Shown piece after piece: positions 1 to 64,000 of a DNA stretch of 64,000 nt. A program made the position numbers and the translations under genes. Every line of letters starts with the position of its first letter. Within the stretch, counting starts at the first letter, position 1. Origin of the DNA: a virus. Location: positions 1 through 64,000 of IMG/VR virus record IMGVR_UViG_3300047322_000252; one strand, 5' to 3'. The notes beneath the pieces are model-generated. The model saw only the letters and a list, made by a program, of their open reading frames with translations. It had not been told where the DNA came from and ran no database searches.

Positions 1-1
1 T

Positions 2-91
2 CTTCTCGGACCCGAACTGGCGATTGCCGGACTATGCGCAGCCATCGGCGCTGCCTTCATTCGACTCACTCATCGACGTGCCAACCCCTGA
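2..91 (+). CDS. partial membrane protein (C-terminal end only)
   Basis: An open frame enters from the left edge and ends at TGA 89-91. The 29 visible codons encode a hydrophobic Ala/Ile/Leu-rich stretch followed by a basic tail (RLTHRRANP), which looks like the last transmembrane segment of a small membrane protein. The next gene starts 14 bases after the stop behind an AAGGAAG ribosome-binding site, so the two are probably co-transcribed. The function is unknown because the N-terminus lies outside the window. Confidence 0.5.
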   Translation, partial: LLGPELAIAGLCAAIGAAFIRLTHRRANP

Positions 92-105
92 CAAGGAAGA
101 TCCCC

Positions 106-249
106 ATGCCCTCTGGAAGCCTCCCCCTCCCTCCCGCCCTGCCCAAGTGGATGACCCGCAGCCCCAAGAGCCAGCCGAACCGTGGCCTGGCCTTGGCTGG
201 CGCCGTGGGCGCCCTGGTGGTCACCCTCGTAGCACGGTCATTCAGGTGA
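106..249 (+). CDS. small single-pass membrane protein
   Basis: A 47-residue protein starting at ATG 106, with AAGGAAG about six bases upstream. Residues 1-25 are Pro/Ser-rich with basic residues. Residues 27-42 form a hydrophobic Ala/Gly/Val/Leu helix, followed by a short basic end (ARSFR), which suggests a membrane-anchored peptide. Its TGA overlaps the GTG start of the next gene, so translation is probably coupled. No family is recognised. Confidence 0.5.
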   Translation: MPSGSLPLPPALPKWMTRSPKSQPNRGLALAGAVGALVVTLVARSFR

Positions 250-641
250 CCGGGCACCAGTACCCACCGCCCCCGCCTGCTCCTGAGGCACCACCGGAGA
301 CGATGCACATCAACGACCTGACCCTGTCCGAGCAGTTGGACCACGTCCCCTGGTTCCACATCTACGTGCCCGATGACTACTTGGAGACGTCCGGCATCTA
401 CATGCTGACCAAGCGCCAGGCCCGTAAGCGGGACAAGGCCAAGGCCAAGGCCCGCAAGCTGCGCAACCCTCGCCTCGCACGTCGCCGCAACCGGCGTCAG
501 ATCATCACCTTCGTGATCTTCTTCATCGTCGTCCTTGGAGTCATCTTCAAGCTGCCCGAGGACCCGTTCAACAAGCACCCGGCGCCACCTTCCGGTCCCG
601 CCATCACGCAGCCCGCTACTGTGACAACAGTCACACCATAG
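246..641 (+). CDS. hypothetical membrane protein with proline-rich N-terminus and basic juxtamembrane region
   Basis: A 131-residue protein from GTG 246, which overlaps the upstream stop as GTGA. It opens with a Pro-rich segment, then an acidic middle, a strongly basic Lys/Arg stretch (about residues 60-88) and one transmembrane helix at about 90-107 (IITFVIFFIVVLGVIF). A short Pro-rich tail of about 20 residues follows. The basic segment next to the helix predicts a cytoplasmic N-terminus. The frame stays open upstream to position 3, so a longer form cannot be excluded, but the coupled GTG fits the neighbours better. Function unknown. Confidence 0.6.
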   Translation: MTGHQYPPPPPAPEAPPETMHINDLTLSEQLDHVPWFHIYVPDDYLETSGIYMLTKRQARKRDKAKAKARKLRNPRLARRRNRRQIITFVIFFIVVLGVIFKLPEDPFNKHPAPPSGPAITQPATVTTVTP

Positions 642-653
642 GGGGCCTTGGAG

Positions 654-863
654 ATGACCGAACTGCACCGCTACCACGAGGTCTGGATCAACGTGGCCCG
701 AGCCACCAGGGCCGAGCGAGGCAACCGTCCGTCCCAGGTCACGCTCACCTTCGACAATGACCTGGCCGTGGCTGAGTTCCTAGAGAGCATCTGCACCGGC
801 CACGAGCTTGTGGGCGGTGGAGTGCGCCACCAGGAAGGGCTGCACTGCCCTGTACACCCATGA
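654..863 (+). CDS. hypothetical small protein
   Basis: A 69-residue protein starting at ATG 654. A GGGGG tract about ten bases upstream could serve as ribosome-binding site, and a TTG at 648 is an alternative start. It is a soluble-looking mixed alpha/beta sequence with a basic middle and Cys/His residues near the C-terminus. Its stop overlaps the next start (ATGA at 860-863). No family is recognised. Confidence 0.6.
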   Translation: MTELHRYHEVWINVARATRAERGNRPSQVTLTFDNDLAVAEFLESICTGHELVGGGVRHQEGLHCPVHP

Positions 864-1120
864 GGGTGGACCGTGATGGCCTGGGCCTGGGCGTGTTCGC
901 CACGCTCGCCTGCGGTGGCCTGTATGTGTGCTACGACGCTGCCGGTCGAGTGGACAGGCCCACGGCGCTGGTAGCCATGGGCGTGTTCCTGGTGATGGCG
1001 GTGCTGGCCTGTCACTTCCTGCTCAACCTCATGGACCGCTTCGACAAGTGGCGTGAGCAGGCCATTGACACTGACAGCGAAGATGAGTCGAAAGACCTAG
1101 AAGATGCGGTTGTGTTCTAA
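860..1120 (+). CDS. small membrane protein with two transmembrane helices
   Basis: An 86-residue protein with two hydrophobic segments (about residues 9-24 and 35-56) and an acidic C-terminal tail. The tail residues IDTDSED are encoded by a copy of the 14-base dispersed repeat (1063-1076), so the repeat DNA is part of the gene. Start and stop overlap neighbours in the usual ATGA manner. The palindromic promoter of the next transcription unit lies across its stop codon. Function unknown. Confidence 0.65.
   Translation: MRVDRDGLGLGVFATLACGGLYVCYDAAGRVDRPTALVAMGVFLVMAVLACHFLLNLMDRFDKWREQAIDTDSEDESKDLEDAVVF
1063..1076 (+). repeat. dispersed 14-base repeat, copy 1
   Basis: Exact CATTGACACTGACA inside the 3' end of the 860-1120 gene, in the direction of transcription. 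Confidence 0.8.
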
Positions 1121-1146
1121 CAACACACTCGCTACTATTCATACTC
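1111..1146 (+). promoter_or_regulatory. palindromic-box promoter for a leaderless gene
   Basis: TGTGTTCTAACAACACA (1111-1127) has 6-base inverted arms. TACTAT at 1133-1138 is a plausible -10, placed 20 bases from the box core start as at 5561 and 7068. Transcription would start at or next to ATG 1147. Confidence 0.6.
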
Positions 1147-1728
1147 ATGAGCACCGACTACGAGTACACCCTCCCCCGAGAGGTCGCTGTCCCTGAGTGG
1201 CCTGAGCGGGTCAAGAACGTCACCATGACCGTCGTCTACCCCAAGGTGACCGGCCGACTGGAACTGTGCGCCATGGACACCGATGACGTGTTCGTGGAAG
1301 GCGACCTGACCTACCGGGGGCACGGCTACCGGATCAAGTTCATCCACACCAACGACCAGGGCCAGCCCAAGGGCTACTGGTACGCCCGCAATGAGGCCGA
1401 GCGTGCCGCCAAGGGCGACAGCAACAGCCAGGTCTACGGCGTGATCCCCCAGGACGGCACCGTGGACTTCGAGCTTGCCCGGGCCATGGGCGATGCCCCC
1501 AAGACCTTCGTGCGTCCCCTGCTGGACGCCGTGGCCGACACGGTGCTGCGGTACCTGTGCTACGAGCCGACCAAGACCCACGCCGCCGAGGCCCGCAAGG
1601 CCAGTCTCGTCCAGAACCTCAACCGCAAGGCCGAGGCGTACAACCGTCTCGCCAAGGGTGCCGAGGCTGCCCTGGCCGAGTACGAGGCGGCGCTGGCCGC
1701 TGTCGAGAGCATCGAGGGGGTGAAATGA
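1147..1728 (+). CDS. conserved-looking hypothetical protein with C-terminal coiled coil
   Basis: A 193-residue soluble protein, the first gene behind the palindromic-box promoter. No ribosome-binding site precedes ATG 1147 and the -10 TACTAT ends eight bases upstream, so a leaderless mRNA is likely. The first 140 residues look globular with alternating beta-type stretches. The last 50 are Ala/Glu/Lys-rich and predict a coiled coil. Its stop overlaps the next ATG. No domain is recognised. Confidence 0.75.
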   Translation: MSTDYEYTLPREVAVPEWPERVKNVTMTVVYPKVTGRLELCAMDTDDVFVEGDLTYRGHGYRIKFIHTNDQGQPKGYWYARNEAERAAKGDSNSQVYGVIPQDGTVDFELARAMGDAPKTFVRPLLDAVADTVLRYLCYEPTKTHAAEARKASLVQNLNRKAEAYNRLAKGAEAALAEYEAALAAVESIEGVK

Positions 1729-1922
1729 CAGACCTCCCTCCCCCCGCACCCAAGTGGTACGAGAAGCACGAGAACATCGTGATCCTCGCCACGTGGATGG
1801 CCGACCAGGGCAACACCGCTCACACCGTGGTGGACGCCATCGAGACGCCGTGGAGCTACGAGGACGAGTTCAACCTCGCCCTCGCTGCCCTGGCCGAGCA
1901 GGAACCGGCCGAGCAGGCCTGA
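1725..1922 (+). CDS. hypothetical small acidic protein
   Basis: A 65-residue protein starting at ATG 1725 and overlapping the upstream stop (ATGA). After a Pro-rich start it has a helical region (KYWEKHEN-type charged start, then alternating Ala/Leu) and an acidic end. It is the last gene of this two-gene unit. The following 240 bases are non-coding. Function unknown. Confidence 0.6.
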   Translation: MTDLPPPAPKWYEKHENIVILATWMADQGNTAHTVVDAIETPWSYEDEFNLALAALAEQEPAEQA

Positions 1923-1947
1923 TGTGACAACAGTCACTGCTGCCTGA

Positions 1948-1984
1948 CGTTGTGAGAACACAACGATCCGGTACCATTGACATT
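1948..1984 (+). promoter_or_regulatory. palindromic box and -10 upstream of structured RNA
   Basis: CGTTGTG-AGAA-CACAACG (1948-1965) is a perfect 7-base inverted repeat. TACCAT at 1972-1977 is a possible -10. A start about seven bases later would fall at the first base of the closing stem of the RNA at 1984. Confidence 0.5.
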
Positions 1985-1988
1985 GACA
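1975..1988 (+). repeat. dispersed 14-base repeat, copy 2
   Basis: Exact CATTGACATTGACA overlapping the putative transcription start and the 5' strand of the RNA closing stem. Confidence 0.8.
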
Positions 1989-2136
1989 GCGGGGTGGTGC
2001 GAAAGTAAGCCTCCCCAAGGCAGTACCCCATCGACCCGGTTGTGGCCGGGCTACGAGAGGGGAGTGGAGCGGTCCGACGTATCGCCTGGCTCATCCCAGG
2101 CAGAGTAGGCAAGGTCGGCACACTGCCCCGCTGTCA
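1984..2136 (+). ncRNA. candidate structured leader or non-coding RNA
   Basis: Bases 1984-1999 pair with 2121-2136 over 16 positions (two G-U), closing a 120-base interior. Inside are CTCCCC/GGGGAG (2011-2016 with 2059-2064) enclosing CCCGG/CCGGG (2035-2039 with 2046-2050), and CCGAC/GTCGG (2074-2078 with 2114-2118) enclosing GCCTGG/CCAGGC (2084-2089 with 2096-2101). No convincing open frame covers it. It ends 30 bases before the GTG of the next gene, so it may be a 5' leader. No known RNA family is recognised. Confidence 0.5.
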
Positions 2137-2165
2137 CCAACACCCCTGACCGAGAAAGGCCCACC

Positions 2166-2786
2166 GTGGCACAGACCCAGCACATCAAGAGCGCCCGCAA
2201 GACCAAGGACGGCGACCGGCCCACGTGTCACACGTGCCACAAGCCCATCGAGGTCGGCCAGGGCTACTACAAGAACAGCCCGAGCCGGTTCTCTGCCACG
2301 TACTCCTGGCACGAGGGCTGCCCCGGACCCAGGGCCAGCACCCTGGAATCCAACGAGAAGCGTGGCGCTGCCTACGCTGCCTGCGAGGACGCCGACGACG
2401 CCGTGGAGGCCATCGATGGCGTCCTGGACATTCGAGATGGCGGCGAGCCGGTCGAGGTCACCATCGAGGCCCGAGTCAAGTACGTGATGGAGTGCCTGGG
2501 CGATGCGTTCACCGTCCTGGGCGACGGCATCCAAGAGGCCGCTGAGATGTGGCGTGAGAGCGCCAGCAACATCGAGGAAGGCTTCGGTCACGAGACTGAG
2601 CGCTCCCAGGAGATGAACGACCACGCCGACGTCTACGACGACGCCGCCAGCGAGGCCAGTGACAACCTGCTGGACCAGATCACCGAGTGGGACCCCGACG
2701 CCGAGATGGACTTCGATGAGTGGCTGGACCAGGCCAAGGCCGAGGCCCACGACGCCATCGATGGCGTGTACGGGATGATCGACTGA
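2166..2786 (+). CDS. hypothetical acidic protein with N-terminal CxxC zinc motif
   Basis: A 206-residue protein from GTG 2166, with GAGAAAGG upstream. Residues near 20-30 carry CHTCHK, and a later His/Cys pair (HEGC) could complete a zinc site. The rest is strongly acidic and helical, with repeated DAxDG and Glu/Asp-rich segments. It is the first gene downstream of the structured RNA at 1984-2136, which may control it. No enzymatic motif is seen. Confidence 0.7.
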   Translation: MAQTQHIKSARKTKDGDRPTCHTCHKPIEVGQGYYKNSPSRFSATYSWHEGCPGPRASTLESNEKRGAAYAACEDADDAVEAIDGVLDIRDGGEPVEVTIEARVKYVMECLGDAFTVLGDGIQEAAEMWRESASNIEEGFGHETERSQEMNDHADVYDDAASEASDNLLDQITEWDPDAEMDFDEWLDQAKAEAHDAIDGVYGMID

Positions 2787-2787
2787 C

Positions 2788-3063
2788 ATGAGCACCACCT
2801 ACCCCTGCCTCTTGCCCACCGTGCCCGCCAGCCGCTGGTACTTCAACATCACCCGCATCACCGGCACGGCCACCAAGGTCAACGAGATGAACGAGCCGGT
2901 GATCTACTGCTCAGTCGAGGCCGACAGCGTCGAGGGAGCCGAGCGTCACGCCCTGGCCTGCCTGCACCACGACTACGAGGACAACCTGGAAGGTGCCCAA
3001 GCCAGCGCCTCCCAGGCCGGTGGTGGCTACTTCGTCACCGTTCGGTTGAGGCCGTACCTGTGA
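2788..3063 (+). CDS. hypothetical small protein
   Basis: A 91-residue protein from ATG 2788, two bases after the upstream stop. It has a beta-rich first half (RWYFNITRIT) and an acidic helical centre (DSVEGAERHALACLHHDYEDN), ending in a beta-like tail. This arrangement resembles small single-domain phage proteins, but no family can be named. Its TGA overlaps the next start as TGATG. Confidence 0.65.
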   Translation: MSTTYPCLLPTVPASRWYFNITRITGTATKVNEMNEPVIYCSVEADSVEGAERHALACLHHDYEDNLEGAQASASQAGGGYFVTVRLRPYL

Positions 3064-3479
3064 TGGGCGCTCCCGATCGTCGTGACCCACGCAACAACCC
3101 CGAGGACGCCTACCAGGCGTTCATGAACATGCCCAACAGCGAGTGGAACGGGCTGATCGCCAGTCTGTTCCACGGTGGCGTGCTCACCCCGGCCGAGCAG
3201 GAGGGCTTCGACCGTGCGATCAAGAACCGTGCGGCGCTGAATGGGCCGAACGGCCTAGACCCTGACGTGGTTGTTGTCAGAACGTCTGATACACTGTTGT
3301 CAGAACAACAGCGAGAGGACACCCCTGACATGGACGAGGAAGCAACCTGGATCGTCTCCATCGAGCGTCCGGACGGCACCACGTTCGTCTGGCAGGTGCA
3401 GGACATGGACCTATACGCCAGCATCGTCGGCGCCATCATCGACCTGACCGGCCACACGGCCGACGTGGTGGGTGCGTGA
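3063..3479 (+). CDS. hypothetical protein, possibly two modules joined across a promoter/operator
   Basis: One open frame of 138 residues from ATG 3063. The first part (about residues 1-65) is helical. The last 50 residues (from Met at 3330) form a separate beta-rich unit starting MDEEATWIVSIERPDG. Between them the DNA carries two palindromic boxes and a TACACT -10, followed by GAGAGGA and an in-frame ATG at 3330. The distal part could therefore be expressed alone. The linker peptide (VVVVRTSDTLLSEQQ) is the translation of that regulatory DNA. Confidence 0.6.
   Translation: MGAPDRRDPRNNPEDAYQAFMNMPNSEWNGLIASLFHGGVLTPAEQEGFDRAIKNRAALNGPNGLDPDVVVVRTSDTLLSEQQREDTPDMDEEATWIVSIERPDGTTFVWQVQDMDLYASIVGAIIDLTGHTADVVGA
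3272..3311 (+). promoter_or_regulatory. internal double palindromic box with -10
   Basis: TGTTGTCAGAAC occurs twice (from 3272 and from 3295). The second copy is a perfect 7-base inverted repeat, CTGTTGT-CAGA-ACAACAG (3294-3311). TACACT at 3290-3295 is a -10 candidate. All of it is inside an open frame. Confidence 0.5.
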
Positions 3480-3661
3480 TGGACGACACCACCGATCCCC
3501 GCTCACCTGGTGAGCGCCCCCGCAAGAACCAGTGCCAGATCAACGGCCTGGACGTGCGTGACATGGGCGACCGCCAGCTACTGCGTGAGCTACGCAAGCC
3601 CTGGGGACCCAACCTCATGGACATGATCCGAGCCGAGGCCCGGTGGCGCAACCTGGTGTGA
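3479..3661 (+). CDS. hypothetical small basic protein
   Basis: A 60-residue protein starting at ATG 3479, which overlaps the upstream TGA. The N-terminal third is Pro/Arg-rich. The remainder (DRQLLRELRKPWGPN and a short helix) is basic and amphipathic, so nucleic-acid binding is possible but unproven. A copy of the dispersed repeat follows its stop. Confidence 0.55.
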   Translation: MDDTTDPRSPGERPRKNQCQINGLDVRDMGDRQLLRELRKPWGPNLMDMIRAEARWRNLV

Positions 3662-3671
3662 ACGCTCACAC

Positions 3672-3685
3672 CATTGACACTGACA
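3672..3685 (+). repeat. dispersed 14-base repeat, copy 3
   Basis: Exact CATTGACACTGACA ten bases after the stop at 3661. It is directly followed by a GGCC-GAAT-GGCC hairpin (3686-3697). Confidence 0.8.
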
Positions 3686-3757
3686 GGCCGAATGGCCTAT
3701 GTCACTCCTGGTGGTGGCGTTGTACCCTCATGACTGAACCCTAAGAAAGGGGACTGC

Positions 3758-4381
3758 ATGAGACGACGCACCACCGTTGGGGCGATCATGTTGGTGGCGG
3801 GCTTTGGCCTCGTTGGTGGTGCTGCGTTCATGGGCACCGCTGGTGCTACTGGCAACGTGGAGCACTGCACCGATGGCAATGGGCAGGACGGGGTCAACAA
3901 CCCGCACTGCACCACGGACGACAGCACCCCGCCGTCGTCCACGCCGGACAGCACCCCACCGTCGAGCACCGTGGACAGCAGCGTGCCGGACAGCACGCCG
4001 CCCTCGTCCACGCCTCCACCCTCCGACAGTGTCCCCCCGCCCGACTCGTCGGTGCCGCCGCCTGACAGCAGCGTGCCACCGCCTGACTCATCGGTCCCGC
4101 CCACCACGCCGCCTTCGGTGGTGGACACCACGGTGCCCCCCAGCATCGTGACGACCGTGCCCCCGAGCGTGGTGACCACGCCAGCGCCTACCCCCACCAC
4201 GGCGCCAGCACCGGACACCACGCCCGCCCCGGCTGCCCCAACGACCCCGCCCGGATCGTTGCCCAGCACCGGCTCCACCACCCTCCCCCTCCTGCTTGGC
4301 TCCCTTGGCGCCCTGTTGGCCGGTGGTGGACTGATCGTCCTGACCAGGCGGAATGAGGTCGGGACAGCGCTCGCAGCGTAG
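3758..4381 (+). CDS. sortase-anchored (LPSTG) surface protein
   Basis: A 207-residue protein with an N-terminal signal peptide (MRRR plus a hydrophobic core to about residue 30) and a short Cys-containing head. A long Pro/Ser/Thr/Asp stalk follows, with repeated PPDSSVP and STPP units. It ends with LPSTG at residues 168-172, a hydrophobic helix and an RR-containing tail. This is the standard layout of a Gram-positive cell-wall-anchored protein. Sortase would link it to host peptidoglycan, exposing the stalk on the infected cell. Superinfection exclusion or surface alteration are inferences. It has its own leader region and a strong terminator, so it is an independent unit. Confidence 0.85.
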   Translation: MRRRTTVGAIMLVAGFGLVGGAAFMGTAGATGNVEHCTDGNGQDGVNNPHCTTDDSTPPSSTPDSTPPSSTVDSSVPDSTPPSSTPPPSDSVPPPDSSVPPPDSSVPPPDSSVPPTTPPSVVDTTVPPSIVTTVPPSVVTTPAPTPTTAPAPDTTPAPAAPTTPPGSLPSTGSTTLPLLLGSLGALLAGGGLIVLTRRNEVGTALAA

Positions 4382-4407
4382 GCGGATCGCTCTGCGAGCA
4401 ACACACG

Positions 4408-4439
4408 GCGCCCCTGGTCACAGCGACCAGGGGCGCTTT
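4408..4439 (+). terminator. intrinsic terminator after the LPSTG gene
   Basis: A perfect 12-bp stem (4408-4419 with 4425-4436) with loop ACAGC, followed by TTTG. Confidence 0.85.
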
Positions 4440-4471
4440 GTAATATAGTCCGAATGACCTACGAAATCCGG

Positions 4472-4499
4472 TTGTGTTCTGACAACAGTTCGCTATACT
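4472..4499 (+). promoter_or_regulatory. palindromic-box promoter of structured RNA B
   Basis: TGTTCTGACAACA at 4475-4487, then TATACT at 4494-4499 (19 bases from box start to -10 start). Transcription should begin near 4505. Confidence 0.65.
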
Positions 4500-4504
4500 G
4501 ATCC

Positions 4505-4774
4505 TTGTAAGCAACGCAGCACCTTGACAACTGAGCCGGGACCCACGAAGCACCATGCAAGTACCCCGATGAAAGCGCCCTGACGGTTAACGACCACGTC
4601 TGGCCCATGCGAATCAGCGCTACGGCCAGCGATCCCTGAACGAAGGCGTGTGGAGGGCGAAATCCGCCGTGAGAGAAGTGGGAGAACAGCCCGAACGAAA
4701 GCCGAGAGTATCCCCGGAGTGCGCACGATGGGGGGAGGGTAGGTGGACAAGTAGGACTGGCCCGGCTCAGTTGT
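4505..4774 (+). ncRNA. candidate large structured RNA with 14-bp closing stem
   Basis: Bases 4527-4540 (ACAACTGAGCCGGG) are perfectly complementary to 4761-4774, closing about 220 bases. The interior has local stems such as GGCG-AAATC-CGCC and TCCCC/GGGGA around TGCGCA, several GAA-rich loops and no convincing coding frame. It has its own promoter and ends 36 bases before the next ATG. Its arrangement matches the RNA at 1984-2136. It could be a stand-alone RNA or a regulatory leader. No known family is recognised. Confidence 0.55.
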
Positions 4775-4809
4775 GAGAGTGTTGTGAGAACCTGAAAGGA
4801 CCCTGACCC

Positions 4810-5556
4810 ATGAGCAATCCCAAGAACCTGCAAGAACTGGCCGACAGCCTGGCCGAGCAAGCCCGCACCATTCGCCAGTCTGGTCCTGGCACCTACGCCG
4901 ACAGCTTCCAGCGGGCGGGCTATGCCGATGCCCTGTTGGACACGAGGGCCACGGTCCTCGCCATGATCGCTGAGCAGCGGCCCAAGGGTCTGCACAAGGC
5001 CAGCCCTGATCCCGACTACGCCCACCTGTGCATCCATTGCATGCTGAACATCAAGCACCTGCCTGCGGGCCAGGGCTGGGTCCACGAGGGCACCGGCATG
5101 GTGGTCGGTGACGGTCCTGCTGACGTGTGCCCCGAGTGTGACTGCCCGATTGACGACCATCACGAGGCCTGTTCACGCCTCATCGGTGGCGACGAGGTCA
5201 ACAACGCCAGCCCTGCCGTGGTGGCTGCCATGAACGAGGCCCTGGTGCGCTACCAGTACCAGGTGCTGGTCGATGGCACGCCCATGCAGCACGGCCCGTT
5301 CGACCCCACGAGTGCCCACCACCCACGCAGCGCTGCTGCTACGTACCAGGAAATCAACCCCGAGGCCACGGTGGTCATCCAGTACCGGGACAACGAGGGC
5401 GATGGCGTGTGGACCACCAATGAGCCGAAAGGCTCAGTTCTGATGCACTGCCACGATCCTCGTCACGATGAGCCGTGCCCCTTGCCTTGTGCTGCGTGCG
5501 AGGACGAGTGCGACCCGGCCTTCGCACGCAATGAGCCGAATGGCCTACCGGCCTGA
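4810..5556 (+). CDS. hypothetical cysteine/histidine-rich protein
   Basis: A 248-residue protein from ATG 4810, with GAAAGGA upstream. The N-terminus is helical. Residues about 77-120 hold CIHC, CPEC and DDHHEAC motifs, likely one zinc site. The C-terminus has a second cluster (HCHDPRHDEPCPLPCAACEDEC). The first gene after structured RNA B, it may be controlled by it. Two short GAAA/GAAT-loop hairpins (5421-5436 and 5535-5544) lie in the coding sequence. Function unknown; nucleic-acid binding is possible. Confidence 0.7.
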   Translation: MSNPKNLQELADSLAEQARTIRQSGPGTYADSFQRAGYADALLDTRATVLAMIAEQRPKGLHKASPDPDYAHLCIHCMLNIKHLPAGQGWVHEGTGMVVGDGPADVCPECDCPIDDHHEACSRLIGGDEVNNASPAVVAAMNEALVRYQYQVLVDGTPMQHGPFDPTSAHHPRSAAATYQEINPEATVVIQYRDNEGDGVWTTNEPKGSVLMHCHDPRHDEPCPLPCAACEDECDPAFARNEPNGLPA

Positions 5557-5558
5557 CG

Positions 5559-5593
5559 TGTGTTGTGACAACACATCAGGTACACTGACTCCC
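5559..5593 (+). promoter_or_regulatory. palindromic-box promoter for a leaderless gene
   Basis: TGTGTTGTGACAACACA (5559-5575) is a perfect 17-base palindrome. TACACT at 5581-5586 is the -10. ATG follows seven bases later with no ribosome-binding site. Confidence 0.75.
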
Positions 5594-5896
5594 ATGAGCA
5601 GATACACCACCCCTGGCCCCTGGTCCTGCATCAAGCGGACCAACATCACCGGCTTCTACGGCTCCCGCATCGGCGCCGTCCAGATCGAGACAGGCCCCCT
5701 CGTGGATGGTCGCAACGGCCAGCGCTACGAGGATGGCGCCCACAAGGTCACCGTCACCAAGAGGCCCGAGGCCTGCACTGGTGGCTGGCCCCGAGGCAAG
5801 ACGTTCAAGGGCGAGACGGCCTGGTCCAGCGCTGAGCGCTACCGGGACGACTGCGTCCACATGATGGAGAAGTACGCACGAGAGGAAGGCCTGTGA
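5594..5896 (+). CDS. hypothetical protein, leaderless start
   Basis: A 100-residue protein starting at ATG 5594, seven bases after a TACACT -10, so the mRNA is probably leaderless. The sequence is beta-rich at first (GFYGSRIGAVQIETGPLV), then a basic loop and a charged C-terminal helix. It begins an overlapping series of at least six genes running to 6991. No family is recognised. Confidence 0.7.
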   Translation: MSRYTTPGPWSCIKRTNITGFYGSRIGAVQIETGPLVDGRNGQRYEDGAHKVTVTKRPEACTGGWPRGKTFKGETAWSSAERYRDDCVHMMEKYAREEGL

Positions 5897-6138
5897 TGGC
5901 CCGCACACCCCGCCATAGCCCCTACGACCCGCAGTTCGCTGACAAGCCCGACCACGTGAGCGACAACACCTTCGACCTGGTCGGCAACATCATCGCCTTC
6001 GAGAATGGCGAACTGGACGAGGACGAGTGCATCGCTTTCTTCCAGCACCTGGTCAACACTGGCCTGGCCTGGTCCCTGCAAGGCACCTACGGCCGCACGG
6101 CCATGGCCCTGATCGAGGCCGGGCTGGTGACACGATGA
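5896..6138 (+). CDS. small conserved actinophage protein (DUF7417-like)
   Basis: An 80-residue protein whose core (DLVGNIIAFENGELDEDECIAFFQHLVNTG, then AWSLQGTYGRTA and ALIEAGLV) matches a small helical family common in actinobacteriophages, as I remember it. The family has no experimentally established role that I know of. The start ATG 5896 overlaps the upstream TGA, and its own TGA overlaps the next ATG. Confidence 0.8.
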   Translation: MARTPRHSPYDPQFADKPDHVSDNTFDLVGNIIAFENGELDEDECIAFFQHLVNTGLAWSLQGTYGRTAMALIEAGLVTR

Positions 6139-6386
6139 CCACGCCCTGGCAAGACGATCGCACGGTCGGCACCATCAACATCGGCCATGTCAATGTCAGT
6201 GACCTGCTGAGCAAGCTGGTCGAGTTCTCGCTGCGCTACGGCGCCGACCTGGACCTGTACATCGATGGCAACAACCTGGTCATCTTCGCCCCCCGGGGCG
6301 CCGCCACTCAGCCCCTCCCTTTGGAGGAACGCCGAGAGGTCGGCATGCACTGGCTGGCTGACATTCTTGGAAGGATCACACGATGA
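6135..6386 (+). CDS. hypothetical small protein
   Basis: An 83-residue protein from ATG 6135 (ATGA overlap). It has alternating beta (GTINIGHVNV) and helix (SDLLSKLVEFSLRYG) segments, a second beta pair (LDLYIDGNNLVIFAP) and a C-terminal helix. It looks like a compact alpha/beta fold. Function is not recognisable. It is translationally coupled to both neighbours. Confidence 0.6.
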   Translation: MTTPWQDDRTVGTINIGHVNVSDLLSKLVEFSLRYGADLDLYIDGNNLVIFAPRGAATQPLPLEERREVGMHWLADILGRITR

Positions 6387-6583
6387 GCACCTTGGAGGTC
6401 CACCACGACGAGGAAGTGGGCACCGTGCTGGTGGTCCAGCGCTACCAGCGTGCCCGAGTCGCATACCAGTGTGATGCGTGCATCACAGGCGGTCCCATCG
6501 TCAAGGGTGAGGTCTACCGCTACGTTTGGAGCATGTTGGAGGGCGACAGCCTGGTCCAGCGGTTCCACGCCGGGTGCGTCTAG
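6383..6583 (+). CDS. small putative zinc-binding protein
   Basis: A 66-residue protein from ATG 6383. CDAC in the middle and HAGC at the end could bind one zinc ion. The intervening GEVYRYVW stretch is beta-like. Small proteins with this layout are frequent in actinophages. Its TAG overlaps the GTG of the next gene. Confidence 0.6.
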   Translation: MSTLEVHHDEEVGTVLVVQRYQRARVAYQCDACITGGPIVKGEVYRYVWSMLEGDSLVQRFHAGCV

Positions 6584-6750
6584 TGCCCCGCCTGCGCCTC
6601 TTGGAGCCTCTTGGAGCGCCTTTGGAGCTATCGGCGCCCCGGAGGCCCAAGCTGGCCCAGGTGGCCGCTCAGTGCCCCTTCTGCCGTGGTGCTGGCTACC
6701 TGTACGGCCGAGTGCTGTGCCCCACGTGCGAGGGCGCTGGTGTCGCCTAA
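6583..6750 (+). CDS. small DnaJ-type zinc-finger protein
   Basis: A 55-residue protein from GTG 6583 (TAGTG overlap). It carries two CxxCxGxG units, CPFCRGAG and CPTCEGAG, the motif of DnaJ cysteine-rich zinc fingers, 11 residues apart. The N-terminal half is basic and Leu/Pro-rich. No J-domain is present. Such mini proteins may bind protein or RNA; the actual partner is unknown. Confidence 0.7.
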   Translation: MPRLRLLEPLGAPLELSAPRRPKLAQVAAQCPFCRGAGYLYGRVLCPTCEGAGVA

Positions 6751-6991
6751 GACGTCCAGCGGGTGGTTCGGCCTGGCGTGCTTCAACGCCCTGAGCCACG
6801 AGCAGCAGCGCATGCTGATCGAGGACGGCGTGCTGCCGTTCGGCCGCAAGTGGCCCGAGGGCGCCGGGTGCGAGCGTGGTGCGAGCGTGGCGATCGAGGT
6901 CGAGGGCGACGAGGCACCAGGGCCACGCTTCTACTGCGTGCCGTGCGGCATCGAGTACCTGCGCACCGTCACCATTGACACTGACACGTGA
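6740..6991 (+). CDS. hypothetical protein with paired cysteines
   Basis: An 83-residue protein from GTG 6740, overlapping the previous gene by 11 bases. It has a helical start and a central GCERGASVAIEVEGD segment. FYCVPCGIEYL follows; with the earlier Cys it may form a zinc site. The C-terminal TIDTDT is encoded by a copy of the dispersed repeat. It ends the overlapping gene series that began at 5594. Confidence 0.6.
   Translation: MSPKTSSGWFGLACFNALSHEQQRMLIEDGVLPFGRKWPEGAGCERGASVAIEVEGDEAPGPRFYCVPCGIEYLRTVTIDTDT
6973..6986 (+). repeat. dispersed 14-base repeat, copy 4
   Basis: Exact CATTGACACTGACA at the 3' end of the 6740-6991 gene. A GTTGTCACAAC palindrome follows at about 6994. Confidence 0.8.
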
Positions 6992-7067
6992 CCGTTGTCA
7001 CAACACGCTCCGTGGTCGATACCTCACACCGTTGTGAATGGTCCGAAATACCTACGAGTATGACGAC

Positions 7068-7100
7068 TGTTCTGACAACAACGGGACTAGACTCGCTGGT
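7068..7100 (+). promoter_or_regulatory. palindromic-box promoter for a leaderless gene
   Basis: TGTTCTGACAACA (7068-7080) and TAGACT (7088-7093), 20 bases start to start. ATG follows seven bases after the -10. Confidence 0.75.
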
Positions 7101-7871
7101 ATGACCAGCAAGCCCGCCTCCGAGAGGCAGTACGCCTACCTGACCACCCTGCTGAACGAGCGTGACCCGGCCGTGACCGGCGTCCCCGACGTCGCAGCCT
7201 TCATCCAGTCCCTGCGGGACAACGGCGCCACCAGCGCCCAGGTGTCGGCCATCATCAAGGCCGTCCTGGCCCTGCCTAAGGCCGCTGCGCCTGCCGGTGC
7301 TGCCCCTGCGGGCCGGACCAACAACTACGGCGCCAAGTGCGTCAAGTGCGGCGTCTACGTGCCTGCCGGTGCTGGCGTCATCACCAAGAACAGCGCTGGC
7401 AAGTGGGACACCACCCACGTCCAGCCCTGCCCCGAGGTCGAGGCCAAGCTGCCCACGCCTGACGTGAGCACCCTGACCGAGGGTGTCTACGTGGACGAGG
7501 ACGGCACCGTGTGGAAGGTCTACACCGGCCGTCAGTCGGGGCGCCTGCAAGCTGCCACGCTCACCAACCACGGCGACCACGGCACCTTCGAGTTCGTGCG
7601 TGGTGGCCTGCGCATGGTGGCCGATGCCCTCGTGGCCCGGACCATGCGCCTGCTCACCCAGGACGAGGCCGCTGCGTTCGGGCGCCTGAACGGCTTCTGC
7701 TGCAACTGCGGCCTGGCGATCGAGGACGATCGCAGCGTGGCTGCCGGGTACGGACCCAAGTGCGCCACCAACCTGGGCTGGTGGTACCCCACCTACGAGG
7801 AAGCCGCCGCCATCCTGGGGCGCCCTGTCACCAAGCCTTCCGGCGTGGTGGTCCAGCCCCCCGCTGCGTGA
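7101..7871 (+). CDS. DUF6011-like zinc-binding protein
   Basis: A 256-residue protein with a leaderless start at ATG 7101. The N-terminal helix (SERQYAYLTTLLNER) is the kind often found at the start of actinophage accessory proteins. A Pro/Ala linker is followed by CVKCGVYVP and a central beta-rich domain. The C-terminal GFCCNCGLAIEDD with GYGPKC matches the DUF6011 zinc-binding pattern, as I remember it. The role is unknown. It is a single-gene unit between the palindromic promoter and a hairpin terminator. Confidence 0.75.
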   Translation: MTSKPASERQYAYLTTLLNERDPAVTGVPDVAAFIQSLRDNGATSAQVSAIIKAVLALPKAAAPAGAAPAGRTNNYGAKCVKCGVYVPAGAGVITKNSAGKWDTTHVQPCPEVEAKLPTPDVSTLTEGVYVDEDGTVWKVYTGRQSGRLQAATLTNHGDHGTFEFVRGGLRMVADALVARTMRLLTQDEAAAFGRLNGFCCNCGLAIEDDRSVAAGYGPKCATNLGWWYPTYEEAAAILGRPVTKPSGVVVQPPAA

Positions 7872-7884
7872 CCGTTGTCACAAC

Positions 7885-7911
7885 AGGGATAGGGCCGAAA
7901 GGCCCATCCCT
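7885..7911 (+). terminator. hairpin with GAAA tetraloop
   Basis: GGGCC-GAAA-GGCCC (7892-7905) extended by AGGGAT/ATCCCT around one bulge. There is no T tract. It lies between a stop and the next promoter. Confidence 0.6.
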
Positions 7912-7918
7912 GAGTGTG

Positions 7919-7944
7919 TGTTCTGACAACACGCCCGATAGACT
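7919..7944 (+). promoter_or_regulatory. palindromic-box promoter
   Basis: TGTTCTGACAACA (7919-7931) and TAGACT (7939-7944), 20 bases start to start. It precedes a gene with an ordinary ribosome-binding site (GAGAGGA). Confidence 0.7.
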
Positions 7945-7982
7945 GACGCTTGCCAGTCACCCACCGAGAGGAACCCCTGACC

Positions 7983-8255
7983 ATGCCCACGCACCGCACG
8001 CCCCCCACGCCCATCCGGCGCCACCTGAGCCGCCAGCACACGAACACCGTGGCTGCCAACGCCGTCATCTCGCAGGCGTTCTTCCCCGGCATGGGCTGGT
8101 CGAACCTGACCCACCTGCCCCTGCCCACCCGTAGCGCCATCTGCGTGCTGCGTGACCGGGGCGCCACCATGCTCGCCGTGAGCTACGCCAAGCCTCACAC
8201 CCGTAACCGGGTGACGGCTGACTTCACCGTGGCCGAGTGCCTGGTGGCGTCATGA
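7983..8255 (+). CDS. hypothetical small basic protein
   Basis: A 90-residue protein from ATG 7983, with GAGAGGA eight bases upstream. The N-terminus is Pro/Thr/Arg-rich. The rest is mixed, with a beta-like end (NRVTADFTVAECLV). It begins a four-gene overlapping series reaching 9128. No family is recognised. Confidence 0.6.
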   Translation: MPTHRTPPTPIRRHLSRQHTNTVAANAVISQAFFPGMGWSNLTHLPLPTRSAICVLRDRGATMLAVSYAKPHTRNRVTADFTVAECLVAS

Positions 8256-8476
8256 GCACCGTCCGGCACCCCAACCACGTGGTGATGGCGACCGGCTCCG
8301 AGGTCATCCACGCCGCCTCTGACGTGGCCCTGGCCCAGCGCCGCCACGTCCTGGCCTGCAACGGTCGAGCCATCCAAGGCGGTGCCTGGGATGACGTTGT
8401 GACCAAGGTCACCTGCAAGGCCTGCCTCCGGGCGCTCGCCTCCGGGCGGGCCGTGTGGATCGGGCGTGCGTCATGA
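8252..8476 (+). CDS. small putative zinc-binding protein
   Basis: A 74-residue protein from ATG 8252. It has a beta segment HVVMATGS, then LACNGRAI and VTCKACLRAL near the end. The C...CxxC spacing suggests zinc binding. It resembles the short CG...CxxC proteins encoded on the other strand near 20 kb. Function unknown. Confidence 0.6.
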   Translation: MSTVRHPNHVVMATGSEVIHAASDVALAQRRHVLACNGRAIQGGAWDDVVTKVTCKACLRALASGRAVWIGRAS

Positions 8477-8655
8477 TCCACGCCCTTTCCGCCGATGCCA
8501 CCTTCCCCGCCATGGTGGTGACCGTCACCTGTGAGGACGGCGCCATCAGGCACGCACCCTTCGCCAGCATGGCCGAGGCCCGCACCTGGGCCGAGTGGGG
8601 TCACTGCTGCACCAACCGCCACCGCTTCACGAGTCACCAGGAGAACCCGTCATGA
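8473..8655 (+). CDS. hypothetical small protein
   Basis: A 60-residue protein from ATG 8473 (ATGA overlap). It has a beta strand (MVVTVTCEDG), then a helix (SMAEARTWAEWG) and a Cys/His-containing end. This resembles a single small alpha/beta unit. No family is recognised. Coupled to the gene on each side. Confidence 0.55.
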   Translation: MIHALSADATFPAMVVTVTCEDGAIRHAPFASMAEARTWAEWGHCCTNRHRFTSHQENPS

Positions 8656-9128
8656 CCACCACCAACAACTGCCCCGTCTGCGGGACCGAGGTCACCGTGT
8701 GGGCCGACCTGTCGGGCGGGATCACCGTCAACTTCCGGTGCCCGAACGAGGCCTGCCCGGCAGGCAAGGCACCGTGGGACACGCCCGAGCCGGGCGTGGA
8801 CTACGAGCCATCGGTCTGCATGAACTGCGGCGAGGACGAGCACACGGCCGAGGAACTGGCCGAGTGCATCGACTCAGTGACCAATCCCTGGCCCGGCATC
8901 GAGCGCAACGTGCCGGTCACCCCGGCCCTGCGGCGCCGGTTCGTCTCCCGTAACTGGTGCTTCGGCTACAACGGCCACAGCATCTACCAGCTTGGCACCC
9001 TGCCTGCGGACCTGTACGCCGTGACCTGGGACCGGGATCACAACCCGGTGATCACCGGCCGCATCAAGGGCGCCAGCACACAGAGCACCGCCGACCTGAT
9101 CGCTTTCCTCTCCGAGTGGGAAGGCTGA
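8652..9128 (+). CDS. hypothetical zinc-ribbon protein
   Basis: A 158-residue protein from ATG 8652. The N-terminus has CPVCG and CPNEAC, a four-cysteine ribbon, and CMNCGEDE follows around residue 57. The C-terminal 70 residues form an alpha/beta region with an aromatic start (NWCFGYNGHSIY). Nucleic-acid binding is plausible from the ribbon; nothing more specific can be read. Confidence 0.65.
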   Translation: MTTTNNCPVCGTEVTVWADLSGGITVNFRCPNEACPAGKAPWDTPEPGVDYEPSVCMNCGEDEHTAEELAECIDSVTNPWPGIERNVPVTPALRRRFVSRNWCFGYNGHSIYQLGTLPADLYAVTWDRDHNPVITGRIKGASTQSTADLIAFLSEWEG

Positions 9129-9131
9129 GCG

Positions 9132-9206
9132 ATGACGGACGAGCAGCGGGCCGCTGTGTACTTCCTCGTGATCAACCGGGGCGAGGAAGGGGACGACGAC
9201 GAGTAG
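9132..9206 (+). CDS. putative 24-residue acidic peptide
   Basis: ATG 9132 opens a 24-codon frame three bases after the upstream stop. It encodes an amphipathic start (TDEQRAAVYFLVINRG) and an acidic tail (EEGDDDE). Codon choice matches neighbouring genes. Small size makes it uncertain. Confidence 0.4.
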   Translation: MTDEQRAAVYFLVINRGEEGDDDE

Positions 9207-9207
9207 C

Positions 9208-9480
9208 TGACCAGGCCACGGTGCGCCGCAAGCACCGACACGACTGGTCAATCAGTTCTCGCCCGCAAGGGCGAGGGCTGGTGAGAGTGCATCGCCCCCG
9301 GGTGGTGCGTTGTCACCAGCCCCATGGGCCACGGTGCGCACTGCCCCGGCAAGGGTGCTGCGCAGCGGCTGGCATGGCCCAGCACCAGGACAAGCACACA
9401 CGGCGCATTGCCGTGCGACGTCTGTGCCCCTGTGTGTCGTCCGTTCGAGTCGGGCATGGGGTATTACGTGTGTGAATCTC
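9208..9480 (+). ncRNA. hairpin-dense non-coding region, candidate RNA C
   Basis: At least four stems lie in 270 bases: TGACCAG/CTGGTCA enclosing GGTGC/GCACC, CTCGCCC-GCAA-GGGCGAG (about 9259-9276), GGGCTGGTGA/TCACCAGCCC (10 bp, about 9277-9323) with an inner 8-bp stem, and TGGGCCA/TGGCCCA. The region separates the 8652-9206 genes from the helicase gene. No promoter was identified immediately upstream. It could be a structured RNA or a DNA site. Confidence 0.35.
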
Positions 9481-9486
9481 GTCACA

Positions 9487-9517
9487 CTAGGCCACAATAC
9501 CTAGTGTTCTGACAACA
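9487..9517 (+). promoter_or_regulatory. inverted repeat and palindromic box before the helicase gene
   Basis: CACTAGG/CCTAGTG arms surround ACA-rich DNA at about 9484-9506, directly followed by TGTTCTGACAACA (9505-9517). No clear -10 sits 20 bases downstream, so this box may act as an operator. Confidence 0.45.
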
Positions 9518-9540
9518 GAAAGGGCCTCTGACCAGCTATT

Positions 9541-11100
9541 ATGTCTCTCATGAGCAACGCACCCATCACCCCTGACAGCCCCCTGGCGGGCCTGTTCGCC
9601 CAGGTCGTCGGCACCGCTGCCGTCGTCGCCGCCACCAACAACCTGGCCCCGGTCCTGTCGTTCGACACCCTGGCCCTCCCCCTCATGGCCCACCAGGTCG
9701 AGGCCGTCCAGCGCATCCACCACGACGTCGCCACCTACGGCGGGAGCTACGTGGGCGATGACATGGGCCTTGGCAAGACGTTTGAGGCCCTAGCGGCTGT
9801 TGCCCTGGCCCCGAACAGCTACCCGGCCCTGATCATCTGCCCGCCCTCTGTCACGCTGAACTGGCGCAACGAGGCCCGCCGCCTGATCCCCGGCGTCCGG
9901 GTCGAGGTGCTGAGTGGCACCAAGCCGGTGCTGCCTGCGCCCGCCGACATCTACGTCATGGGCGACAGTGTGCTCGCCGCATGGGCTGGCCTGGCGGTCG
10001 AGAACTACGTGGACAACCGGGACGTGCCCCGCAAGCGTGACGTCGTCCGGGGCGTGCTCACCGCCATGGGCATCCGGGCGCTGGTGGTGGACGAGGCCCA
10101 CCGCTTCAAGTCCTACAAGGCCCAGCGGGCACGTGCGGCCATGGCGTTCGCCGCCACCCTGCCCCGGGGCGCCCAGCGCATCCTGCTGAGCGGCACCGCC
10201 GTGGACAACCGCTCCGAGGAACTGGCGACGCAGATCCGCATCGCTGGCGTGGATCACGTGTTCGGCGGCTGGTTCAACTTCCTGGAAACGTACGCACCCA
10301 AGCAGGGCTATGCCCGGGTGAGCCGTCACAGTGACGAGCTTCACGCCAAGCTGGTGAGCACCTTCTACCTGCGCCGCCTGCGCACCGAGGTCCTGAGCCT
10401 GCCCGGCAAGGGGCGCAAGCTGGTGGCTGCGGCCATGGCCGGTAAGGCTGCCAGTGACTACCTCGCCGCCCAGGACGATCTCATCGCCTACGTGCGGGGG
10501 ACCAAGGGCCGCAAGGCTGCCGAGGTCGCCAGTCGGGCCGAGGCCCTGGTCCTGCTGACCACCCTGCGCCGCCTGGTCGGTGAGGCCAAGGTGGCTGCCG
10601 TGGTCGCCTACGTCCAGGACCTGGTGGACGACGGGGAGCAGGTGTTCGTGGCTGCCTGGCATGCGCCCATGGTCAAGGCCCTGACTGACGCCTTCGGCGC
10701 CGTGAACGTGGTCGGCGGTATGAAGGTCGAGGACAAGCAGGCGGCGGTCGAGGCGTTCCAGAACGGCACCGCCCGGGTGCTGGTGGGCAACATCGTGGCC
10801 GCTGGTGTGGGCATCACGCTCACCGCTGCCCGCCACGTAGTGGTGGCAGAACTGCCGTGGACGCCGGGAGCGCTGGCCCAGGTCGAGGACCGGCTGGACC
10901 GTATCGGCCAGACACGTGAGGTCGTCTCCCACATCATGCTGGGGACGAACGGCATCCCCACGGTGGACGAGCGCATCATGGCGATCCTCAACGAGAAGGC
11001 GGCAGTCACCGGCATGATCATGGACGGCAAGGCTGCCAGCATCATCGATGACGACACGATCAGCGCCGCCCTGCTGGACAGCTACCGGGACGCCGCCTAG
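9541..11100 (+). CDS. SNF2-family DEAH helicase/translocase (SMARCAL1-like)
   Basis: A 519-residue protein with the SNF2 motif set: Walker A DDMGLGKT (73-80), motif Ia ICPPSV, Walker B VDEAH (183-187), motif III LSGT (216-219), motif V GNIVAAGVGITLT (416-428) and motif VI ELPW...QVEDRLDRIGQ (437-457). These define an ATP-driven double-stranded DNA translocase. The compact size without extra domains resembles the SMARCAL1/annealing-helicase-like proteins of phages. It may help replication, recombination or fork remodelling. ATG 9541 is used here; Met-4 is an alternative. It is flanked on both sides by hairpin-rich non-coding DNA. Confidence 0.9.
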   Translation: MSLMSNAPITPDSPLAGLFAQVVGTAAVVAATNNLAPVLSFDTLALPLMAHQVEAVQRIHHDVATYGGSYVGDDMGLGKTFEALAAVALAPNSYPALIICPPSVTLNWRNEARRLIPGVRVEVLSGTKPVLPAPADIYVMGDSVLAAWAGLAVENYVDNRDVPRKRDVVRGVLTAMGIRALVVDEAHRFKSYKAQRARAAMAFAATLPRGAQRILLSGTAVDNRSEELATQIRIAGVDHVFGGWFNFLETYAPKQGYARVSRHSDELHAKLVSTFYLRRLRTEVLSLPGKGRKLVAAAMAGKAASDYLAAQDDLIAYVRGTKGRKAAEVASRAEALVLLTTLRRLVGEAKVAAVVAYVQDLVDDGEQVFVAAWHAPMVKALTDAFGAVNVVGGMKVEDKQAAVEAFQNGTARVLVGNIVAAGVGITLTAARHVVVAELPWTPGALAQVEDRLDRIGQTREVVSHIMLGTNGIPTVDERIMAILNEKAAVTGMIMDGKAASIIDDDTISAALLDSYRDAA

Positions 11101-11137
11101 TGGCCTCATCCCTACAGCGTGCATGAGCACGCCACCC

Positions 11138-11151
11138 CATTGACACTGACA
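11138..11151 (+). repeat. dispersed 14-base repeat, copy 5
   Basis: Exact CATTGACACTGACA after the helicase stop and before the terminator. Confidence 0.8.
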
Positions 11152-11174
11152 CACTCTCACCCCACTACCCCCAC

Positions 11175-11204
11175 GAGCACCCGCCCCCACCAGGGCGGGT
11201 GCTC
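11175..11204 (+). terminator. terminator hairpin after the helicase gene
   Basis: GAGCACCCGCCC (11175-11186) pairs perfectly with GGGCGGGTGCTC (11193-11204) across loop CCACCA. The sequence after it contains TCTGTTGT. Confidence 0.75.
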
Positions 11205-11726
11205 TCTGTTGTGACACCAGGCGAGCCTAATCGGCGCCCATGGGATGCCCACGGCATGAGGCAGAGTGATCAAGTGCATGCCCTGTCTCACCGTCACCCC
11301 CTCCCCTACTGCCTAGCTATGTCAGGCAGTGACACATGCCACACCCCTCCCACCCTAGTGAGCGTGGCGTAGCCACTCTCCCCTCTGCCTGTCGTGCCTG
11401 CTCATGCCCCTATGGGCATGACCTAGATCAACCCTGGCCCCGGTTGTCAAGGCAGTTGTGACAACAGCCTGCCTTGACATACGCCCTCACCTGTGAAACA
11501 CCAGGTCACAGACCTGTTGTGATAACTGTCACACCACATGTGCCTCATGGCACATGTGTTGACAACATGCCCTGACCTGCGGCTACGCCGCCTGTCAAGG
11601 GCTGTGAATCATGTCACACCCCTGTGACATTAATCACCCTGACCGGGCTGCGCCCGGGCTAGGACTCCCATGTGCAAGGGGGGTTTCCCGGGGGACTCGT
11701 GTAGTGGTATATGCACTCGTGTGTGG
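11205..11726. other. 520-base non-coding region with a cluster of inverted repeats
   Basis: No convincing gene. Perfect inverted repeats include ACTGCCT/AGGCAGT (about 11309-11331), TCATGCCC-CTAT-GGGCATGA (about 11402-11421), TGTCAAGGCAG/CTGCCTTGACA (11445-11455 with 11469-11479, enclosing TTGTGACAACA), CACATGTGCC-TCAT-GGCACATGTG (11535-11558), GCGGC/GCCGC and CCGGGC/GCCCGG. Several TTGACA and TTGTGACAA elements are interspersed. It lies between a helicase gene and a DNA-binding regulator gene. It may be a replication origin, a regulatory hub or both. Confidence 0.5.
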
Positions 11727-11732
11727 TACAAT
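11727..11732 (+). promoter_or_regulatory. -10 element of the Arc-like regulator gene
   Basis: TACAAT seven bases before ATG 11740. No ribosome-binding site lies between, so a leaderless mRNA is predicted. Confidence 0.6.
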
Positions 11733-11739
11733 GTGGTGC

Positions 11740-12057
11740 ATGAGCGTGAACACCTCCATACGCCTGCCTCTGGACTTGAAGGAGCGGCTACAGGCTGCTG
11801 CTGACGAAGAGGGCAGGAGCCTGAACAACTACATGATCCGCATCCTCCAAGAAGCCTCGAACCTCAGGGAGGGCCATTCGACCCTTGGCAGTTCCCCTGC
11901 CCCCGATAGTATGAAGGGTATGTCCCGAGCGGTGCCGTCGAAGAGAGCGTCCAAGAGGGCCACGGCCCATCAACGGCTGGTGCAGGAGCGGGATGAAGCC
12001 GCTCGCCAGGAGATCAAGAACCGGGTCCTGGGCCAGAGAGAGGGAGGGCCGTCATGA
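11740..12057 (+). CDS. Arc/CopG-type ribbon-helix-helix DNA-binding protein
   Basis: A 105-residue protein. Residues about 5-40 (SIRLPLDLKERLQAAADEEGRSLNNYMIRILQEA) match the ribbon-helix-helix fold: a short beta strand, helix, turn with SLNNY, helix. Such proteins dimerise and bind short tandem operator sites through the beta strands. The C-terminal 65 residues are basic, then charged and helical. It is a candidate to bind the dispersed repeats, whose CATTGA-CATTGA tandem half-sites suit this fold; that link is inference. It heads a long overlapping series of small genes. Confidence 0.8.
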   Translation: MSVNTSIRLPLDLKERLQAAADEEGRSLNNYMIRILQEASNLREGHSTLGSSPAPDSMKGMSRAVPSKRASKRATAHQRLVQERDEAARQEIKNRVLGQREGGPS

Positions 12058-12251
12058 CCTTGACCGCTGACGGAGATCCGAAGCTCCTGGCCATCCGGAA
12101 GCTCTACGCCGCAGGGGAGGCCCTGCTGGAAGCCCAGACTGCTCTGGTGAGTGCTGGGATGGCTGACGTCGTGGCCCTCCAGGAGTGTCGCATCAACATC
12201 CGAGTGATGCTGGTCGAGATGGCCTTTCAGGGAGAGGGGCGGGTCGAATGA
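12054..12251 (+). CDS. hypothetical small helical protein
   Basis: A 65-residue protein from ATG 12054 (ATGA overlap with the regulator gene). Almost entirely helical, Ala/Leu/Glu-rich, with heptad-like spacing from residue 10 to 60, so it probably dimerises or binds a partner. No family is recognised. Co-transcribed with the ribbon-helix-helix gene. Confidence 0.6.
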   Translation: MTLTADGDPKLLAIRKLYAAGEALLEAQTALVSAGMADVVALQECRINIRVMLVEMAFQGEGRVE

Positions 12252-12418
12252 GGCGGACCGGGGCACCAGTGCCCAAACCCGGTGAGGACCCGCTGGACTT
12301 CATCGAGCGGGTCATCCAGTACCTGACGGTGCCTGATAGGCGCCGGATGGGCGAGCGCACGGCCGGTTACATGCGCCAGGCCATCAAACGGGTCCGACAC
12401 ACGCCGATGAAGCCATGA
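12248..12418 (+). CDS. hypothetical small basic protein
   Basis: A 56-residue protein from ATG 12248. It has a Pro-rich start, then DPLDFIERVIQYLTVPDRRRMGERTAGYMRQAIKRV, an amphipathic pair of basic helices. It could bind nucleic acid or another phage protein. Start and stop overlap neighbours by four bases. Confidence 0.55.
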   Translation: MRRTGAPVPKPGEDPLDFIERVIQYLTVPDRRRMGERTAGYMRQAIKRVRHTPMKP

Positions 12419-12603
12419 AGACCCGGGACTACGTCTACGAGGTCACCCTGCGGGTGGTCCACCACGAGCCGCCCAATCCGGACGAGCCGAGCCTCAACGC
12501 CAACACCCTGGCCGAGGCGATGGCGGCGGCTGCCCAGGACCTGACGCCCGAGATCACCGTGACGGTGGCTGCGGTGCTGTTCCGAGGGGAGCAGCCCCGA
12601 TGA
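12415..12603 (+). CDS. hypothetical small protein
   Basis: A 62-residue protein from ATG 12415. Beta strand (YVYEVTLRVVHHE), helix (LNANTLAEAMAAAAQDL), beta strand (EITVTVAAVLFRG): a simple beta-alpha-beta layout. Start and stop overlap neighbours. Function unknown. Confidence 0.6.
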   Translation: MKTRDYVYEVTLRVVHHEPPNPDEPSLNANTLAEAMAAAAQDLTPEITVTVAAVLFRGEQPR

Positions 12604-12914
12604 ACCGGATCAGGATCAACCCCACCACCTACACCGTCTGCGGTCTGCCCGAGTCGGACGTCAACGCCCAGGTGTGGCGCATCACCATCGAGTGGCGTGG
12701 CCCGCTGGACTCCTGGGCCATTTGTCACATCGGGCGCTGTCTGAGCAGTAGGGGGCGCTGGGATCACGAGCCGCTGCCTTCCAGCCGCACCGAGGCCTTC
12801 ATCCGCTCGCATCGTTTCACGCTGGCCGAGGCCAAGCAGAAGGCCATCCAGGCCTACCCGAAGCTGGAGATCAACGGCCTGCGGGTCGAGGACGGGAAAC
12901 TGGTACCGGCGTGA
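12600..12914 (+). CDS. hypothetical protein
   Basis: A 104-residue protein from ATG 12600. Beta-rich with conserved-looking aromatic and cysteine positions (YTVCGLP, VWRITIEWRG, WAICHIGRCLS), then a C-terminal helix (LAEAKQKAIQAYPKLE). It may be a small single-domain modulator. No family is recognised. Its TGA overlaps the next GTG. Confidence 0.6.
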   Translation: MNRIRINPTTYTVCGLPESDVNAQVWRITIEWRGPLDSWAICHIGRCLSSRGRWDHEPLPSSRTEAFIRSHRFTLAEAKQKAIQAYPKLEINGLRVEDGKLVPA

Positions 12915-13348
12915 CCACCCTGGCTGACGCCGTACACGACGCTCAGCCCACGTGGACGGACTCGGAGCTATCCAGGCGCACCGGCCTGAGCACCAGGACC
13001 GTCAGGGAGCTTCTGCGGCCCTGGACGGGTCAGGTGCGCCAGTTTCGGCGCTACACGCTGGCCAAGCTGGACGGGCCGCTGGGATGGGAGCCGGGAGTGG
13101 CTTGGCGGCTGTACACCGGCCAACCTCTTCATCCTGACTGGGTGAAGGGCATTGACACTGACATTGTTGAGACAACAGGAGGGCGGGAGATGAAGATCCT
13201 GGTGGGGTGGTGGAACCCCAAGACGACCGAACTGGTGGACATCCCGGGTTTCGACCTGGTCCACGACACGGCCGGGTGGCTGCCAGCGGTGGTGGACGTG
13301 CCCCCGCATCTGGCTCACACCCTGCGCATGGGGCTGAGTCAGCGATGA
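12911..13348 (+). CDS. helix-turn-helix protein joined to a second module across operator DNA
   Basis: A 145-residue frame from GTG 12911. Residues 15-37 (TWTDSELSRRTGLSTRTVRELL) read as a helix-turn-helix, suggesting a small DNA-binding regulator. A copy of the dispersed repeat (13150-13163) and TTGTTGAGACAAC follow, translated as GIDTDIVETTGG. GGAGG and an in-frame ATG at 13190 then open a 52-residue beta-rich second module (MKILVGWWNPKTTEL). The distal module may also be made separately. Confidence 0.65.
   Translation: MTTLADAVHDAQPTWTDSELSRRTGLSTRTVRELLRPWTGQVRQFRRYTLAKLDGPLGWEPGVAWRLYTGQPLHPDWVKGIDTDIVETTGGREMKILVGWWNPKTTELVDIPGFDLVHDTAGWLPAVVDVPPHLAHTLRMGLSQR
13150..13163 (+). repeat. 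dispersed 14-base repeat, copy 6
   Basis: Exact CATTGACACTGACA inside the 12911-13348 frame, next to a TTGTTGAGACAAC box. Confidence 0.8.
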
Positions 13349-13611
13349 CGCCGTGCCAGGAGCCTGGTGCTCCGTCTGTGTGGCCCGAGGATTGGGGCAT
13401 CGGCCTCCAGGGTCGGGCCAAGCGCTCGCAGGCCTTGGCCATGTGTCGCACCTGCTCCGAGAAGCGTGACTGTGCCCTGTTGGCCCTGAGAGCGCTGGAG
13501 GCGGGTCAGCCGCCGTACGGCATCTGGGGCGGGATCGCCTTTGTTGACGTAACACGCCAAGAGGAGAAGATCGAGCGTCTTCGGGCGGTAGCGGAGATGG
13601 TGGCGGCATGA
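13345..13611 (+). CDS. WhiB-like iron-sulfur transcription factor (first copy)
   Basis: An 88-residue protein with four cysteines in WhiB arrangement (C4, C34, C37, C43; CxxC then C five residues on) and the GIWGG turn (59-63), followed by a basic C-terminal helix. WhiB-like proteins bind a 4Fe-4S cluster and act with the housekeeping sigma factor of Actinobacteria. Phage copies can redirect host transcription. ATG 13345 overlaps the upstream stop. A second, clearly different WhiB-like protein is at 29807. Confidence 0.85.
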   Translation: MTPCQEPGAPSVWPEDWGIGLQGRAKRSQALAMCRTCSEKRDCALLALRALEAGQPPYGIWGGIAFVDVTRQEEKIERLRAVAEMVAA

Positions 13612-13985
13612 TCGCCTACTACGCCGTCATCGGCGCTCTGGTGGGCGTGGCCGTGGGTTTCGCCATCGTCAAGTGGGTGTGGCACCCCAATCCCAAGATC
13701 GGCGTCAAGACGGCCGACATCGACCTGAACGACCCCCGCTACGTCATCGATGACGTCAGTGCCCGAGCCGGGTTCGTGTGCAAGAACCTCGACGGCATGG
13801 GCTGGTACGAGAAGGGCCACATCGAGCTACCACCCGAGAACCACCGCTGCTGGACGCAGACCTGGGCTGAGATGACGGACTTCACCTTCGTGCGCCGCTG
13901 CCCCTGTGGCGCCATCAGTATGAACGACCCCAGCAACAACGACGTCTACTGGATGGACCGCAACGAGACGAGGAAGAGCCGATGA
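13608..13985 (+). CDS. membrane-anchored hypothetical protein
   Basis: A 125-residue protein with one N-terminal transmembrane helix (about 3-24, YYAVIGALVGVAVGFAIVKWVW). A soluble domain rich in aromatic residues follows, with Cys at RCWTQ and RRCPCG. The cysteines could bind metal. The N-terminus begins directly with the helix, so the soluble part may face either side. No family is recognised. Confidence 0.65.
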   Translation: MIAYYAVIGALVGVAVGFAIVKWVWHPNPKIGVKTADIDLNDPRYVIDDVSARAGFVCKNLDGMGWYEKGHIELPPENHRCWTQTWAEMTDFTFVRRCPCGAISMNDPSNNDVYWMDRNETRKSR

Positions 13986-14272
13986 GCGATCACCAGTTGG
14001 CCATGACCGTGGCTGAGCTACGGGAGTTCCTGGTCGCCCTCAACATCAAGGGCGTGGTCCTCACCGAGGCCCTGGGCGCCGCCTGGCAGTTGTACGGCAC
14101 CGATCTGCGGCCCCAGGACTGGAATGGGCCGGTGGAGCGCCCTCTGGTGGACGACCTGGCCGGTGTTCTGTCAGCAACGGTGGTCGGCTGGGAAGCGGTG
14201 ACCGGGCATGACCTGAGTGAGGCTCCGGAAGTGAAGCGAGTACTGGCCCGCTATCACCAAGAGCATCGGTGA
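13982..14272 (+). CDS. hypothetical small helical protein
   Basis: A 96-residue protein from ATG 13982, mainly helical (MTVAELREFLVALNI, EALGAAWQLYG, LVDDLAGVLSATVVGWEAVTG), ending in a charged helix. It may be a regulatory or adaptor protein. No family is recognised. Coupled to both neighbours by four-base overlaps. Confidence 0.6.
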   Translation: MSDHQLAMTVAELREFLVALNIKGVVLTEALGAAWQLYGTDLRPQDWNGPVERPLVDDLAGVLSATVVGWEAVTGHDLSEAPEVKRVLARYHQEHR

Positions 14273-14721
14273 CGATCACTCGCCAGGAGGGCTTCTACCG
14301 TCTGGCCCGGGAGTACGTCGCCATGCAGGGCGCTCCCCGCACCCCGGGCGTGTTCTCGGAGTTGTACATCCGGGGCTTCGAGGCTGCCGTGGAGACGGCC
14401 TTGGACCGTCAGGAGGAGGGCCGCACCATCTCTTGGGTCCGGCTGGCCTACGACCGGGTGGTGGATGACGTGCTGTGGATGGAGGAGGGGGCCGGGTTCG
14501 TCACTCAGGGGCGGATTGCGACAATAGTCACACTGCTCCAGTTCGAGTGGGGCCTCCACGGTCAGGGCCAGTGGGTCGAGCGGGACTTCGGGGACGACGA
14601 CATGAACATGCCCGAGTGGATGCACGTCTGCCGCTTGGGCGACATCATCGGTCACAAGGAGAACGACGTGCTGGAGATCTGGCGCTTATGGCCTAGTGGC
14701 TGGGAGAAGTGGGTCGTCTAG
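14269..14721 (+). CDS. hypothetical protein
   Basis: A 150-residue protein from GTG 14269 (overlapping the upstream TGA). The first 100 residues are helical, with many charged and aromatic residues. The C-terminus has CRLGDIIGHKENDVLEIWRLWPSGWEKW, probably beta. An AATAGTCAC element in its coding DNA resembles a half palindromic box. Function unknown. Confidence 0.6.
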   Translation: MTITRQEGFYRLAREYVAMQGAPRTPGVFSELYIRGFEAAVETALDRQEEGRTISWVRLAYDRVVDDVLWMEEGAGFVTQGRIATIVTLLQFEWGLHGQGQWVERDFGDDDMNMPEWMHVCRLGDIIGHKENDVLEIWRLWPSGWEKWVV

Positions 14722-14722
14722 T

Positions 14723-14836
14723 ATGAACCGTATGAGCGAGTGGCCGAGGCCCCTGGTGGCCTGTATAGGATTCGGAATGATGATCGCCTACTGGGGCGGC
14801 GTCCAGGCACGGAAGCGAGGCTGGGTCCATGGCTGA
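14723..14836 (+). CDS. tiny membrane protein
   Basis: A 37-residue protein from ATG 14723, right after the previous TAG. Residues 10-25 (PLVACIGFGMMIAYWGG) form one hydrophobic helix, followed by a basic tail. It overlaps the start of the next gene by eight bases. It is the first of five very small membrane proteins in 1.5 kb. Confidence 0.55.
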   Translation: MNRMSEWPRPLVACIGFGMMIAYWGGVQARKRGWVHG

Positions 14837-15071
14837 GTTCGTCATCGAAGACGAGGGGCTGTTGGAGCGCCTGGAGTTGTACCGGCGCCAACGCTTCGCC
14901 CCGACCCTGGACGAGGCCCTGCGGCGCCTCCTGGACAAGAACCTGCCCGAGTTGCACCAACTCAACGAGACGGAGCACGCCAAGGTCATGGAGCGCCTGG
15001 CCCTGCGCCAGCGCCGGGAGGCAGCAGCCATCGCCAACCGGGCCAAGTGCGTAGGCCTCCAAGGTGACTGA
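14829..15071 (+). CDS. small helical protein, possibly DNA-binding
   Basis: An 80-residue protein from ATG 14829. DEGLLERLELYRRQRFAPTLDEALRRLLDKNL resembles the helix pair of ribbon-helix-helix proteins, but the leading beta strand is short. The C-terminal half is a charged helix (RLALRQRREAAAIANRAK). A regulator is possible; an unrelated helical adaptor is equally so. Confidence 0.6.
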   Translation: MAEFVIEDEGLLERLELYRRQRFAPTLDEALRRLLDKNLPELHQLNETEHAKVMERLALRQRREAAAIANRAKCVGLQGD

Positions 15072-15336
15072 ACCCACTGACATTGACATCCGTGACCTGT
15101 TATGGCGTCTCCGTGGTTACGACATGGGCATCTGTGATGAGGCTGCCCACGCCATCCAGGTGCTAGAGGCCCGGTTGGCGTTCAGCAGCGTCGAGCGGAG
15201 TTTGGGTCAGCGAGCGGCCCGTCTGGTGGCCGACATGCTCCAGCAGGCAGGCAGGTACCTGACCCATGGCTACGGCGAGATCAACGAGGTGCTGCTGGAG
15301 GCCCGTCAGCGGGGCTGGCTGGAGCCGATCGAGTGA
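15064..15336 (+). CDS. hypothetical small helical protein
   Basis: A 90-residue protein from GTG 15064, overlapping the previous gene by eight bases. Its start (TDIDIRDLL) is encoded by a variant of the dispersed repeat. The rest is helical, with a long amphipathic stretch (SLGQRAARLVADMLQQAGRYL). No family is recognised. Confidence 0.6.
   Translation: MTEPTDIDIRDLLWRLRGYDMGICDEAAHAIQVLEARLAFSSVERSLGQRAARLVADMLQQAGRYLTHGYGEINEVLLEARQRGWLEPIE
15075..15088 (+). repeat. dispersed 14-base repeat, copy 7 (variant)
   Basis: CACTGACATTGACA, one mismatch to the consensus, within the start of the 15064-15336 gene. Confidence 0.65.
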
Positions 15337-15485
15337 GCGTCGTGCGTGAGCGCAAGGCCTGGGAGCCGTACATCGTCAGTGGCTGCATCACGTTGGTGAC
15401 GCTCGTGCTGACCGTGTGCGCCATCATCCTCATCATCTACAGCGCCATGTTCGCCGTCGCCACCATGAAGGCGCACTGGCCATGA
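15333..15485 (+). CDS. tiny membrane protein
   Basis: A 50-residue protein from GTG 15333 overlapping the upstream TGA. After a charged start (VRERKAWEPY) a 28-residue hydrophobic helix (GCITLVTLVLTVCAIILIIY) spans the membrane. Its stop overlaps the next ATG. Function unknown. Confidence 0.65.
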   Translation: MSVVRERKAWEPYIVSGCITLVTLVLTVCAIILIIYSAMFAVATMKAHWP

Positions 15486-15592
15486 ACTGGCCCCTGTTCG
15501 TCATCCTGGTGTGCTGGGTGTTGGTCGTGTTCTCGGGCGTCCGCTACGTCTGCGTCCGCTGGGGCCACCAGCGCTGGAGTGACTGGCCATGA
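15482..15592 (+). CDS. tiny membrane protein
   Basis: A 36-residue protein from ATG 15482, with a single helix (PLFVILVCWVLVVFSGV) and a basic aromatic tail (RYVCVRWGHQRW). Overlaps both neighbours by four bases. The layout would place the basic tail inside the cell. Confidence 0.6.
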   Translation: MNWPLFVILVCWVLVVFSGVRYVCVRWGHQRWSDWP

Positions 15593-15768
15593 GCGGCATG
15601 GGAGGCGACAACCACTCCGCTGACGGCGTGCTCAACAGCGGTGGGCCGCTGGTGGCTCTGTGCAAGATGGCCGCTGCCTACATGCTGACCGTGGGTGGGT
15701 ACTACGTATTCAAGACGGCGATCCGAGCGATCCGGGTGATGTGGGACGATGACCAACCGTCACGGTAA
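15589..15768 (+). CDS. tiny membrane-associated protein
   Basis: A 59-residue protein from ATG 15589. A Gly/Asn-rich start leads to a moderately hydrophobic helix (GPLVALCKMAAAYMLTVGGYYVF) and a basic-acidic tail. It overlaps the next gene by 20 bases. It could be a one-helix membrane protein. No family is recognised. Confidence 0.55.
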   Translation: MSGMGGDNHSADGVLNSGGPLVALCKMAAAYMLTVGGYYVFKTAIRAIRVMWDDDQPSR

Positions 15769-15985
15769 GAACCGCAACGCCAAGCGGCGCATGGGCCATA
15801 AGCGCCCCGCACCCAGCGATCGCCTGCCTGAGGGAGTCCACGAGACGAACCTGGCTCCATGGGAGCAGCCCTACGCCGTCCAGGTGCCGTCGATCACCTG
15901 CCCGGTGTGCGGTATGACGAGCTACAACCCCACCGACGTGGCCGAGGGCTACTGCGGCAACTGCCACGACTGGACCAGCCGATGA
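15749..15985 (+). CDS. small zinc-ribbon protein
   Basis: A 78-residue protein from ATG 15749. The N-terminus is very basic (NRHGKNRNAKRRMGHKR). The C-terminus has CPVCG and CGNC separated by 16 residues, a probable zinc ribbon. Basic tail plus ribbon suggests nucleic-acid binding. It overlaps the previous gene by 20 bases and the next by four. Confidence 0.65.
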   Translation: MTNRHGKNRNAKRRMGHKRPAPSDRLPEGVHETNLAPWEQPYAVQVPSITCPVCGMTSYNPTDVAEGYCGNCHDWTSR

Positions 15986-16164
15986 AGCTCAGACGACCGA
16001 AGGATGGTGTCCATTACTCCTGGTACGACCGGGGGTACGGTACGGAGAATCCCTTTCTGGAAGCGGGCATGTTGGTGGGCATGGGGACGTTCTTCCTGGC
16101 CCTCGCTGGGTTCTCACATCTCGTGGGCCTCTACGAGAAGCTGCGCTATCGGCGGGCGAAGTAG
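15982..16164 (+). CDS. small membrane protein
   Basis: A 60-residue protein from ATG 15982, with a basic aromatic start and one transmembrane helix (AGMLVGMGTFFLALAGFSHLVG), then a basic end (EKLRYRRAK). It is the last of the tiny membrane-protein group. A partial dispersed repeat follows its stop. Confidence 0.6.
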   Translation: MKLRRPKDGVHYSWYDRGYGTENPFLEAGMLVGMGTFFLALAGFSHLVGLYEKLRYRRAK

Positions 16165-16183
16165 GCAATGTCAATGGTATGCT
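16164..16183 (+). promoter_or_regulatory. promoter of the CopG-like gene with partial reverse repeat
   Basis: GGCAATGTCAATGG is a partial, reverse-oriented copy of the dispersed repeat, immediately followed by TATGCT (16178-16183), the -10. ATG 16191 lies seven bases further on. Confidence 0.55.
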
Positions 16184-16190
16184 TCGTCAT

Positions 16191-16394
16191 ATGACTGTCC
16201 GAACCACCATCTCCATGCCTGACGATCTGTGGGAGCAGATCGAGCGTCAGCAGAAGGACACCGGAGCCAGCACCAGCGAGATCGTGCGGCGAGCGCTAGT
16301 GGCCTTCTTCCCCGCCCCCACCAAGACCAACGGTCGCAAGGCCACCAAGACGGTGACCAAGGCCCCGGCCCGCAAGCGGGTGGTGCGGAAGTGA
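16191..16394 (+). CDS. CopG-type ribbon-helix-helix regulator
   Basis: A 67-residue protein. Residues 1-37 (VRTTISMPDDLWEQIERQQKDTGASTSEIVRRALVAFF) are a textbook ribbon-helix-helix domain. A Lys/Arg/Thr/Ala-rich tail (KATKTVTKAPARKRVVRK) resembles histone H1-type tails. It likely binds tandem operator half-sites as a dimer. The upstream ATG at 16179 is out of place relative to the -10, so the leaderless ATG 16191 is preferred. The partial repeat at its promoter suggests autoregulation. Confidence 0.8.
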   Translation: MTVRTTISMPDDLWEQIERQQKDTGASTSEIVRRALVAFFPAPTKTNGRKATKTVTKAPARKRVVRK

Positions 16395-16606
16395 CCATGG
16401 ACCCGGAGGAGCTAGCCATCCGGTTCACCTACCACCCGCCCACTCCTGAGCAGGTCCCTCTGTATGCAGAGACTCGGGTGCGGGCGAAGGAACTGGCCGA
16501 GTACATCGACACGACGGCGCCGGACGGTCGAGAGAAGAGCCTGGCCCTCACGCATCTGGACGAGGTCGTGTTCTGGACCAATGCAGCGATCGCCAGGCGC
16601 TCGTGA
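16391..16606 (+). CDS. hypothetical helical protein
   Basis: A 71-residue protein from GTG 16391 (GTGA overlap); ATG 16397 is an alternative. The pattern FTYHPPTPEQVPLYAETRVRAKELAEYI, then SLALTHLDEVVFWTNAAIAR, strongly resembles the short Acb2/Tad1-unrelated 'Thoeris-type' phage protein family seen widely in phages (Pro-rich start, two helices, LTxLEExxfWxNaaIAR). In that family, Acb2 proteins sequester cyclic nucleotide signals of CBASS immunity. The match is from memory of the pattern and needs a profile search. Confidence 0.6.
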   Translation: MTMDPEELAIRFTYHPPTPEQVPLYAETRVRAKELAEYIDTTAPDGREKSLALTHLDEVVFWTNAAIARRS

Positions 16607-16752
16607 CGGCGGGCGAGCTTCGGACCCTCCTGGCTGACTACCCGGATGATGCTGTGGTGGTGGTCGTCTACCACGAGGCCGAGAGTGAGGACGTCACGGT
16701 GGAGCGGGACGAGAACGACGGCCTCGTGTACTGCGTGATCGACGGGTCGTGA
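16603..16752 (+). CDS. small hypothetical protein
   Basis: A 49-residue protein from GTG 16603. It has helix (AGELRTLLADYP) then beta (DAVVVVVYHEAESEDVTVERDE...LVYCVID). The D-D-A-x-V-V-V pattern after a leucine-rich helix is common in small phage proteins of unknown role. Start and stop overlap neighbours. Confidence 0.6.
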   Translation: MTAGELRTLLADYPDDAVVVVVYHEAESEDVTVERDENDGLVYCVIDGS

Positions 16753-17126
16753 CTGACCGGATCACCTTCCCCCACTTCAAGCCGGTGGGGTGGTACGGGC
16801 CTGATGGTGTGCTCCACTACTTCAAGGGTGTGTTAGGGTCCCGGACCATGAACAAAGCTGTGGCATTGAAGATCACGTACAACATCCCCATCGGCCGCTA
16901 CGAGCAGGCCATCGAAGAGTTGGGCATGGCGGAAGGCGTCCACGACGCTGGCGGCGCCATCAGCCATTGGGTCGAGGAGACGCCCCAGGGCTTCATCGTC
17001 CACGACGTGTGGGAGCGCCGGGAGGACTTCGACCGCTTCGTGGAGGAGCGCCTGTCGAAGATCGACATGCCCCCGCCCGACGAGGTCCAGGAGACGCCGG
17101 TCTACAACTACCTGGTCGGAACATGA
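16749..17126 (+). CDS. antibiotic-biosynthesis-monooxygenase-like (dimeric alpha+beta barrel) protein
   Basis: A 125-residue frame from GTG 16749. From Met at 16849 the sequence (VALKITYNIP..., then GAISHWVEETPQGFIVHDVWERREDFDRFVEERL) matches the ABM/dimeric alpha-beta barrel pattern of small ferredoxin-like proteins. A TTAGGGT -10-like element lies seven bases before ATG 16849, so a shorter leaderless product is possible. The first 33 residues may be a separate extension. The substrate is unknown. Confidence 0.6.
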   Translation: MTDRITFPHFKPVGWYGPDGVLHYFKGVLGSRTMNKAVALKITYNIPIGRYEQAIEELGMAEGVHDAGGAISHWVEETPQGFIVHDVWERREDFDRFVEERLSKIDMPPPDEVQETPVYNYLVGT

Positions 17127-17440
17127 GAAGGCTCATCGCAGCAGCAGTCATCACGGTGGCCTCCGTCTCTCTGGCCGCTCCCGCTTTCGCAGGGGAGATC
17201 AACGGGCAGGGTCTGCCGGTCGGTGGTGAGGGCCTGGGCGCTGCTCACGCTCACTCGATCTGCGCCTTCTCCGGGCTACAGGACGGCGACGGGCTGGGCT
17301 TCCCCGGTCCTGGTGGGGCACCGCCTCAGAACTGGGGTCACATCCCCAAGGACCAGCGGGGCGTCGGTGAGAACGTGCCGCCCGGTACGTCCTGCAACGG
17401 CCACACCGGCTTCCTCGCCCAGGGTGGGCCAACGCCGTGA
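17123..17440 (+). CDS. secreted small protein
   Basis: A 105-residue protein from ATG 17123 with a clear signal peptide (MRRLIAAAVITVASVSL, cleavage after AFA at about residue 23). The mature part is Gly/Pro-rich with two cysteines (ICAF and TSCNG) that may form a disulfide outside the cell. It is directly followed by a second secreted protein. Role unknown; acting on the host envelope is a guess. Confidence 0.65.
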   Translation: MRRLIAAAVITVASVSLAAPAFAGEINGQGLPVGGEGLGAAHAHSICAFSGLQDGDGLGFPGPGGAPPQNWGHIPKDQRGVGENVPPGTSCNGHTGFLAQGGPTP

Positions 17441-17820
17441 GGCGGGCGCTGGCAGTAGCAGGGGCGGTAGCCCTCGGAGCGGCGGTCCTGAGTCAGGTGC
17501 CTGCGAGCGCCGCCCCGCTCAACACGCAGAAGGGCATCGTGTTCCCGTTCGTGACCTGCACGCCCTTGCAGCCCGGACTGGGCATCATCCACACCATCTT
17601 CACGGTGGCGGGCAACGGGAGCGGTCCGGCGTTCTTGCAGGACGGCTCCAAGTTCCAGCCCTACTCGCTCCAGATCTTCTTCAACGGCCAGCAGGTGGAC
17701 GGGTTCTTCAAGGCGCCTCTGGTGCCCTCGGCCACCTACGAGTGCTCCGGCACCGTGAAGCAAGGTCCGGTCGATGATCCGGTGGTGACCAGCTTCGTCG
17801 CCAGGGGCATATTCAAGTAA
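17437..17820 (+). CDS. secreted small protein
   Basis: A 127-residue protein from GTG 17437 with a signal peptide (MRRALAVAGAVALGAAVLS, cleavage near ASA at about residue 25). The mature domain has two cysteines (VTCTP and YECSG) and alternating beta segments, as in a small immunoglobulin-like fold. It is the last gene of the left rightward block. A dispersed repeat and a strong terminator follow at once. Confidence 0.65.
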   Translation: MRRALAVAGAVALGAAVLSQVPASAAPLNTQKGIVFPFVTCTPLQPGLGIIHTIFTVAGNGSGPAFLQDGSKFQPYSLQIFFNGQQVDGFFKAPLVPSATYECSGTVKQGPVDDPVVTSFVARGIFK

Positions 17821-17831
17821 CCCCTGACCTG

Positions 17832-17845
17832 CATTGACATTGACA
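17832..17845 (+). repeat. dispersed 14-base repeat, copy 8
   Basis: Exact CATTGACATTGACA between the last gene and the terminator, touching the hairpin. Confidence 0.8.
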
Positions 17846-17870
17846 GAGGCCCCCCTTCCGGGGGGCCTCT
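17845..17870. terminator. bidirectional terminator between convergent gene blocks
   Basis: AGAGGCCCCCC-TTCC-GGGGGGCCTCT, 11 perfect pairs. It lies between rightward genes ending at 17820 and leftward genes ending at 17891. Confidence 0.85.
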
Positions 17871-17890
17871 GCTGTACCAGCGGTGGGACT

Positions 17891-18130
17891 CTAGCTCGCC
17901 TGCGCTTGGAAGGCCGACGCTTTATCGCACCGGCCGCAGACCTTGAAGGTCAACTCGGCGCCATCGGCTTCCCGGAAGGTGCGGGTCCGGCCGTTGTCAA
18001 GCGCTGAGCGGTAGTGGATGTTGCACCGGGGCACCCACACGCCATCTCGTTCGATCGAGCGGTGCAGGATCTTCCGCTTCGCCCTCGATCCGAACATGAT
18101 CAGCAGCGGTCCCTCCGGTGGCAGGCTCAT
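17891..18130 (-). CDS. hypothetical zinc-binding protein
   Basis: A 79-residue frame, with the best coding signal after residue 12 (RKILHRSIERDGVWVPRCNIHY, then FKVCGRCDKA). C, H and CxxC suggest one zinc site. A TATCCT -10 six bases before ATG 18130 would give a leaderless start, but Met-12 is an alternative. It overlaps the upstream 17997-18206 frame by 134 bases in the +1 frame, so one of the two starts, or the sequence, may be wrong. Confidence 0.6.
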   Translation of the reverse strand: MSLPPEGPLLIMFGSRAKRKILHRSIERDGVWVPRCNIHYRSALDNGRTRTFREADGAELTFKVCGRCDKASAFQAQAS

Positions 18131-18206
18131 ACTCGTAGGATACCGAATCGGGGTCGATCAGGCCTGCAAGTCGGAAGGCCTCGACCGCTATCTCTCGGGG
18201 CCTCAT
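17997..18206 (-). CDS. short frame coupled to the upstream gene, possibly the true N-terminus of the next protein
   Basis: A 69-codon frame from ATG 18206, overlapping the upstream stop as ATGA. Its first 28 residues (MRPREIAVEAFRLAGLIDPDS...) look like real protein. The rest looks like an out-of-frame reading of the 17891-18130 gene. A +1 shift would join the two into one protein. It is listed because the start is well placed. Confidence 0.35.
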   Translation of the reverse strand: MRPREIAVEAFRLAGLIDPDSVSYEYEPATGGTAADHVRIEGEAEDPAPLDRTRWRVGAPVQHPLPLSA

Positions 18207-18640
18207 GGCCGGAACACGGCGGGCGGTAGGTAGCCGGTCTGGCACAGGGCGCCGAGGGCGGCGGGTACCACCGGCCCCCAGAAGGTCATCACGCCACCAG
18301 CATGGTGGAACTGGACTCCATCGGCGCCGTGGTGGGTGTGCATGATCTCCGAGAAGAGCAGGATGCGGGTGCTGTGCTGCCCCAGGAAGACGAAACGGTC
18401 GCCCTGTACCTGGAAGGTGCCCCAGTCGTGGAATGAGCCGTGGAAGGGCACAGGGAGGGCGCCGAACAGGCTGCCGGACTCGGCGCCGACGAACGCTTGA
18501 CGCTCCCGAGGCTCCTCCAGGGTCACCCGGCACTCGAAGCCGAAGGGGTTGGCGAACCAGTACCGCTCAGCGGCGATCGTGTCGGCGTCAGGGGTGGCGG
18601 GCTGGGTACCGCCGAAGAGTGCTGTGAGGAACTTGCCCAT
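18203..18640 (-). CDS. hypothetical protein, leaderless start
   Basis: A 145-residue protein. ATG 18640 lies seven bases after TATGAT on the minus strand, so it is preferred over ATG 18652. The sequence has a hydrophobic start, then a beta-rich soluble domain with many aromatic and His residues (GSFHDWGTFQVQGDRFVFLGQHST, then MHTHHGADGVQFHHAGGVMTFWGP). A cupin-like or beta-sandwich fold is possible. Not recognised. Confidence 0.65.
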   Translation of the reverse strand: MGKFLTALFGGTQPATPDADTIAAERYWFANPFGFECRVTLEEPRERQAFVGAESGSLFGALPVPFHGSFHDWGTFQVQGDRFVFLGQHSTRILLFSEIMHTHHGADGVQFHHAGGVMTFWGPVVPAALGALCQTGYLPPAVFRP

Positions 18641-18666
18641 GAGCACAATCATACTCGTATGCGCTC

Positions 18667-19095
18667 TTATCCGACATGGGCCGTATGCCTCACCAGTGCG
18701 ACGGCCTGATCATGCCCGGCGAGCGCAGCGGCCTCGGTGGGGTAGCGCTCCTGGTACTGATCGTGCTTGCCGCCGAAGATCATCGTCTCGTAGACCAGAG
18801 GCGGGACACCGTAGAAGCCGTAGCCCATGTCGATGCCGAACCACCGGGTGCTGATCCGGACCTCGCCCTCGTCAGTGTCAATGACGTCCTGTTGGACGAC
18901 CGTGTCCAGGTGGTTCTCGATCAGCATCGCCCACAGGCTCAGAGGGATCGGCTTGCCTACCCGGTCGAAGTGGATCGGCGTCCAGATCCGGCCAAGGTGC
19001 CCAGGCGTCGTCCAGTCCGAGCACTCCTGGCAGTACCCCTCGAACTGATCCATCTCGTTGCGGATCGGGTTGTGACACCGGGCGCAGAGCAACAC
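18667..19095 (-). CDS. hypothetical zinc-ribbon protein
   Basis: A 142-residue protein from GTG 19095 (or TTG 19092), with GGAGGTG upstream. The N-terminal CARCHNPI...GYCQECSDW is a four-cysteine zinc ribbon. The rest is alpha/beta with aromatic residues. VIDTDEGEV in the centre is encoded by a reverse copy of the dispersed repeat. An upstream frame (18878-19276) overlaps by 218 bases in the +1 frame. Confidence 0.7.
   Translation of the reverse strand: MLLCARCHNPIRNEMDQFEGYCQECSDWTTPGHLGRIWTPIHFDRVGKPIPLSLWAMLIENHLDTVVQQDVIDTDEGEVRISTRWFGIDMGYGFYGVPPLVYETMIFGGKHDQYQERYPTEAAALAGHDQAVALVRHTAHVG
18870..18883 (-). repeat. dispersed 14-base repeat, copy 9
   Basis: CATTGACACTGACG on the minus strand (13 of 14), in the direction of transcription. 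Confidence 0.75.
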
Positions 19096-19276
19096 GCACC
19101 TCCTGGGTACGCAGAGTACGCAGGTACCTGACGCAGCACCACGTGATTAGGCGGTAGTCCTCGATCATGGACTCGCCGCACCAGCAGGGGAAGCGGTGCT
19201 TCAAGGCCCAGCGTGTCCCGACGTAGTTCTTGGGGCCGCTGATCAGATGGTTCCGGTGGGTGTCAGAGCGGGGCAT
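18878..19276 (-). CDS. frame with real-looking N-terminus, probably joined to the next gene
   Basis: ATG 19276 overlaps the upstream gene's end. The first 60 residues (HRNHLISGPKNYVGTRWAL, then FPCWCGESMIEDYRLITWCC) look like genuine protein with CxC and CC. After about 19095 the frame looks like a shadow of the 18667-19095 gene. A +1 shift would fuse the two. It could be a natural overlap or a sequence error. Confidence 0.4.
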   Translation of the reverse strand: MPRSDTHRNHLISGPKNYVGTRWALKHRFPCWCGESMIEDYRLITWCCVRYLRTLRTQEVRVALRPVSQPDPQRDGSVRGVLPGVLGLDDAWAPWPDLDADPLRPGRQADPSEPVGDADREPPGHGRPTGRH

Positions 19277-19406
19277 CGGCCACGAAGTTGTAGGTGTCCA
19301 CCAGGGCCTCGATGGCGTCGTCGCCGGGCCACACGTTGTCAGGGGGCCAGTTGCCCAGCGCCTGTTGCGTGTGGATGTAGCAGTTGACCCGCTCCACGTC
19401 AGTCAC
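19263..19406 (-). CDS. hypothetical small acidic protein
   Basis: A 47-residue protein from GTG 19406, overlapping the upstream stop as GTGA. Sequence TDVERVNCYIHTQQALGNWPPDNVWPGDDAIEALVDTY is compact and acidic. Its end overlaps the next ATG by 14 bases. No family is recognised. Confidence 0.6.
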   Translation of the reverse strand: MTDVERVNCYIHTQQALGNWPPDNVWPGDDAIEALVDTYNFVADAPL

Positions 19407-19549
19407 CTGATCAGGGCGTTCAGGCGGTCGATCTCAGCTTGCTGGGCCTCCACCAGGTTGAGGGTTTCCGTCACGCCATTCCGAAGCTGCCACACGGCGA
19501 AGGCCAGGGCTAGGAGGGCGAGGACGAGTAGAGCTATGACAACAGACAT
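19403..19549 (-). CDS. tiny membrane protein with coiled-coil tail
   Basis: A 48-residue protein from ATG 19549. Residues 2-20 (SVVIALLVLALLALAFAVW) are one transmembrane helix. Residues 25-48 are an amphipathic helix (LNLVEAQQAEIDRLNALI). The ATG overlaps the upstream TGA and lies six bases after a TAGAAT -10-like element. Its size and layout resemble small membrane subunits or spanin-like pieces; not assignable. Confidence 0.6.
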   Translation of the reverse strand: MSVVIALLVLALLALAFAVWQLRNGVTETLNLVEAQQAEIDRLNALIR

Positions 19550-19782
19550 CAGGTCATTCTATCCGAGTCTGTCAATGTCAATGCCTCGGTATCCGAAGAC
19601 GGCTCCCATGTCCCCAGGGCTTCCACAGCCACCTGTGCATAAGGCAGGCACCAGGCCGGGTGGTAGCCGGAGAACGGGGGCAGTGTTGACAACGCTCCGG
19701 CGACGTATCGCTCCAGTTCGGTGTAGGCGGCAGGGTCGGGGAATGAGATCGAGTCCGACCAGGGTGGGACATCAGGTGGCAT
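19549..19782 (-). CDS. hypothetical small protein
   Basis: A 77-residue protein from ATG 19782, overlapping the previous gene by 11 bases. Pro-rich start, then AAYTELERYVAGALSTLPPFSG and a Trp-rich centre. The C-terminal ALTLTDSDRM is encoded by a reverse copy of the dispersed repeat. Function unknown. Confidence 0.6.
   Translation of the reverse strand: MPPDVPPWSDSISFPDPAAYTELERYVAGALSTLPPFSGYHPAWCLPYAQVAVEALGTWEPSSDTEALTLTDSDRMT
19570..19583 (-). repeat. dispersed 14-base repeat, copy 10
   Basis: Exact CATTGACATTGACA on the minus strand, near the 3' end of the 19549-19782 gene. Confidence 0.8.
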
Positions 19783-20014
19783 TGGCTTCCTTCGGATGGT
19801 GGACGTCGGTGGGCGGTGGCCTGCTGGCCACCTCTCGGTAGTGGTCTTGCTCGTGGAACCAGGCATCGGCTGGTGTGGCCAGCCAGCCCAGGTGGTGTTT
19901 CCACCCGCACCGGCACCTCAGCCATACGCCGTCTTCCTGCGGGTCTGGCCAGCGGTACGTCAGCCAGACGTGGTGCTCGAACGGTCCGCTATCCAAAGCA
20001 GCGCTCGCACGCAT
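19772..20014 (-). CDS. hypothetical small protein with CxC/His cluster
   Basis: An 80-residue frame from ATG 20014; a TTG nearer the upstream stop would shorten it by five residues and reduce the overlap. The core (FEHHVWLTYRWPDPQEDGVWLRCRCGWKHHLGWL) is beta-rich with CRCG and many His/Trp residues, probably metal-binding. It resembles short phage proteins with paired W and C residues, but no family is known to me. Confidence 0.6.
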   Translation of the reverse strand: MRASAALDSGPFEHHVWLTYRWPDPQEDGVWLRCRCGWKHHLGWLATPADAWFHEQDHYREVASRPPPTDVHHPKEANAT

Positions 20015-20177
20015 ACTCGGCCTTGTCCGAGATCACCTCGAACGGGCCTCCCTGCCACTCGCTCTGAGCGTTGAGATCGACCCCGCACACGGTCACCCCG
20101 TTGCCGTGGCCGAGTGCTGGCAGGTGCAGCACCCGGTCGTCGTTGCCCATGAGGGCGACCGGGAACTCAATCGTCAC
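19989..20177 (-). CDS. small CG...CxxC protein
   Basis: A 62-residue protein from GTG 20177, overlapping the previous gene by 11 bases. NGVTVCGVDL and the final ACERCFG form a three-cysteine or four-ligand zinc site. The same pattern (VTACGITL ... CPDCG) occurs in the 20638-20895 gene, suggesting a repeated small family. Function unknown. Confidence 0.65.
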   Translation of the reverse strand: MTIEFPVALMGNDDRVLHLPALGHGNGVTVCGVDLNAQSEWQGGPFEVISDKAEYACERCFG

Positions 20178-20418
20178 GGTTCCAACCCAGCAGGCTGTTG
20201 GCCTCGTCCCAGAACGGCGCTGCGTAGTCGGTGGTCGTCTGCTCCGTGCCGTGGATGCACTGGACGGCCATGAGCACGAGGGCGTCGATCTGGGTGTGGA
20301 AGAGGGCGTCGGTCTGGTAGCGCCGGTAAGCCTCTACGTCGCCTACGCCGTTGTGGTCTGCCGCCATGTGCAGCAGTGCCTCGGTGAATCGTCTGGTGAA
20401 TCCCTGGGTGTCGAGCAT
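20167..20418 (-). CDS. hypothetical small helical protein
   Basis: An 83-residue protein from ATG 20418, which overlaps the upstream TGA. It is helical throughout (RRFTEALLHMAADHN, VEAYRRYQTDALFHTQIDALVLMAVQCIHG). No domain is recognised. It may be a helical-bundle adaptor. Confidence 0.65.
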   Translation of the reverse strand: MLDTQGFTRRFTEALLHMAADHNGVGDVEAYRRYQTDALFHTQIDALVLMAVQCIHGTEQTTTDYAAPFWDEANSLLGWNRDD

Positions 20419-20672
20419 CAGGACACGATAGGAGCGTCGTTGTTGCCCCTGGTCACCGCAGTAGCGGCGGTCGCCATCAACCTCGTGAGGCTGTGGTCCC
20501 GCCACTCCTGGTCAATGCCCTCACGCTTGCACGTCAGGATGTACTCAGGCACCCAGTGGCTGCTGGTCTGAACCGGCCCACCTCGGCGCAGAACGATCTC
20601 CGAGCACTCGTACGCCTCCAGGAGATCCATCACCGACTCAATCTGCTTTGGAAGCATCGCCTGACTGTACAT
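20418..20672 (-). CDS. hypothetical small protein
   Basis: An 84-residue frame from ATG 20672 (ATG 20657 is an alternative with less overlap). It starts with an amphipathic helix (KQIESVMDLLEAYECSEIVLRRGG) and ends with a basic helical region. The upstream gene's end overlaps by 20-35 bases. No family is recognised. Confidence 0.55.
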   Translation of the reverse strand: MYSQAMLPKQIESVMDLLEAYECSEIVLRRGGPVQTSSHWVPEYILTCKREGIDQEWRDHSLTRLMATAATAVTRGNNDAPIVS

Positions 20673-20895
20673 GGTTCTGACCCATGAACAAGGGCCTTAG
20701 CTTGTCGAGCGGCCAGTCGTAGTCACCGCAGTCAGGGCAGGTTGCGACCCCACGCCTCAGGGAAAGGTTGGGCATCCGGGCGGCTGTCGAGCGGTCCACC
20801 AGCAGGGTGATTCCGCACGCTGTCACCAAGACCTGGTTCCCCTGATAGCAGACTCGATGTGACGTCCTGGACGGGGAGGGTGATGCCGTCGTCAT
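20638..20895 (-). CDS. small CG...CxxC protein
   Basis: An 85-residue frame from ATG 20895. The clear coding part is from about residue 10 (HRVCYQGNQVLVTACGITLLVDRS) through CPDCGDYDW. The VTACGITL ... CPDCG pattern matches the 19989 gene, so both probably bind zinc. It overlaps the upstream 20732-21286 gene by 164 bases in the +1 frame, which is unusual. The start is therefore uncertain. Confidence 0.55.
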   Translation of the reverse strand: MTTASPSPSRTSHRVCYQGNQVLVTACGITLLVDRSTAARMPNLSLRRGVATCPDCGDYDWPLDKLRPLFMGQNHVQSGDASKAD

Positions 20896-21286
20896 CCTCG
20901 TCGTCCACCCACTCGTTGAAGACGACAACCTCGCTGTCCACCAGCCGCCACGTCTCTTTGATGACTCGGCACTCGTCGGACTCCTCGAAGAACTCGGTGT
21001 CGGTCACCCAGGCGTACTCACCGTAGATGTCGCTGCCGTCCTCCATGCGGTAGGTCACCCACTGCTTGCCCTCCATGAGGCGCTTGTTCTCGGCGTAGAG
21101 GGCACGAAGCTCCTCCCAGGCCCGAGCTAGCTGGTCGGCCAGGTGTGGGTCGGTGCGCTGGTTCTCCATGAGGCGCTGGAGATCACTGGCGATCTCCAGC
21201 ATCTCGTAGCTGTTCCAAATGGGGCGCTCGCCCTCCCGGTACTCGATCAGGCGCTCGCACTCCAACCGGGTGTGGTCCAGGTTCAT
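20732..21286 (-). CDS. hypothetical acidic protein with coiled coil
   Basis: A 184-residue frame from ATG 21286 (ATGA overlap). Residues 1-75 are helical and coiled-coil-like (ASDLQRLMENQ, LADQLARAWEELRALYAENKRLME). Residues 80-130 are beta-rich and acidic (SDIYGEYAWVTDTEFFEESDE). The last 50 residues look like a shadow of the next gene, so the true end may be near 20880. Function unknown. Confidence 0.65.
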   Translation of the reverse strand: MNLDHTRLECERLIEYREGERPIWNSYEMLEIASDLQRLMENQRTDPHLADQLARAWEELRALYAENKRLMEGKQWVTYRMEDGSDIYGEYAWVTDTEFFEESDECRVIKETWRLVDSEVVVFNEWVDDEDDDGITLPVQDVTSSLLSGEPGLGDSVRNHPAGGPLDSRPDAQPFPEAWGRNLP

Positions 21287-21660
21287 GCGGCGTCGTCCGG
21301 TACACGGTTGGCGGGCCACTTCGGCCAGCGGGAGGGAGGCTCGCCCAGCACCTCACGGACTAGCTCCGGGTTGGTCTGGCGCCGGAAGGCCAGTTCCTCG
21401 GGGAACAGTTCAAGCTGGCGCTTGAAGCCTTCTCGGTATAGCTCGTCCACGGTGGTGGACGTCTTCGACATGAAGAAGGCCGTGCCGCCGAGGGTGAAAC
21501 GGTGGTCCCAGGGATCGCTACCCAGGCAGTGCCACATGTGCTGCTTGCCATCCACGGCGGGGAGCCAGCACAGGTCGTCCGGGCAGAGCGGGTTCACCAG
21601 AAGGCACCCGTTCCACTTCTCGGGTACCTCGATCTTGGGTACGCCCCACTTCTCCTTCAT
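21283..21660 (-). CDS. hypothetical protein, leaderless start
   Basis: A 125-residue protein from ATG 21660, seven bases after TAGGAT on the minus strand. The N-terminal half is beta-rich with cysteines (NGCLLVNPLCPDDLCWLP, MWHCLGSDPWDHRF). The C-terminal half is helical and charged. It follows a terminator, so it begins a transcription unit of at least ten leftward genes. Confidence 0.65.
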   Translation of the reverse strand: MKEKWGVPKIEVPEKWNGCLLVNPLCPDDLCWLPAVDGKQHMWHCLGSDPWDHRFTLGGTAFFMSKTSTTVDELYREGFKRQLELFPEELAFRRQTNPELVREVLGEPPSRWPKWPANRVPDDAA

Positions 21661-21679
21661 ACTCAGAATCCTAACAGGA

Positions 21680-21703
21680 AGAGGGGGGCCGAAGCCCCCC
21701 TCT
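21680..21703 (-). terminator. terminator for leftward gene 21759-22037
   Basis: AGAGGGGGGC-CGAA-GCCCCCCTCT, ten perfect pairs, just downstream of the stop on the minus strand. Confidence 0.8.
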
Positions 21704-21758
21704 CACCGCATGCCCCAACTCACCCCGAGGCCTCCAGGAGGAGACAGGGGGCACAGTA

Positions 21759-22037
21759 CTACGGATTCAGAACCTCGTACACCCCGTATCGGGCGACCCG
21801 GAGCTTCATGATGATCTCGGCCTCGTCCACGCCCAGGTTCCGCAGCACCATGCGGGCCTCCGCTGAACCGGGCACGGTCACGTTCTGGATGAGTTCACCT
21901 TGCAGCAGGGTCGTGGCCAGAGTGACCGAGCGGGTCCACACGCAGGTGAAGGGCGGGGTCCCGATGTGAAGGCGGGGCGTCACGCTCGTGTAGCCCTTCT
22001 CCAGGTCGGCGGCGATGAAGTCGTCAGGCGTTTGCAT
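21759..22037 (-). CDS. hypothetical protein, leaderless start
   Basis: A 92-residue protein from ATG 22037, six bases after TATCAT on the minus strand. It has a helical start, a beta-rich middle (TSVTPRLHIGTPPFTCVWTRSVTLATTLLQG) and a C-terminal helix pair (EARMVLRNLGVDEAEIIMKLRV). It is transcribed alone, ending at the terminator at 21680-21703. No family is recognised. Confidence 0.65.
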   Translation of the reverse strand: MQTPDDFIAADLEKGYTSVTPRLHIGTPPFTCVWTRSVTLATTLLQGELIQNVTVPGSAEARMVLRNLGVDEAEIIMKLRVARYGVYEVLNP

Positions 22038-22055
22038 ACTGGTATGATAGCGGAT

Positions 22056-22110
22056 GACGGAGGGGCCGATACACCAAACCATGGCGGGGGAGGGGAGCGG
22101 CCCCTCCGTC
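22056..22110. repeat. 12-base inverted repeat with 31-base spacer
   Basis: GACGGAGGGGCC (22056-22067) and GGCCCCTCCGTC (22099-22110) are perfectly complementary. The right arm overlaps the tRNA-like element that follows. Confidence 0.6.
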
Positions 22111-22171
22111 AGTTCTGGGGCGTTCCCTCAGGAGAGGGCTGATCAGGCGGGTTCGATTCCCGTACGCTCCG
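22094..22171 (+). other. tRNA-like element or tRNA 3'-half remnant
   Basis: A perfect T-arm, GCGGG-TTCGATT-CCCGT (22147-22163), is followed by ACGCTCC, which pairs with GGAGCG at 22094-22099. CTCAGGA resembles an anticodon loop (CAG). The anticodon stem and D-arm do not form properly and U8 is missing, so this is not a normal tRNA. It could be a decayed tRNA or a tRNA-derived attachment site. Confidence 0.35.
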
Positions 22172-22177
22172 CTGAAC

Positions 22178-22195
22178 CTCCCCCCAATCGGGGAG
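22178..22195 (-). terminator. small hairpin downstream of the ParB-like gene
   Basis: CTCCCC/GGGGAG with a 6-base loop, four bases after the stop of the leftward gene. Confidence 0.5.
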
Positions 22196-22198
22196 AAG

Positions 22199-22654
22199 TT
22201 ACTGCGCCCGGCCCCAACCGCCCTTGACCCGGATGCCGGTGAACTGGCGCCCTTCCAGGAGCGCCGCCGTGGCCCGGTGGTGGCCGCTGAGCAGCATGTG
22301 CGTCTCCGGGCAGCCCTCGCACTCCGAGCGGCTGTAGACGACGGGGAAGCGGTTCCCAGGCTCGTGCTCGTTGGCGAAGAGCTTGCCCGATGACTGGTTC
22401 TCGGGGTTCATGTAGTGGGCCACGCCCTCCCGGGTCACCCACGACTGCGTCGAGTGGACCTCTCGGGGGTCGATCTGCTCCGTCTCGGGCGTGCCCCGGA
22501 GGGCCTTGTGGACCAGGTCCTCGTCGTAGGGCATCTGGCGCTTCGAGCGCCCCGCAGCGGGGAAGGGCGGCGTGGTCTTGCCTGCCGACCCCTCGGGGAA
22601 CAGCGAGGACATGCCGCCGCCGTAGAACTTCCCGAACTGATCAGGCTGGAGCAT
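22199..22654 (-). CDS. ParB/sulfiredoxin-like nuclease-fold protein
   Basis: A 151-residue protein. The C-terminal part has the ParB-N signature: ...HMLLSGHHRATAALLEGRQFTGIRVKGG, with G-H-H-R in the place of the family GxHR loop. The N-terminal half is basic and Pro-rich. ParB-like domains bind or cleave nucleotides or DNA; many phage versions are free-standing and of unknown role. ATG 22654 lies directly after the stop of the upstream gene, so the two are an operon. Confidence 0.75.
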   Translation of the reverse strand: MLQPDQFGKFYGGGMSSLFPEGSAGKTTPPFPAAGRSKRQMPYDEDLVHKALRGTPETEQIDPREVHSTQSWVTREGVAHYMNPENQSSGKLFANEHEPGNRFPVVYSRSECEGCPETHMLLSGHHRATAALLEGRQFTGIRVKGGWGRAQ

Positions 22655-22655
22655 G

Positions 22656-23708
22656 TCAGTCCTTCCAGATCTTCACCGTGGTCTTCTCAGTGGTGTCCAA
22701 GGGTAGACCTTCTGGCCCCTTGATGTGGGGTGCTATGTAAACAGGGCGCCGGAACTGCCTGCCCTCGCCTACGGCCTGTTGGCGCCAGTGGCCCTTGACG
22801 ATCCACCGCTTGGTCCACTCGACGGTCCTGGGCTGGCCTGTTGGGGGCCGGTGGCGGGCGTGGATGTTGACCAGGCGCACGTTGTGGTTCAGCGGGATCG
22901 AGATCTTCTTGCGGTCGATCCTCTTCTGCACCGGCCGGATGGGGCCAGCGGTGGTCGTGCTGACCAGGTTCTCCTGTTGTGACAGCAGGAAGAAGGCGGC
23001 GAGGATGCGCCGGTCCTCTTCCAGCGTGGCCTTCTGGTGCTCCGTGGCCCCCTTGGGGGCGAACTGGCCGCTCGTGTCGAACCCGAAAGGCCAGTCGGTG
23101 CGGCCCAGGGGTTGCCACACCTCCCACTTGCGCCAGAACGCCACCGACACGCCATTGCCCCGGAGACGAAACTCATCGCCTTCCTGGGCGTCGGCAATGA
23201 GCTTCTTCACCTCGTCCGAGAACTGGTCGTTGGTCAGCATGTCCTTGGTATCGACCCATCCGCCCCGCAGGCGCAGGGGGTCGTCCTGTGGGGTCATCTT
23301 GACGGCGCCATCGACTCGTGTCTCTGTTGACACATCAAACTGGCACGGCCCCCACTGCATGGCCTGGAGATCGATCTGGTGGTCCTCCACTCGGGAGTCC
23401 ATGCCCCACAGGGGCTTGGCGAAGAACACCATCCCCGCCCGGGACGGCACCATCTCGTCGGTGAGGGTGGTGGGCGGCAGGTTCTGGTACGCCGCCTGGA
23501 GCAGGTCGCACATGTCCTCGCTGACCCACCACAGTTCGGCCTCGGCCAGTTCCTCGAACATCCACTGGAGCGACTTCAACTGGTAGTCGGGGTTGGCTTC
23601 ATACTGCGGAGCCTGGCCGGTGGAGTACAACCGAGCCATCCGGCTCAGGTTCTCCATCATCTCGATCCGGACTTCCGGGACCATGACGGGGCGCACGATC
23701 AGTGCCAT
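22656..23708 (-). CDS. actinophage/plasmid family protein with HWRxQ C-terminal motif (paralog 1)
   Basis: A 350-residue protein from ATG 23708, overlapping the upstream gene by ten bases. The C-terminus (KRWIVKGHWRQQAVGEGRQFRRPVYI, then IKGPEGLPL and KIWKD) is shared with the 26544-27419 protein. I recall this ending from uncharacterised proteins of Streptomyces and mycobacterial plasmids and phages. The rest is alpha/beta without recognisable catalytic motifs. The two paralogs face away from each other across about 3 kb. Confidence 0.75.
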   Translation of the reverse strand: MALIVRPVMVPEVRIEMMENLSRMARLYSTGQAPQYEANPDYQLKSLQWMFEELAEAELWWVSEDMCDLLQAAYQNLPPTTLTDEMVPSRAGMVFFAKPLWGMDSRVEDHQIDLQAMQWGPCQFDVSTETRVDGAVKMTPQDDPLRLRGGWVDTKDMLTNDQFSDEVKKLIADAQEGDEFRLRGNGVSVAFWRKWEVWQPLGRTDWPFGFDTSGQFAPKGATEHQKATLEEDRRILAAFFLLSQQENLVSTTTAGPIRPVQKRIDRKKISIPLNHNVRLVNIHARHRPPTGQPRTVEWTKRWIVKGHWRQQAVGEGRQFRRPVYIAPHIKGPEGLPLDTTEKTTVKIWKD

Positions 23709-23977
23709 TCGATGACCTCCATGGCCTCGGCTAGACGGAGTGGGAAGCATTGGCGTAGCTCGTAGAAGCCGTGGCACACCGGCTCGACGGCCTCGCCCAG
23801 GTGGTGGTGGCAGGGGATGACGCCCTCGCCCTTGGCGCAGATGGCGATCATCTCTTCCCGGCGCTCGACGGACACCGGGCTGTTGCCCCCGAAGATGCAG
23901 GTGTCACAACGGCGCTTGCGGATGTGGACCTTGTTGTCCACGAAGACCTTGTGCGTGCGGAACCGGCGCTCACCCAT
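23699..23977 (-). CDS. small cysteine-rich protein of an actinophage family
   Basis: A 92-residue protein from ATG 23977. CDTCIFGGNSP, then EGVIPCHHHLGEAVEPVCHGFYE match a common actinophage pattern (CxxCxFxxxxP...IxCHxxL...VCxGF). Four Cys and a His likely hold zinc or an iron-sulfur cluster. Function is unknown despite wide distribution. It is coupled to the 22656-23708 gene. Confidence 0.75.
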   Translation of the reverse strand: MGERRFRTHKVFVDNKVHIRKRRCDTCIFGGNSPVSVERREEMIAICAKGEGVIPCHHHLGEAVEPVCHGFYELRQCFPLRLAEAMEVIEWH

Positions 23978-24338
23978 CTCCCACCTTGATCCCCATGTCG
24001 GCCACCAGCTTCGGGCAGCCCACGTTGACCAGGTGCATGGCCTGGGCCAGCAGGTAGGGGTTGGCGCCGAGGGTGTTGACCAGGGCCTGGATCTTCCCCG
24101 GCCCCTTGCAGGACTCCTTGACGATCTGGAGCAGTGCTGCCAGGTCCTCTTGGGCGATAGGCCCGCCGTTGGGCGCCACAAGCTGTCGGTCGGCCACCAT
24201 GGCGGCTGCCGTGTGGGTCACAGCGTCCTCGTTGTAGGGAGGGATGCTGGAGACGGCGTTGTCACCACCGCAGGAGACGCAGAGCAGTGCCGACAAGGCA
24301 ATAGCGGCGGCGATGCACAGGGCGAGGAGGCTTCTCAT
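23970..24338 (-). CDS. putative secreted or lipid-anchored protein
   Basis: A 122-residue protein starting at ATG 24338 within the reverse copy of the dispersed repeat. The N-terminus is a signal peptide (MRSLLALCIAAAIALSALL) leading to CVSCGGD, where the second Cys could be lipid-modified, though the lipobox is atypical. The mature part is helical (EDLAALLQIVKESC, LVNTLGANPYLLAQAMHL). The role outside the cell is unknown. Confidence 0.65.
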   Translation of the reverse strand: MRSLLALCIAAAIALSALLCVSCGGDNAVSSIPPYNEDAVTHTAAAMVADRQLVAPNGGPIAQEDLAALLQIVKESCKGPGKIQALVNTLGANPYLLAQAMHLVNVGCPKLVADMGIKVGDG

Positions 24339-24351
24339 GTCAGTGTCAATG
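24338..24351 (-). repeat. dispersed 14-base repeat, copy 11, over a start codon
   Basis: Exact CATTGACACTGACA on the minus strand. Its last bases run into ATG 24338, and a TACCAT -10-like element overlaps its front. Confidence 0.8.
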
Positions 24352-24361
24352 GTACTGCACC

Positions 24362-24718
24362 CTAAGACTCCGGGGATGGGTCTTTCGGCGCATACTTGTT
24401 GCCGAAGTCCTTGATGGCCTCGGCCAGCTTGTCCCGGTCGGCGTCGTTCTCCATGTTGCACTCGATGATCAGGTCGGCCACTCGGACCAGGCGCTCTGGC
24501 ACCTTGGTACCGGGCCGCACCACGGCCAGGATGGGCTTGTTCAGCATGATGCACATGCCCAACTCGACGCAGAACTTGATGTCCGGGTCACCATCGGGCA
24601 CGAGGCTCAGCGTGATGACCGAGTCCTTGATCATGCCAGGCAGCGTCTCAGCGGTGTGGGCCACCCAGGCCTTGGCGTCCGGGTCGTTCCAGGGGTCCTG
24701 CGAGCGGCGCTTAGCCAT
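24362..24718 (-). CDS. nucleoside 2-deoxyribosyltransferase/TIR-like Rossmann protein (tentative)
   Basis: A 118-residue protein from ATG 24718, overlapping the upstream gene by eight bases. DSVITLSLVPDGDPDIKFCVELGMCIMLNKPILAVVRPGTKVPERLVRVAD matches a small Rossmann family with ELG...KPI..VV.PG, similar to nucleoside deoxyribosyltransferase or TIR-like folds. A metabolite such as a nucleotide derivative could be its ligand. Catalytic residues cannot be assigned with certainty. Confidence 0.6.
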   Translation of the reverse strand: MAKRRSQDPWNDPDAKAWVAHTAETLPGMIKDSVITLSLVPDGDPDIKFCVELGMCIMLNKPILAVVRPGTKVPERLVRVADLIIECNMENDADRDKLAEAIKDFGNKYAPKDPSPES

Positions 24719-25373
24719 TGAGGCCTTCTCTCTTGTCCAGGTCGTAGAGAAGCGAGTCAAGCTCCTCGATGGCGTCTTGCATGTCCATCTTGTCGTTGGC
24801 CCTGTCCCATGCTCTGACAACACGCTCGCATAGGTCGATCAGTTCCTTGCGGCTGCGCACCACCTCGGCCTTGGCTGCCTCCGGGCTGAACAGGTTCATC
24901 ATCTGCCCGATCACCTGGAGGAAGAGCCGGGCCATCTTGGACGTGCGCTCATGCCCGCCACGCTGGATGAAGTTCTCCCACAGCGGCCCGATGCCGGGTA
25001 CCCGCATAGCGAGGGCCATGGCCTCCTGGTCGATCCGGGCCAGTTCGATGCTCTCCCGGCGAGCCATCTCCTCGGCCACCTTCTTCTGGCTGTCGAAGAA
25101 ACCGTGAGGGATGTGCTGGTCCAGGGGGTTCTGCTGCGGGAGGCCGTGGGAGTGGCCGTACTGACGGGTGTCCGGGAAGCGTTGCCCGTACTGCTCGTAC
25201 ATCTCCAGCATCCGCCGCTCGATCTCGGCGTAGTCCAGCTTGTCGATGCCGGTCAGTTCGCCTTTCAGGCAGTTGACCTTGGTGACGAAGTTGACCGAGT
25301 CAGAGGGCAGGTTGGTAGCGATGACGGGGCAGACAGTGCAGCCCTTGCAGGCGACATCCTTGATCGTGCCCAT
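24711..25373 (-). CDS. hypothetical helical protein with N-terminal cysteine cluster
   Basis: A 220-residue protein from ATG 25373. CKGCTVCP near the N-terminus and a further Cys (VNCLKGEL) suggest metal binding. The rest is helical, with a coiled-coil-like centre and a C-terminal acidic helix (AIEELDSLLYDLDKREG). No family is recognised. It lies three bases after the upstream stop. Confidence 0.65.
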   Translation of the reverse strand: MGTIKDVACKGCTVCPVIATNLPSDSVNFVTKVNCLKGELTGIDKLDYAEIERRMLEMYEQYGQRFPDTRQYGHSHGLPQQNPLDQHIPHGFFDSQKKVAEEMARRESIELARIDQEAMALAMRVPGIGPLWENFIQRGGHERTSKMARLFLQVIGQMMNLFSPEAAKAEVVRSRKELIDLCERVVRAWDRANDKMDMQDAIEELDSLLYDLDKREGLNG

Positions 25374-25376
25374 TCA

Positions 25377-25607
25377 TCATCCCCGGTGCCCGATGTGGGG
25401 GGCACGCTCCATGTGGTCGGCCAGGATGGTGGCCACCAAGGCGATGTCAGCACCAAGCTCCATGAGGCGCTGCTCCAGATGTGCGTTGGTGTTGGCGAGG
25501 CGGTTGGGGTAGCTGTCGTAGTCCTGGAGGACCCGGGCTTCTAGTTCACCCGCCTTGGCCCGCAGCACTCGCACCGCACGATCTACGGGAAGTCGTTCGT
25601 CAGGCAT
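25377..25607 (-). CDS. hypothetical helical protein
   Basis: A 76-residue protein from ATG 25607, overlapping the ribbon-helix-helix gene by eight bases. Two long helices (RAVRVLRAKAGELEARVLQDY and LEQRLMELGADIALVATILADHME) suggest a dimeric bundle. No family is recognised. Confidence 0.65.
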   Translation of the reverse strand: MPDERLPVDRAVRVLRAKAGELEARVLQDYDSYPNRLANTNAHLEQRLMELGADIALVATILADHMERAPHIGHRG

Positions 25608-25767
25608 TGTGCTCCTCCAGCCATAGCTCCATCACGTGTTCTATCAACCAGGTGCGACTGACCACCCGGGATTCGGCCTCGGTGTCGATGCGTTCCAGCA
25701 GGTCAGGGTCGATTCGCAGGGTGACGTAGGAGCGGCCATCTCGGGCCTTCACAGATCGTCCGGGCAT
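25600..25767 (-). CDS. ribbon-helix-helix DNA-binding protein
   Basis: A 55-residue protein from ATG 25767. DGRSYVTLRIDPDLLERIDTEAESRVVSRTWLIEHVMELWLEE is a complete ribbon-helix-helix domain: beta strand SYVTLRI, helix, turn SRTW, helix. It is the third such protein in the window and the only one in the leftward block. It may act as a local repressor. Confidence 0.8.
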   Translation of the reverse strand: MPGRSVKARDGRSYVTLRIDPDLLERIDTEAESRVVSRTWLIEHVMELWLEEHNA

Positions 25768-25774
25768 GGCTCTC

Positions 25775-26137
25775 CTATCCGAGCAGGTAGACGAAGAAGG
25801 CCCTCGTCTGGTCCACCCAGGCGTTGTAGTAGGGGATGGCAGCGATGGGGATACTGCCATTGGGGGCCATCGCTTCCAGGGCAGCCGAGCACACGTCGTC
25901 GGCTGACAGCATGGGTCGGGCCTTGGGCGGTCGGCCCATGCGCTTGCCGCTCGTTCCGCCACTCGTCCGAGGCGTGCCATCGGGCCTGCGGGACGTCCCC
26001 TTGATGCCGTGGTTGTGGTACATGTGCAGGCCCATGTGCTGGGGGTGCTTCCAACCGGGCCGATCCTCGCAGCCCGGTTCCTTGCAGTGGAACAGGCCGT
26101 CGTCGTCTCGCTGGTACTTGGCCTGGGTTTGGGTCAT
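25775..26137 (-). CDS. C2H2-like zinc finger and AT-hook DNA-binding protein
   Basis: A 120-residue protein from ATG 26137. FHCKEPGCEDRPGWKHPQHMGLHMYHNHGIKG has the C-x4-C...H-x4-H spacing of a C2H2-type finger. KRMGRPPKARP is an AT-hook (GRP core with flanking basics). Both are DNA-binding elements. The C-terminal 40 residues are helical. It probably binds DNA; the target is unknown. It is rare to see both in such a small phage protein. Confidence 0.7.
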   Translation of the reverse strand: MTQTQAKYQRDDDGLFHCKEPGCEDRPGWKHPQHMGLHMYHNHGIKGTSRRPDGTPRTSGGTSGKRMGRPPKARPMLSADDVCSAALEAMAPNGSIPIAAIPYYNAWVDQTRAFFVYLLG

Positions 26138-26448
26138 CCGGCCCTCTTCGCAGTGCCGTTCCTCGGCTTCCGGTTCCTGATCGCCAGCAGGGCCAGACGA
26201 AACTCGTCCTTGGTGGGGAAGTTGCCGCCCCACTCCTGGAGGTAGCCCTCGGGGTAGATGTAGGTCCGGTAGTTGAGGAAGCCGGTGCTGTCCCACATCT
26301 CTCGCCGCTCTGATCCGCACCGCTCGCAGCGCAGGGTCATCGGCGTACCGGAGACGCCATCGGCAGCCCAATCGGAGTCAGCCTCAAACCAGGCGTGTCC
26401 GATGGTTCTGCACCGGGTGTAATCGACTGTCAGGTCCTCGATGGGCAA
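26134..26448 (-). CDS. actinophage zinc protein with CxxCG and YPxGY motifs
   Basis: A 104-residue protein from TTG 26448, with GAGGAG seven bases upstream. CERCGSERREMWDSTGFLNYRTYIYPEGY is a pattern I know from small actinophage proteins (CxxCxxxR...G...RxYxYPxGY). It likely binds zinc. The N-terminus is acidic with aromatic residues. It is the first gene of the leftward block. A promoter should lie in the 95-base divergent region, where GGTACCATTTACACAG resembles a weak repeat. Confidence 0.65.
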   Translation of the reverse strand: MPIEDLTVDYTRCRTIGHAWFEADSDWAADGVSGTPMTLRCERCGSERREMWDSTGFLNYRTYIYPEGYLQEWGGNFPTKDEFRLALLAIRNRKPRNGTAKRAG

Positions 26449-26543
26449 GGCCGCTCCTCTCGCTGTGTAAATGGTACCGTACCCGTTGAAAGTATGCCAC
26501 CACTTTGCTACACTTCCCCCCACCCTGACGCAAGGAAGTTTCC
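26449..26543. promoter_or_regulatory. divergent intergenic promoter region
   Basis: The only sequence between leftward gene 26134-26448 and rightward gene 26544-27419, so it must hold or border promoters for both. TACGGT/TACCAT on the minus strand and TATGCC/TACACT on the plus strand are -10 candidates. Confidence 0.5.
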
Positions 26544-27419
26544 GTGGACACCGATGACGTGCTGGATTACCGGCGCCTGATCAGCCAAACCAACATCGGT
26601 ACGGTGCCTGAGCCGACCGTCTACGCCACCAATGAGTGGTTGGACACGGTGTATGCGATGGCCTTGGACATTCCGGCCGATGATGAAGGTCTGATCTTCC
26701 CGTCGCAGGCTGACTGTGGTTGGTCCTGGACCGAGACGGGCCTCTTGGTGCTCTTCGAGCGCCCTCTGGAGATGGTCCACATCATCACGTCGGAGACGGA
26801 CCCGCACACCCGCCAGAAGCACTCCATCGAACCGGAACTGGAGCACATGATGGTCGAGGCCGTGCTCTTCACGGCCGAGTTTCTGGCGCCGGTCCAGCGG
26901 ACGGGCGAGGACGGTTGGGTGGTGGGTGAGGACGGCGGCGGGCCGTTCGATCCTCGCATGATGGCCACCGGGGTGTTGTGGATCGCTCCTCTCGACAAGA
27001 ACTTCACGCACATCCCGCTGTCCAGCGCCTACGTGTGCTTCGAGTGGAAGGTGTTCGCCAACCCGGAGTTGGGCATGTCTCAGAGCACCCGCTTCCTGTA
27101 CTCGATGCTGTGGGCGCTGAGCCACCGCATGACCACGTCCACGCCGATGAGTTATGCCAACAATCACCAGCGCAAGCGGTTCGTGCGCTCTGGCCTCCCG
27201 CCTGTCCGCATGCTGGAACTGACGGCGCCTACCGCCTCACAGACGAACGGCACCCAGGTGGTCAACTGGAAGCGGTCGTGGAAGGTGCGCACCCACTGGC
27301 GCAACCAGGCCTGCGGCCCCAAGATGAGACAACACAAGCGCATACTCATCCACGAGTACTGGAAGCAGCCCGACCTGCCGCCTGATCTGCGGCCTACCGT
27401 CTGGAAGACTGAGGCATGA
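26544..27419 (+). CDS. actinophage/plasmid family protein with HWRxQ C-terminal motif (paralog 2)
   Basis: A 291-residue protein from GTG 26544, with AAGGAAG upstream. The C-terminus (WKRSWKVRTHWRNQACGPKMRQHKRILI, then KQPDLPPDLRPTVWKTE) aligns with that of the 22656-23708 protein. Both also share a central hydrophobic stretch ending in RPL or KPL. The 60-residue length difference is in the middle. Family function is unknown. Confidence 0.75.
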   Translation: MDTDDVLDYRRLISQTNIGTVPEPTVYATNEWLDTVYAMALDIPADDEGLIFPSQADCGWSWTETGLLVLFERPLEMVHIITSETDPHTRQKHSIEPELEHMMVEAVLFTAEFLAPVQRTGEDGWVVGEDGGGPFDPRMMATGVLWIAPLDKNFTHIPLSSAYVCFEWKVFANPELGMSQSTRFLYSMLWALSHRMTTSTPMSYANNHQRKRFVRSGLPPVRMLELTAPTASQTNGTQVVNWKRSWKVRTHWRNQACGPKMRQHKRILIHEYWKQPDLPPDLRPTVWKTEA

Positions 27420-27622
27420 CGTTCTTCGCTGGATTCGCTGTCGGGGGTGGCCTCGTCGGCCTCTGGTCCTGGGCGGTGTGGCGTCGCATCCAGGCCGAGC
27501 AGATCCCCAACTTCATACGGAGGGTCGATGAAGCACCTACTCACCGAGCAAACCCCGAAGGGCGTCACTGTCAAGTGCGGCGTCAAGACGTCTGCACCCG
27601 GGAAACCCCTCAGGAGAGATGA
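27416..27622 (+). CDS. small membrane protein
   Basis: A 68-codon frame from ATG 27416 (ATGA overlap). Residues 2-22 (TFFAGFAVGGGLVGLWSWAVW) are a transmembrane helix, followed by a charged segment to about residue 38. The last 30 residues overlap the next gene and look less like protein. The true product may be shorter or frameshifted. Confidence 0.5.
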   Translation: MTFFAGFAVGGGLVGLWSWAVWRRIQAEQIPNFIRRVDEAPTHRANPEGRHCQVRRQDVCTRETPQER

Positions 27623-27794
27623 CGTCACCATCTGGTGGAGCGAGGTGGACTGCCCCAAGTGCAGGCCTTACCGCTTCATGCCGGTGCCTGCTGACGACCC
27701 GATCGGTGGTATGAAGATGGTGTACGTGGGGACAGGAGAAGAGCCGCCTGTTGTGAAACCACGGCGACGCATCATTCGGACACCCCGAGCTTGA
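27528..27794 (+). CDS. hypothetical small zinc-binding protein
   Basis: An 88-residue protein from ATG 27528, with GGAGGG eight bases upstream. KGVTVKCGVKT and VDCPKCRPY form a possible zinc site in the pattern CG...CxxC also seen at 19989 and 20638. The C-terminus is basic. It overlaps the preceding frame by 95 bases. Confidence 0.65.
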   Translation: MKHLLTEQTPKGVTVKCGVKTSAPGKPLRRDDVTIWWSEVDCPKCRPYRFMPVPADDPIGGMKMVYVGTGEEPPVVKPRRRIIRTPRA

Positions 27795-27871
27795 TTAGGA
27801 TTCCGTTTCCTGTACTGTGATTGCAGTTGCGTAACCATAGCGCAACCTGACAGACACATGGAGAGAGACGA

Positions 27872-28597
27872 GTGCGCACACGCCTCATCGCTCCCCTGGC
27901 CATCGTTCTCCTCGTAGCAGCAGTTCTCGTTGCGGGGTTGGCCACTGGGGGCGACGGAGGAGTCAGGGTGCAAGCCGGTGATCTGCTTTCGGGCACGACC
28001 ACGACCCAGACCCCCGTCACCACGTCCGAAGCGACATCCACCGTGCCCATTATGGCCCCGATCCCCGTTGTGACAACTGTGGCCACGACGGTGCCCGTAA
28101 CCGAACCAACAACGGTGGCGCCGCCGCCCGAGCCAACAGCGGCACCACCAGCGGAGAACGTAGCTGCGGCTGAGGTCCCGGCTGCGGCTCCTGTCCCTGA
28201 GGCAGTCGTGCCGGACGCCACCCAGCCAGCGGTGCGCACCGGCACTGTCTGCACCACCGACCCGGACTACTGCAATCCACCGGCCACCGCAGCGGTACCG
28301 GGGTGGGCGCAGTGCCCGGAGTACTACCAGATGGCGCTCGACGTCGGCTGGCCCGAGAGTCAGATGCGTACGGTGATGTACGTGATGAACCGGGAGTCGA
28401 GATGCAACCCCGGCGCCACCGGGAGCAACGTCCACGGCAAGCACGCCCAGGGCCTCATGCAGTTGTTGGGCTGGTCGTGTCCACCGAACGGGTGCTACGA
28501 CCCCTGGAGCAACCTGTCCAAGGCGCTCGATCTGTGGCAGTCCTCGGGGTGGCGCCCCTGGTGCTTACGGGGCGACCGGGTCACCGGCTCCTGTTAG
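27872..28597 (+). CDS. membrane-anchored lytic transglycosylase (lysozyme-like)
   Basis: A 241-residue protein from GTG 27872, with GGAGAGAG upstream. It has an uncleaved signal-anchor or signal peptide (residues 4-25), a 100-residue Thr/Pro/Ala-rich extracytoplasmic linker and a C-terminal domain with MRTVMYVMNRESRCNP (probable catalytic Glu-175), GLMQLLGWSC and ALDLWQSSGWRPW. These features match SLT/lysozyme-like domains that cleave peptidoglycan glycan strands. It could serve lysis or wall remodelling from outside the membrane. A GTTGCG/CGCAAC hairpin lies upstream. Confidence 0.85.
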   Translation: MRTRLIAPLAIVLLVAAVLVAGLATGGDGGVRVQAGDLLSGTTTTQTPVTTSEATSTVPIMAPIPVVTTVATTVPVTEPTTVAPPPEPTAAPPAENVAAAEVPAAAPVPEAVVPDATQPAVRTGTVCTTDPDYCNPPATAAVPGWAQCPEYYQMALDVGWPESQMRTVMYVMNRESRCNPGATGSNVHGKHAQGLMQLLGWSCPPNGCYDPWSNLSKALDLWQSSGWRPWCLRGDRVTGSC

Positions 28598-28607
28598 CTT
28601 CCGAACC

Positions 28608-28916
28608 ATGGACGTCCCCGAAGACTTCATCGCCAAGGTGGTTGGTTGCGGCATCGGTATCTCGTTCTTCGAGGGCGAGCTAGAGCCGGTGATCACGATC
28701 TCGTGGCAGCCGATCGAGGGGAACCCCATCCAGATCGCCATCTCGCCCGAGCACCTGGAGGGCATGCTCCCCGAGTTCATCGGGGCCTGCATCCGGGCCA
28801 GGACCGTGGCCGAGATGACGACGACGTACCCTGAGAAGCGGGACGAGATCATCCAGAACCTCATGTTCCGCTGGACAGGCACGATCGTGGAGGACACGAA
28901 TGGCGAAGGGACGTAG
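28608..28916 (+). CDS. hypothetical protein, leaderless start
   Basis: A 102-residue protein from ATG 28608. The -10 candidate TTAGCT (28594-28599) includes the stop codon of the upstream gene and ends eight bases before the ATG. The sequence is beta-rich (GCGIGISFFEGELEPVITISWQPIEGNPIQIAI), then helical. It may be a small beta-barrel fold. Not recognised. Confidence 0.65.
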   Translation: MDVPEDFIAKVVGCGIGISFFEGELEPVITISWQPIEGNPIQIAISPEHLEGMLPEFIGACIRARTVAEMTTTYPEKRDEIIQNLMFRWTGTIVEDTNGEGT

Positions 28917-29334
28917 GGAGTCACCAGGCCAGCAGTCGCTCTTCCCGGCCCCGGCCAACACCAAGGGGCGGCGCCGTCATGGCGCCACCGCCAAGTCCTC
29001 GGACATGGGCGGGGCCGCAGGCGACCTGGACACCACCAGTGCCCGGCGCAGGGTCCACGAGGCCGTCACCACGTTCGAGGACCCGCTGGAGGACTGGGAG
29101 TACCACTCCTTCGGCTCCAGTCGTGTGAACGCCGCCCGCTACAGCGCCTCCCGGCGCCAGTTGCTGGTCGATTGGGCCAACGCCCCTGGTGGGACCCCCT
29201 ATCCGCCCTACATCTACGACGCCGTGCCCCCGGCCGTCTGGACCGGCTTCCGGACGGCTGGGTCGGCGGGCAGCTACGTCAACTCGACGCTCAACACCTT
29301 CCCCTACCGCCCGGCGCCCGGCGAGTACGTCTGA
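28900..29334 (+). CDS. KTSC-domain protein
   Basis: A 144-residue protein from ATG 28900, overlapping the previous gene by 17 bases. The first 45 residues are basic and disordered (QQSLFPAP, KGRRRHGATAKS). Residues about 70-140 match the KTSC domain: SSRVNAARYSASRRQLLVDWAN..., PYIYDAVPPAVWTGFRTAGSAGSYVNSTLNTFPY. The domain is thought to bind or modify nucleic acid or protein, but its activity is not established. Confidence 0.8.
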   Translation: MAKGRRESPGQQSLFPAPANTKGRRRHGATAKSSDMGGAAGDLDTTSARRRVHEAVTTFEDPLEDWEYHSFGSSRVNAARYSASRRQLLVDWANAPGGTPYPPYIYDAVPPAVWTGFRTAGSAGSYVNSTLNTFPYRPAPGEYV

Positions 29335-29636
29335 TGATGCGGATCAAGGGCGTCGGCCCTGTGTACGTGGGGTATGAGCGCTGGACCGAGGAGCGGCAGC
29401 GCATCTCCCGGCCCTGGTTCCGGGAACTGACACCTCCCTGGCGCATGAGCAAGCGGGGCTGGCGGCTCCGGATCGGCCACCGGGCCTTCCAGATCGGGTG
29501 GTGCGAGAAGCGGCCACTTGCGGAGGAGCCTTCGGCGTTGTCACAGTTGGGGGGATATGACCTGGATGTGACCCCCGACCAGATCGGAGCGTGGGGCCGT
29601 GACGCTTCGCCGCCAGAGGGACCGACAGCCGCCTGA
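29334..29636 (+). CDS. hypothetical basic protein
   Basis: A 100-residue protein from ATG 29334 (or 29337), overlapping the upstream TGA. Strongly basic and aromatic centre (WTEERQRISRPWFRELTPPWRMSKRGWRLRIGHRAF). Nucleic-acid contact is possible. A GTTGTC-type half box and a reverse dispersed repeat lie near its 3' end. No family is recognised. Confidence 0.55.
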   Translation: MMRIKGVGPVYVGYERWTEERQRISRPWFRELTPPWRMSKRGWRLRIGHRAFQIGWCEKRPLAEEPSALSQLGGYDLDVTPDQIGAWGRDASPPEGPTAA

Positions 29637-29826
29637 CCCTGTCAGTGTCAATGCTCGTCTTGTTCGGGTACCGACTGCGGATCTGCACGAGATAGCCGAG
29701 ACGCAGATCATGATGGCGGGGCAGTACCTGTCCCAGTGGGCCAACGGGGAACCCCTGGCGATCGAACAGGCGATCGATCAGGTGGAGCAGGCGCTGGAAG
29801 TGCTACGTGCTCTCCGAACCCGTTAA
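29599..29826 (+). CDS. hypothetical small helical protein
   Basis: A 75-residue frame from GTG 29599, overlapping the previous gene by 38 bases because no closer start exists. Clear coding signal begins with ADLHEIAETQIMMAGQYLSQWANGEPLAIEQAIDQVEQALEVLRAL, a helical pair. A reverse dispersed repeat (29640-29653) encodes PVSVNA near its start. Function unknown. Confidence 0.55.
   Translation: MTLRRQRDRQPPDPVSVNARLVRVPTADLHEIAETQIMMAGQYLSQWANGEPLAIEQAIDQVEQALEVLRALRTR
29640..29653 (-). repeat. dispersed 14-base repeat, copy 12 (opposed to transcription)
   Basis: Exact CATTGACACTGACA on the minus strand, within rightward genes. Confidence 0.75.
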
Positions 29827-30061
29827 GTGGTGGGACTTCGCCAGTTGCCGTGGCCTCGACCCCGAACTCTTCTACCCCGAGCCGTACACCGACCCGAAGG
29901 AGGCCAAGGAGGTGTGCAGAGCGTGTCCCGTCCAGGTCGTGTGTCTGGAGTGGGCGTTGTCGCATCGGGAGAAGCACGGCGTGTGGGGCGGTGAGTCAGA
30001 GGCTGGGCGAAGACGCATCCTGCGCCGCCGAGGCACTGACACTGACAACGGTTCCGAATGA
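29807..30061 (+). CDS. WhiB-like iron-sulfur transcription factor (second copy)
   Basis: An 84-residue protein from GTG 29807. Cysteines C14, C37, C40 and C46, the W-W-D-F-A-S-C start, and GVWGG (58-62) with a basic tail (RRRILRRRG) give the complete WhiB layout. It is closer to the canonical family than the copy at 13345. WhiB-like factors work with the actinobacterial primary sigma factor, so this phage may redirect host promoters. The C-terminal DTDNGSE is encoded by a variant dispersed repeat. Confidence 0.9.
   Translation: MLSEPVKWWDFASCRGLDPELFYPEPYTDPKEAKEVCRACPVQVVCLEWALSHREKHGVWGGESEAGRRRILRRRGTDTDNGSE
30034..30047 (+). repeat. dispersed 14-base repeat, copy 13 (variant)
   Basis: CACTGACACTGACA in the last codons of the second WhiB-like gene; one mismatch. 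Confidence 0.65.
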
Positions 30062-30073
30062 TAAGTTCCGGCC

Positions 30074-30379
30074 ATGAGGCCAAACGGGAAGACCCTGCAC
30101 GAGGTCGCTGATGCGATCAACGCTCTGTTCGATCGGTACGGGCTTGACCATCCCGTCGTCGCTGTGAAGGAGACGCTGCCGATCCGTCTCGATGTGCGAG
30201 AGAACGAGCCGGACCCGATGAAGTGGCGGGCTGCCGAGCGGGCCATGCCCGCCGACTGCATCGTGTTGGAGAACTGCGATGACGTCCCGGCCATGGAGTT
30301 ACTGCTGACCACGCTCACGTACATCTTCGACGTCTACTTCGAGGTGCAGCCGCCGTCCGAGCAGCGTCGCCTCTTCTGA
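30074..30379 (+). CDS. hypothetical protein, leaderless start
   Basis: A 101-residue protein from ATG 30074. TGATAAGT overlaps the preceding stop codon and ends seven bases before the ATG, so it is probably leaderless. The sequence is alpha/beta (TLHEVADAINALFDRYGLDHPVVAVKE; MELLLTTLTYIFDVYFE). No family is recognised. Confidence 0.65.
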   Translation: MRPNGKTLHEVADAINALFDRYGLDHPVVAVKETLPIRLDVRENEPDPMKWRAAERAMPADCIVLENCDDVPAMELLLTTLTYIFDVYFEVQPPSEQRRLF

Positions 30380-30425
30380 TCCCGTTCCTGTTATCATCAC
30401 ACCGCCCCTGAGCCATAACGAAAGG

Positions 30426-30869
30426 ATGACGGTGGCCCAGACGAAGGACCCCATCAAGAAGCTCCAACAGGACATGGGGGCGTTGCGAACTCGTGTCGAG
30501 ACGCTGGAGAGCGAGAGGCCGGGGCGCAAGCCCAAGCCGTTGCTGGCGATCAAGCAGCGAGACGTGTGCGCCATCGACCCCGACAGCGACTCCTCGGTGT
30601 GCCCCTGGTCCAGCATCTACCGCTACCAGTCCGGCTGCTGGGGCACGCTGTGCCGGGCCAAGCAGCATGAAGCGTATGAACGTCGCAAGACGGCACGCTC
30701 CAACGGCAAGGTCAAGGCGGTCGCTGTGAAGGTGCGACCAGTGCGACCAACGTCGTCAACGGCGAAGAAGATCGTGGCGGCGGCACCCGTCAAGAAGATC
30801 GTGAAGAAGACGCCCGCCAAGGCCACCAAGGCCCCGGCGAAGCGCACCGTGAAACGCATGGCCTCGTAG
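30426..30869 (+). CDS. actinophage protein with coiled coil, Cys motif and histone-like tail
   Basis: A 147-residue protein from ATG 30426, with AAAGG upstream. Residues 5-30 are a coiled coil (KKLQQDMGALRTRVETLE). The centre has SVCPWSSIYRYQSGCWGTLCRAKQHEAYERRK, a pattern frequent in small actinophage proteins. The C-terminal 60 residues are Lys/Ala/Pro/Thr-rich like histone H1 (KKTPAKATKAPAKR). DNA binding is likely. A TTATCAT -10 candidate lies 25 bases before the ATG. Confidence 0.7.
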   Translation: MTVAQTKDPIKKLQQDMGALRTRVETLESERPGRKPKPLLAIKQRDVCAIDPDSDSSVCPWSSIYRYQSGCWGTLCRAKQHEAYERRKTARSNGKVKAVAVKVRPVRPTSSTAKKIVAAAPVKKIVKKTPAKATKAPAKRTVKRMAS

Positions 30870-31177
30870 TGCTACCGATCGGTGGGTCTGGGCCACCATC
30901 GATCCCAGTGGGCACAGGGAAGCATCACCTGGAGCAAATCGAGCCGTTCCGCCTGGTCAACCTGGACGCCGCAGCGTTCGACTGGTTGTGGCGGATGACC
31001 GAGCAGAAGGCTCGCCAGCATCAGCAGGAGGCCAAGGAGCGGGGCGGCATCCACGAGCTACAGGCGCAGGTCAGTCTGCATGCGGTCCTCGCCTTCCGGG
31101 AGGCGGCGGGGACCCTGAACAACACGCCGCCACCAGGAACGAAGGTCATCCGAAGGCGGGTTGTAAAGAAGTCCTAG
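30869..31177 (+). CDS. hypothetical helical protein
   Basis: A 102-residue protein from GTG 30869 (TAGTG overlap). Residues 25-85 are helical and charged (AAFDWLWRMTEQKARQHQQEAKE, ELQAQVSLHAVLAFREAAGTL). The C-terminus is basic (VIRRRVVKKS). No family is recognised. It is the last gene before the tRNA pair. Confidence 0.6.
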   Translation: MLPIGGSGPPSIPVGTGKHHLEQIEPFRLVNLDAAAFDWLWRMTEQKARQHQQEAKERGGIHELQAQVSLHAVLAFREAAGTLNNTPPPGTKVIRRRVVKKS

Positions 31178-31235
31178 GTCCGGTAACATGTACACAGCAG
31201 CAGACGGGTCTGTCAGGGGTCCCCTGCTCAGGTTC

Positions 31236-31271
31236 GAGAGGGCGCCACTCCACTGCGGGGGGCGCCCTCTC
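31236..31271 (+). terminator. terminator hairpin before the tRNA genes
   Basis: GAGAGGGCGCC (31236-31246) pairs perfectly with GGCGCCCTCTC (31261-31271). The spacer is 14 bases. Confidence 0.65.
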
Positions 31272-31336
31272 CTCGTTGTAGGGTGCGGCCCGAGTCGGGG
31301 GGTCGTCCGGGTCACAGCGGTGGTCCCCCTTCTCGC

Positions 31337-31410
31337 CGGGGTGTAGATCAGTTGGTTAGATCGCAGGTCTGGGGGACCTGAGGGCGTGGGTTCGAGTCCC
31401 ACCACCCCGA
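31337..31410 (+). tRNA. tRNA-Pro (anticodon GGG)
   Basis: A full cloverleaf: acceptor CGGGGTG/CACCCCG, D-stem GATC/GATC, anticodon stem CAGGT/ACCTG with loop CTGGGGG, T-arm GTGGG-TTCGAGT-CCCAC. The anticodon GGG reads CCC and CCU Pro codons. CCA is not encoded. A phage tRNA here could raise supply for this GC-rich genome. Confidence 0.95.
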
Positions 31411-31431
31411 CTAAGGTTCCGAATCAGGTAC

Positions 31432-31505
31432 GGGGCCATAGCTCAGCCAGGTAGAGCGCCGCCATGGCATGGCGGATGTCAGGGGTTCAACTCCCCTTGG
31501 CTCCA
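31432..31505 (+). tRNA. tRNA-Ala (anticodon GGC)
   Basis: Acceptor GGGGCCA/TGGCTCC (one G-U), D-stem GCTC/GAGC, anticodon stem CCGCC/GGCGG with loop ATGGCAT, T-arm AGGGG-TTCAACT-CCCCT. The anticodon GGC reads GCC and GCU Ala codons. CCA is not encoded. It ends two bases before the next ATG and is 21 bases after the Pro tRNA. Confidence 0.95.
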
Positions 31506-31507
31506 CG

Positions 31508-31846
31508 ATGAACGAGATCGCAGTAGACGACGTGATCGCCATGGCCCTGCCTGTCGGTGTCCGCATGGACGACAAGCACATCAATCGCAACGCCACCGCC
31601 GTGGCGCAGAAGACGGTGTGGGACCAGTGGCCCGAGGGCCAGGGTCCGGCCATGATCCAGTTCGATCCCATCGAGTGGAAGCTCACCCGGGACCCGGCCG
31701 AGGTGGAGGCCTTCCAGCCTGCACACGATTGTGAACAGTGTCGGGAGGGCAACGAGAAGGCCAAGCGCTTCTTGGAGGAGTATCCGGATCGCTGGGTACT
31801 GCTGGGCAACATCCACTACGTGGAGATGTGGCCCGATCCGAACTAA
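31508..31846 (+). CDS. hypothetical protein downstream of the tRNA pair
   Basis: A 112-residue protein from ATG 31508, only two bases after the tRNA-Ala gene, so tRNA 3' processing would leave an mRNA with almost no leader. The sequence is mixed, with HDCEQCREGNEKAKRFLEEYPDRWVLLG. The CxxC may bind metal. No family is recognised. Confidence 0.65.
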   Translation: MNEIAVDDVIAMALPVGVRMDDKHINRNATAVAQKTVWDQWPEGQGPAMIQFDPIEWKLTRDPAEVEAFQPAHDCEQCREGNEKAKRFLEEYPDRWVLLGNIHYVEMWPDPN

Positions 31847-31895
31847 CAGGAGAGGGGCGCTGGACGGCACCGTCAAGGCACCACGCCCCCGAGCG

Positions 31896-32150
31896 TTACG
31901 CCTTCACGAAGCGCCACCAGCGCCCGTGGGCTGACTGGTTGGCCTCGCTGACGACGCTCGTCGCCCTCTCGATCTGCCTGCCGTACGAGTCGGTCTTGGT
32001 GCTGTCACCGCTCACGTAGATCAGGTTGATCGAAGGCATCGCATTGGCGGGGCCGTGTACTGCGGTCACCAGACCGAGGTACGGACGGCCGTACTCATCG
32101 AAGTACTCGATGGAGTCGCCAACGCTGATCTCCTGCTGTTGTGTGCTCAT
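31896..32150 (-). CDS. lone leftward gene, small SH3/KOW-like beta protein
   Basis: An 84-residue protein from ATG 32150, with a perfect GGAGGTG site. EISVGDSIEYFDEYGRPYLGLVTAVHGP looks like a small beta-barrel (KOW/SH3-like), followed by a basic end. It is the only leftward gene between 26.5 and 64 kb and lies divergent from the terminase. Such an isolated gene is often expressed under separate control. Function unknown. Confidence 0.75.
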   Translation of the reverse strand: MSTQQQEISVGDSIEYFDEYGRPYLGLVTAVHGPANAMPSINLIYVSGDSTKTDSYGRQIERATSVVSEANQSAHGRWWRFVKA

Positions 32151-32189
32151 GTTCACCTCCTTCCGTGGTCGCTCGCTACTGTAGGTGTT

Positions 32190-33791
32190 GTGACGACCCT
32201 CTACGAGGAACTGCCCCCGGAGCTACAGGCTCCAGCGGAGGACGACTTCCTCGATGAGGACGAGGACCAGCCGTTCGACCCGGACCCCTTGGAGGAAGAG
32301 GAGCTAGACGAGTCCACCAAGGAGTTCGTGGACAAGCTCGTCAAGCGCTGCATCCTCTTCGTGGAGGAGTTCAACCAGGTCGAGTTCTACCCGTACCAGC
32401 GGGAGTTGTCATATCGCATCATCCAGAGCCTGGTCCTCCACGACGCTGAGGAGATCACCGGCCTCGTGTCCCGCCAGGCGGGGAAGACCGAGACGCTGGC
32501 CAACACCTTCGCCGGGTGCATGGTGCTGTTCCCCAAGCTGGCCCTCTCCTTCGAGTTGCTGGCTCGCTTCAAGAAGGGCTTATGGGTCGGGTGCTTCGCT
32601 CCCACCGAGGACCAGTCCGAGACGCTGCACGGCCGCATCGTGGAGCGCTTGACCAGCGACGCCGCCACCGAGTTCATGATGGACCCGGAGATCGATGACG
32701 AGGTCAAGGGCAAGGGCAAGCTCATCCGGTTGAAGAACGGCTCGATCGCCCGGCGCCAGACCTGTAACCCGAAGGCGAAGATCGAGGGCAAGACCTACCA
32801 CGTGATCGTCATAGACGAAGCCCAGGACGCCAGCGAGGACGTGGTGCGCAAGTCGGTCCATCCCATGATGGCCGCTACCGCTGGCTCCATGGTGAAGATC
32901 GGCACGCCCTCCTACATCAAGGGCGACTTCTACCGGGCCATCCAGTTGAACAAGCGGCGCATGGCGGGACGGGGTCGTCGGCAGAACCACTTTGAGTACA
33001 ACTACAAGATCGTCAGCAAGTACAACCCGGACTACGCCCGCTACATCGTCCAGGAGAAGCTGCGGCTGGGTGAGGACTCCGACGAGTTCCAGATGAGTTA
33101 TAACATCAAGTGGTTGTTAGAACAGGGCCAGTTCGTCACCGACGAGGTGATGGACGGCCTGATGGACCCCAGCATGCCGCTGGTGCGCTCCTGGTTCCGC
33201 AGCCCGGTGGTGGTGGGCATCGACCCGGCCCGCATCAAGGACTCCACGGTGGTGACGGTGTGCTGGGTGGATTGGGACTTCCCCGACGCCTTCGGCTTCC
33301 GTGAGCATCGCATCCTCAACTGGCTCGAACTGCACAACATGCCGTGGGAGGAGCAGTACTTCCAGATCGCTGACTTCCTGGACAACTACCGGCTGAGCTA
33401 CATCGCCGTGGACGCTCAGGCGATGGGCAGCGCCGTGGCCGAGCGCTTGCAGGTGCTGTTCGGTTCTCGGGCCGAGGTGATCCCGATGGGGTCTGACACC
33501 AAGGCCCAGGGCATCCGCTGGAAGAACCTCCAGACCCTGCTCGACAGGCGTCTGCTGGTGTATCCGGGCCACTCCAAGGCCCGCCGTACTCGTGTCTGGA
33601 AGAGGTTCCGGCGCCAGATGGCTGACGTCATCAAGGTGTTCCGAGCAGGGCAAATGCTGGTTGAGGCGCCCAACGAGGCCGAGGCCCACGACGACTACGT
33701 GGACTCGATCGCACTGGCCTGTGCGGCCTCCATGATTGAGGCCACACCAGAGGTCGAGGTGATCGAGTCACCCTTCTACAGCAGGAGGTAA
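32190..33791 (+). CDS. terL: terminase large subunit
   Basis: A 533-residue protein from GTG 32190. The ATPase domain carries Walker A SRQAGKTE (94-101) and Walker B HVIVIDEA (204-211). The nuclease domain has GIDPARIKDSTVV, YIAVDAQAMG and DDYVDSIALAC acidic residues in RNase H-like order. It packages DNA into the procapsid. The N-terminal 45 residues are very acidic, an unusual extension. No small terminase gene is recognisable nearby. It begins the virion gene cassette. Confidence 0.92.
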   Translation: MTTLYEELPPELQAPAEDDFLDEDEDQPFDPDPLEEEELDESTKEFVDKLVKRCILFVEEFNQVEFYPYQRELSYRIIQSLVLHDAEEITGLVSRQAGKTETLANTFAGCMVLFPKLALSFELLARFKKGLWVGCFAPTEDQSETLHGRIVERLTSDAATEFMMDPEIDDEVKGKGKLIRLKNGSIARRQTCNPKAKIEGKTYHVIVIDEAQDASEDVVRKSVHPMMAATAGSMVKIGTPSYIKGDFYRAIQLNKRRMAGRGRRQNHFEYNYKIVSKYNPDYARYIVQEKLRLGEDSDEFQMSYNIKWLLEQGQFVTDEVMDGLMDPSMPLVRSWFRSPVVVGIDPARIKDSTVVTVCWVDWDFPDAFGFREHRILNWLELHNMPWEEQYFQIADFLDNYRLSYIAVDAQAMGSAVAERLQVLFGSRAEVIPMGSDTKAQGIRWKNLQTLLDRRLLVYPGHSKARRTRVWKRFRRQMADVIKVFRAGQMLVEAPNEAEAHDDYVDSIALACAASMIEATPEVEVIESPFYSRR

Positions 33792-33851
33792 CCCATCTTG
33801 CTGCGACAACGTGCTTAACATGGCGCCGACCGCCACCCCTTGGAGGTAGCT

Positions 33852-34229
33852 ATGGGCCTTGCCCCCGTTCCCCCGCTGGGACCCGAGAAGTTCCGGGGCG
33901 CCCAGTACGAGACAGATGTCGCTCAGAACGACCGGCGCCGTGGGCCGCTCCGCTTCGAGGAGGGCATCGCCACCGACACCGACGTGCCCCAGGACTTCCG
34001 GCGTGGTGCGTACGCCGACTGCGCCAACGAGCGGCCCGTCACCTGTGTCAAGGGTGCGGGCGAGACGCAGCGTGAGCGGGTCCACATGGGGTCGTCCACG
34101 TGGATCGAGGCGCCTGCCCTTCTGAGCGAGTTCGCCCATGGTGCCCAGATGTTCGGGCACGGCTTCGAGAGGGAGATGGGCGCCAACGCCATCCAGCGCC
34201 GCCCGAACCGGGCTGTCGTCACGGACTGA
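33852..34229 (+). CDS. hypothetical protein in head gene region
   Basis: A 125-residue protein from ATG 33852, with GGAGGT six bases upstream. The sequence is polar with few hydrophobic stretches (RFEEGIATDTDVPQDFRRGAYADCAN...). It may be a minor virion or packaging component from its position between terminase and portal. No family is recognised. Confidence 0.65.
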   Translation: MGLAPVPPLGPEKFRGAQYETDVAQNDRRRGPLRFEEGIATDTDVPQDFRRGAYADCANERPVTCVKGAGETQRERVHMGSSTWIEAPALLSEFAHGAQMFGHGFEREMGANAIQRRPNRAVVTD

Positions 34230-34531
34230 TGCCGTACAGCCAGCCGTCCTCCCGCATGCGGGTCCTCGGGACTCAACTGCCGACCTCGCAGACGGTCCAT
34301 GACCGTGTGTACGGCCCGGCTCCGAGGGGACGGCCGGTTGTCATAGCACCGAAGAGCCTGGCGTTGAAGAAGGACGCCAGCCGCCCGCAGAACTTCCGTC
34401 TGCTCTGGCAGAAGATGAAGCCCGACGTCCTCCAGCGTGCTGAGGGGCTGATGGGCACCCACATGCCCCCGGCGTTGGAACCCGCTGCCCTGCGGGCCTA
34501 CAACACCAAGAAGCATCGGCTGGAGCACTGA
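34229..34531 (+). CDS. hypothetical basic protein in head gene region
   Basis: A 100-residue protein from ATG 34229 (TGATG overlap). Pro/Arg/Lys-rich, with VYGPAPRGRPVVIAPKSLALKKD and a C-terminal helix (ALEPAALRAYNTKKHRLEH). It may bind DNA or a head protein. Its stop overlaps the next start. Not recognised. Confidence 0.6.
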   Translation: MPYSQPSSRMRVLGTQLPTSQTVHDRVYGPAPRGRPVVIAPKSLALKKDASRPQNFRLLWQKMKPDVLQRAEGLMGTHMPPALEPAALRAYNTKKHRLEH

Positions 34532-36102
34532 TGGTTGCTCGCAAGAAGCCACCTCCGGACAGCCGGGTCACCCCGCCGCCCGGTCGAGCACTGCGTACCG
34601 AGGATCTGACGCCCCAGGGGCGCAACAAGCTGGACCAGCGCATGTCCCGCCTGGGCAACGCCAAGACGGGCCAGCGCACCATCATGCGGCGCTTGGCCAA
34701 GCAGGCGGTGGACCCGAACGCCTCGGAGGAGACTCGGGACCAGTCGGCTCGTCGTCTGGTGACGCACAAGGCCATGAAGGCAGCCGGGGCCTTCGTGGAC
34801 CGTGACATCACCATGGAGAACGCTGTCGAGTCGCAGACGGGCTACGTCAACCGGGGCCGGGAGCGGGGGCATCGGGACTTCGAGTCTGGCCTGCCCGGTA
34901 TGCACACCGACCGCCGTCCCACTGACCGGCCGGTGATGGGCCTGAGTGATCTGGGCGCTGACTGGTACTTCGAGCACCACGGCAAGCTCGCTGGTGTCTC
35001 CAAGGAGACGGGCATCGACAAGGAGCGGGTGATCACCGGCTCCACGGTGATGTCACCACAGAACAACCCTGTGCAGGAACTGGCAGCGGTGCATGCGCTG
35101 GCTCGTGCTCACGCCGACCCCACGGCCCGGGTCAAGGTGTCACCGCAGGCGGTGGAGGAGTCTGAGGACAAGTCGATCGCTGACTGGACAGGCCGATCGG
35201 TCCACCCCGGCGAGATGCAGTCGCACCAGTTCGCTGCGTTGAAGGCGCCCAAGGTGCGGGGCCACGTCCAGACCGAGGGTGACGTGAACCTGGCTCCCAT
35301 GGCCAAGGGTGGCACCACCGAGAACGTCACCAAGTCGATCGACGTCCTGCGGGGCAACACGGCGCCCGAGGACGCCATCGATCCCCATGGGTCGCCCAAG
35401 GTCCACAGCTACCGAGAGGCCATCCGCTCTAGCGACCCCTCCGAGCAGCACGTCCACGAGGAGTTCCTGGGGCGCATGGACAACGTGCTGCGCCAGCTTC
35501 CAGGCCAGCAGCGCATGGACACCTTCGGCTTGAAATCCTCTACCGAGGGCATCCTGGACCCGCACCACCCCATCGCCAACGACACCTGGATGCAGGCGGC
35601 GCAGTCAGGCCAGCGGCCCGAGGTGGTGGACACCGGGCGGTCAGGCAAGGCTCGTTGGCAGTCTCCGGCCAAGTTCGGCGTAGGGGAAGCGGGGTCTGCC
35701 AACGAGAAGAAGCTCACCTCTGGTGGCATCGTCAAGGGTGGTTCGCCCGCCATGATCCGTCACGCCTGGGGCCAGGAGTCGGTGGAGCGCACCGGGGCTG
35801 AACTGGGCAAACGCAACGACGAGATCGTGCCCTCGGTGGGTGTCCAGGGCGTGGTGTGGACCGAGATTCGTCGTCAGGCCGGTGGGGGCAAGGACGCTGA
35901 GTACGAAGGTCGAGTGGCGGCACATCAGGCCAGCCAGCGGTCCCCGCTGCGTCCTGGCCGGGGCCAGAAGTCTCAGACCATGTTCCATGCTGGTGAAGGC
36001 GGTACCGAGACGGTCAATCCGGCTGCGGTGTTGTCACAGTCCCGGCAACTAGCCCTGCGGAAGACGGCTGCTCGTGGTGTGCAGGGAGAGTTGTTCGGGT
36101 GA
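34531..36102 (+). CDS. large protein with DUF7178-like segment between terminase and portal
   Basis: A 523-residue protein from ATG 34531. Residues about 140-195 (DLGADWYFEHHGKLAGVSKETGIDKERVITGSTVMSPQNNPVQELAAVHALA) resemble the DUF7178 pattern (WYxxxxxxxxxlaxxxGxxxxrvxxxxAxlSPqxxw). The remainder is hydrophilic, with HxH and basic segments, and no transmembrane helix. Its place beside the portal suggests a virion or packaging role. The usual MuF or protease genes are absent here, so this protein may take over one of those roles; that is inference. Confidence 0.6.
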   Translation: MVARKKPPPDSRVTPPPGRALRTEDLTPQGRNKLDQRMSRLGNAKTGQRTIMRRLAKQAVDPNASEETRDQSARRLVTHKAMKAAGAFVDRDITMENAVESQTGYVNRGRERGHRDFESGLPGMHTDRRPTDRPVMGLSDLGADWYFEHHGKLAGVSKETGIDKERVITGSTVMSPQNNPVQELAAVHALARAHADPTARVKVSPQAVEESEDKSIADWTGRSVHPGEMQSHQFAALKAPKVRGHVQTEGDVNLAPMAKGGTTENVTKSIDVLRGNTAPEDAIDPHGSPKVHSYREAIRSSDPSEQHVHEEFLGRMDNVLRQLPGQQRMDTFGLKSSTEGILDPHHPIANDTWMQAAQSGQRPEVVDTGRSGKARWQSPAKFGVGEAGSANEKKLTSGGIVKGGSPAMIRHAWGQESVERTGAELGKRNDEIVPSVGVQGVVWTEIRRQAGGGKDAEYEGRVAAHQASQRSPLRPGRGQKSQTMFHAGEGGTETVNPAAVLSQSRQLALRKTAARGVQGELFG

Positions 36103-37754
36103 GCATCAACTTCAACCCTCCGACCTACCGAGCCGCAGTCAGTGACCTGGCTATCGCTGTGTCCCCGCTGGGCCTGGTGGAGTTGGCCGATGAGGAGTTC
36201 GAGGTCCATGGCCCTCGGATGAACCGCTACGCCAGCAACTGGGCGTGGTACCTGGGTCATCACTGGGCCTACCGGCGTGAACTGGGCGAGCCGCAACTCA
36301 CCTTCAACTTCGTCAAGGCGTTCAGTGATTACATAACAAACTGGACCTTCGGCCGAGGCATCGAGTTCCATGCCCCCGAGGCCACCGGCCTGATCATCCC
36401 CCCGCTCATGAAGCGGGTGTGGGAGATCGACAACAACAAGAGCCGCCTGCTGTGGGAGATCGGCCAGCTTGGCTCCGTCAGTGGCGACGTGTTCGTGAAG
36501 GTGGCCTACGAAGAGGCCTACGTGGACCCGGCTGGCCGTGTTCACAACGGGCGGGTGCGCATCCTGCCACTGAACCCGGCGTTCTGCTTCCCGGAGTTCC
36601 ACCCGCACGACAAGAACAAGATGATCCGGTTTCGCTTGAAATATAAGTTCTGGGGGACTGCCCAGGACGGGACCCGTCAGGTCTACACGTACGTCGAGCT
36701 TCTGACCGATCAGATGATCGAGGAGTACGTCAACGACGAACTCATCGATCGCCGTGAGAATCCGCTGGGCACCATCCCCATCACGCACGCTGCCAACCTG
36801 CCGGTGGCGTCGTCGCCGTGGGGCCTCGGTGACATCAACGACATCATCACGCTGAATCGTGAGTACAACGAGAAGGCCACCGAAATCTCGGACATCATCA
36901 ACTACCATTCGGCGCCGGTCACCGTGATCATCGGGGCCAAGGCGGCGGGGCTAGAGAAAGGCCCCAAGAAGATCTGGGCCATCGGCAACAAGGACGCCTC
37001 GGTCACCAACCTGGAGTTGGAGACGAACTTCGCCGGGCCGCTGGGCTACATGGAACTGTTGAAGCAAAGTATGCACGAGATGATGGGCATTCCCATGGGT
37101 GCGCTGGGCCAGGTACAGCCCATCTCGAACACCTCGGGCGTGGCGCTCCAGATGCAGTACCAGAGCATGATGCCCCGGTACCACCAGAAGAAGGTGCAGT
37201 ACACGCCCTTCTTCAAGCAGATCAACGAGCACATCATGCTGCACCTGGCAGTCTTCGAGCCGCAGGCGCTCCAGTACAACCCCTACCTGTCGAGCGTGCG
37301 GCCCGAGCCGGACCAGGCGTTGGCGCTTGATCCCTCCGACCCGCTGACCTACCGCACCGAGATCTTCTGGCCCGATCCCATGCCGATGGACCGGCTGTTG
37401 AAGATCAACGAGATCCAGGCCCTGATGGCGATGAGCCTGGAGTCCCGCAAGGGTGCGCTCAGGGACCTGGGCGAGCAGTTCCCCGATCAGAAGCTGCGGG
37501 AGATCTTCGAGGAGATGTTGGAGGACATCAAGGAGCAAGGCGCTCTCGATCTCATCCGCATGCAGGCCGCTCAGTTCCAGATGGCGACTACGGGTATGAC
37601 GCCGGACGGACAACCCATCCTGACACCAGAGGGCGGCGCAGTGCCGTCCGCACCCATCGATCCTGCACTCGCTCAGGAGATCATGGAGCGTGCGTTCCAA
37701 GAGATGCCGCCCCAGACGATGGACTACGACACCACCGACACTTCGAGCGAGTAG
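36099..37754 (+). CDS. portal protein
   Basis: A 551-residue protein from GTG 36099. NRYASNWAWYLGHHW, FNFVKAFSDYITNWTFGRGIEF and SGDVFVKVAYEEAY, then NREYNEKATEISDIINYHSAPVTVIIGAK and SGVALQMQYQSM are typical portal segments in the right order. It forms the dodecameric head vertex for DNA entry. It overlaps the previous gene by four bases and precedes the scaffold and capsid genes. Confidence 0.9.
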   Translation: MSINFNPPTYRAAVSDLAIAVSPLGLVELADEEFEVHGPRMNRYASNWAWYLGHHWAYRRELGEPQLTFNFVKAFSDYITNWTFGRGIEFHAPEATGLIIPPLMKRVWEIDNNKSRLLWEIGQLGSVSGDVFVKVAYEEAYVDPAGRVHNGRVRILPLNPAFCFPEFHPHDKNKMIRFRLKYKFWGTAQDGTRQVYTYVELLTDQMIEEYVNDELIDRRENPLGTIPITHAANLPVASSPWGLGDINDIITLNREYNEKATEISDIINYHSAPVTVIIGAKAAGLEKGPKKIWAIGNKDASVTNLELETNFAGPLGYMELLKQSMHEMMGIPMGALGQVQPISNTSGVALQMQYQSMMPRYHQKKVQYTPFFKQINEHIMLHLAVFEPQALQYNPYLSSVRPEPDQALALDPSDPLTYRTEIFWPDPMPMDRLLKINEIQALMAMSLESRKGALRDLGEQFPDQKLREIFEEMLEDIKEQGALDLIRMQAAQFQMATTGMTPDGQPILTPEGGAVPSAPIDPALAQEIMERAFQEMPPQTMDYDTTDTSSE

Positions 37755-37787
37755 TGTCACAACTGGGCCTGAAAGAGGTATGACAAC

Positions 37788-38609
37788 ATGAGCCAACTGG
37801 ATACCGGGAGTGGGTTCATCCAGGGACAGGGCGTCGAGCCTGCGCAGCCTCGTACGGCTGCTGACGTGCAGGCGCCGCCCCCGCAGCCTGGACAGAACGG
37901 TCCTCTCGTGATCGTGCAGGGTGGGCAGACGGGACCGGGGCCGACACCGCAGAACGGTCGCTTCTACTCGGAAGAGGACGTCGCCCGCATGCGGGAAGAG
38001 ACGGACGGCCGTCTGGCCGAGATGCAGGCGCAGCTACAGCAACTCACCACCGACCGGGAAGAGCGGGAGGCCGCTGCGCAGGCTGAGCGTGATCGTCTGG
38101 CGCAGGAGGCCCGTCAGGCGTCCGAGGCCGAGATGGATGTGCGCACCCTGCTGGAGACTCGGGACAAGGAGTGGAACCAGCGCATCGAGGCGATCGAAGA
38201 GCAGCGCCAGCGGGACCAGGCCATCTTCGAGCGGGAGCGGGAGTGGAACGAACTCCAGAACTACCGCCGTGCCCGCATCGAGCAGGAGGAGCAGTTCCTG
38301 CTGCCCGACCTGCGTGATCTCATCCAAGGCAACACCGTGGGCGAGATCGACCAGGCCATCGAGGACATGAAGCAGCGCACCCAGACCATCGCTGCCAACT
38401 TCCGAGAGGCCATGACGGATGCTCGTCCTCTCGCTCGTGGAGCGGCCCTCACCGGCCAACCGTCCATGGGTGGTCCGATGGAGCAGCAGCCTGGTGTTGA
38501 GCAGATCAGCATCCAGGACATCAAGGGCATGGACAACAAGACGTACGGCCAGTACCGGGACCGCCTGATGCGCTATGCGACTCAGAGCGGCCAAGCACCA
38601 CCGCAGTAG
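37788..38609 (+). CDS. putative scaffolding protein
   Basis: A 273-residue protein from ATG 37788. A Pro/Gln-rich N-terminus is followed by a long charged coiled coil (about residues 65-165, MREETDGRLAEMQAQLQQLTTDREERE...) and a basic C-terminal part. Position between portal and capsid and the helical composition are typical of scaffolds. No protease motif is present. Confidence 0.8.
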   Translation: MSQLDTGSGFIQGQGVEPAQPRTAADVQAPPPQPGQNGPLVIVQGGQTGPGPTPQNGRFYSEEDVARMREETDGRLAEMQAQLQQLTTDREEREAAAQAERDRLAQEARQASEAEMDVRTLLETRDKEWNQRIEAIEEQRQRDQAIFEREREWNELQNYRRARIEQEEQFLLPDLRDLIQGNTVGEIDQAIEDMKQRTQTIAANFREAMTDARPLARGAALTGQPSMGGPMEQQPGVEQISIQDIKGMDNKTYGQYRDRLMRYATQSGQAPPQ

Positions 38610-38630
38610 TCACAACAAGAGAGGATTCTC

Positions 38631-39983
38631 ATGGCAGATACCGCCCTCGGCTCCCCGTTCCCATCGGGTTCCGCCGTCACTGGGACCGAGCAGGTCGCCG
38701 GTGGCGGTCCCGCCAGCGTCTACACCAGCGCTGTCGGCTACTACGGCCCGACCGGCCCCAACAACAACCCCAACACCGGCTATGGCGTCGCTCCCACCAC
38801 TGGCACCACCATGATGGGTCCGGCCATCCAGGTGATCTGGAGCAAGGAGATCTTGTTTCAGGCCATGCCGGTCCTGCGCTTCGAGCAGTTCGCCATCAAG
38901 AAGACCGAACTCGGGGTGATGCCCGGACTGACCGTGAACTTCATGCGTTATAACAACTTGCCGATCCCGTCGGGACCGCTGGTTGAGGGCGTCCGCATGC
39001 GGACCTACGCCCTGTCGGCGCAGCAGTACCAGATCAAGGTCGCTGAGCAAGGCTTCGGCGTCGCCGTGACGGAACTGCTCCTGAACGCATCGTTCGATGA
39101 CGTCATGGCCTCGGCCTCTCGTCTCCTCGGTCGCAACATGGCGCTGTACATCGACACGCAGGCCCGCACCTCGCTCCAGCGCTCCACGTCGGAGGTCTAC
39201 GGCTACGCCAAGCCCACGGCCATCAACACCGGCTACGGCGTCTACGAGCCGGGCACGGTGGCCCCGAGCTACGCCGCTGTGACGGCGGGCGGCGGCGGCT
39301 ACTTCCTCACGATGCACACGATCAAGGACGCCGTCGAGGTCCTGGCGTCCAAGAACATCCCCCGCATGGGCGAGACGTACGTGTGCTTCGTGCATCCCCA
39401 CCAGAGCCGCCGTCTGCGTGACACCCCGGAGTTCATCGAGGTGACCAAGTACGCATCGCCCGGGAACTTCATGCTGGGCGAGATCGGGCGTCTGAACGAC
39501 GTCGTCTTCATCGAGACGACCCAGATCGGTGCCCCGTTCAACAAGACGGTGTGGCCTGCCACGCTGGCCGACGACCCCTCGGTCGCCCAGGCCTACTGGC
39601 GGCAGGACACCCTGGGTGTGGCTTCTCCGGCCACGCCGGACGTGTCGATCGACCAGCCGCAGCCCGCAGGCTCCGGTGTCGGCCCGCCCAACCTCGGTGG
39701 TGCTGGTGTGGACACCAACCTGGAGTACGCCTACGTCGGCCCCGGCGCTGTCGCCACCCCCGGGTGGGGTCAGTACTGGCCTGGCGGTGGCCCTGCGGGT
39801 CTTCCGACCTACGAGGGCCTCATGGTCGGGGACAACGCCTTCGGGCACGCCATCAGCCTCCCCGTCGAGCTTCGTGACGGCGGCGTTCTCGACTTCGGTC
39901 GTGAGCACGCCCTGGCGTGGTACGGCATCTGGGGCTTCGGCACCATCACCGACTCGGCGGTCGTTCGCCTCGTCACCAACTGA
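38631..39983 (+). CDS. major capsid protein (N4-gp56-like)
   Basis: A 450-residue protein from ATG 38631, with AGAGAGG upstream. IQVIWSKEILFQAMPVLRFEQFAIKKTELGVMPGLTVNFMRYNNL and EGVRMRTYALSAQQYQIKVAEQGFGVAVTELLLNASF match the N4-gp56 family of capsid proteins. It would form the HK97-fold shell. A strong terminator follows, as expected for a highly expressed gene. Residues GPGAVATPG to DGGVLDFG form a distinct C-terminal domain. Confidence 0.88.
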   Translation: MADTALGSPFPSGSAVTGTEQVAGGGPASVYTSAVGYYGPTGPNNNPNTGYGVAPTTGTTMMGPAIQVIWSKEILFQAMPVLRFEQFAIKKTELGVMPGLTVNFMRYNNLPIPSGPLVEGVRMRTYALSAQQYQIKVAEQGFGVAVTELLLNASFDDVMASASRLLGRNMALYIDTQARTSLQRSTSEVYGYAKPTAINTGYGVYEPGTVAPSYAAVTAGGGGYFLTMHTIKDAVEVLASKNIPRMGETYVCFVHPHQSRRLRDTPEFIEVTKYASPGNFMLGEIGRLNDVVFIETTQIGAPFNKTVWPATLADDPSVAQAYWRQDTLGVASPATPDVSIDQPQPAGSGVGPPNLGGAGVDTNLEYAYVGPGAVATPGWGQYWPGGGPAGLPTYEGLMVGDNAFGHAISLPVELRDGGVLDFGREHALAWYGIWGFGTITDSAVVRLVTN

Positions 39984-40000
39984 GCACACTCGTATGCACA

Positions 40001-40028
40001 GAGGGGGGCGGCTTCGGCCGTCCCCCTC
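40001..40028 (+). terminator. terminator after major capsid gene
   Basis: GAGGGGGGCGGC-TTCG-GCCGTCCCCCTC with TT following. One G-T pair; UUCG tetraloop. Confidence 0.85.
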
Positions 40029-40049
40029 TTGCCTTGAACAGGAGCAACC

Positions 40050-40397
40050 ATGGCATCAGCCCGCCAGCCCGCAGGAACGCCAGAGACAGTCGATCCCTCC
40101 GTCGAGGGGGGTGAGGTCACGCCCGGCATGACCACCATGGCCGAGATGTTCGGCACGCCCCAGGTCGTGGACGAGGTGCAGGAGCTACCCATCCAGCAGC
40201 CGCTGGGTGAGGCCGTCTGGGTCGTGCGGCCCAACGCCGACATCGAGGAGATGACGGTGGGCCTCCCCGACAACCACTTCAACATGAAGGCGGGCACGAG
40301 GTACAGGGTTCCCGAGCGAGTGGCTCAGATCCTGTATGAAAGGGATCAGTTGATGGAGATGCCCATCCGGTACGACGAAGCCCTACAGCGGAGGTAA
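40050..40397 (+). CDS. hypothetical head-region protein
   Basis: A 115-residue protein from ATG 40050, with AGGAG seven bases upstream. The N-terminal 30 residues are disordered. Then AVWVVRPNADIEEMTVGLPDNHFNMKAGTRYRVPERVAQILYERDQL, which resembles small head-completion or decoration-associated proteins of actinophages. Position after the capsid gene supports a virion role. Confidence 0.65.
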   Translation: MASARQPAGTPETVDPSVEGGEVTPGMTTMAEMFGTPQVVDEVQELPIQQPLGEAVWVVRPNADIEEMTVGLPDNHFNMKAGTRYRVPERVAQILYERDQLMEMPIRYDEALQRR

Positions 40398-40400
40398 CCC

Positions 40401-40973
40401 ATGAGCCTGGTCACTGTCCACGGCCCCAACACGATGTACACCACCGAAGGCGGGGGAGCGTCAATCCCGTCGTCCGGGGGCGGCATTGCCCAGGCCACCA
40501 AGAGTCCCACCAACGGCCTCCAGTTCTCCTTCTCGGTGCCCAACCCCGGCGCCCGCCCGGCTGCCGACTTCGACTGGACCTTCACCGGCCCTGGCAGCCC
40601 CGCAGCGCAGCCCGACAAGTTCAGCGGCACGGTGCTCTTCACCGGGGCCGGTGCGGTCAGCATCATCTGCACGGTGGCGGCGGGTGCTGGCCCGCCTGCT
40701 GGTGGCACCTACACCGTCAACGCCACGGCGACGGCGGGCACGCCTCGCATGGTCGAGCGGAGCGCTGAGCCGGACATGAGCAAGCCAGCGTTGAAGCCCG
40801 AGGAGTCAACGCCCGAGGTGGAGGTGGGCTACGACCCCGCCGCTCACACCGTGGACGAGGTGATCGAGTACGCCGAGGAGCATCCGGACCAGGTCCCCGA
40901 CATCTACGCCGCCGAGCAAGCGGGCAAGCAGCGCTCCACGCTGTTGTCACATCTGGAGCACATGCAGGCGTAG
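40401..40973 (+). CDS. head protein with Ig-like domain and helical C-terminal tail
   Basis: A 190-residue protein from ATG 40401, with GGAGGTAA upstream. Residues 20-115 are a Gly/Ala/Thr-rich beta domain like phage Ig-like folds (LQFSFSVPNPGARPAADFDWTF). The tail AHTVDEVIEYAEEHPDQVPDIYAAEQAGKQRSTLLSHLE is an ending I know from actinophage head proteins. It may decorate the capsid. A CTGTTGTCACATCTGG sequence in the tail is repeated at 61677. Confidence 0.65.
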   Translation: MSLVTVHGPNTMYTTEGGGASIPSSGGGIAQATKSPTNGLQFSFSVPNPGARPAADFDWTFTGPGSPAAQPDKFSGTVLFTGAGAVSIICTVAAGAGPPAGGTYTVNATATAGTPRMVERSAEPDMSKPALKPEESTPEVEVGYDPAAHTVDEVIEYAEEHPDQVPDIYAAEQAGKQRSTLLSHLEHMQA

Positions 40974-40978
40974 GGACC

Positions 40979-40992
40979 CATTGACATTGACG
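40979..40992 (+). repeat. dispersed 14-base repeat, copy 14
   Basis: CATTGACATTGACG (13 of 14) in the 30-base gap between 40973 and 41004. Confidence 0.75.
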
Positions 40993-41003
40993 TAGGAGCA
41001 CAC

Positions 41004-42551
41004 ATGGTCAACAGGGCCGGTTTCATCGTCCAGAACGCCGTCACGGCCGGGGCCAACCTGGACCTGGCTGAGCCTGACGCTCTCGACTTCAACATGCTGG
41101 GCAACATCCGCCACGGTGTGCTTGGTTCGGACCCGAACGCCTGCAAGGTCAGTGTCAATGGATCGAGCTACACGATCACCGTGGCGCCGGGTGTCGCCGT
41201 GGTGGACGGGGCACTCGTGCGGACGGGTGGGACGGTCCCCCTGCCCGGACCCTCCCAGTCACCACGGTTCGATCTGATCACGGTGGATGGGGGCGGGACT
41301 GCCGGTGCCATCGTCGGCACTCCCGACCCGAACCCGGTCTTCCCCGACTACGACGACACGGTGACGGTGCTCGCCGCCATCATGATCCGGCCAGGTGGCA
41401 ACTACCCGCAGGCCGGGGACGTGACCGACAAGCGGCTCATGCTGATGCAGCGGTTCGTGACGGCGGTCAGTGCCGGGTCGCTGCTCCACAACGGCAACCC
41501 GGCCAACCTGGCCCCGCTGTTCGACATTGACTTCAACGGGCGCATGGTGTGGGACGGCGACGGCACGGCGTTGGAGCGCACCAGCACCAAGACCTTGCGG
41601 GTCGGGGACAACCTGGTCGTGGCGGGCACGCTCTCTGCTGCCGCTATCGCAGCGGTCGGGGACCTGAACGTCAGTGGCGACATCATCGCCACCAACTTCC
41701 TCCAGGGCGCTGGTCCCCCTTCGGGCACGGCCACCCTCGGGGACCTCTACAAGAACCTGACTGACGGGTCAATCTGGGCCTACCAGACCACCGGCTGGGT
41801 GCAGCTTTCGACGGTGCCCATCCCTGCCGGTATGACGATGATGGGCTTCATGACCACCGCTCCAGCGGGATGGCTGTTGGTCAACGGCCAGACCATCTCC
41901 AAGGCGGCGTCAGGAGGCCTGTGGGACGCCCGGCCCGACTGGCAGCTTCCTGGTGGCACCCAGATGAAGCTCCCCGACGCCCGGGACTGCTTCTATGGCT
42001 GGGGCGCTCCCGGTGTGAGGTTCGGCAACGTGGCACCCCAGGTGCAGTTGACCGTGGCCAACCTGCCCCCGCACAAGCATCTGGTCAGTCCCACGACGGA
42101 CGCAGGAGGGGCGCACGGCCACACGGTGAGCCAGACCCCGGCTGGGGCGCACAGCCACACCACCGTGCAGCCCAGTGGCGCCCACAACCACTCCATCTAC
42201 GACCCGGGGCACTCGCATCCGCCGCCCCCGGACGCCGACGCCTACGTGACCCGCACCATCGGTGGTGGCCCGAAGCGGCTGCTGGATGGCCCCTGGGACG
42301 TGGGCTTCGATCCGGGTACGGGTGTGAACGTCGATGTGTACCAGCACGGCACCACCGGCATCCAGACCACGACAGCGGGGTCCAACCACGACCACCCCAC
42401 CGACGTTCAGGGCAACCACACCCACGGCTTCGCCATCGATTCCGGGGGCGCAGCGCACTCGCACCCCATCAGCGAGAACACCATCGGCTCTGGGATTCCG
42501 ATCGACATCCGCCCGCCCGCCATGGGCATGTACCTGTTCGTGAAGATCTGA
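41004..42551 (+). CDS. tail collar/fibre-type protein with HxH metal-binding tip
   Basis: A 515-residue protein from ATG 41004, with TAGGAG upstream. The N-terminus resembles an attachment domain (residues 1-170). A beta-repetitive middle (LVVAGTLSAAAIAAVGDLNVSGDI) follows. The C-terminal domain has the collar signature PAGWLLVNGQTISKA...LPDARDCF and many HxH motifs (GHTH, AHSH, GHSH, HDH). T4 gp12-like tips bind iron or zinc by such histidines. It is a receptor-binding or whisker-type protein. Its place among head-neck genes is unusual. Confidence 0.82.
   Translation: MVNRAGFIVQNAVTAGANLDLAEPDALDFNMLGNIRHGVLGSDPNACKVSVNGSSYTITVAPGVAVVDGALVRTGGTVPLPGPSQSPRFDLITVDGGGTAGAIVGTPDPNPVFPDYDDTVTVLAAIMIRPGGNYPQAGDVTDKRLMLMQRFVTAVSAGSLLHNGNPANLAPLFDIDFNGRMVWDGDGTALERTSTKTLRVGDNLVVAGTLSAAAIAAVGDLNVSGDIIATNFLQGAGPPSGTATLGDLYKNLTDGSIWAYQTTGWVQLSTVPIPAGMTMMGFMTTAPAGWLLVNGQTISKAASGGLWDARPDWQLPGGTQMKLPDARDCFYGWGAPGVRFGNVAPQVQLTVANLPPHKHLVSPTTDAGGAHGHTVSQTPAGAHSHTTVQPSGAHNHSIYDPGHSHPPPPDADAYVTRTIGGGPKRLLDGPWDVGFDPGTGVNVDVYQHGTTGIQTTTAGSNHDHPTDVQGNHTHGFAIDSGGAAHSHPISENTIGSGIPIDIRPPAMGMYLFVKI
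41147..41160 (-). repeat. dispersed 14-base repeat, copy 15 (reverse)
   Basis: CATTGACACTGACC on the minus strand (13 of 14), inside the fibre gene. Confidence 0.65.
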
Positions 42552-42697
42552 TGCCCTACCGCAAGCCCGACGAGGGCATCATCCAGCAAGCGGTGGAGCT
42601 TTCCTCCGAGGGGCTGGAGGAGATCCCCTACGCCTCGGAGATCGTGGACAAGGGGCCAGGCGGTCCAGGCCTGGACCCGGAGTGGGAGCCAGCATGA
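42551..42697 (+). CDS. hypothetical 48-residue protein
   Basis: A small protein from ATG 42551 overlapping the fibre-gene stop (TGATG). Acidic helical sequence (KPDEGIIQQAVELSSEGLEEIPYASEIVDKG) with a Pro/Gly-rich end. It resembles small assembly cofactors by position only. Its stop overlaps the next ATG. Confidence 0.65.
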   Translation: MPYRKPDEGIIQQAVELSSEGLEEIPYASEIVDKGPGGPGLDPEWEPA

Positions 42698-43341
42698 CCG
42701 ACATCGTCGCCCCTGCGGAGTGGTTCGTGCCGCCGTACCCGAAGGCCCTGGTGCCCGACTACTCGGGCTACGCCCCGGGTGCCGTCAGCGGCGCAAGTGG
42801 TGGGACAGGAGCCGCTGACGGCGGGGCATCTTCGCAGGTCCCTACGAGCTACGACCTCTCGTGGGTGGCTGGAGACACCGTCGAGTTCAAGTTCTTCTTC
42901 CCGAACGTGTGCTGGGTGGAGGTTGATCCCGGCTCCACGCAGGCGCTGTGGGAGTACACCACCTGGCGCTCCCAGGTCCGCACGTCACACTATTACTACT
43001 ATGGCTACTGGTGGCCTCCCACTTTCCCGATGGGTGCTCGCATCATGGAGTTCGTCTGCACCGCTGAGTATGTGGAGGACGATCCGGACAAGGGCACTGG
43101 CACCTGGGTCACCCTTCGGGGCGGCACGTCGTGGCCTGGCGACTTCAAGTGGGATCTCCAGTCCGAGGCCCACACCAGCACCCTCGATCCGTACTTCTAC
43201 GAGGCCCACACCTGGTACCAGGGCAACGTCAAGGTGCTGCCCCAATACACCTCACCCACGCTGTACCCGCCGAGCAACTGGCCGGTCTACTCCTTCGACT
43301 CGAACCCCTGGCCGCATCAGGGGCCGTATCTCTACCCGTGA
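42694..43341 (+). CDS. hypothetical virion-region protein, aromatic-rich
   Basis: A 215-residue protein from ATG 42694. After a Gly/Ser-rich linker it has many Tyr, Trp and Phe residues in beta-like segments (DTVEFKFFFPNVCWVEV, SHYYYYGYWWPPTF). A fold such as a beta-sandwich, possibly carbohydrate-contacting, is suggested by composition. No family is recognised. Confidence 0.6.
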   Translation: MTDIVAPAEWFVPPYPKALVPDYSGYAPGAVSGASGGTGAADGGASSQVPTSYDLSWVAGDTVEFKFFFPNVCWVEVDPGSTQALWEYTTWRSQVRTSHYYYYGYWWPPTFPMGARIMEFVCTAEYVEDDPDKGTGTWVTLRGGTSWPGDFKWDLQSEAHTSTLDPYFYEAHTWYQGNVKVLPQYTSPTLYPPSNWPVYSFDSNPWPHQGPYLYP

Positions 43342-43356
43342 GGTGAGGAGGTGGAC

Positions 43357-43539
43357 ATGCAGGTCAGGGTCGATGTCACCGAAGACGAAGGCGTGCGTGT
43401 TACGACAACCTACGGGCCGGTCCTGTTGTCCGTAGTCTTCGACCTGGCCGACGAGGAGGCAGTCATCGACGTCATTCGCCAGGGCTTCGCAGATGCCCGC
43501 AAGCTCCATGAGGAGAAGGTCCATGTGCTCCCCGGCTGA
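43357..43539 (+). CDS. hypothetical small protein
   Basis: A 60-residue protein from ATG 43357, with GAGGAGG five bases upstream. Beta strands (QVRVDVTEDEGVRVTTTYGPVLLSVVF) then a helix (EEAVIDVIRQGFADARKLHEE). A small structural or assembly protein by position. It overlaps the next gene by 17 bases. Confidence 0.65.
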   Translation: MQVRVDVTEDEGVRVTTTYGPVLLSVVFDLADEEAVIDVIRQGFADARKLHEEKVHVLPG

Positions 43540-44326
43540 GATCGCTCAGAAGGTGCGCTACAAGCTGAGGGACTTCGGGCACTACTTCGAGGTGCCCTAC
43601 ACAGCGGCGCCCATCTACACCATGCGGCTGCCTCACCCCCTGGTGGACAAGGACAAGATCACCGTCTGGCAGCCCGACTCCACGGAGATCCCGTCTGGCC
43701 CAGACACCTGGGAACTGGACCAGCGCAACGGCATCATCAAGTTCCGGGACCCCAACACCATCGCTGACGGCGTGGGCGTCTCGGGCTATTACTACGAGTG
43801 GTTCCTGGACGAGGACCTGGAGTACGCCGCTGGCATCATGACCAACCAGCACCTCTACGACTCCGACAAGGCTGACAACGGCAGCGACTTCTCGCCCGTC
43901 GAGTGTGATGTGCTGGCGACCGGCGCTGCGGCTCAGGCGTACTACGCCCTCATGGCCGAACTGTCCCTCGACGTTGATGTCTCAACACCAGAGGGCATCA
44001 GCATCCCCGCTACGCAGCGCTTTCGCCAGGCGACGGAGATGGCGGGGCACCTCGCCCAGGTCTACACCGACGAGGCAGCCATGCTGGGTGTGGGCCTCAA
44101 CAAGGTGGAGCAGTTCTGGTTGCGCCGGGTGGCCTACCTCACCAACCGCCTCGTGCCCATCCTGCGGGAGCGGGAAGTGGATGATCCCCATCCTCCGCTG
44201 CGACTGCTGCCGCCCATCCCTGCGGGCCTCCAGGACGGCGAGGGCGACGCCGTCTACATGCCTGAGCCGCCTGGTGGCATCGGCTACGGCGGCTGGACCA
44301 CTCTCGGTACGAGTGGGTTGCCATGA
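43523..44326 (+). CDS. putative head-tail connector (neck) protein
   Basis: A 267-residue protein from ATG 43523, with GAGGAG upstream. LRDFGHYFEVPYTAAPIYTMRLPHPLV, then DEDLEYAAGIMTNQHLYD and a helical region with cysteine. The following gene fits a head-completion protein. Position between capsid and sheath suggests neck assembly. The family is not named with certainty. Confidence 0.55.
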   Translation: MCSPAEIAQKVRYKLRDFGHYFEVPYTAAPIYTMRLPHPLVDKDKITVWQPDSTEIPSGPDTWELDQRNGIIKFRDPNTIADGVGVSGYYYEWFLDEDLEYAAGIMTNQHLYDSDKADNGSDFSPVECDVLATGAAAQAYYALMAELSLDVDVSTPEGISIPATQRFRQATEMAGHLAQVYTDEAAMLGVGLNKVEQFWLRRVAYLTNRLVPILREREVDDPHPPLRLLPPIPAGLQDGEGDAVYMPEPPGGIGYGGWTTLGTSGLP

Positions 44327-44862
44327 TCGACACCCGCCGAGAGGCCGCTCACATCGCCAGGGAGATGGCTCGTTATCACAACGAGATCGGTGAGGCCGTC
44401 ATCTGGTTCAAGTTCGACACCGAGAACAGCCACTATGACCGGGTCTACAACGAGGGGGGCAAGGCCTGGAGGCGGGGCCTGAGCGTAGCCACGCTGTGGA
44501 TCGACCAGGGCGAGGCTCCGGAGCAGTACCTCCCCGAGGGGCGCCGTCCCTACGTGACGCTGCGCTTCGCCGTGTCGGCGGTGGCCCTCATGGAGTCGGG
44601 CGTCGGCCAGCAAGAGGCCCACGGCCATCGGGTCTGGGACCAGGGCCTGCTCCAGGACTTCTGGATGGACGACCGGAACAACGACGTCGTGTACTACGAC
44701 GGGCGATACTGGGAGGTGTCCAACTTCCAGATCCGGGGCCGCATCCAGGTGGACACCGTGGTCGGGGTGACCTGCACCGAGACGTACCCCGAGGATGAGT
44801 ACACCTTCGACTTCCCGCCCAACACTCGACCTCCGGTGCTCAACCCTCTGAGGGAGGACTGA
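44323..44862 (+). CDS. putative neck/head-closure protein
   Basis: A 179-residue protein from ATG 44323 (ATGA overlap). It has a helical N-terminus, then a beta-rich core (GRRPYVTLRFAVSAVALMES; NNDVVYYDGRYWEVSNFQIRGRI). The RYWEVSNF-type strand is typical of phage head-closure proteins. Function is inferred from order and composition. Confidence 0.55.
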   Translation: MIDTRREAAHIAREMARYHNEIGEAVIWFKFDTENSHYDRVYNEGGKAWRRGLSVATLWIDQGEAPEQYLPEGRRPYVTLRFAVSAVALMESGVGQQEAHGHRVWDQGLLQDFWMDDRNNDVVYYDGRYWEVSNFQIRGRIQVDTVVGVTCTETYPEDEYTFDFPPNTRPPVLNPLRED

Positions 44863-45800
44863 TGGCTGCCCCCGGCTCCGCTACCGCAACGGTCTGGCCC
44901 GACTGGGCCAACGGCTTCGACAACTGGCGTGAGCAGGACGCCGAATGGCTGCGCAACCGCATCGTCAGCCCCTTCCCTGATGTCGCAACACGTGACACCA
45001 TCATGAACCCGGTGGCCAAGAGCTTCGGCATGATGTCGATCCTCCAGGCGGGGTCGGTGGCCGGGGCGCCGGACTTCTGGAACGGGGCGGCGTGGGAGTC
45101 CATTCGGTACCCCAACCTGAACGTCACCTCGGACGCCACCAGCGTCACGTTGAAGCGCCAGGGAGCGGGGTCCGGCATCCAGTTGATGAACGACGGCTCC
45201 GTGAACACGGTGAAGAACGTCGTCGGCACAGGTGGCATCGGCTACGTGGGGGACACCACCGGCATCTCCATGAAGATCGGCGCCAAGACGGTCAAGTTGG
45301 CCACCGATGCCACCCAGTTGACCATCGACTCCCCCGTCTCGATCGCTGGGGGACTGACACTGACAGGCGCCCTTAGCGTAAATAGCGTAAATGTGACGGC
45401 GGGGCTGACCGTGGGGGGCACCCTCGGCGCTCAGGCCATCACGGCGACCACGCTCACGGCCAGCGGCCTGGTGGCGGGTGGCAGTGTCAATGGTGGAGAT
45501 GCACAGTTGGCGACGGTGGGCATCTTCGGTGTGCTGCGTCATCGCAGTGGCGGCACCGGGGTGGTGAGCGTGGGGTCGGACTCCACGTTGAAGATCGATG
45601 GGGCGAGCCTCGCCGTCAACCCGCCGACCACTTTCGCTGGCACGATCACGGCCAATGGGGTGACCAACTTCGTGGGGCAGCCCAACTTGGCCATCACAGG
45701 CAAGACGTCGGTCATGGTGGCGGGCATCGTCGCCGTGGCGGGCAACACGCCACCAGGGTCGCTGAACGCCCCTGACGGAACCTTGTACGTCACCTACTAG
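44862..45800 (+). CDS. fibre-like virion protein with beta-repeat region
   Basis: A 312-residue protein from ATG 44862 (TGATG overlap). N-terminus WPDWANGFDNWREQDAEWLRNRIVSPFP, then a long Gly/Thr/Val-rich beta region (LTLTGALSVNSVNVTAGLTVGGTLGAQAITATTL) like the stem of trimeric phage fibres. Contains a tandem 9-base duplication and two repeat-like sites. The C-terminus is short, so it may be a whisker or adaptor fibre. Confidence 0.65.
   Translation: MAAPGSATATVWPDWANGFDNWREQDAEWLRNRIVSPFPDVATRDTIMNPVAKSFGMMSILQAGSVAGAPDFWNGAAWESIRYPNLNVTSDATSVTLKRQGAGSGIQLMNDGSVNTVKNVVGTGGIGYVGDTTGISMKIGAKTVKLATDATQLTIDSPVSIAGGLTLTGALSVNSVNVTAGLTVGGTLGAQAITATTLTASGLVAGGSVNGGDAQLATVGIFGVLRHRSGGTGVVSVGSDSTLKIDGASLAVNPPTTFAGTITANGVTNFVGQPNLAITGKTSVMVAGIVAVAGNTPPGSLNAPDGTLYVTY
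45353..45365 (+). repeat. partial dispersed repeat, copy 16
   Basis: ACTGACACTGACA inside the fibre gene, two changes from consensus. Confidence 0.45.
45375..45392 (+). repeat. tandem 9-base duplication
   Basis: AGCGTAAAT twice in succession, encoding SVNSVN with codons (GTA, AAT) rare in this genome. It lies nine bases after the partial dispersed repeat. Confidence 0.7.
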
Positions 45801-45808
45801 GAGGACCC

Positions 45809-46033
45809 ATGAGCGACAAGATCTACTTCCCGCCCGAAGGCACCGACAACCCGCCCGACCCCGAGACTGGTCGGGTCATGGCGGCGCTGGACGCCATCGA
45901 GGCTCGCCTCATCCAGGAGGTCGAAGGCCTCTTCGTCCAACTCGGCGCCAAGGCCGAGGGCGTCAAGGCCCGGCTCGATGCCATCATGGCCAACGTCGAT
46001 GCCAAGATTGACGAGATCGCCGCTCGTCGCTGA
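45809..46033 (+). CDS. small coiled-coil protein
   Basis: A 74-residue protein from ATG 45809. After an acidic Pro-rich start, residues 22-73 form a continuous heptad helix (RVMAALDAIEARLIQEVEGLFVQLGAKAEGVKARLDAIMANVDAKIDEI). This is typical of fibre-assembly or trimerisation proteins. It lies between two fibre genes. Confidence 0.7.
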   Translation: MSDKIYFPPEGTDNPPDPETGRVMAALDAIEARLIQEVEGLFVQLGAKAEGVKARLDAIMANVDAKIDEIAARR

Positions 46034-47757
46034 TGACCGTCTCGGTCCGCAACGCCGCAGCGTGGCAGACGTCACCGGCTGGGCGCCTGCTGTACATCCG
46101 GGTCAACGGGGCCTGGCGGATGTGCCTCGACGCCTGGATCAGGGGCACGCCCACGCCGGGGGCTGTAGCGCTGCCTGTGGGGACCTTCCTCGACCCGTTC
46201 GACAACGTGTCGGCTTGGAGCGCAGGTGCCAGCGTGGCCGGGGGTCGCACCGGCAACGGCTACCAGGGCACCAGTCTCTCGATCGGTAACGGTGGTGGCA
46301 CGCATGCCATCCCTGCTGGCCAGCAGGGCGACACCATCACGGTGGGCTTCGCCGCCAAGTTCACCACGCTCGCCGCCGACAACAACGTGCTCTGCTTCTA
46401 CGGCGATGCTGGGGCCACGCTGCATGTCGCTGTGCAGTTGGGCAATGCCCGGGACATCTTCGTGTGGCGGGGCGCCAGCGCTGCTCTTCTGGGCAACACG
46501 AGCAGTGGCACCGCCTACCCGGCTGCGGGCACCTGGTTCTACTGCGAGGTGCAGGTCAAGGTCCATGACACACAGGGCACGGTCGTCGTTCGGATCAACG
46601 GCACTGTGGTGCTGAACCTCATCAATCAGGACACGAAGAACGCTGGGACCGGCACCGTCATCGACACCGTGCGGCTGACCAGCGGGCACTCGGCCAACGG
46701 CGGCATCATCGATGACTTCTACCTGGCTCCAGGGGCTGCCTTCCTGGGTGACATCAACGCCAGCAGCCCGCCGAGCAATCCGCCGACGTCAGCAGACAGC
46801 ATCTGGCACAAGGTGGCCGACTACAGCGCTCCGGGTATGACGGCGCCCACCAACCTGCGGATGTACCCGGATGCGCCCTCGAACTACGGCGCTCACTCCA
46901 GTTTCCAGGTGGCGTGGGACTGGACGCTGCCCACCAATGGGCTGAACGTGGGTGACTTCCAAGTTGTGTTAACAGACTCGGCGGGGAACTGGTACCCCGG
47001 CTACCCCGTCTCGGTGGCTGCCGGGAGTCGCACCTACAACTTCACCGGGCTGAACCAGAACACGCAGTACCAGGCGTACGTGAAGGCCCGCTATGCCAGC
47101 GGTGGCCGGGCTGACTCGGCGTGGGCGGGACCGCTGCGGTGGAAGACCGGCGCTGACAGCTACGTCGTCTATGACATCCCGGTCTACGACTGGCGCAACG
47201 AGTTCGAGTACACGCCGCCCTACTACTACACCTACACGTCGGCGGCGCTGGGCGACGGCAGCACGTGGGGCTTCGGCAAGGCCATCGACGGTAACTTCTC
47301 CAGTTACTGGAACTCCGACGTCGTCACCGAACCGCTGGGGTCCACCCAAGGTGAGGGCTGGATGGTGCAGGCCCCCAGCGTTGATGGCAACGGCAACAGC
47401 TACCTCTTCACCGGCATCCGTGCGTGGACCATCAACCCGCACACGTGGTGGATCGGCATCTACTACAACAACGCCTGGCAGGGCGGGAACACCGTCTACA
47501 ACGGCAAGTACACCTCATTCCGTGTCCCTTACGCCGTGGGTGTCGATCAGGGGGCGGCGGGGACGAATCCCACCATCCGGCCCGGCAACTACCAGACCAA
47601 CTCGGGCATCTTCGTCGCTGGCCTCATGCAGGTCCCCGGGTATGACGGGTACAACTGGCGCATGGAGATGATCGAGCTTCGGCTATTACTCATGCAATGG
47701 ACACTGGTGGCGTACAACCCTCGGACGGTGGCGGCGGTCAACTCGGGGCCGTGGTAG
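46033..47757 (+). CDS. virion adhesin with lectin-like, FN3 and discoidin-like domains
   Basis: A 574-residue protein from ATG 46033 (TGATG overlap). Domain order: an N-terminal attachment piece (1-45); a concanavalin A/LamG-like beta domain (about 50-235, FLDPFDNVSAWSAG... TGTVIDTVRLTSG); a fibronectin type III domain (about 270-370, APTNLRMYP... WKTGADS); and a C-terminal region resembling discoidin-type sugar-binding folds (STWGFGKAIDGNFSSYWNSD...). It probably binds host surface glycans. A GTTGTGTTAACAGAC box lies inside. Confidence 0.75.
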   Translation: MTVSVRNAAAWQTSPAGRLLYIRVNGAWRMCLDAWIRGTPTPGAVALPVGTFLDPFDNVSAWSAGASVAGGRTGNGYQGTSLSIGNGGGTHAIPAGQQGDTITVGFAAKFTTLAADNNVLCFYGDAGATLHVAVQLGNARDIFVWRGASAALLGNTSSGTAYPAAGTWFYCEVQVKVHDTQGTVVVRINGTVVLNLINQDTKNAGTGTVIDTVRLTSGHSANGGIIDDFYLAPGAAFLGDINASSPPSNPPTSADSIWHKVADYSAPGMTAPTNLRMYPDAPSNYGAHSSFQVAWDWTLPTNGLNVGDFQVVLTDSAGNWYPGYPVSVAAGSRTYNFTGLNQNTQYQAYVKARYASGGRADSAWAGPLRWKTGADSYVVYDIPVYDWRNEFEYTPPYYYTYTSAALGDGSTWGFGKAIDGNFSSYWNSDVVTEPLGSTQGEGWMVQAPSVDGNGNSYLFTGIRAWTINPHTWWIGIYYNNAWQGGNTVYNGKYTSFRVPYAVGVDQGAAGTNPTIRPGNYQTNSGIFVAGLMQVPGYDGYNWRMEMIELRLLLMQWTLVAYNPRTVAAVNSGPW

Positions 47758-47966
47758 CCCCTCCAGAGTCGATCGAGCAGGTGGTGATCCGGCACCTCGG
47801 TGTCTCGCTGGCGCAGACTCAGGTGGACCTGGCCTTCGCTCTGGGCCGGAACGCTCTGGCCAAGGAGATGGTCAAGCGGTTCATGGACATAGCGCACGAC
47901 GACCCGGACGGCTCCGTGCTCGTGTCCCTCCCCATGCTGGGTACCCTCTACGGCGCTCTGGGCTGA
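47751..47966 (+). CDS. small helical protein
   Basis: A 71-residue protein from GTG 47751, overlapping the previous stop. Two helices (ESIEQVVIRHLGVSLAQTQVDLAFALGRNALAKEMVKRFMDIAHD; SVLVSLPMLGTLYGAL). It may be an assembly cofactor. No family is recognised. Confidence 0.6.
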   Translation: MVAPPESIEQVVIRHLGVSLAQTQVDLAFALGRNALAKEMVKRFMDIAHDDPDGSVLVSLPMLGTLYGALG

Positions 47967-48032
47967 GCTACGCTCCCGGCGTCGGCACCCACGCTGGGTC
48001 CGGCCCACTTGCCCAGAACAGGAGAGCCGCCC

Positions 48033-48416
48033 ATGGTGGTGCCCTCGAACCACGTCTACGTGAAGGGTGGCGGCGAACTTGTTGACGCTCTCCTGGATGT
48101 GGTGGAACGGGCAGCGACTGTTGTCACACAGTCGGCCCAAGAGGCGATCGAGGACCAGCACTCCCGGATGCAGGCGGCAGCGGCGCAGGACCCCCGGTGG
48201 GCCACCATGGCCCCGGACATCCAGTACTGGGCTGACGAGGACGGGGACCTGGCCTATGGCGTGCCCTGGCACAACCGCAGCTACGAGCAGGCGGTGCGGG
48301 TCGAGTACGGCGACACCGTGGACGCTCCCATCCCGCTCATCCGCATGGGCGTGCTCAACGGGGTGACCCAGATGGGCTGGTCCATGCGCCAGGCGTTCAT
48401 GGAGAACGGGTTCTGA
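48033..48416 (+). CDS. putative minor tail/neck protein (gp10-like)
   Basis: A 127-residue protein from ATG 48033, with AGGAGAG upstream. A helical N-terminus (GGELVDALLDVVERAATVVTQSAQEAIED) followed by PWHNRSYEQAVRVEYGDTVDAPIPLIRMGVLNGVTQMGW, a layout seen in HK97 gp10-like tail-completion proteins. The family assignment is tentative. A TGTTGTCACACAG box lies in the helix-coding DNA. Confidence 0.6.
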   Translation: MVVPSNHVYVKGGGELVDALLDVVERAATVVTQSAQEAIEDQHSRMQAAAAQDPRWATMAPDIQYWADEDGDLAYGVPWHNRSYEQAVRVEYGDTVDAPIPLIRMGVLNGVTQMGWSMRQAFMENGF

Positions 48417-49213
48417 TGGCTTCGGCTCGCACCCCCGCCCGCCCTCGCAAGGCACCCCCGCCGCCGCCCATCTACCCCGAGCACGTCGGGTTCCTCCTGG
48501 CTGAGGAAGACGCCTTGAAGGAGATGCTGGAGGCCACGGTGAGGTTGCCGGACGGCCGGGGCACCGAGAAGCCGGTGCGCACCTGGTTCCGCTTCCCCGA
48601 CTCGGCCACGCAGATCACCTACCCGTACATCACCATCGACCTCATCGGGATCGAACCGGCCTACGACCTGTGGCACTCGGAGTACGCCCTCTACCGGGAC
48701 TCCGAGGTGGAGGAGGACTCGAACACCGGGGAGGTGTCCGGCCACCGGCTGTACGACCCCTCCACGTCGCCCAACATCGGGCTGACCGATCAGGACCCGC
48801 CCGACTTCTTCTTGCGGCGCAACTATCTCCAGTACCGCCTCTTCTTCCAACTGGGCCTGTGGTGTGACAACGTCGCCCACGACCGCATCCTGACGGCCCG
48901 CATGTTCAGGGACATCGTCATGCCCCACCCCTCGTGGCTGCACTGCCCGGCCGATGGGGTGTGGAAGCGCATGGAGACGATCTCGTGGACCCCGGCCGAC
49001 ATCCCCTCGCAGGAGGGTGCCTCCAAGCGCATCTTCCGCAAGATCTACACCATCTCGGTGCAGACCGACATCCCGCAGGATCGGCTCGAACACCTGACGC
49101 TCCAGCCTCGCATCAAGAAGCTGCTGCTGCGGATGACGGACCAGCGAACAGGCGCTCAGGTACTACCCGAGGACACTGCCCAGCAATGGGAAACACTGCA
49201 TGACTGGACCTAG
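48416..49213 (+). CDS. putative tail terminator/completion protein
   Basis: A 265-residue protein from ATG 48416 (TGATG overlap). Pro-rich start, then a beta-rich domain (VRTWFRFPDSATQITYPYITIDLIGIEPAYDLWHSEYALYRD) and alpha/beta C-terminus (SKRIFRKIYTISVQTD). The position directly before the sheath, and the size, fit a tail terminator or gp15-type protein. Not certain. Confidence 0.6.
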   Translation: MASARTPARPRKAPPPPPIYPEHVGFLLAEEDALKEMLEATVRLPDGRGTEKPVRTWFRFPDSATQITYPYITIDLIGIEPAYDLWHSEYALYRDSEVEEDSNTGEVSGHRLYDPSTSPNIGLTDQDPPDFFLRRNYLQYRLFFQLGLWCDNVAHDRILTARMFRDIVMPHPSWLHCPADGVWKRMETISWTPADIPSQEGASKRIFRKIYTISVQTDIPQDRLEHLTLQPRIKKLLLRMTDQRTGAQVLPEDTAQQWETLHDWT

Positions 49214-49222
49214 GAGGTCAAC

Positions 49223-50839
49223 GTGAGTGACTACCGCCGACCGGGGGTGTACCTGGAGGAAGTCCTCCAGACCTCTCCGAACCAGACAGGTACGGCCAAC
49301 GCCGTTGCTGTCTTCGCAGGGGTGGCCCCCAAGGGACCAGCCAACGTCGCTACCAGGGTGGACTCCTGGGCCGACTATGCCCAGCAGTTCGGGGGCTTCG
49401 ACACGGTGACGGTCACGGACGGGACTGCTCCTGCCGTGGATTCGACGCTGTTGTCATATCTCCCCTACGCCGTCTTCTCGTATTACCAGAACGGGGGCCG
49501 GGTCGCCTACATCGTGCGGGTGCTGCCCACCGCTGGCGGGTCCGGGGGCACGATCGCCAAGAACCCGGTGATGGACGCTGCCACCCCCACGCCCAAGGAG
49601 GTGTTCACCGTCCAGGCCAACGGTGTGGGCAACTGGGCCGAGGACCTGCAAGTGGTTCTCGCCACCACGGTTGCGGCCTCGGCTGCCACAGGCAACCACT
49701 CGATCTTCTCCCTCCAGGTGCGCCGTATCTCGACCGGCCAGGTCTTGGAGACGTTCACCAACCTTTCGATGACCGGGGTGGCGGGTACCCGACCTGCGCT
49801 GGCAGCGATCAACGATCCGCTGGCCGGGTCGGCGTACATCACAGCGGTGGCGCCTGCGGTCGCCAATCCCACAGGCGACCCCGCTCCAGCGACGGTTCCG
49901 TTGCTGAACGGGAGCGACCCAGGCACCCCACTGGCTGCCGACCTCGTGGCCACGCCCGTCACGGACGCCATGCGGACGATCGACGCTCCTCTGCTGGTGT
50001 CGTTCCAGCCCTTCCGCAAGGCCGATGGCACCTACGTGGTGCCCCCGGCGCAGAACGTCTCGACGGCGCTCAACCAGGGCCGGGTGAACTGCTTCGTCAT
50101 CTGGGACGGCGAGGCGGCGAGTACGGGCTACGTCGCCAAGGTGACCGCCCGAGCGCAGTCGATCTCCAACAGCGACTCGTACAACGCCATCTACTGCCCC
50201 TGGATCACGGTGCCGGACCCTGCTCGTGCCGGGGGCACCATCAACATCCCGCCGTCTGGCTCTGTGCAGGGTGTGATGGCCCGCATGGACGCCACGGTCG
50301 GACCCTGGCGGTCGGCAGCCGGTCTTCCGGCTGGGTTGGCGACAGCGGTAGCGACCGAGGTGAAGTTCTCCGACACCGACCTGGGGTCGCTGAACAACGC
50401 CAACATCAACGTGATCCGGGCGGTGCAGGGCCAGGGCATCTGCATCATGGGTGCCCGCACCCGCAAGATGTACGGCCCGGATCGGTTCGTGGGTGACCGG
50501 CGCACCCTCATCTTCATCGAGGACAGCTTGAAGTTGTCAACACAGTATGCGGTCTTTGAGAATAACGACCAGCGACTGTGGACGGCGCTGAGGAACACCG
50601 CTCAGCAGATCCTCCAGCCCGTCTGGGAGCGGGGTGGCCTGGCTGGGAGCACTGCTGCCGAGGCCTACTACATCACCTGCGACAAGACGCTCAACAACCC
50701 GCAGGTCGTCCAGTCCGGAGAGGTGCGCATGGAAGTCGGCGTGGCCCTCCAGTACCCCGCCGAGTTCGTGGTCATCCGGGTCAGCCAGTTCGACTCCGGG
50801 GCCTCGGTCGCCGCTGAGTTCGCCACCCAAGCCGCATAG
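49223..50839 (+). CDS. tail sheath protein
   Basis: A 538-residue protein from GTG 49223, with GGAGGT seven bases upstream. RRPGVYLEEV at the N-terminus, a variable middle and a conserved C-terminal domain (INVIRAVQGQGICIMGARTRKMYGPDRFVGDRRTLIFIEDSLKLSTQYAVFENND... ELVNPQVVQSGEV-type end, YPAEFVVIRVSQ) are diagnostic of contractile sheath proteins. It surrounds the tube and contracts to drive injection. Together with the following tube gene it defines this phage as a myovirus. Confidence 0.95.
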   Translation: MSDYRRPGVYLEEVLQTSPNQTGTANAVAVFAGVAPKGPANVATRVDSWADYAQQFGGFDTVTVTDGTAPAVDSTLLSYLPYAVFSYYQNGGRVAYIVRVLPTAGGSGGTIAKNPVMDAATPTPKEVFTVQANGVGNWAEDLQVVLATTVAASAATGNHSIFSLQVRRISTGQVLETFTNLSMTGVAGTRPALAAINDPLAGSAYITAVAPAVANPTGDPAPATVPLLNGSDPGTPLAADLVATPVTDAMRTIDAPLLVSFQPFRKADGTYVVPPAQNVSTALNQGRVNCFVIWDGEAASTGYVAKVTARAQSISNSDSYNAIYCPWITVPDPARAGGTINIPPSGSVQGVMARMDATVGPWRSAAGLPAGLATAVATEVKFSDTDLGSLNNANINVIRAVQGQGICIMGARTRKMYGPDRFVGDRRTLIFIEDSLKLSTQYAVFENNDQRLWTALRNTAQQILQPVWERGGLAGSTAAEAYYITCDKTLNNPQVVQSGEVRMEVGVALQYPAEFVVIRVSQFDSGASVAAEFATQAA

Positions 50840-50847
50840 GAGGAGAC

Positions 50848-51411
50848 ATGCCCTACGACGTGCGGTCCCGCACCGACCCGATGAGGAACTTCAAGTTCCA
50901 GGTGCAGATCATCCATCCCACCCTGCAATCCGCCGTCGCCAACATGGGCTTCACCAACGTGGCCGGTCTGAACATGACCACAGAGGCGATTCCCTACCGA
51001 GAAGGCGGGTGGAACACCAACCCGCACAAGCTGCCGGGGCAGACGGACTTCGGTCCGCTCACGCTCATCCAGGGGGTGATGTACACCACGCCGGGCATGT
51101 GGTTGCTGGCGAAGAACATCTTCGCCGTGCAGTGGGGTGGTGGCACGCTCGCTGCCGACACCCAGTTCCGGTTCACCACCGTCATACGGGTGCTTGATCA
51201 CCCGATCACGGTGGGGGCGGCGTCAGGCTCGCCTGCGGCGTCCTACCCACCGGACGGCGCCCGGCTGGCGTTCGTGGCGTACAACTGCTGGGTGGGGTCG
51301 GTCGCTTACAACGACCTCGACGCCATGGGCAACGCCGTGCTCATCAGCCAGATGACCATGCACCACGAGGGCTTCGACACCCTCTTCGGCCAGGATGCGA
51401 TCGCCGCCTGA
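50848..51411 (+). CDS. tail tube protein (T4 gp19-like)
   Basis: A 187-residue protein from ATG 50848, with GGAGGAG upstream. RTDPMRNFKFQVQI, FTNVAGLNMTTEAIPYREGGWNTNPHKLPGQTDFGPLTLIQGVM and MTMHHEGFDTL match the T4 gp19/tail tube family. It polymerises into the inner tail tube. Its stop overlaps the next ATG. Confidence 0.93.
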   Translation: MPYDVRSRTDPMRNFKFQVQIIHPTLQSAVANMGFTNVAGLNMTTEAIPYREGGWNTNPHKLPGQTDFGPLTLIQGVMYTTPGMWLLAKNIFAVQWGGGTLAADTQFRFTTVIRVLDHPITVGAASGSPAASYPPDGARLAFVAYNCWVGSVAYNDLDAMGNAVLISQMTMHHEGFDTLFGQDAIAA

Positions 51412-52250
51412 TGACCGACGTCTCCTCCGATTGGCTCCAGGGCCTGCCTATCGAGCAGCAGGTCCTGGAGGTGGGCAAGATCCAGAGCGCTGTTCACGGC
51501 GAAGAGCCGTTGATGAGCGAGGCTCCCGACACCAACGTCACCCTGTTCCGGGGTGTCTTCGTCGGGAAGGACTGGGACCAGAAGGCGGCGGTCAGGGAGT
51601 TGACCGGCTCCGACGAGGAGTACATCGCCCGCATGATGGGTGGCTCCAACCCGACGCTGTACCTCAACGCCGTGCTCACCTACGGCACCGAGGTGCTGGG
51701 TCCCCACGAGCTATCCGGCCTGACCGTGCCCGAGCGCATGGCCCTCATCGACAGCCTCCTGGTGGGCGAGAAGGAACTGCTGTTCCTGAACATCCTCCGG
51801 GTGACCTACGGCGACCAGCGCACGGTGCCGGTGAAGTGCCCCACCTGTGACGCCATCAACGATGTCTCCTTCTCGATCAAGGAGGACGTCCCCATCCGGA
51901 CCATGGACGATCCCTTCGCCATGGACTACGAGTTCACCTGCCGCAACGGGGACAACATCCGGTACCGCCTGGTGAACGGTGCTGACCAGGCGGCGTCCGC
52001 ACAGAACCCTCGGGCCACCCTGCCCGAGCAGAACACCGTCCTGCTCAGCCGTGTTATCAACACAGTCAACGGCAAGCCGCTGGTGGACCCCATGCACTAC
52101 TCCCGGGACCTCGGCGCTCTCGATCGGCGCAACCTGCTGGACGCCCTGCTGACCAAGCAGCCGGGGCCGTACTTCGAGGAGGTGAAGCTGCCCTGTGCGA
52201 CGTGTGGCGCCGAAAGTCTGTTCACGCCGACCTGGGCCGACCTTCTATAG
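51411..52250 (+). CDS. T4 gp26-type baseplate/tail-assembly protein
   Basis: A 279-residue protein from ATG 51411. LTVPERMALIDSLLVGEKELLFLNILRVTYGDQRTVPVKCPTCD, then LDRRNLLDALLTKQPGPYFEEVKLPCATCGAESLFTP fit the T4_baseplate (gp26-like) family with paired CxxC zinc sites. Such proteins act near the tape measure, in assembly or in the baseplate hub. It ends GAC CTT CTA TAG; the next short gene is in the +1 frame, as in two-part tail chaperones. Confidence 0.72.
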   Translation: MTDVSSDWLQGLPIEQQVLEVGKIQSAVHGEEPLMSEAPDTNVTLFRGVFVGKDWDQKAAVRELTGSDEEYIARMMGGSNPTLYLNAVLTYGTEVLGPHELSGLTVPERMALIDSLLVGEKELLFLNILRVTYGDQRTVPVKCPTCDAINDVSFSIKEDVPIRTMDDPFAMDYEFTCRNGDNIRYRLVNGADQAASAQNPRATLPEQNTVLLSRVINTVNGKPLVDPMHYSRDLGALDRRNLLDALLTKQPGPYFEEVKLPCATCGAESLFTPTWADLL

Positions 52251-52263
52251 CCCCAACCTGGCG

Positions 52264-52398
52264 ATGTTGTACGTCCACTACGACGGGATCGCCAAGCACT
52301 ACCCGGGGTGGAACCTGACCGAGATCAAGCGGATGCCCGCCAGGGAGCGAGAGTTCTGGGTCGCTCTGATCAAGTGGAGGATTGACCGGAATGGCTGA
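52264..52398 (+). CDS. short downstream tail-assembly ORF (possible frameshift extension)
   Basis: A 44-residue frame from ATG 52264. YVHYDGIAKHYPGWNLTEIKRMPAREREFWVALIKWRI resembles the second half of phage tail-assembly chaperones. Its open frame extends back across the upstream stop to 52195 in the +1 frame. It may be made only as a frameshifted extension of the previous protein or from its own ATG. Confidence 0.55.
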   Translation: MLYVHYDGIAKHYPGWNLTEIKRMPAREREFWVALIKWRIDRNG

Positions 52399-55003
52399 CG
52401 GCAGCGAGCCGTACGGAGGGGGGACATTCGACTTCAACTCCGGCCGTGGCGGCGGCGGTGGGGGTCGGTTCTCTCGTGCCCTCCGTGCCTTCGGTGGCGG
52501 CTCCGCTCAGGCCTCGTTGAAGTTCGACATCCCGGGCCTCCAGCAGTTCCGGCGTGAGATCGGTGACATCACAACAGGGCTGGGCAGGCTCCGTGAGGAG
52601 TTCAACCGGCTGTCCACAGCGCCCAAGAAGTTCGCTGACGAACTAGCTCGCATCAACCGTGAGTTGGTCGCCATGAAGACCAACCTGGGCAACGCCAAGG
52701 GGGCGGGCTTCGGCACCCCGGCCACCAGCCTCATGCCCGCCTCGTCGTCCGTCTCCACCATGTCCCCGATGGCCCAGACGCCCACCACGGGCGGCATGGC
52801 AGGCAGCTTCGTCCAGGGCTTCATGGGTGGCGGCGGTATGAAGGGTGGCCTCTCTGCGCTGAGCGGCGGTGGCGGTAGCCCGCTCGCTGCCATCACCAAC
52901 ATCATCGGCAGCGCCATCCAGCAGGGCACGCAGTTGGCCATGGGGCGCTTCACCGGCAACATGGCCACGACCGGCGCCTTCGACACCTCGGGCAGCATGA
53001 TCGCCCTGTCGAGTGGTGTGTCTTCCCGGAACCAGATGGGAGCGATCTCCCGCAACGCCCCCTTCTACGGGGATCTGCCCGGCATCGGCCAGACGTTGTT
53101 ACAACAAGCTCAGATCGGTAACGTTTACGGCGGCACCGGCCTGGCTGGTGCCCGAGGCCAGCAGGCAGCAGCGAACATCCAGGGCCTCCAGGCTCTCAAC
53201 CCCGGCATGTCAGCCCAGCAGGCCGGTGGGATGCTCACGGCTCAGTCCCGGAACGTGCAGGGCATCAACCAGGCCCGGATGGTCTTCGGCAATGCCCTCA
53301 CTCCCACTGGTCCAGGTGGAGCGCCGAGGGCGCAGAAGGACATCTTCAAGGCCCTGCTGGACTCCATCGTGCGCCAGGCCCACAACGGGGTGCCCTACAA
53401 CAAGGACCAGATCATCGCCCAGCGGATGCCTGGCTCGAATCTCTACTCCTGGTTGGCCCAGACCGGCTGGGCCGACGACATGATCCAGGTGTGGTTCGAC
53501 TGGGCCATCGGCCAGGCCACCTACGACGTCACCGGCAAGAAGACCTTCGATCCCGCCCGAGACATCAACCAGGTCCGGCCCGGGGGCAAGAGCCTCGCTA
53601 CGAGTATGCAGGAGACGGAGACGAGGAACGCCCAGAAGGAAGCCAATATGGGCAACGCCCAGTACCAGTCGTACATGGACTTCCAGAGCGCTGCCAGGGG
53701 CCTCATCACCGCCCTGGAGAAGCTGGATGACACCATGAACGGCGTCTACAAGGGCATCGGCAAGGCTGGCCCTTTGGCGGGCAACGCCGGTAACGCCCTC
53801 GGCGGGGCGGTGAAGGGCGCTGGCATCGGCGCCACCATCGGCACGCTCATCGAGCCAGGCGGCGGCACGGTCATCGGTGGAGCCATCGGAGGCCTCGTCG
53901 GCGGGGCGGCGGGCTTCTTCGGCATCGGTGATCCGGGCGACAACGGCACGTCCCAGATGAACCCGGACGTGCGCAAGCGGGTCAACACCATGATGGCGGC
54001 GAACCCGGCTCTGCGGGTCAACTCGGGCTATCGCACGAGTATGCAGCAGAAGCGGCTCTACGAGTCCGGGAACCCCAACGTGGCCCGCCCTGGCCGGGGT
54101 CAGCACACCAAGGGCAACGCTGCCGACATCGGCCCGGCCTCGCAGTACGGGTGGCTGGCCAAGAACGCCAAGCGCTTCGGCCTTGACACCGCTGGGCACC
54201 TGGGTGAGCCGTGGCACGTGCAGGTGGCGGGCACCCTGAGCGGAGTCGGAGACGCTGAGTCTTTCCAGCAGTGGTCAGCCGAGACATCAGCCCAGCACAA
54301 CGCTTTCCTGGTGGCCTCGGCGTCAGCAAAGCAGGGTGCAGGTGGCTCCAGTGCGGCTGCTGTCACAGCACCGTCCATGGCCGCTGCTGCCGGTGGCTCT
54401 CCGGATGCTGTGGGCCTCGACGTGGTGGGCAAGGCCCTGTACTCCGCAGGCTTCCGGGGTGACGACCTGGTCAACATGATGGCCATCCCCTCCCGGGAGT
54501 CCAGCTACGTCCCTGGTGCGCACAACCTGAACCCCAACACTGGAGACGACTCCTGGGGCCTGTGGCAGATCAACGTGGCCCCCGGCGCCAACGGGGCCAC
54601 CTTGAAGGCGGTCACCGGCTCTGACGACCCCAACCAGTTGACCGATCCCGCCACCGCCGCCCGAGTCGCTTTCGAGATGTACAAGCGCTCCGGTAACACG
54701 CTGCGGCCGTGGGGCGGGTACAAGGGCATGTCGAACACGTACAACGTGAGCGACGATGCCATCGGCGCCGCCCGTTCGATGGCTCAGAGCCTCTGGCCCA
54801 GTGGCTACGGCGATCCCTCGGGCGGCGCTAGTGGCAATGGCGGTTCCACCAGCGTGACGCACTCGCCGGTCGTCTTCAATGCCACCTTCAACATCTCGGC
54901 TTCGGGCGGTGGCGGCGGGGCCATGGACCTTGACGGCCTGGCCCGGCAACTAGCACCCAAGATCGAGTCCGTAGTCCGTCGAGCAGTAGGGGCCACACGA
55001 TGA
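52391..55003 (+). CDS. tape measure protein with peptidase M15 and lytic transglycosylase domains
   Basis: An 870-residue protein from ATG 52391, with GGAGGA upstream. N-terminal Gly-rich and coiled-coil region (50-100), then Gly/Ala-rich and transmembrane-like segments (GAGIGATIGTLIEPGGGTVIGGAIGGLVGG). The D-Ala-D-Ala peptidase domain (about 515-610) has LRVNSGYRTSMQQKRLYESG, HTKGNAADIG and GEPWHVQ, the M15 His/Asp/His zinc pattern. The SLT domain (about 680-790) has SRESSYVPGAHNLN (catalytic Glu near 702), SWGLWQIN and ALYRA-like helices. It sets tail length and opens cell wall on infection. Two muralytic domains in one tape measure are uncommon. Confidence 0.9.
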   Translation: MADGSEPYGGGTFDFNSGRGGGGGGRFSRALRAFGGGSAQASLKFDIPGLQQFRREIGDITTGLGRLREEFNRLSTAPKKFADELARINRELVAMKTNLGNAKGAGFGTPATSLMPASSSVSTMSPMAQTPTTGGMAGSFVQGFMGGGGMKGGLSALSGGGGSPLAAITNIIGSAIQQGTQLAMGRFTGNMATTGAFDTSGSMIALSSGVSSRNQMGAISRNAPFYGDLPGIGQTLLQQAQIGNVYGGTGLAGARGQQAAANIQGLQALNPGMSAQQAGGMLTAQSRNVQGINQARMVFGNALTPTGPGGAPRAQKDIFKALLDSIVRQAHNGVPYNKDQIIAQRMPGSNLYSWLAQTGWADDMIQVWFDWAIGQATYDVTGKKTFDPARDINQVRPGGKSLATSMQETETRNAQKEANMGNAQYQSYMDFQSAARGLITALEKLDDTMNGVYKGIGKAGPLAGNAGNALGGAVKGAGIGATIGTLIEPGGGTVIGGAIGGLVGGAAGFFGIGDPGDNGTSQMNPDVRKRVNTMMAANPALRVNSGYRTSMQQKRLYESGNPNVARPGRGQHTKGNAADIGPASQYGWLAKNAKRFGLDTAGHLGEPWHVQVAGTLSGVGDAESFQQWSAETSAQHNAFLVASASAKQGAGGSSAAAVTAPSMAAAAGGSPDAVGLDVVGKALYSAGFRGDDLVNMMAIPSRESSYVPGAHNLNPNTGDDSWGLWQINVAPGANGATLKAVTGSDDPNQLTDPATAARVAFEMYKRSGNTLRPWGGYKGMSNTYNVSDDAIGAARSMAQSLWPSGYGDPSGGASGNGGSTSVTHSPVVFNATFNISASGGGGGAMDLDGLARQLAPKIESVVRRAVGATR

Positions 55004-56694
55004 GCGTTGATTCCGACATCGGTTCGGGGAGTGATCGCAGCCCGAGCTACAACATCGGAGGGGCACCGCCCTACGGCTGGACGGGTACCCCGGGCTACAA
55101 CCCCTTCCAGGCTCCCAGTGAGAAGGAGACGTTCGGGGAGGTGGCGCTCTACGAGCGCATGGACTGGACAGGTGGTGTCACTGCCGACGCAGCCCAGAAG
55201 GAGTTGCAGAACCCGCCCTTCATCGGCGTGGGGAGCACCAGCGCCCGGGTTCCGGGGCACATGGCCAACAGCAGCAACCCGGCCATCCCGCACCGCATCC
55301 TGCGGGGCTACATGCGCCGCTTCGACACCAACCCGGCGAGTACTGACAACGCCTCGGACCCGTCGAAGAGCTACAAGGCCCGGCTCTTCTTCATGTGGAA
55401 CCCCCAGTTCATCGAGCGCACGTACGCAGCGCTGGAGGACATCCAGCAGTTCCTCAACCTCACCAACCAGGCCAACGGGCCGGTGAACAATGAGGACACG
55501 CAGCCGTACTTGAAGACGGAGGTGGGCTTCTCTCTGGTCTTCGACCGGCAGGAGGAGGTGAACCGCTTCCCGAACCACCCTGGCTGTCTGGTGGACCTGG
55601 CGGTGTTCGACCTGCTGTCGAGAGGTGGCTCCCCAGCCGGACAGATGACCAAGGAGGCGTTGAAGGCGCTGGACGACGCTGGTGGGACGGTGGCGGGAGG
55701 CCCGTCCAGCAAGAGCCTGATCTTCAACCCCGGCATCAAGATCGCCGTCATCTTCTCGCCCTACATCGTCTACTTCGGCAACATCATCGACGTGCGGGCC
55801 ACCTTCGAGAAGTTCTCGCACCGCATGACGCCTACTCGTATGACGCTGGACTTGAAGATGCGGCTCTACGCCTTCGGCAGCCTGAACCAGTTGAAGGCCT
55901 CGGACCAGGCAGCGGTGTCCTCTTCAGCTTCAGCAGCGGCATACCAGGCGGGGCCTCTGGGAGCAGTGGACCCCACGACGGTGACGGCCAAGAGCCAGGA
56001 CGAGAAGGACCGGCTCAACATCCAGGGGGCCAGGGACGCCATGTCCTGGGGTGAGCACTGGATCGGCAAGGTCAACTACGAGGCCGGGGCGACCCGGTGT
56101 GCGAACGCTGGAGCGGACAGCTACGACAAGCCGGACTCCAACATCCCGCTGGCCTTCGACTGCTCCAGCTTCGTGGCCCGGTGTTTCTGCGTGATCGGGT
56201 GGGGTCCCACACTGGGCATCGACCCTTGTTCTGACACCAACGGGTTCGAGACAGCGATCAAGAACAACCCCAGCGCCTGGTACGTGTACTGGTTCAGCAA
56301 CGAGATGATGCGTGCTCAGAACAACGGAAGCTCCACCAGCGCTGTGTTCACCGTGCTGACCAGTCAGATCCGGCCCGGGGACTGCATCCTGCGCTCCGGT
56401 ACCGGCCCCAACGGACACATCGCTTTCATCCATGCGGTCATCGAGGCAGGTAAGACCTACGAGATCTTGCATACCAACACCTCGAAGCCGCCCAACAACA
56501 AGGTCCACCTGGACACCTACACCCTGGACCACATCGTCAACGGCGACGGCAACAGCATGAAGCCGTACACGCACCTCATCCGGGCGCAGCCCATCCCGCT
56601 GGTGAAGCCAGCCGAGCAGAAGGCTGCCCCGAGCAACCCGGCGCCGCAGATGGTGATGGCCCGGTCCACGATCTCTCTGGCTGGGCGGTTCTGA
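55000..56694 (+). CDS. baseplate protein with NlpC/P60 endopeptidase domain
   Basis: A 564-residue protein from ATG 55000 (ATGA overlap). Residues 20-330 form a baseplate-type region (tail hub-like, beta-rich). Residues about 345-510 are an NlpC/P60 domain: FDCSSFVARCF with catalytic Cys near 387, and GHIAFIHAVI with His near 471. These cut peptide cross-links in peptidoglycan. With the tape measure domains this gives the virion three wall-cleaving activities. Confidence 0.82.
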   Translation: MSVDSDIGSGSDRSPSYNIGGAPPYGWTGTPGYNPFQAPSEKETFGEVALYERMDWTGGVTADAAQKELQNPPFIGVGSTSARVPGHMANSSNPAIPHRILRGYMRRFDTNPASTDNASDPSKSYKARLFFMWNPQFIERTYAALEDIQQFLNLTNQANGPVNNEDTQPYLKTEVGFSLVFDRQEEVNRFPNHPGCLVDLAVFDLLSRGGSPAGQMTKEALKALDDAGGTVAGGPSSKSLIFNPGIKIAVIFSPYIVYFGNIIDVRATFEKFSHRMTPTRMTLDLKMRLYAFGSLNQLKASDQAAVSSSASAAAYQAGPLGAVDPTTVTAKSQDEKDRLNIQGARDAMSWGEHWIGKVNYEAGATRCANAGADSYDKPDSNIPLAFDCSSFVARCFCVIGWGPTLGIDPCSDTNGFETAIKNNPSAWYVYWFSNEMMRAQNNGSSTSAVFTVLTSQIRPGDCILRSGTGPNGHIAFIHAVIEAGKTYEILHTNTSKPPNNKVHLDTYTLDHIVNGDGNSMKPYTHLIRAQPIPLVKPAEQKAAPSNPAPQMVMARSTISLAGRF

Positions 56695-56978
56695 TGATCA
56701 CCGCTGCCTCCCGCTACACCCAGGGCGAGGCCTTGTGGGTCACCACCAAGGACCCTGACGTGGGCCGGGGCAACAAGCTCACGGTGTTCCTCAACACCGT
56801 CACCTACCTCACCAGCCCCTACTCCGTGGCGCTGGTGAAGGAGACGGACGACATGAGCCTGTTCGCTTTCACCGCCTACGCCGACCCTCGGCGGTGGTGG
56901 GTGATCGCTGATGCCAACCCGCAGGTGTTCCACCCTTGGGACGCCCGCCCTGGCCAGTCCGTGCGGGTGCCGTCGTGA
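56694..56978 (+). CDS. LysM-like tail protein
   Basis: A 94-residue protein from ATG 56694 (TGATG overlap). ADPRRWWVIADANPQVFHPWDARPGQSVRVPS at the C-terminus matches the W..A..N....P..L.PGQ.l.iP ending of LysM/gpX-type baseplate proteins. The N-terminus is beta-rich. It probably stabilises the hub next to the tape measure end. Confidence 0.75.
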   Translation: MITAASRYTQGEALWVTTKDPDVGRGNKLTVFLNTVTYLTSPYSVALVKETDDMSLFAFTAYADPRRWWVIADANPQVFHPWDARPGQSVRVPS

Positions 56979-58192
56979 CTACCTCCCCCTCGCTGGTCCA
57001 GCCTGCTCGCAGCCCGACCACCGTCATCGGGGACATCCGGGTGAACGAGCGTTCCATCCTGGTCACTCCCACGCACGGCACGCTCACCCGCAAGGAGGAT
57101 GAGCACGACACCGCCAGCATCTTCGTGGTCACCGGCACTCGTGCCACGGACTTCGATCAGCTACCGAACCAGCGCATCGAGTTCGCCTACGGCACTCCCG
57201 GCAACAAGAGCACCTTCCAGGGTTATGTCAACAGCGTGATGCCGCAGAAGCGGTTGGTGGGTAACCAGACTGTCACCGTGCAGGAGATCTTCTGCTACGG
57301 GGCCTCGATGGTGTTGAAGGGCAACGTCCCCCGCTTCTTCACGTCATTGACATTGACGCAGATGATGCAGCGCATCGTGAGCGAGGCCAACCTGGGCTTC
57401 TCCGACGAGTTCCGCAACGACACGATGGTGTGGCGCTCTCTGGCCCAGACCTCGGAGTCGGACTGGGAGATGTTGCTGGCCATGGCGAACCGCCTGGCTG
57501 CTCGCATCCTCTACGACCAGGGTGTCGTGCGCCTCATCGACTACCGGGACATCGCCTACCGCATGCTCCCGGTGCGCAAGCTCCTGAGCGGGAGCATGGA
57601 CCCGGACTTCTCGGCCTCCGAGACGGGCAACTTCGGGTCGGGCGCCGTGGTCGAGTACGTGCCCATCAGCGTCGGTGTCCAGGACCCGGCCTACCGCACG
57701 CCCACCACCGCCTACCTGGCCGGGAAGTCGGCCGTGGTGCTGACCCCGCCGCTGGCCAGGCTCACGGCTCAGCCCTCGGTCATGAAGAACACCTGGGGGT
57801 CGGCACTGGTGGGCCGCTTCGCCACCGACATGCCTGCGTCATCACAACAAGAGGCCGAGATCATCCAGCAGGGCTTCTACAACCCACCGTGGCCCCAGCA
57901 GGCCGAGGTTCGCATCGAGGGGGACGCCACCGCCTCTCCTGGCACCGTGGTGCAGATCTCCTCGAAGCGGGGGCAAACCATGTCCCCGACCTACGACGGT
58001 CTGTGGTACGTCAGTGGGGTGCAGCACGACATCGGCCTCAACAAGCGCTTCTACACCGTGCTGACCGTGGGTCGGCAGGCTGAGCGGGGCATGAACTGGT
58101 ATCAGTACCGGCCGTTCTGGCTGAGTGACAAGCGTGGCCCGCCCACTCTGCGCTCGTCGGGCGCTGGACAGTGGATCTCGAACTGGAGGTGA
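56975..58192 (+). CDS. baseplate hub/tail spike protein (late control D-like)
   Basis: A 405-residue protein from GTG 56975 (GTGA overlap). NERSILVTPTHGTLTRKEDEHDTASIFVVTG, then QRIVSEANLGFSDEFRNDTMVWRSLAQTSESDWEMLLAMANRLAARILYDQGVVRLIDYRD match the gpD/gp27-type hub fold. The C-terminal domain GLWYVSGVQHDIGLNKRFYTVLTVGR is typical. It forms the hub carrying the puncturing spike. A copy of the dispersed repeat lies at 57345. Confidence 0.82.
   Translation: MTTSPSLVQPARSPTTVIGDIRVNERSILVTPTHGTLTRKEDEHDTASIFVVTGTRATDFDQLPNQRIEFAYGTPGNKSTFQGYVNSVMPQKRLVGNQTVTVQEIFCYGASMVLKGNVPRFFTSLTLTQMMQRIVSEANLGFSDEFRNDTMVWRSLAQTSESDWEMLLAMANRLAARILYDQGVVRLIDYRDIAYRMLPVRKLLSGSMDPDFSASETGNFGSGAVVEYVPISVGVQDPAYRTPTTAYLAGKSAVVLTPPLARLTAQPSVMKNTWGSALVGRFATDMPASSQQEAEIIQQGFYNPPWPQQAEVRIEGDATASPGTVVQISSKRGQTMSPTYDGLWYVSGVQHDIGLNKRFYTVLTVGRQAERGMNWYQYRPFWLSDKRGPPTLRSSGAGQWISNWR
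57345..57358 (+). repeat. dispersed 14-base repeat, copy 17
   Basis: CATTGACATTGACG (13 of 14), encoding LTLT with TTG ACA codons, uncommon here. Confidence 0.7.
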
Positions 58193-58193
58193 C

Positions 58194-58586
58194 ATGCAGG
58201 CGCTCAGATTCCCCTTCCAGATCGACATCTACGGGCACGTCTCTGTTGTAACAACGTACCCGGAGGTCATCCGTGGGCAGTTGATCGACGTGCTGATGAC
58301 CAACGAGAACGAGCGGGTCATGCACCCCACCTACGGCGCCAACATGGAAGCGGCCCTCTTCGATCCCACTGACGTGTTGGTGCAGGCTGATGCAGCCCAG
58401 CAAGTGTCTGAGCGGATCACCACCTTCGCTCCCCGGGTGAACCTGCGGGACGTCAGGTTCTCTGCGGACCCTCTCCAGCCAGGCAGGCTCTTCGTGGACG
58501 TCAGTTACTCGGCCGGGGCCTTCGATGAGGCTCGCTCTCTGCGCATCCCGGTCGCCAACTTCCTGAGCGAGGAGTCCTCGGTATGA
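58194..58586 (+). CDS. baseplate wedge protein (gp25-like)
   Basis: A 130-residue protein from ATG 58194, with GGAGGTG upstream. PEVIRGQLIDVLMTNENERVMHPTYGANMEAALFDP, then AAQQVSERITTFAPRVNLRDVRF is the GPW/gp25 fold. It joins the wedges around the hub. Its stop overlaps the next ATG. A TGTTGTAACAACG box lies inside at about 58244. Confidence 0.9.
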   Translation: MQALRFPFQIDIYGHVSVVTTYPEVIRGQLIDVLMTNENERVMHPTYGANMEAALFDPTDVLVQADAAQQVSERITTFAPRVNLRDVRFSADPLQPGRLFVDVSYSAGAFDEARSLRIPVANFLSEESSV

Positions 58587-60076
58587 CCGCACCCATCGAG
58601 ATGGACTACACGAACAGGGACTACGACTCTCTCGTCTCCTTCCTGGTGAGCGCCGCCCGGGGGTTCATGCCCGAGTGGGTCACCGTGGGCGAGACAACCG
58701 ACTTCGGAACTTTGTTGTTAGAACTGTTTGCTTACGTCGGAGACGTGACCAACTACTACATCGACCGGGTCGCTGCCGAGCCGTTCCTGGCCACTGCCCA
58801 GCGTCGTCAGAGCGTCCTCGGCATAGCCGACATGCTGGGGTACACCCCCATCGCCCAGCAGGCTGCCTCGGGCATCGTCACCTTCACCCTGGACGACACC
58901 GCCTACCTGAACAGCACCACCACCATCCCGTCAGGGACCGTGGTGCAGACGGGCCAGAGCGAGGGCCAGGGGGCCGTCTTCTTCGAGACGACCACCAACG
59001 CCTACCTGGGCCAGTCGGTGCGCACCGCTGACATCGGTGTGAACGAGGGCCGCACCATCGCCACCGAGTACGTGGCGATCTCCAACGGCGCCCCCATGCA
59101 GGAGTACGTGCTGATGAACGCCGGGGTGATCCACCGCAGCACCCGGCTTTACGTGCAGGAGACGGACACCTCCGTCATCGAGTGGAGCTACGTGGACAAC
59201 CTGGTGGTGGCCGACCCCGACGCCTCGGTGTGGACCACCTACCTGGACGACCAGCAGTTCCTGCACATCGTCTTCGGAGACAACGTGGCCGGGCGCATCC
59301 CGCCCAACGGCGCTCAGGTCACCTGCTCCTACCGCTACGGCGCCGGGGCACGAGGCAACGTGGCCGGGGGCACCATCACCCAGATCACACCACCGATCGC
59401 TGGCGTGAGCGTGGTCAACGCCGCCGACAGCCCCTGCAACGGCGGCGCTGACAACGAGTCGATCGACCAGATGCGCTACTCGATCCCCCGAGCGGCCAAG
59501 CTCCGGGACCGGGCCATCACCCTCCAGGACTTCGCAGACCTGGCCCACCAGGTACCCGGTGTGGCAAAGGCCACAGCAACGGGCCAGTTCTACACGAACA
59601 TCAAGGTGTACATCGCCCCGGTGGGCGGGGGCTACCCCTCGGTTGACCTGCGGGCAGCGGTGGACACCTACCTCACCGAGCGGGCCTTGGTGGGCACCGC
59701 TGTCGATGTCCACCCGCTGAGCACTTCCGAGCAGTTGTATCAACAGATCCACCTGGCGCTCGACGTCCACGTCCGCAAGGAGTTCGGCCAGTTGACCGTG
59801 GCCAATGGCGTGCGGGACGCCATGACCGCCCTCTTCGCCTTCGACTCCTCGGACTTCGGCAAGTTCTACTCCCAGGGCGACGTGTACCACGCTGCGCTGG
59901 CCGTCACCGGGGTGGACTACATCGTCTTGAAGGCCATGCAGTTCTACGCCGCCGACAACAGCACCCTTGTGGCTCCCGCCATCGGTGACCTCACGGCCAG
60001 CCCGATCCTCATCCCGCTGCTCGACACCACCGACACGATCAAGTTCGTGCTCACCCCCATCGGGGGCCTGACGTGA
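58583..60076 (+). CDS. baseplate J-like wedge protein
   Basis: A 497-residue protein from ATG 58583. MDYTNRDYDSLVSFLVSAARGFMPEWVTVGETTDFGTLLLELFAYVGDVTNYYIDRVAAEPFLATA is the standard baseplate J opening. PAADSPCNGGADNESIDQMRYSIPRAAKLRDRAITLQDFADLAHQVPGVAKATA fits the conserved middle. The TTG TTG TTA GAA codon run at 58711-58731 is unlike the rest of the gene. It connects wedge and hub. Confidence 0.92.
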   Translation: MTAPIEMDYTNRDYDSLVSFLVSAARGFMPEWVTVGETTDFGTLLLELFAYVGDVTNYYIDRVAAEPFLATAQRRQSVLGIADMLGYTPIAQQAASGIVTFTLDDTAYLNSTTTIPSGTVVQTGQSEGQGAVFFETTTNAYLGQSVRTADIGVNEGRTIATEYVAISNGAPMQEYVLMNAGVIHRSTRLYVQETDTSVIEWSYVDNLVVADPDASVWTTYLDDQQFLHIVFGDNVAGRIPPNGAQVTCSYRYGAGARGNVAGGTITQITPPIAGVSVVNAADSPCNGGADNESIDQMRYSIPRAAKLRDRAITLQDFADLAHQVPGVAKATATGQFYTNIKVYIAPVGGGYPSVDLRAAVDTYLTERALVGTAVDVHPLSTSEQLYQQIHLALDVHVRKEFGQLTVANGVRDAMTALFAFDSSDFGKFYSQGDVYHAALAVTGVDYIVLKAMQFYAADNSTLVAPAIGDLTASPILIPLLDTTDTIKFVLTPIGGLT

Positions 60077-61656
60077 CGGACTTCCGCCCCTTCACCATCC
60101 GGCGCACCATCGGCGGCGACGTCGTCCGCTCGACCGCTGGATGGCACGGAGCGCTGCGGTACGGCCCCGTCCAGGTCCCGTTCGACATCGTGGACGGGAC
60201 CACTCTCGACGGCATGCCCATCGGGTATGACACTGGCCTCGTCACGGTGCGGATTCCCCCCACCGTGCCGTGGGTTGAGGCGGTACTGGTGCGGGGTGCC
60301 TTCGGGCCTCCCACCACACCGCTGGACGGGGTGCCGGTCTGGTACGAGGAGGGCCACGATCCTCACGACCCGGACCAGTTCAGCCAGATGGTCATGGACA
60401 CGCCGCTCACCGGGGGCTACTGGTATTACTACACGCTCTTCCTGTACTTCGGCTCGCCCCCCACCTGGCTGGCTGCGGCCACCGTGGCGCTGCTGGTGCC
60501 CCGCAACTACGGCACCGCCGAGAAGCTGTTCAGCCTGATCCCGCAGTTCTACCAGTCCACCGACGATCAGCAGGCGGCTGACGGGCGCAACGGACCGCTG
60601 CGGAAGTTCACGGCCATCCTGGGTTATGACAACGACTACGAGCGCACGCTCCTCGACGGCGTGCTCAACGTCTACGACCCGGACCGGGCGCCCTTGAAGT
60701 TCGTCCAGCTACTGGGCACCAACCTGGGCCTTCCCATCGAGCAGGCCCTCGGCGGCGCTCGCTACCGCACCCTGGTGGGTGGCCTCACCCAGCTAGAGGA
60801 CCTGCGGGGTACCTCCATCGGCCTGGAGGCGTTCATCTACGCCGCCAGCAACTACCGCTGTGATGTGACAACGGGAGGAAACTCCCTGCTCACGCCGGAC
60901 GACGCCGAGTTCGTGAATGGAGTGGGGCACTGGCAGAAGTTCCTCAACTCTGCTATCACAACATTCCAGAACGCCATCTCCCACGCCACGCCTGCGGTGC
61001 CTGGGGACCAGTGGGCCAACCTGGTCCTGCGCAAGTACACCGGCAACGCCAGCCCGCCCATCCCTCCGGTGCCCAGCGCCGGGCAGGGGATCATGGAGAT
61101 CATCGATCTGGCGACCACGCACCTCTACACCGACTTCGTCATCGTCTGTGGCCTCAGCCCGACCGGATCTACTGGGGGCCTGCCGGACGCCATCCAGTTC
61201 GGCATCCCGGTGCGAGGCGGGGAACTGTGGGAGTTCAGCTTCAACATGGTCAAGCCCACCGCTGGCCCGACTGCTCAGGTGGTCGCCTCGTGGGTCGCCT
61301 ACGACACCAACGGCGTCTTGAAGGGCGTCTACCAGGACGCCACAACCTACGCCCCCAACGGCTACCTGTCCGACACCGGGGCCTGGACCAAGTACCGGAT
61401 GCAGCACATCATCGCCTCGGGCGGCGACGGCCTCGTCACCGACCCAGCGGGCGGCATCTGCGGCTACATCATCCCCTGCATCTGGTGGCATGCACCGACA
61501 GCCATGACTGCCCGGTACATCATGGGGGCCATGCTGACCAGCATCAAGGGCGTGGGTGGGGCCATCGTGCCGCTGCCGCCTGACGTGTACCTGACCCTCG
61601 GGTCCACCAAGCTGCTCAATAGCCCACAATCGATACTGGGGCCAGATCCGGCATGA
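60073..61656 (+). CDS. tail protein I-like baseplate protein with receptor-binding C-terminus
   Basis: A 527-residue protein from GTG 60073. An N-terminal beta domain (1-140). The central PLRKFTAILGYDNDYERTLLDGVLNVYDPDRAPLKFVQLLGTNLGLPIEQALGGARYRTLVGGLTQLEDLRGTSIGLEAFI matches phage tail protein I. The C-terminal 200 residues look like a beta-sandwich carbohydrate-binding module (FWEFSFNMVK... YRMQHIIASGG). It links baseplate and fibres. Confidence 0.82.
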   Translation: MTDFRPFTIRRTIGGDVVRSTAGWHGALRYGPVQVPFDIVDGTTLDGMPIGYDTGLVTVRIPPTVPWVEAVLVRGAFGPPTTPLDGVPVWYEEGHDPHDPDQFSQMVMDTPLTGGYWYYYTLFLYFGSPPTWLAAATVALLVPRNYGTAEKLFSLIPQFYQSTDDQQAADGRNGPLRKFTAILGYDNDYERTLLDGVLNVYDPDRAPLKFVQLLGTNLGLPIEQALGGARYRTLVGGLTQLEDLRGTSIGLEAFIYAASNYRCDVTTGGNSLLTPDDAEFVNGVGHWQKFLNSAITTFQNAISHATPAVPGDQWANLVLRKYTGNASPPIPPVPSAGQGIMEIIDLATTHLYTDFVIVCGLSPTGSTGGLPDAIQFGIPVRGGELWEFSFNMVKPTAGPTAQVVASWVAYDTNGVLKGVYQDATTYAPNGYLSDTGAWTKYRMQHIIASGGDGLVTDPAGGICGYIIPCIWWHAPTAMTARYIMGAMLTSIKGVGGAIVPLPPDVYLTLGSTKLLNSPQSILGPDPA

Positions 61657-62885
61657 CCACCTACGTGAACCAGCATCTGTTGTCACATCTGGCGGACGGC
61701 TCGCTCAACTTCAACGGGACAAACCTAGGTTTAGCCTTGGTTTACAGCTACGCCGTGCCGACTGACACCAGCCCCGACTCCTTCGACCAACTGCTGCTGT
61801 CGGGTGGCTTCCAGGAGCTTGACGCCGCCACCGGCTATACCCGCATCACTCGGACCGCCAACACCCAGGTGACGGCGCCGCTCACCAAGGTGGCGATCGG
61901 GGCCGACTACGCATTGACACTGACGAAGCCCACCTTCGTGGCTGCTGGTGTCTGGTACCTGGCGGGCAGCCAGGCGGGATTCACCAACCCCTGGCTCTTC
62001 GTCACCGACAGCATGTTCGGCAATGTTGTGTCACCAGGGGCCATCGTCGGCATCGCCGCCACCCCTAAGGTGCTGTTCTCCTACGTGACGCATGGGACCA
62101 CAGCGGACGTAGCCGGGGGCACGGTGGTGCAGTCTCCTGGCCCCACCACGTGGGAGTCGGCCCGCATCCAGCACGTCTACCTCTATCCGCAGCGGGTCAA
62201 CTTGATTCCGAACCCGAGCTACGAAGATGTCGGCGGCTTCGGGTGGCGCTCAGATGCTGCCATCGCCAGGGTTCTGGGTGGTGTGGACAAGCCTGCGTCC
62301 AACTACTTCGGCCGGGCGGCGGGCAAGGTGGTGCAGTCTCTCTCCATCCCGACCCAGGGCCGCATGCGGTTCTCGGCCTACGTGCGCAAGGGCACCGGCA
62401 CCAAGATCACCCTGAGTCTCGTGTGTCTGGACGAGACATACAGCGTGCTCACCACCGTCCAGGGGCATCAGCGGACGTTGTACAGCGACTGGGCACGGTA
62501 TGACGACCTCCTGGCGCCCTCCGACGACTGTGTGGCCGTGATCCCCCAGATCATCTCGGACGGGTCCTTCGACTTCGACCTGTGCCTGCTGGAGGCCACC
62601 GACCCCCTCCACGACTACTTCGCCGGGGACTCCGACACCGGGGCGCCCTACGACTTCTCGTGGCAGGGCCAGGCCCACCAGTCCTACTCTTGTTATTACA
62701 ACAACCGCCATGTGACGGCAGCACGCCTGTTCGGGGGCTATTTCAACGGCCAGATGACCTTGCCTGGCCTCGTGCAGGACTGGATTCCCACTGGCACGGC
62801 AGTGTACACCCACTGGGATGTGCTGAGTATGACGGATACTGGGCACCCCTTGAAGGACTGGTCACCCAAGATCTTCGTGCCGTAG
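61653..62885 (+). CDS. tail fibre/receptor-binding protein
   Basis: A 410-residue protein from ATG 61653 (ATGA overlap). N-terminal HLLSHLADGSLNFNGTNLGLALVYSYAV, a beta-rich middle with a repeat copy (61912), and a C-terminal carbohydrate-binding-like domain (NLIPNPSYEDVGGFGWRSD..., RFSAYVRKGTGTKITLSLVCLDE). It likely contacts the host surface. The AT-rich patch at 61721-61741 with palindrome AAACCTAGGTTT is unlike the rest of the gene. Confidence 0.7.
   Translation: MTTYVNQHLLSHLADGSLNFNGTNLGLALVYSYAVPTDTSPDSFDQLLLSGGFQELDAATGYTRITRTANTQVTAPLTKVAIGADYALTLTKPTFVAAGVWYLAGSQAGFTNPWLFVTDSMFGNVVSPGAIVGIAATPKVLFSYVTHGTTADVAGGTVVQSPGPTTWESARIQHVYLYPQRVNLIPNPSYEDVGGFGWRSDAAIARVLGGVDKPASNYFGRAAGKVVQSLSIPTQGRMRFSAYVRKGTGTKITLSLVCLDETYSVLTTVQGHQRTLYSDWARYDDLLAPSDDCVAVIPQIISDGSFDFDLCLLEATDPLHDYFAGDSDTGAPYDFSWQGQAHQSYSCYYNNRHVTAARLFGGYFNGQMTLPGLVQDWIPTGTAVYTHWDVLSMTDTGHPLKDWSPKIFVP
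61721..61732. repeat. perfect 12-base palindrome in AT-rich patch
   Basis: AAACCTAGGTTT, in codons that are rare in this genome, 30 bases after a TGTTGTCACAT box (61677-61692). Confidence 0.6.
61912..61925 (+). repeat. dispersed 14-base repeat, copy 18
   Basis: CATTGACACTGACG (13 of 14) in the fibre gene, encoding LTLT. Confidence 0.7.
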
Positions 62886-62888
62886 GGT
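62883..62888 (+). promoter_or_regulatory. -10 element formed by a stop codon
   Basis: TAGGGT; its TAG is the stop of the fibre gene. ATG 62896 follows seven bases later with TTCCGAAC between, as at 28595 and 30061. Confidence 0.5.
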
Positions 62889-62895
62889 TCCGAAC

Positions 62896-63153
62896 ATGGT
62901 GTTCGTCCTGGTGGGGCTAGGTGTGTTCATGGTTGTACGGGTCGCCACCGAGGGCATCACCGCTCCTGCCTGGTTCTACATGGCCCTGTCGATCGCCCTG
63001 GCCTGCGGTGGACTGGCTCTCACCAGCGAAAGTCCCTGGTGGGGACCGGCCGTGGCCGGGATCGCCTTCGGGTTCTACCGAGGCGACCAGGTGATCGTGG
63101 CCCTGCGGGACTGGATTAGAGTCCGTGTTCTTCGGGGTCCGTCCCGAAGGTAA
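62896..63153 (+). CDS. small membrane protein, holin candidate
   Basis: An 85-residue protein from ATG 62896. Three hydrophobic segments (about 3-16, 25-43 and 49-61) and a basic C-terminal tail (RDWIRVRVLRGPSRR) fit a class I holin. It follows the tail genes, a common lysis position. No endolysin lies directly beside it in this window, so the assignment is tentative. Confidence 0.55.
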   Translation: MVFVLVGLGVFMVVRVATEGITAPAWFYMALSIALACGGLALTSESPWWGPAVAGIAFGFYRGDQVIVALRDWIRVRVLRGPSRR

Positions 63154-63184
63154 CTGGGCTTCTACCTGCACGAATGGAGAGCAC

Positions 63185-64000
63185 ATGCTCTATGCCATTG
63201 CCGGAAACGGCGTAGGCCCCAACGCCGAGATCACCAAGGCTCTCGCAGATCTCAAAGCGAAGGCCACGGCTGACGGGGTTGACTTCTGGCTCCTGCTGGA
63301 AGCGAAGGACGAACCCACCAAGGCTGACACCGTCATCTATGAGTGGGCCAACAAGACCGAGACGTGGTTCGAGACGATCACGGCCACTGACGCTGCCGTC
63401 GAGGGCGCTCAGACGGCTGAGCAGAACGAAGACCCTCACGGACGGATGTTGGAGCGCATCCTGGAGATCCGTGGGGCCGCTGAACCGGAGGACGGCTCCG
63501 TCCTGGTTCTTCTTCCCCCCGATGACGCCGACGACGATGAGCCGCTGATGGCCCTCATCGAGAACGCCATCGACTCCGACGTCGAGGTCTTCCAGTTGAA
63601 CGGGGCCATGAGCAAGCTGAGCCTCGGGGAGGCCGAGGAGGAAGGGGATGCCGAACCAGTGGCTGCTGAGCCGGTGAAAGGTGCCACCAAGAAGGCAGGG
63701 GCGGCGAAGAAGGCGGCGGCTCCTGCTGCTGCCCCCACCAAGAAGGCAGCCGCCAAGAGGGCTGCGGCCCCCACCGCCGAAGATGTCGTAGCTGCGGTCG
63801 AGGAGCTACCTGAGGCTGTTGTGTACACAGAGGACGAACTGAAAAAAATGGGCGTCCCCGAACTCACCGGCATCGCACGAGGTCAGGGCATAGATACGAA
63901 GGGCCTCGGCAAGCGGGACCTGATCACGGCCATCATGAACCTCACCGAGGGCGAGCCGGAGGCCGTCGCTGCTGTTGTGTCAGCAGTCATGACCAATGGC
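63185..64000 (+). CDS. partial protein: Rossmann-like domain, histone-like linker, SAP/Rho-N-like tail
   Basis: An incomplete frame of 272 codons running off the right edge, from ATG 63185 with GAGAG upstream. Residues 1-155 (MLYAIAGNGVGPN..., GSVLVLLPPDDADDDEPLMALIENAIDSDVEVFQLNGAMSKLSL) match a Streptomyces-phage-type Rossmann family, as I remember it. Then a Lys/Ala linker (KKAGAAKKAAAPAAAPTKKAAAKRAAA) like histone H1. Residues about 216-253 (YTEDELKKMGVPELTGIARGQGIDTKGLGKRDLITAIMN) form a SAP/Rho-N-type DNA-binding fold. The full protein may compact or mark DNA. Confidence 0.65.
   Translation, partial: MLYAIAGNGVGPNAEITKALADLKAKATADGVDFWLLLEAKDEPTKADTVIYEWANKTETWFETITATDAAVEGAQTAEQNEDPHGRMLERILEIRGAAEPEDGSVLVLLPPDDADDDEPLMALIENAIDSDVEVFQLNGAMSKLSLGEAEEEGDAEPVAAEPVKGATKKAGAAKKAAAPAAAPTKKAAAKRAAAPTAEDVVAAVEELPEAVVYTEDELKKMGVPELTGIARGQGIDTKGLGKRDLITAIMNLTEGEPEAVAAVVSAVMTNG

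What the first reader, a model, noticed from the sequence alone, without database searches (positions are those of the whole stretch)
4527..4774. Structured RNA B with a perfect 14-bp closing stem and own promoter
4527-4540 is exactly complementary to 4761-4774 over 14 bases, 220 bases apart. A palindromic-box promoter precedes it and a terminator isolates it from the gene upstream. Its arrangement parallels RNA A: promoter, closed RNA, then a Cys-rich protein gene. Two such RNAs in 3 kb suggest a common mechanism.
Basis: partly seen in the sequence, partly recalled or inferred. Interest (0 to 1): 0.75.

Follow-up and report, generated by a model that had tools for sequence, protein, structure and literature searches.

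The report
New self-pairing RNA family in actinophages
A stretch between two genes of an uncultured phage encodes a previously undescribed structured RNA, shared with about 190 sequenced mycobacteriophages, which folds into seven helices and very probably pairs with a second copy of itself through a palindromic loop; it matters because it can be tested at once in standard lab phages.

Summary
In detail: 4527-4540 and 4761-4774 are perfectly complementary over 14 bp, the only such repeat in the 64-kb window. It closes a real noncoding RNA. Homologs lie in about 190 Bixzunavirus and Myrnavirus mycobacteriophages, mostly unannotated or under small hypothetical ORFs, and in more than 30 IMG/VR contigs. 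None matches Rfam. A covariance model recovers all homologs, including five found afterwards that were not used to build it. Seven helices covary strongly: 34 of 35 pairs have changes on both sides. One internal loop is almost invariant. The apical loop of the last hairpin is a self-complementary octamer with 11 sequence versions, one changing GGCC to CCGG between RNAs otherwise 98-99% identical. Its central adjacent bases switch between GC and CG, which cannot pair within one chain, so a homodimeric kissing loop is the best reading. Neighbouring genes are not conserved and there is one copy per genome, which points to a trans-acting RNA. Many copies carry an rRNA boxA-like leader at the closing stem. 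RNA A is unrelated: no homologs, no model match. Dimerisation is inferred; partner and function are unknown. Closest kind: the homo-oligomeric RNAs GOLLD, ROOL and OLE, but it is none of these.

The parts
4408..4436 (+). 12-bp GC-rich hairpin after the upstream gene, probable terminator with a weak T-tract (TTTGTAATA)
   Evidence: sequence; not called by the strict scan
4472..4487 (.). palindromic operator-like box TTGTGTTCTGACAACA, recurring upstream of other genes
4494..4499 (+). putative -10 element TATACT; equivalent elements precede the RNA in L018 (10/12 match) and L049 (11/12 match)
4524..4534 (+). boxA-like sequence UUGACAACUGA at the outer 5' strand of P1; cf. actinobacterial rRNA leader UUUGAGAACUCAAUAG
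4527..4540 (+). P1 closing helix, 5' strand
4554..4557 (+). P2 5' strand (CAUG)
4565..4567 (+). P3 5' strand (CCC)
4575..4579 (+). P4 5' strand (GCGCC)
4580..4598 (+). near-invariant internal loop J4/5, 5' side (CUGACGGUUAACGACCACG)
4600..4605 (+). P5 5' strand (CUGGCC); hairpin of variable length in homologs
4624..4629 (+). P5 3' strand (GGCCAG)
4630..4644 (+). near-invariant internal loop J4/5, 3' side (CGAUCCCUGAACGAA)
4645..4649 (+). P4 3' strand (GGCGU)
4655..4657 (+). P3 3' strand (GGG)
4668..4671 (+). P2 3' strand (CGUG)
4687..4692 (+). P6 5' strand (CAGCCC, one C-A mismatch in this copy)
4712..4715 (+). P7 5' strand (CCCC)
4719..4726 (+). palindromic apical loop GUGCGCAC, predicted homodimer kissing loop
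4730..4733 (+). P7 3' strand (GGGG)
4754..4759 (+). P6 3' strand (GGACUG)
4761..4774 (+). P1 closing helix, 3' strand
4532..4769 (+). match to covariance model R1 (183.2 bits, E = 6e-42)

Best explanation
This is a stand-alone, trans-acting phage noncoding RNA of about 215-370 nt between the closing strands, of a family not described before. Shown by comparison: a closing helix P1; a P2-P3-P4-P5 arm whose P4/P5 internal loop is nearly invariant; and a P6-P7 arm whose apical loop is always self-complementary. Inferred: the RNA homodimerises through that loop by a symmetric kissing interaction, so the dimer presents two copies of the invariant internal loop as the binding site for a conserved partner. 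Inferred and weaker: where a boxA-like leader is present, the host rRNA antitermination factors assist transcription and P1 acts like an rRNA leader-trailer helix, trimmed by a duplex-cutting RNase.
For: Homologs in about 190 mycobacteriophages and in IMG/VR contigs. On a structure-blind MAFFT alignment 32 of 35 pairs change on both sides, 87.3% of cells are paired, covariation score 0.631 against 0.180 shuffled and at most 0.134 slid; on the model alignment 34 of 35, 92.3%, 0.605 against 0.140. Five members not used to build the model match at E 4e-18 to 2e-41. Palindromic loop: 100% of cells paired, score 0.673 against 0.151; the adjacent central bases are GC in 11 and CG in 8 sequences; 11 octamer types in 30 RNAs, all self-complementary over 6-8 nt with wobbles allowed in some. 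L057 and L059 differ at 7 positions of about 238, four of them turning GUGGCCAC into GUCCGGAC. No conserved neighbour gene outside close relatives; one copy per genome. L049 has promoter and terminator around the RNA. BoxA-like leader: 18 of 30 loci have at least 10 of 16 matches to the rRNA leader, against 9 of 425 control segments.
Against: No experiment shows that the RNA is made or dimerises. Several loci lack the boxA-like leader and an obvious promoter. In the window no terminator separates the RNA from the gene 35 nt downstream, so it may be cotranscribed. A palindrome could also be a protein site. No partner or function was found; complementarity of the conserved loops to rRNA is no better than chance.
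Confidence: 0.7

Rival explanations
1. A cis-acting leader (riboswitch-like or attenuator) controlling the gene just downstream.
For: In the window an ORF starts 35 nt after P1 with no terminator between; in several loci an ORF starts within 20-60 nt.
Against: Downstream genes are not homologous between groups; L049 has a strong terminator right after the RNA; in Myrna the next annotated gene starts about 0.3 kb after the RNA.
Confidence: 0.1
2. A monomeric structured RNA in which the palindromic loop is a binding site for a symmetric protein, or the palindrome acts at the DNA level.
For: A palindrome can be read by a dimeric protein; the phage uses palindromic DNA boxes elsewhere.
Against: The octamer has 11 versions, so no single protein specificity is kept while self-complementarity is; it always sits as the apical loop of a covarying hairpin.
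Confidence: 0.12
3. A ribozyme or self-processing RNA whose active site is the invariant internal loop.
For: Near-invariant loop nucleotides between variable helices, as in catalytic cores.
Against: No match to any Rfam ribozyme; no intron-like interruption of a gene or tRNA seen at the inspected loci; a protein or RNA binding site would look the same.
Confidence: 0.08
4. A packaging-type RNA working like phi29 pRNA, which also oligomerises by loop-loop pairing.
For: Found only in virus records here, with predicted intermolecular loop pairing.
Against: pRNA belongs to small podoviruses and uses two different complementary loops (own knowledge); here the loop is self-complementary and the window's phage has terminase, portal and a contractile tail.
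Confidence: 0.05

Closest known systems
GOLLD RNA (Rfam RF02032)
   Same: Phage-encoded structured RNA of unknown function; homo-oligomeric; has a symmetric kissing loop whose central dinucleotide switches GC/CG (Kretsch et al. 2025, PMC12286853).
   Different: GOLLD is often over 800 nt and near tRNA islands; no RF02032 match in 15 genomes carrying this RNA (though that search had no positive control); mostly no tRNA next to this RNA.
ROOL RNA
   Same: Phage and prophage RNA of unknown function; oligomer with conserved intermolecular kissing loops (PMC12286853).
   Different: No ROOL match in Rfam scans; this RNA is smaller and has a different secondary structure.
OLE RNA
   Same: Homodimer; palindromic loop L9.3 covaries between GGCC, GAUC and AGCU (PMC12286853), the same type of evidence as here.
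   Different: Found in bacterial rather than phage genomes and tied to OLE-associated proteins (partly own knowledge); no Rfam match here.
rRNA leader with boxA and leader-trailer helix
   Same: BoxA-like sequence in the leader and a long closing helix (biogenesis paper PMC10250234 listed, abstract only).
   Different: The body is not rRNA and shares no long words with it; the boxA-like part lies inside the closing helix and is missing in some members.
HIV-1 dimerisation initiation site
   Same: Palindromic apical loop for homodimer kissing, with alternative palindromes in different lineages (own knowledge).
   Different: A retroviral genomic RNA packaging element; no homology claimed.

Membership tests
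Homo-oligomeric ornate RNAs (GOLLD/ROOL/OLE type) as a kind | covarying self-complementary loop that cannot pair within one chain | tested here: met
Homo-oligomeric ornate RNAs (GOLLD/ROOL/OLE type) as a kind | protein-free RNA forms defined oligomers | not testable with these tools
   needs native gel, mass photometry or cryo-EM
GOLLD | match to Rfam RF02032 covariance model | tested here: not met
GOLLD / ROOL | location in or next to a tRNA island | tested here: not met
   only isolated cases such as L039 have a tRNA nearby; in the window the tRNAs are about 27 kb away
ROOL and OLE | match to their Rfam models | tested here: not met
   whole-Rfam scans of the window and 11 loci at gathering threshold, plus E-value scans of the window segment and 6 further loci, show none
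Any Rfam family | score above gathering cut-off | tested here: not met
tmRNA or tRNA | ARAGORN or Rfam call at the RNA | tested here: not met
Riboswitch or cis leader | conserved class of downstream gene | tested here: not met
   (best 4.2 bits)

The most novel reading that the evidence does not exclude
A phage RNA family with rRNA-like biogenesis (boxA leader plus closing leader-trailer helix) that assembles as an RNA-only homodimer through an allele-specific palindromic kissing loop. Loop alleles change as a block, so that each phage's RNA pairs with its own kind. The dimer presents a near-invariant internal loop to a conserved actinobacterial target during lytic growth. In Myrnavirus-type members an inserted hairpin with a second palindrome (GUCAUGAC) could extend dimers into larger assemblies.
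Probability: 0.3. Interest if true: 0.9.

Novelty: new variant of a known kind. Interest (0 to 1): 0.78.

Why it matters
An RNA family with very strong covariation lies in about 190 of the most studied mycobacteriophages, left as gaps or covered by small hypothetical ORFs. If it dimerises, it adds a small, tractable member to the few natural RNAs known to form RNA-only oligomers, whose functions are open. The carriers grow on M. smegmatis mc2 155, so expression, deletion and loop-swap tests are feasible now.

Tried and rejected
Rfam at gathering and permissive thresholds: nothing credible at the RNA; the sR36 call (E 0.12, far below its cut-off) is chance. GOLLD model on 15 carrier genomes: none, but no positive control rang. 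Five bacterial-genome pattern hits were inspected and lack the rest of the RNA; about seven chance hits are expected by a simple estimate. R1 on 395 genomes of an actinobacterial class: none (stricter filters, no positive control). Tail-sheath relatives (Streptomyces phages BRock, LuckySocke, pSt2308; Gordonia phages GMA6, DalanDe): no R1 match. Weak second match in ScoobyDoobyDoo at 551-700: in a region of apparent genes, judged spurious. Antisense to rRNA or rRNA mimicry by the conserved loops: not above shuffles. Conserved neighbour gene: none beyond close relatives; the larger clusters are ORFs overlapping or abutting the RNA itself. tRNA-intron idea: dropped, tRNAs are not next to the RNA in most loci. 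Looser patterns around the invariant loop added few or no new members.

Full report
Observation. The 14-bp closing stem exists exactly as described and is the only perfect 14-bp inverted repeat at 60-300 nt spacing in the window; shuffles give 0.1 on average. Folding alone is only moderately unusual (z -2.3).

Homologs. A distant blastn search found 190 mycobacteriophage records with two conserved blocks. A homologous query (L018) covers more of the RNA, and L034 adds Myrna, Phabba and ScoobyDoobyDoo. In GenBank records the place is an unannotated gap (Myrna gp8-gp9, ScoobyDoobyDoo gp13-gp14) or is covered by small hypothetical ORFs. An 18-base pattern from the conserved block hits 33 IMG/VR contigs, nearly all real, and gapped patterns add more. 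The same pattern hits five bacterial contigs that lack the rest of the RNA, about the number expected by chance. The window itself belongs to a 118-kb virus record with terminase, portal, major head and tail-sheath genes; its sheath is nearest to Streptomyces phages such as BRock at about 35% identity, in which R1 finds no such RNA. Carrier records searched whole hold one full copy each.

Structure. From about 20 diverged sequences seven helices were read by eye. On a MAFFT alignment made without structure 32 of 35 pairs have changes on both sides, and every measure exceeds all 500 shuffles and all slid controls. The helices were chosen by looking at these sequences, so that test is not fully independent; five members found later, not used in the model, match at E 4e-18 to 2e-41. 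On the model alignment 34 of 35 pairs and 92.3% of cells hold. Between P4 and P5 lies a large internal loop, CUGACGGYUAACGAYCAC(G) facing AYCCCUGAAYGAA, that hardly varies; loosening the search pattern inside it added nothing.

Palindromic loop. The P7 apical loop is an octamer found as GUGCGCAC, GUGGCCAC, GUUGCAAC, GCUGCAGC, GUCCGGAC, GGUGCACC, CGUGCACG and four less perfect forms with a self-complementary 6-nt core or wobbles. On the 19-sequence alignment all 76 cells pair, with covariation score 0.673 against 0.151 shuffled; the two adjacent central bases switch between GC and CG. Adjacent bases cannot pair in one chain. The same argument was used for GOLLD L21a and OLE L9.3 (PMC12286853). 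L057 and L059 differ at seven positions of about 238, four being a GGCC to CCGG swap that keeps the palindrome. I therefore infer a homodimeric kissing loop. Myrnavirus-type members carry an inserted hairpin with a second palindrome, GUCAUGAC, in a GGGGA..CCC context.

Expression. L049 has an 11/12 promoter before and a 12-bp terminator after the RNA; L018 has a 10/12 promoter. The window has TATACT with a weak -35 overlapped by a palindromic box. In 18 of 30 loci the leader or outer P1 strand matches the rRNA-leader sequence UUUGAGAACUCAAUAG, read here from two actinobacterial 16S leaders, at 10 or more of 16 bases, against 9 of 425 control segments; shared ancestry of these loci inflates the count. 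That this recruits Nus factors is inference.

Function. Neighbouring genes are not conserved, which argues against a cis leader. The conserved loops show no special complementarity to rRNA. I commit to a trans-acting, homodimeric phage RNA presenting the invariant loop to a conserved partner; the partner is unknown.

Limits. No expression data; collection scans used exact patterns, so members with a changed core are missed; the bacterial-genome negative had no positive control. The literature search covered open-access papers only, so a description elsewhere cannot be excluded.

Noticed in passing
window 3758-4381 (+): A phage gene for a secreted Pro/Ser/Thr-rich protein with a C-terminal LPSTG cell-wall sorting signal (Pfam Gram_pos_anchor, just above cut-off), directly upstream of the RNA.
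   Followed up: partly
window 1110, 1950, 3297, 4472, 5563, 6995, 7875, 11456: Recurring palindromic boxes of the type TTGT(n)ACAA, several just upstream of ORFs; look like operators of a phage regulator.
   Followed up: no
window 1985-2135: RNA A: folds with a long GACAGCGGGG/CCCCGCUGUC closing stem but has no phage homologs and is not a member of the RNA B family.
   Followed up: partly
L030, L034, L035, L063 (Myrnavirus-type): Inserted hairpin with a second palindromic loop GUCAUGAC; a CGYGUCAAACWG motif in the inserts of L030, L034 and L035 is shared with the insert of L001 (Bixzunavirus).
   Followed up: partly
L057 and L059: Two nearly identical phage contigs differ by a clustered four-base swap in the RNA loop that keeps the palindrome, suggesting selection on loop alleles.
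   Followed up: yes
L008: IMG/VR contig 99.98% identical to window 1-12084: the same virus assembled twice.
   Followed up: yes
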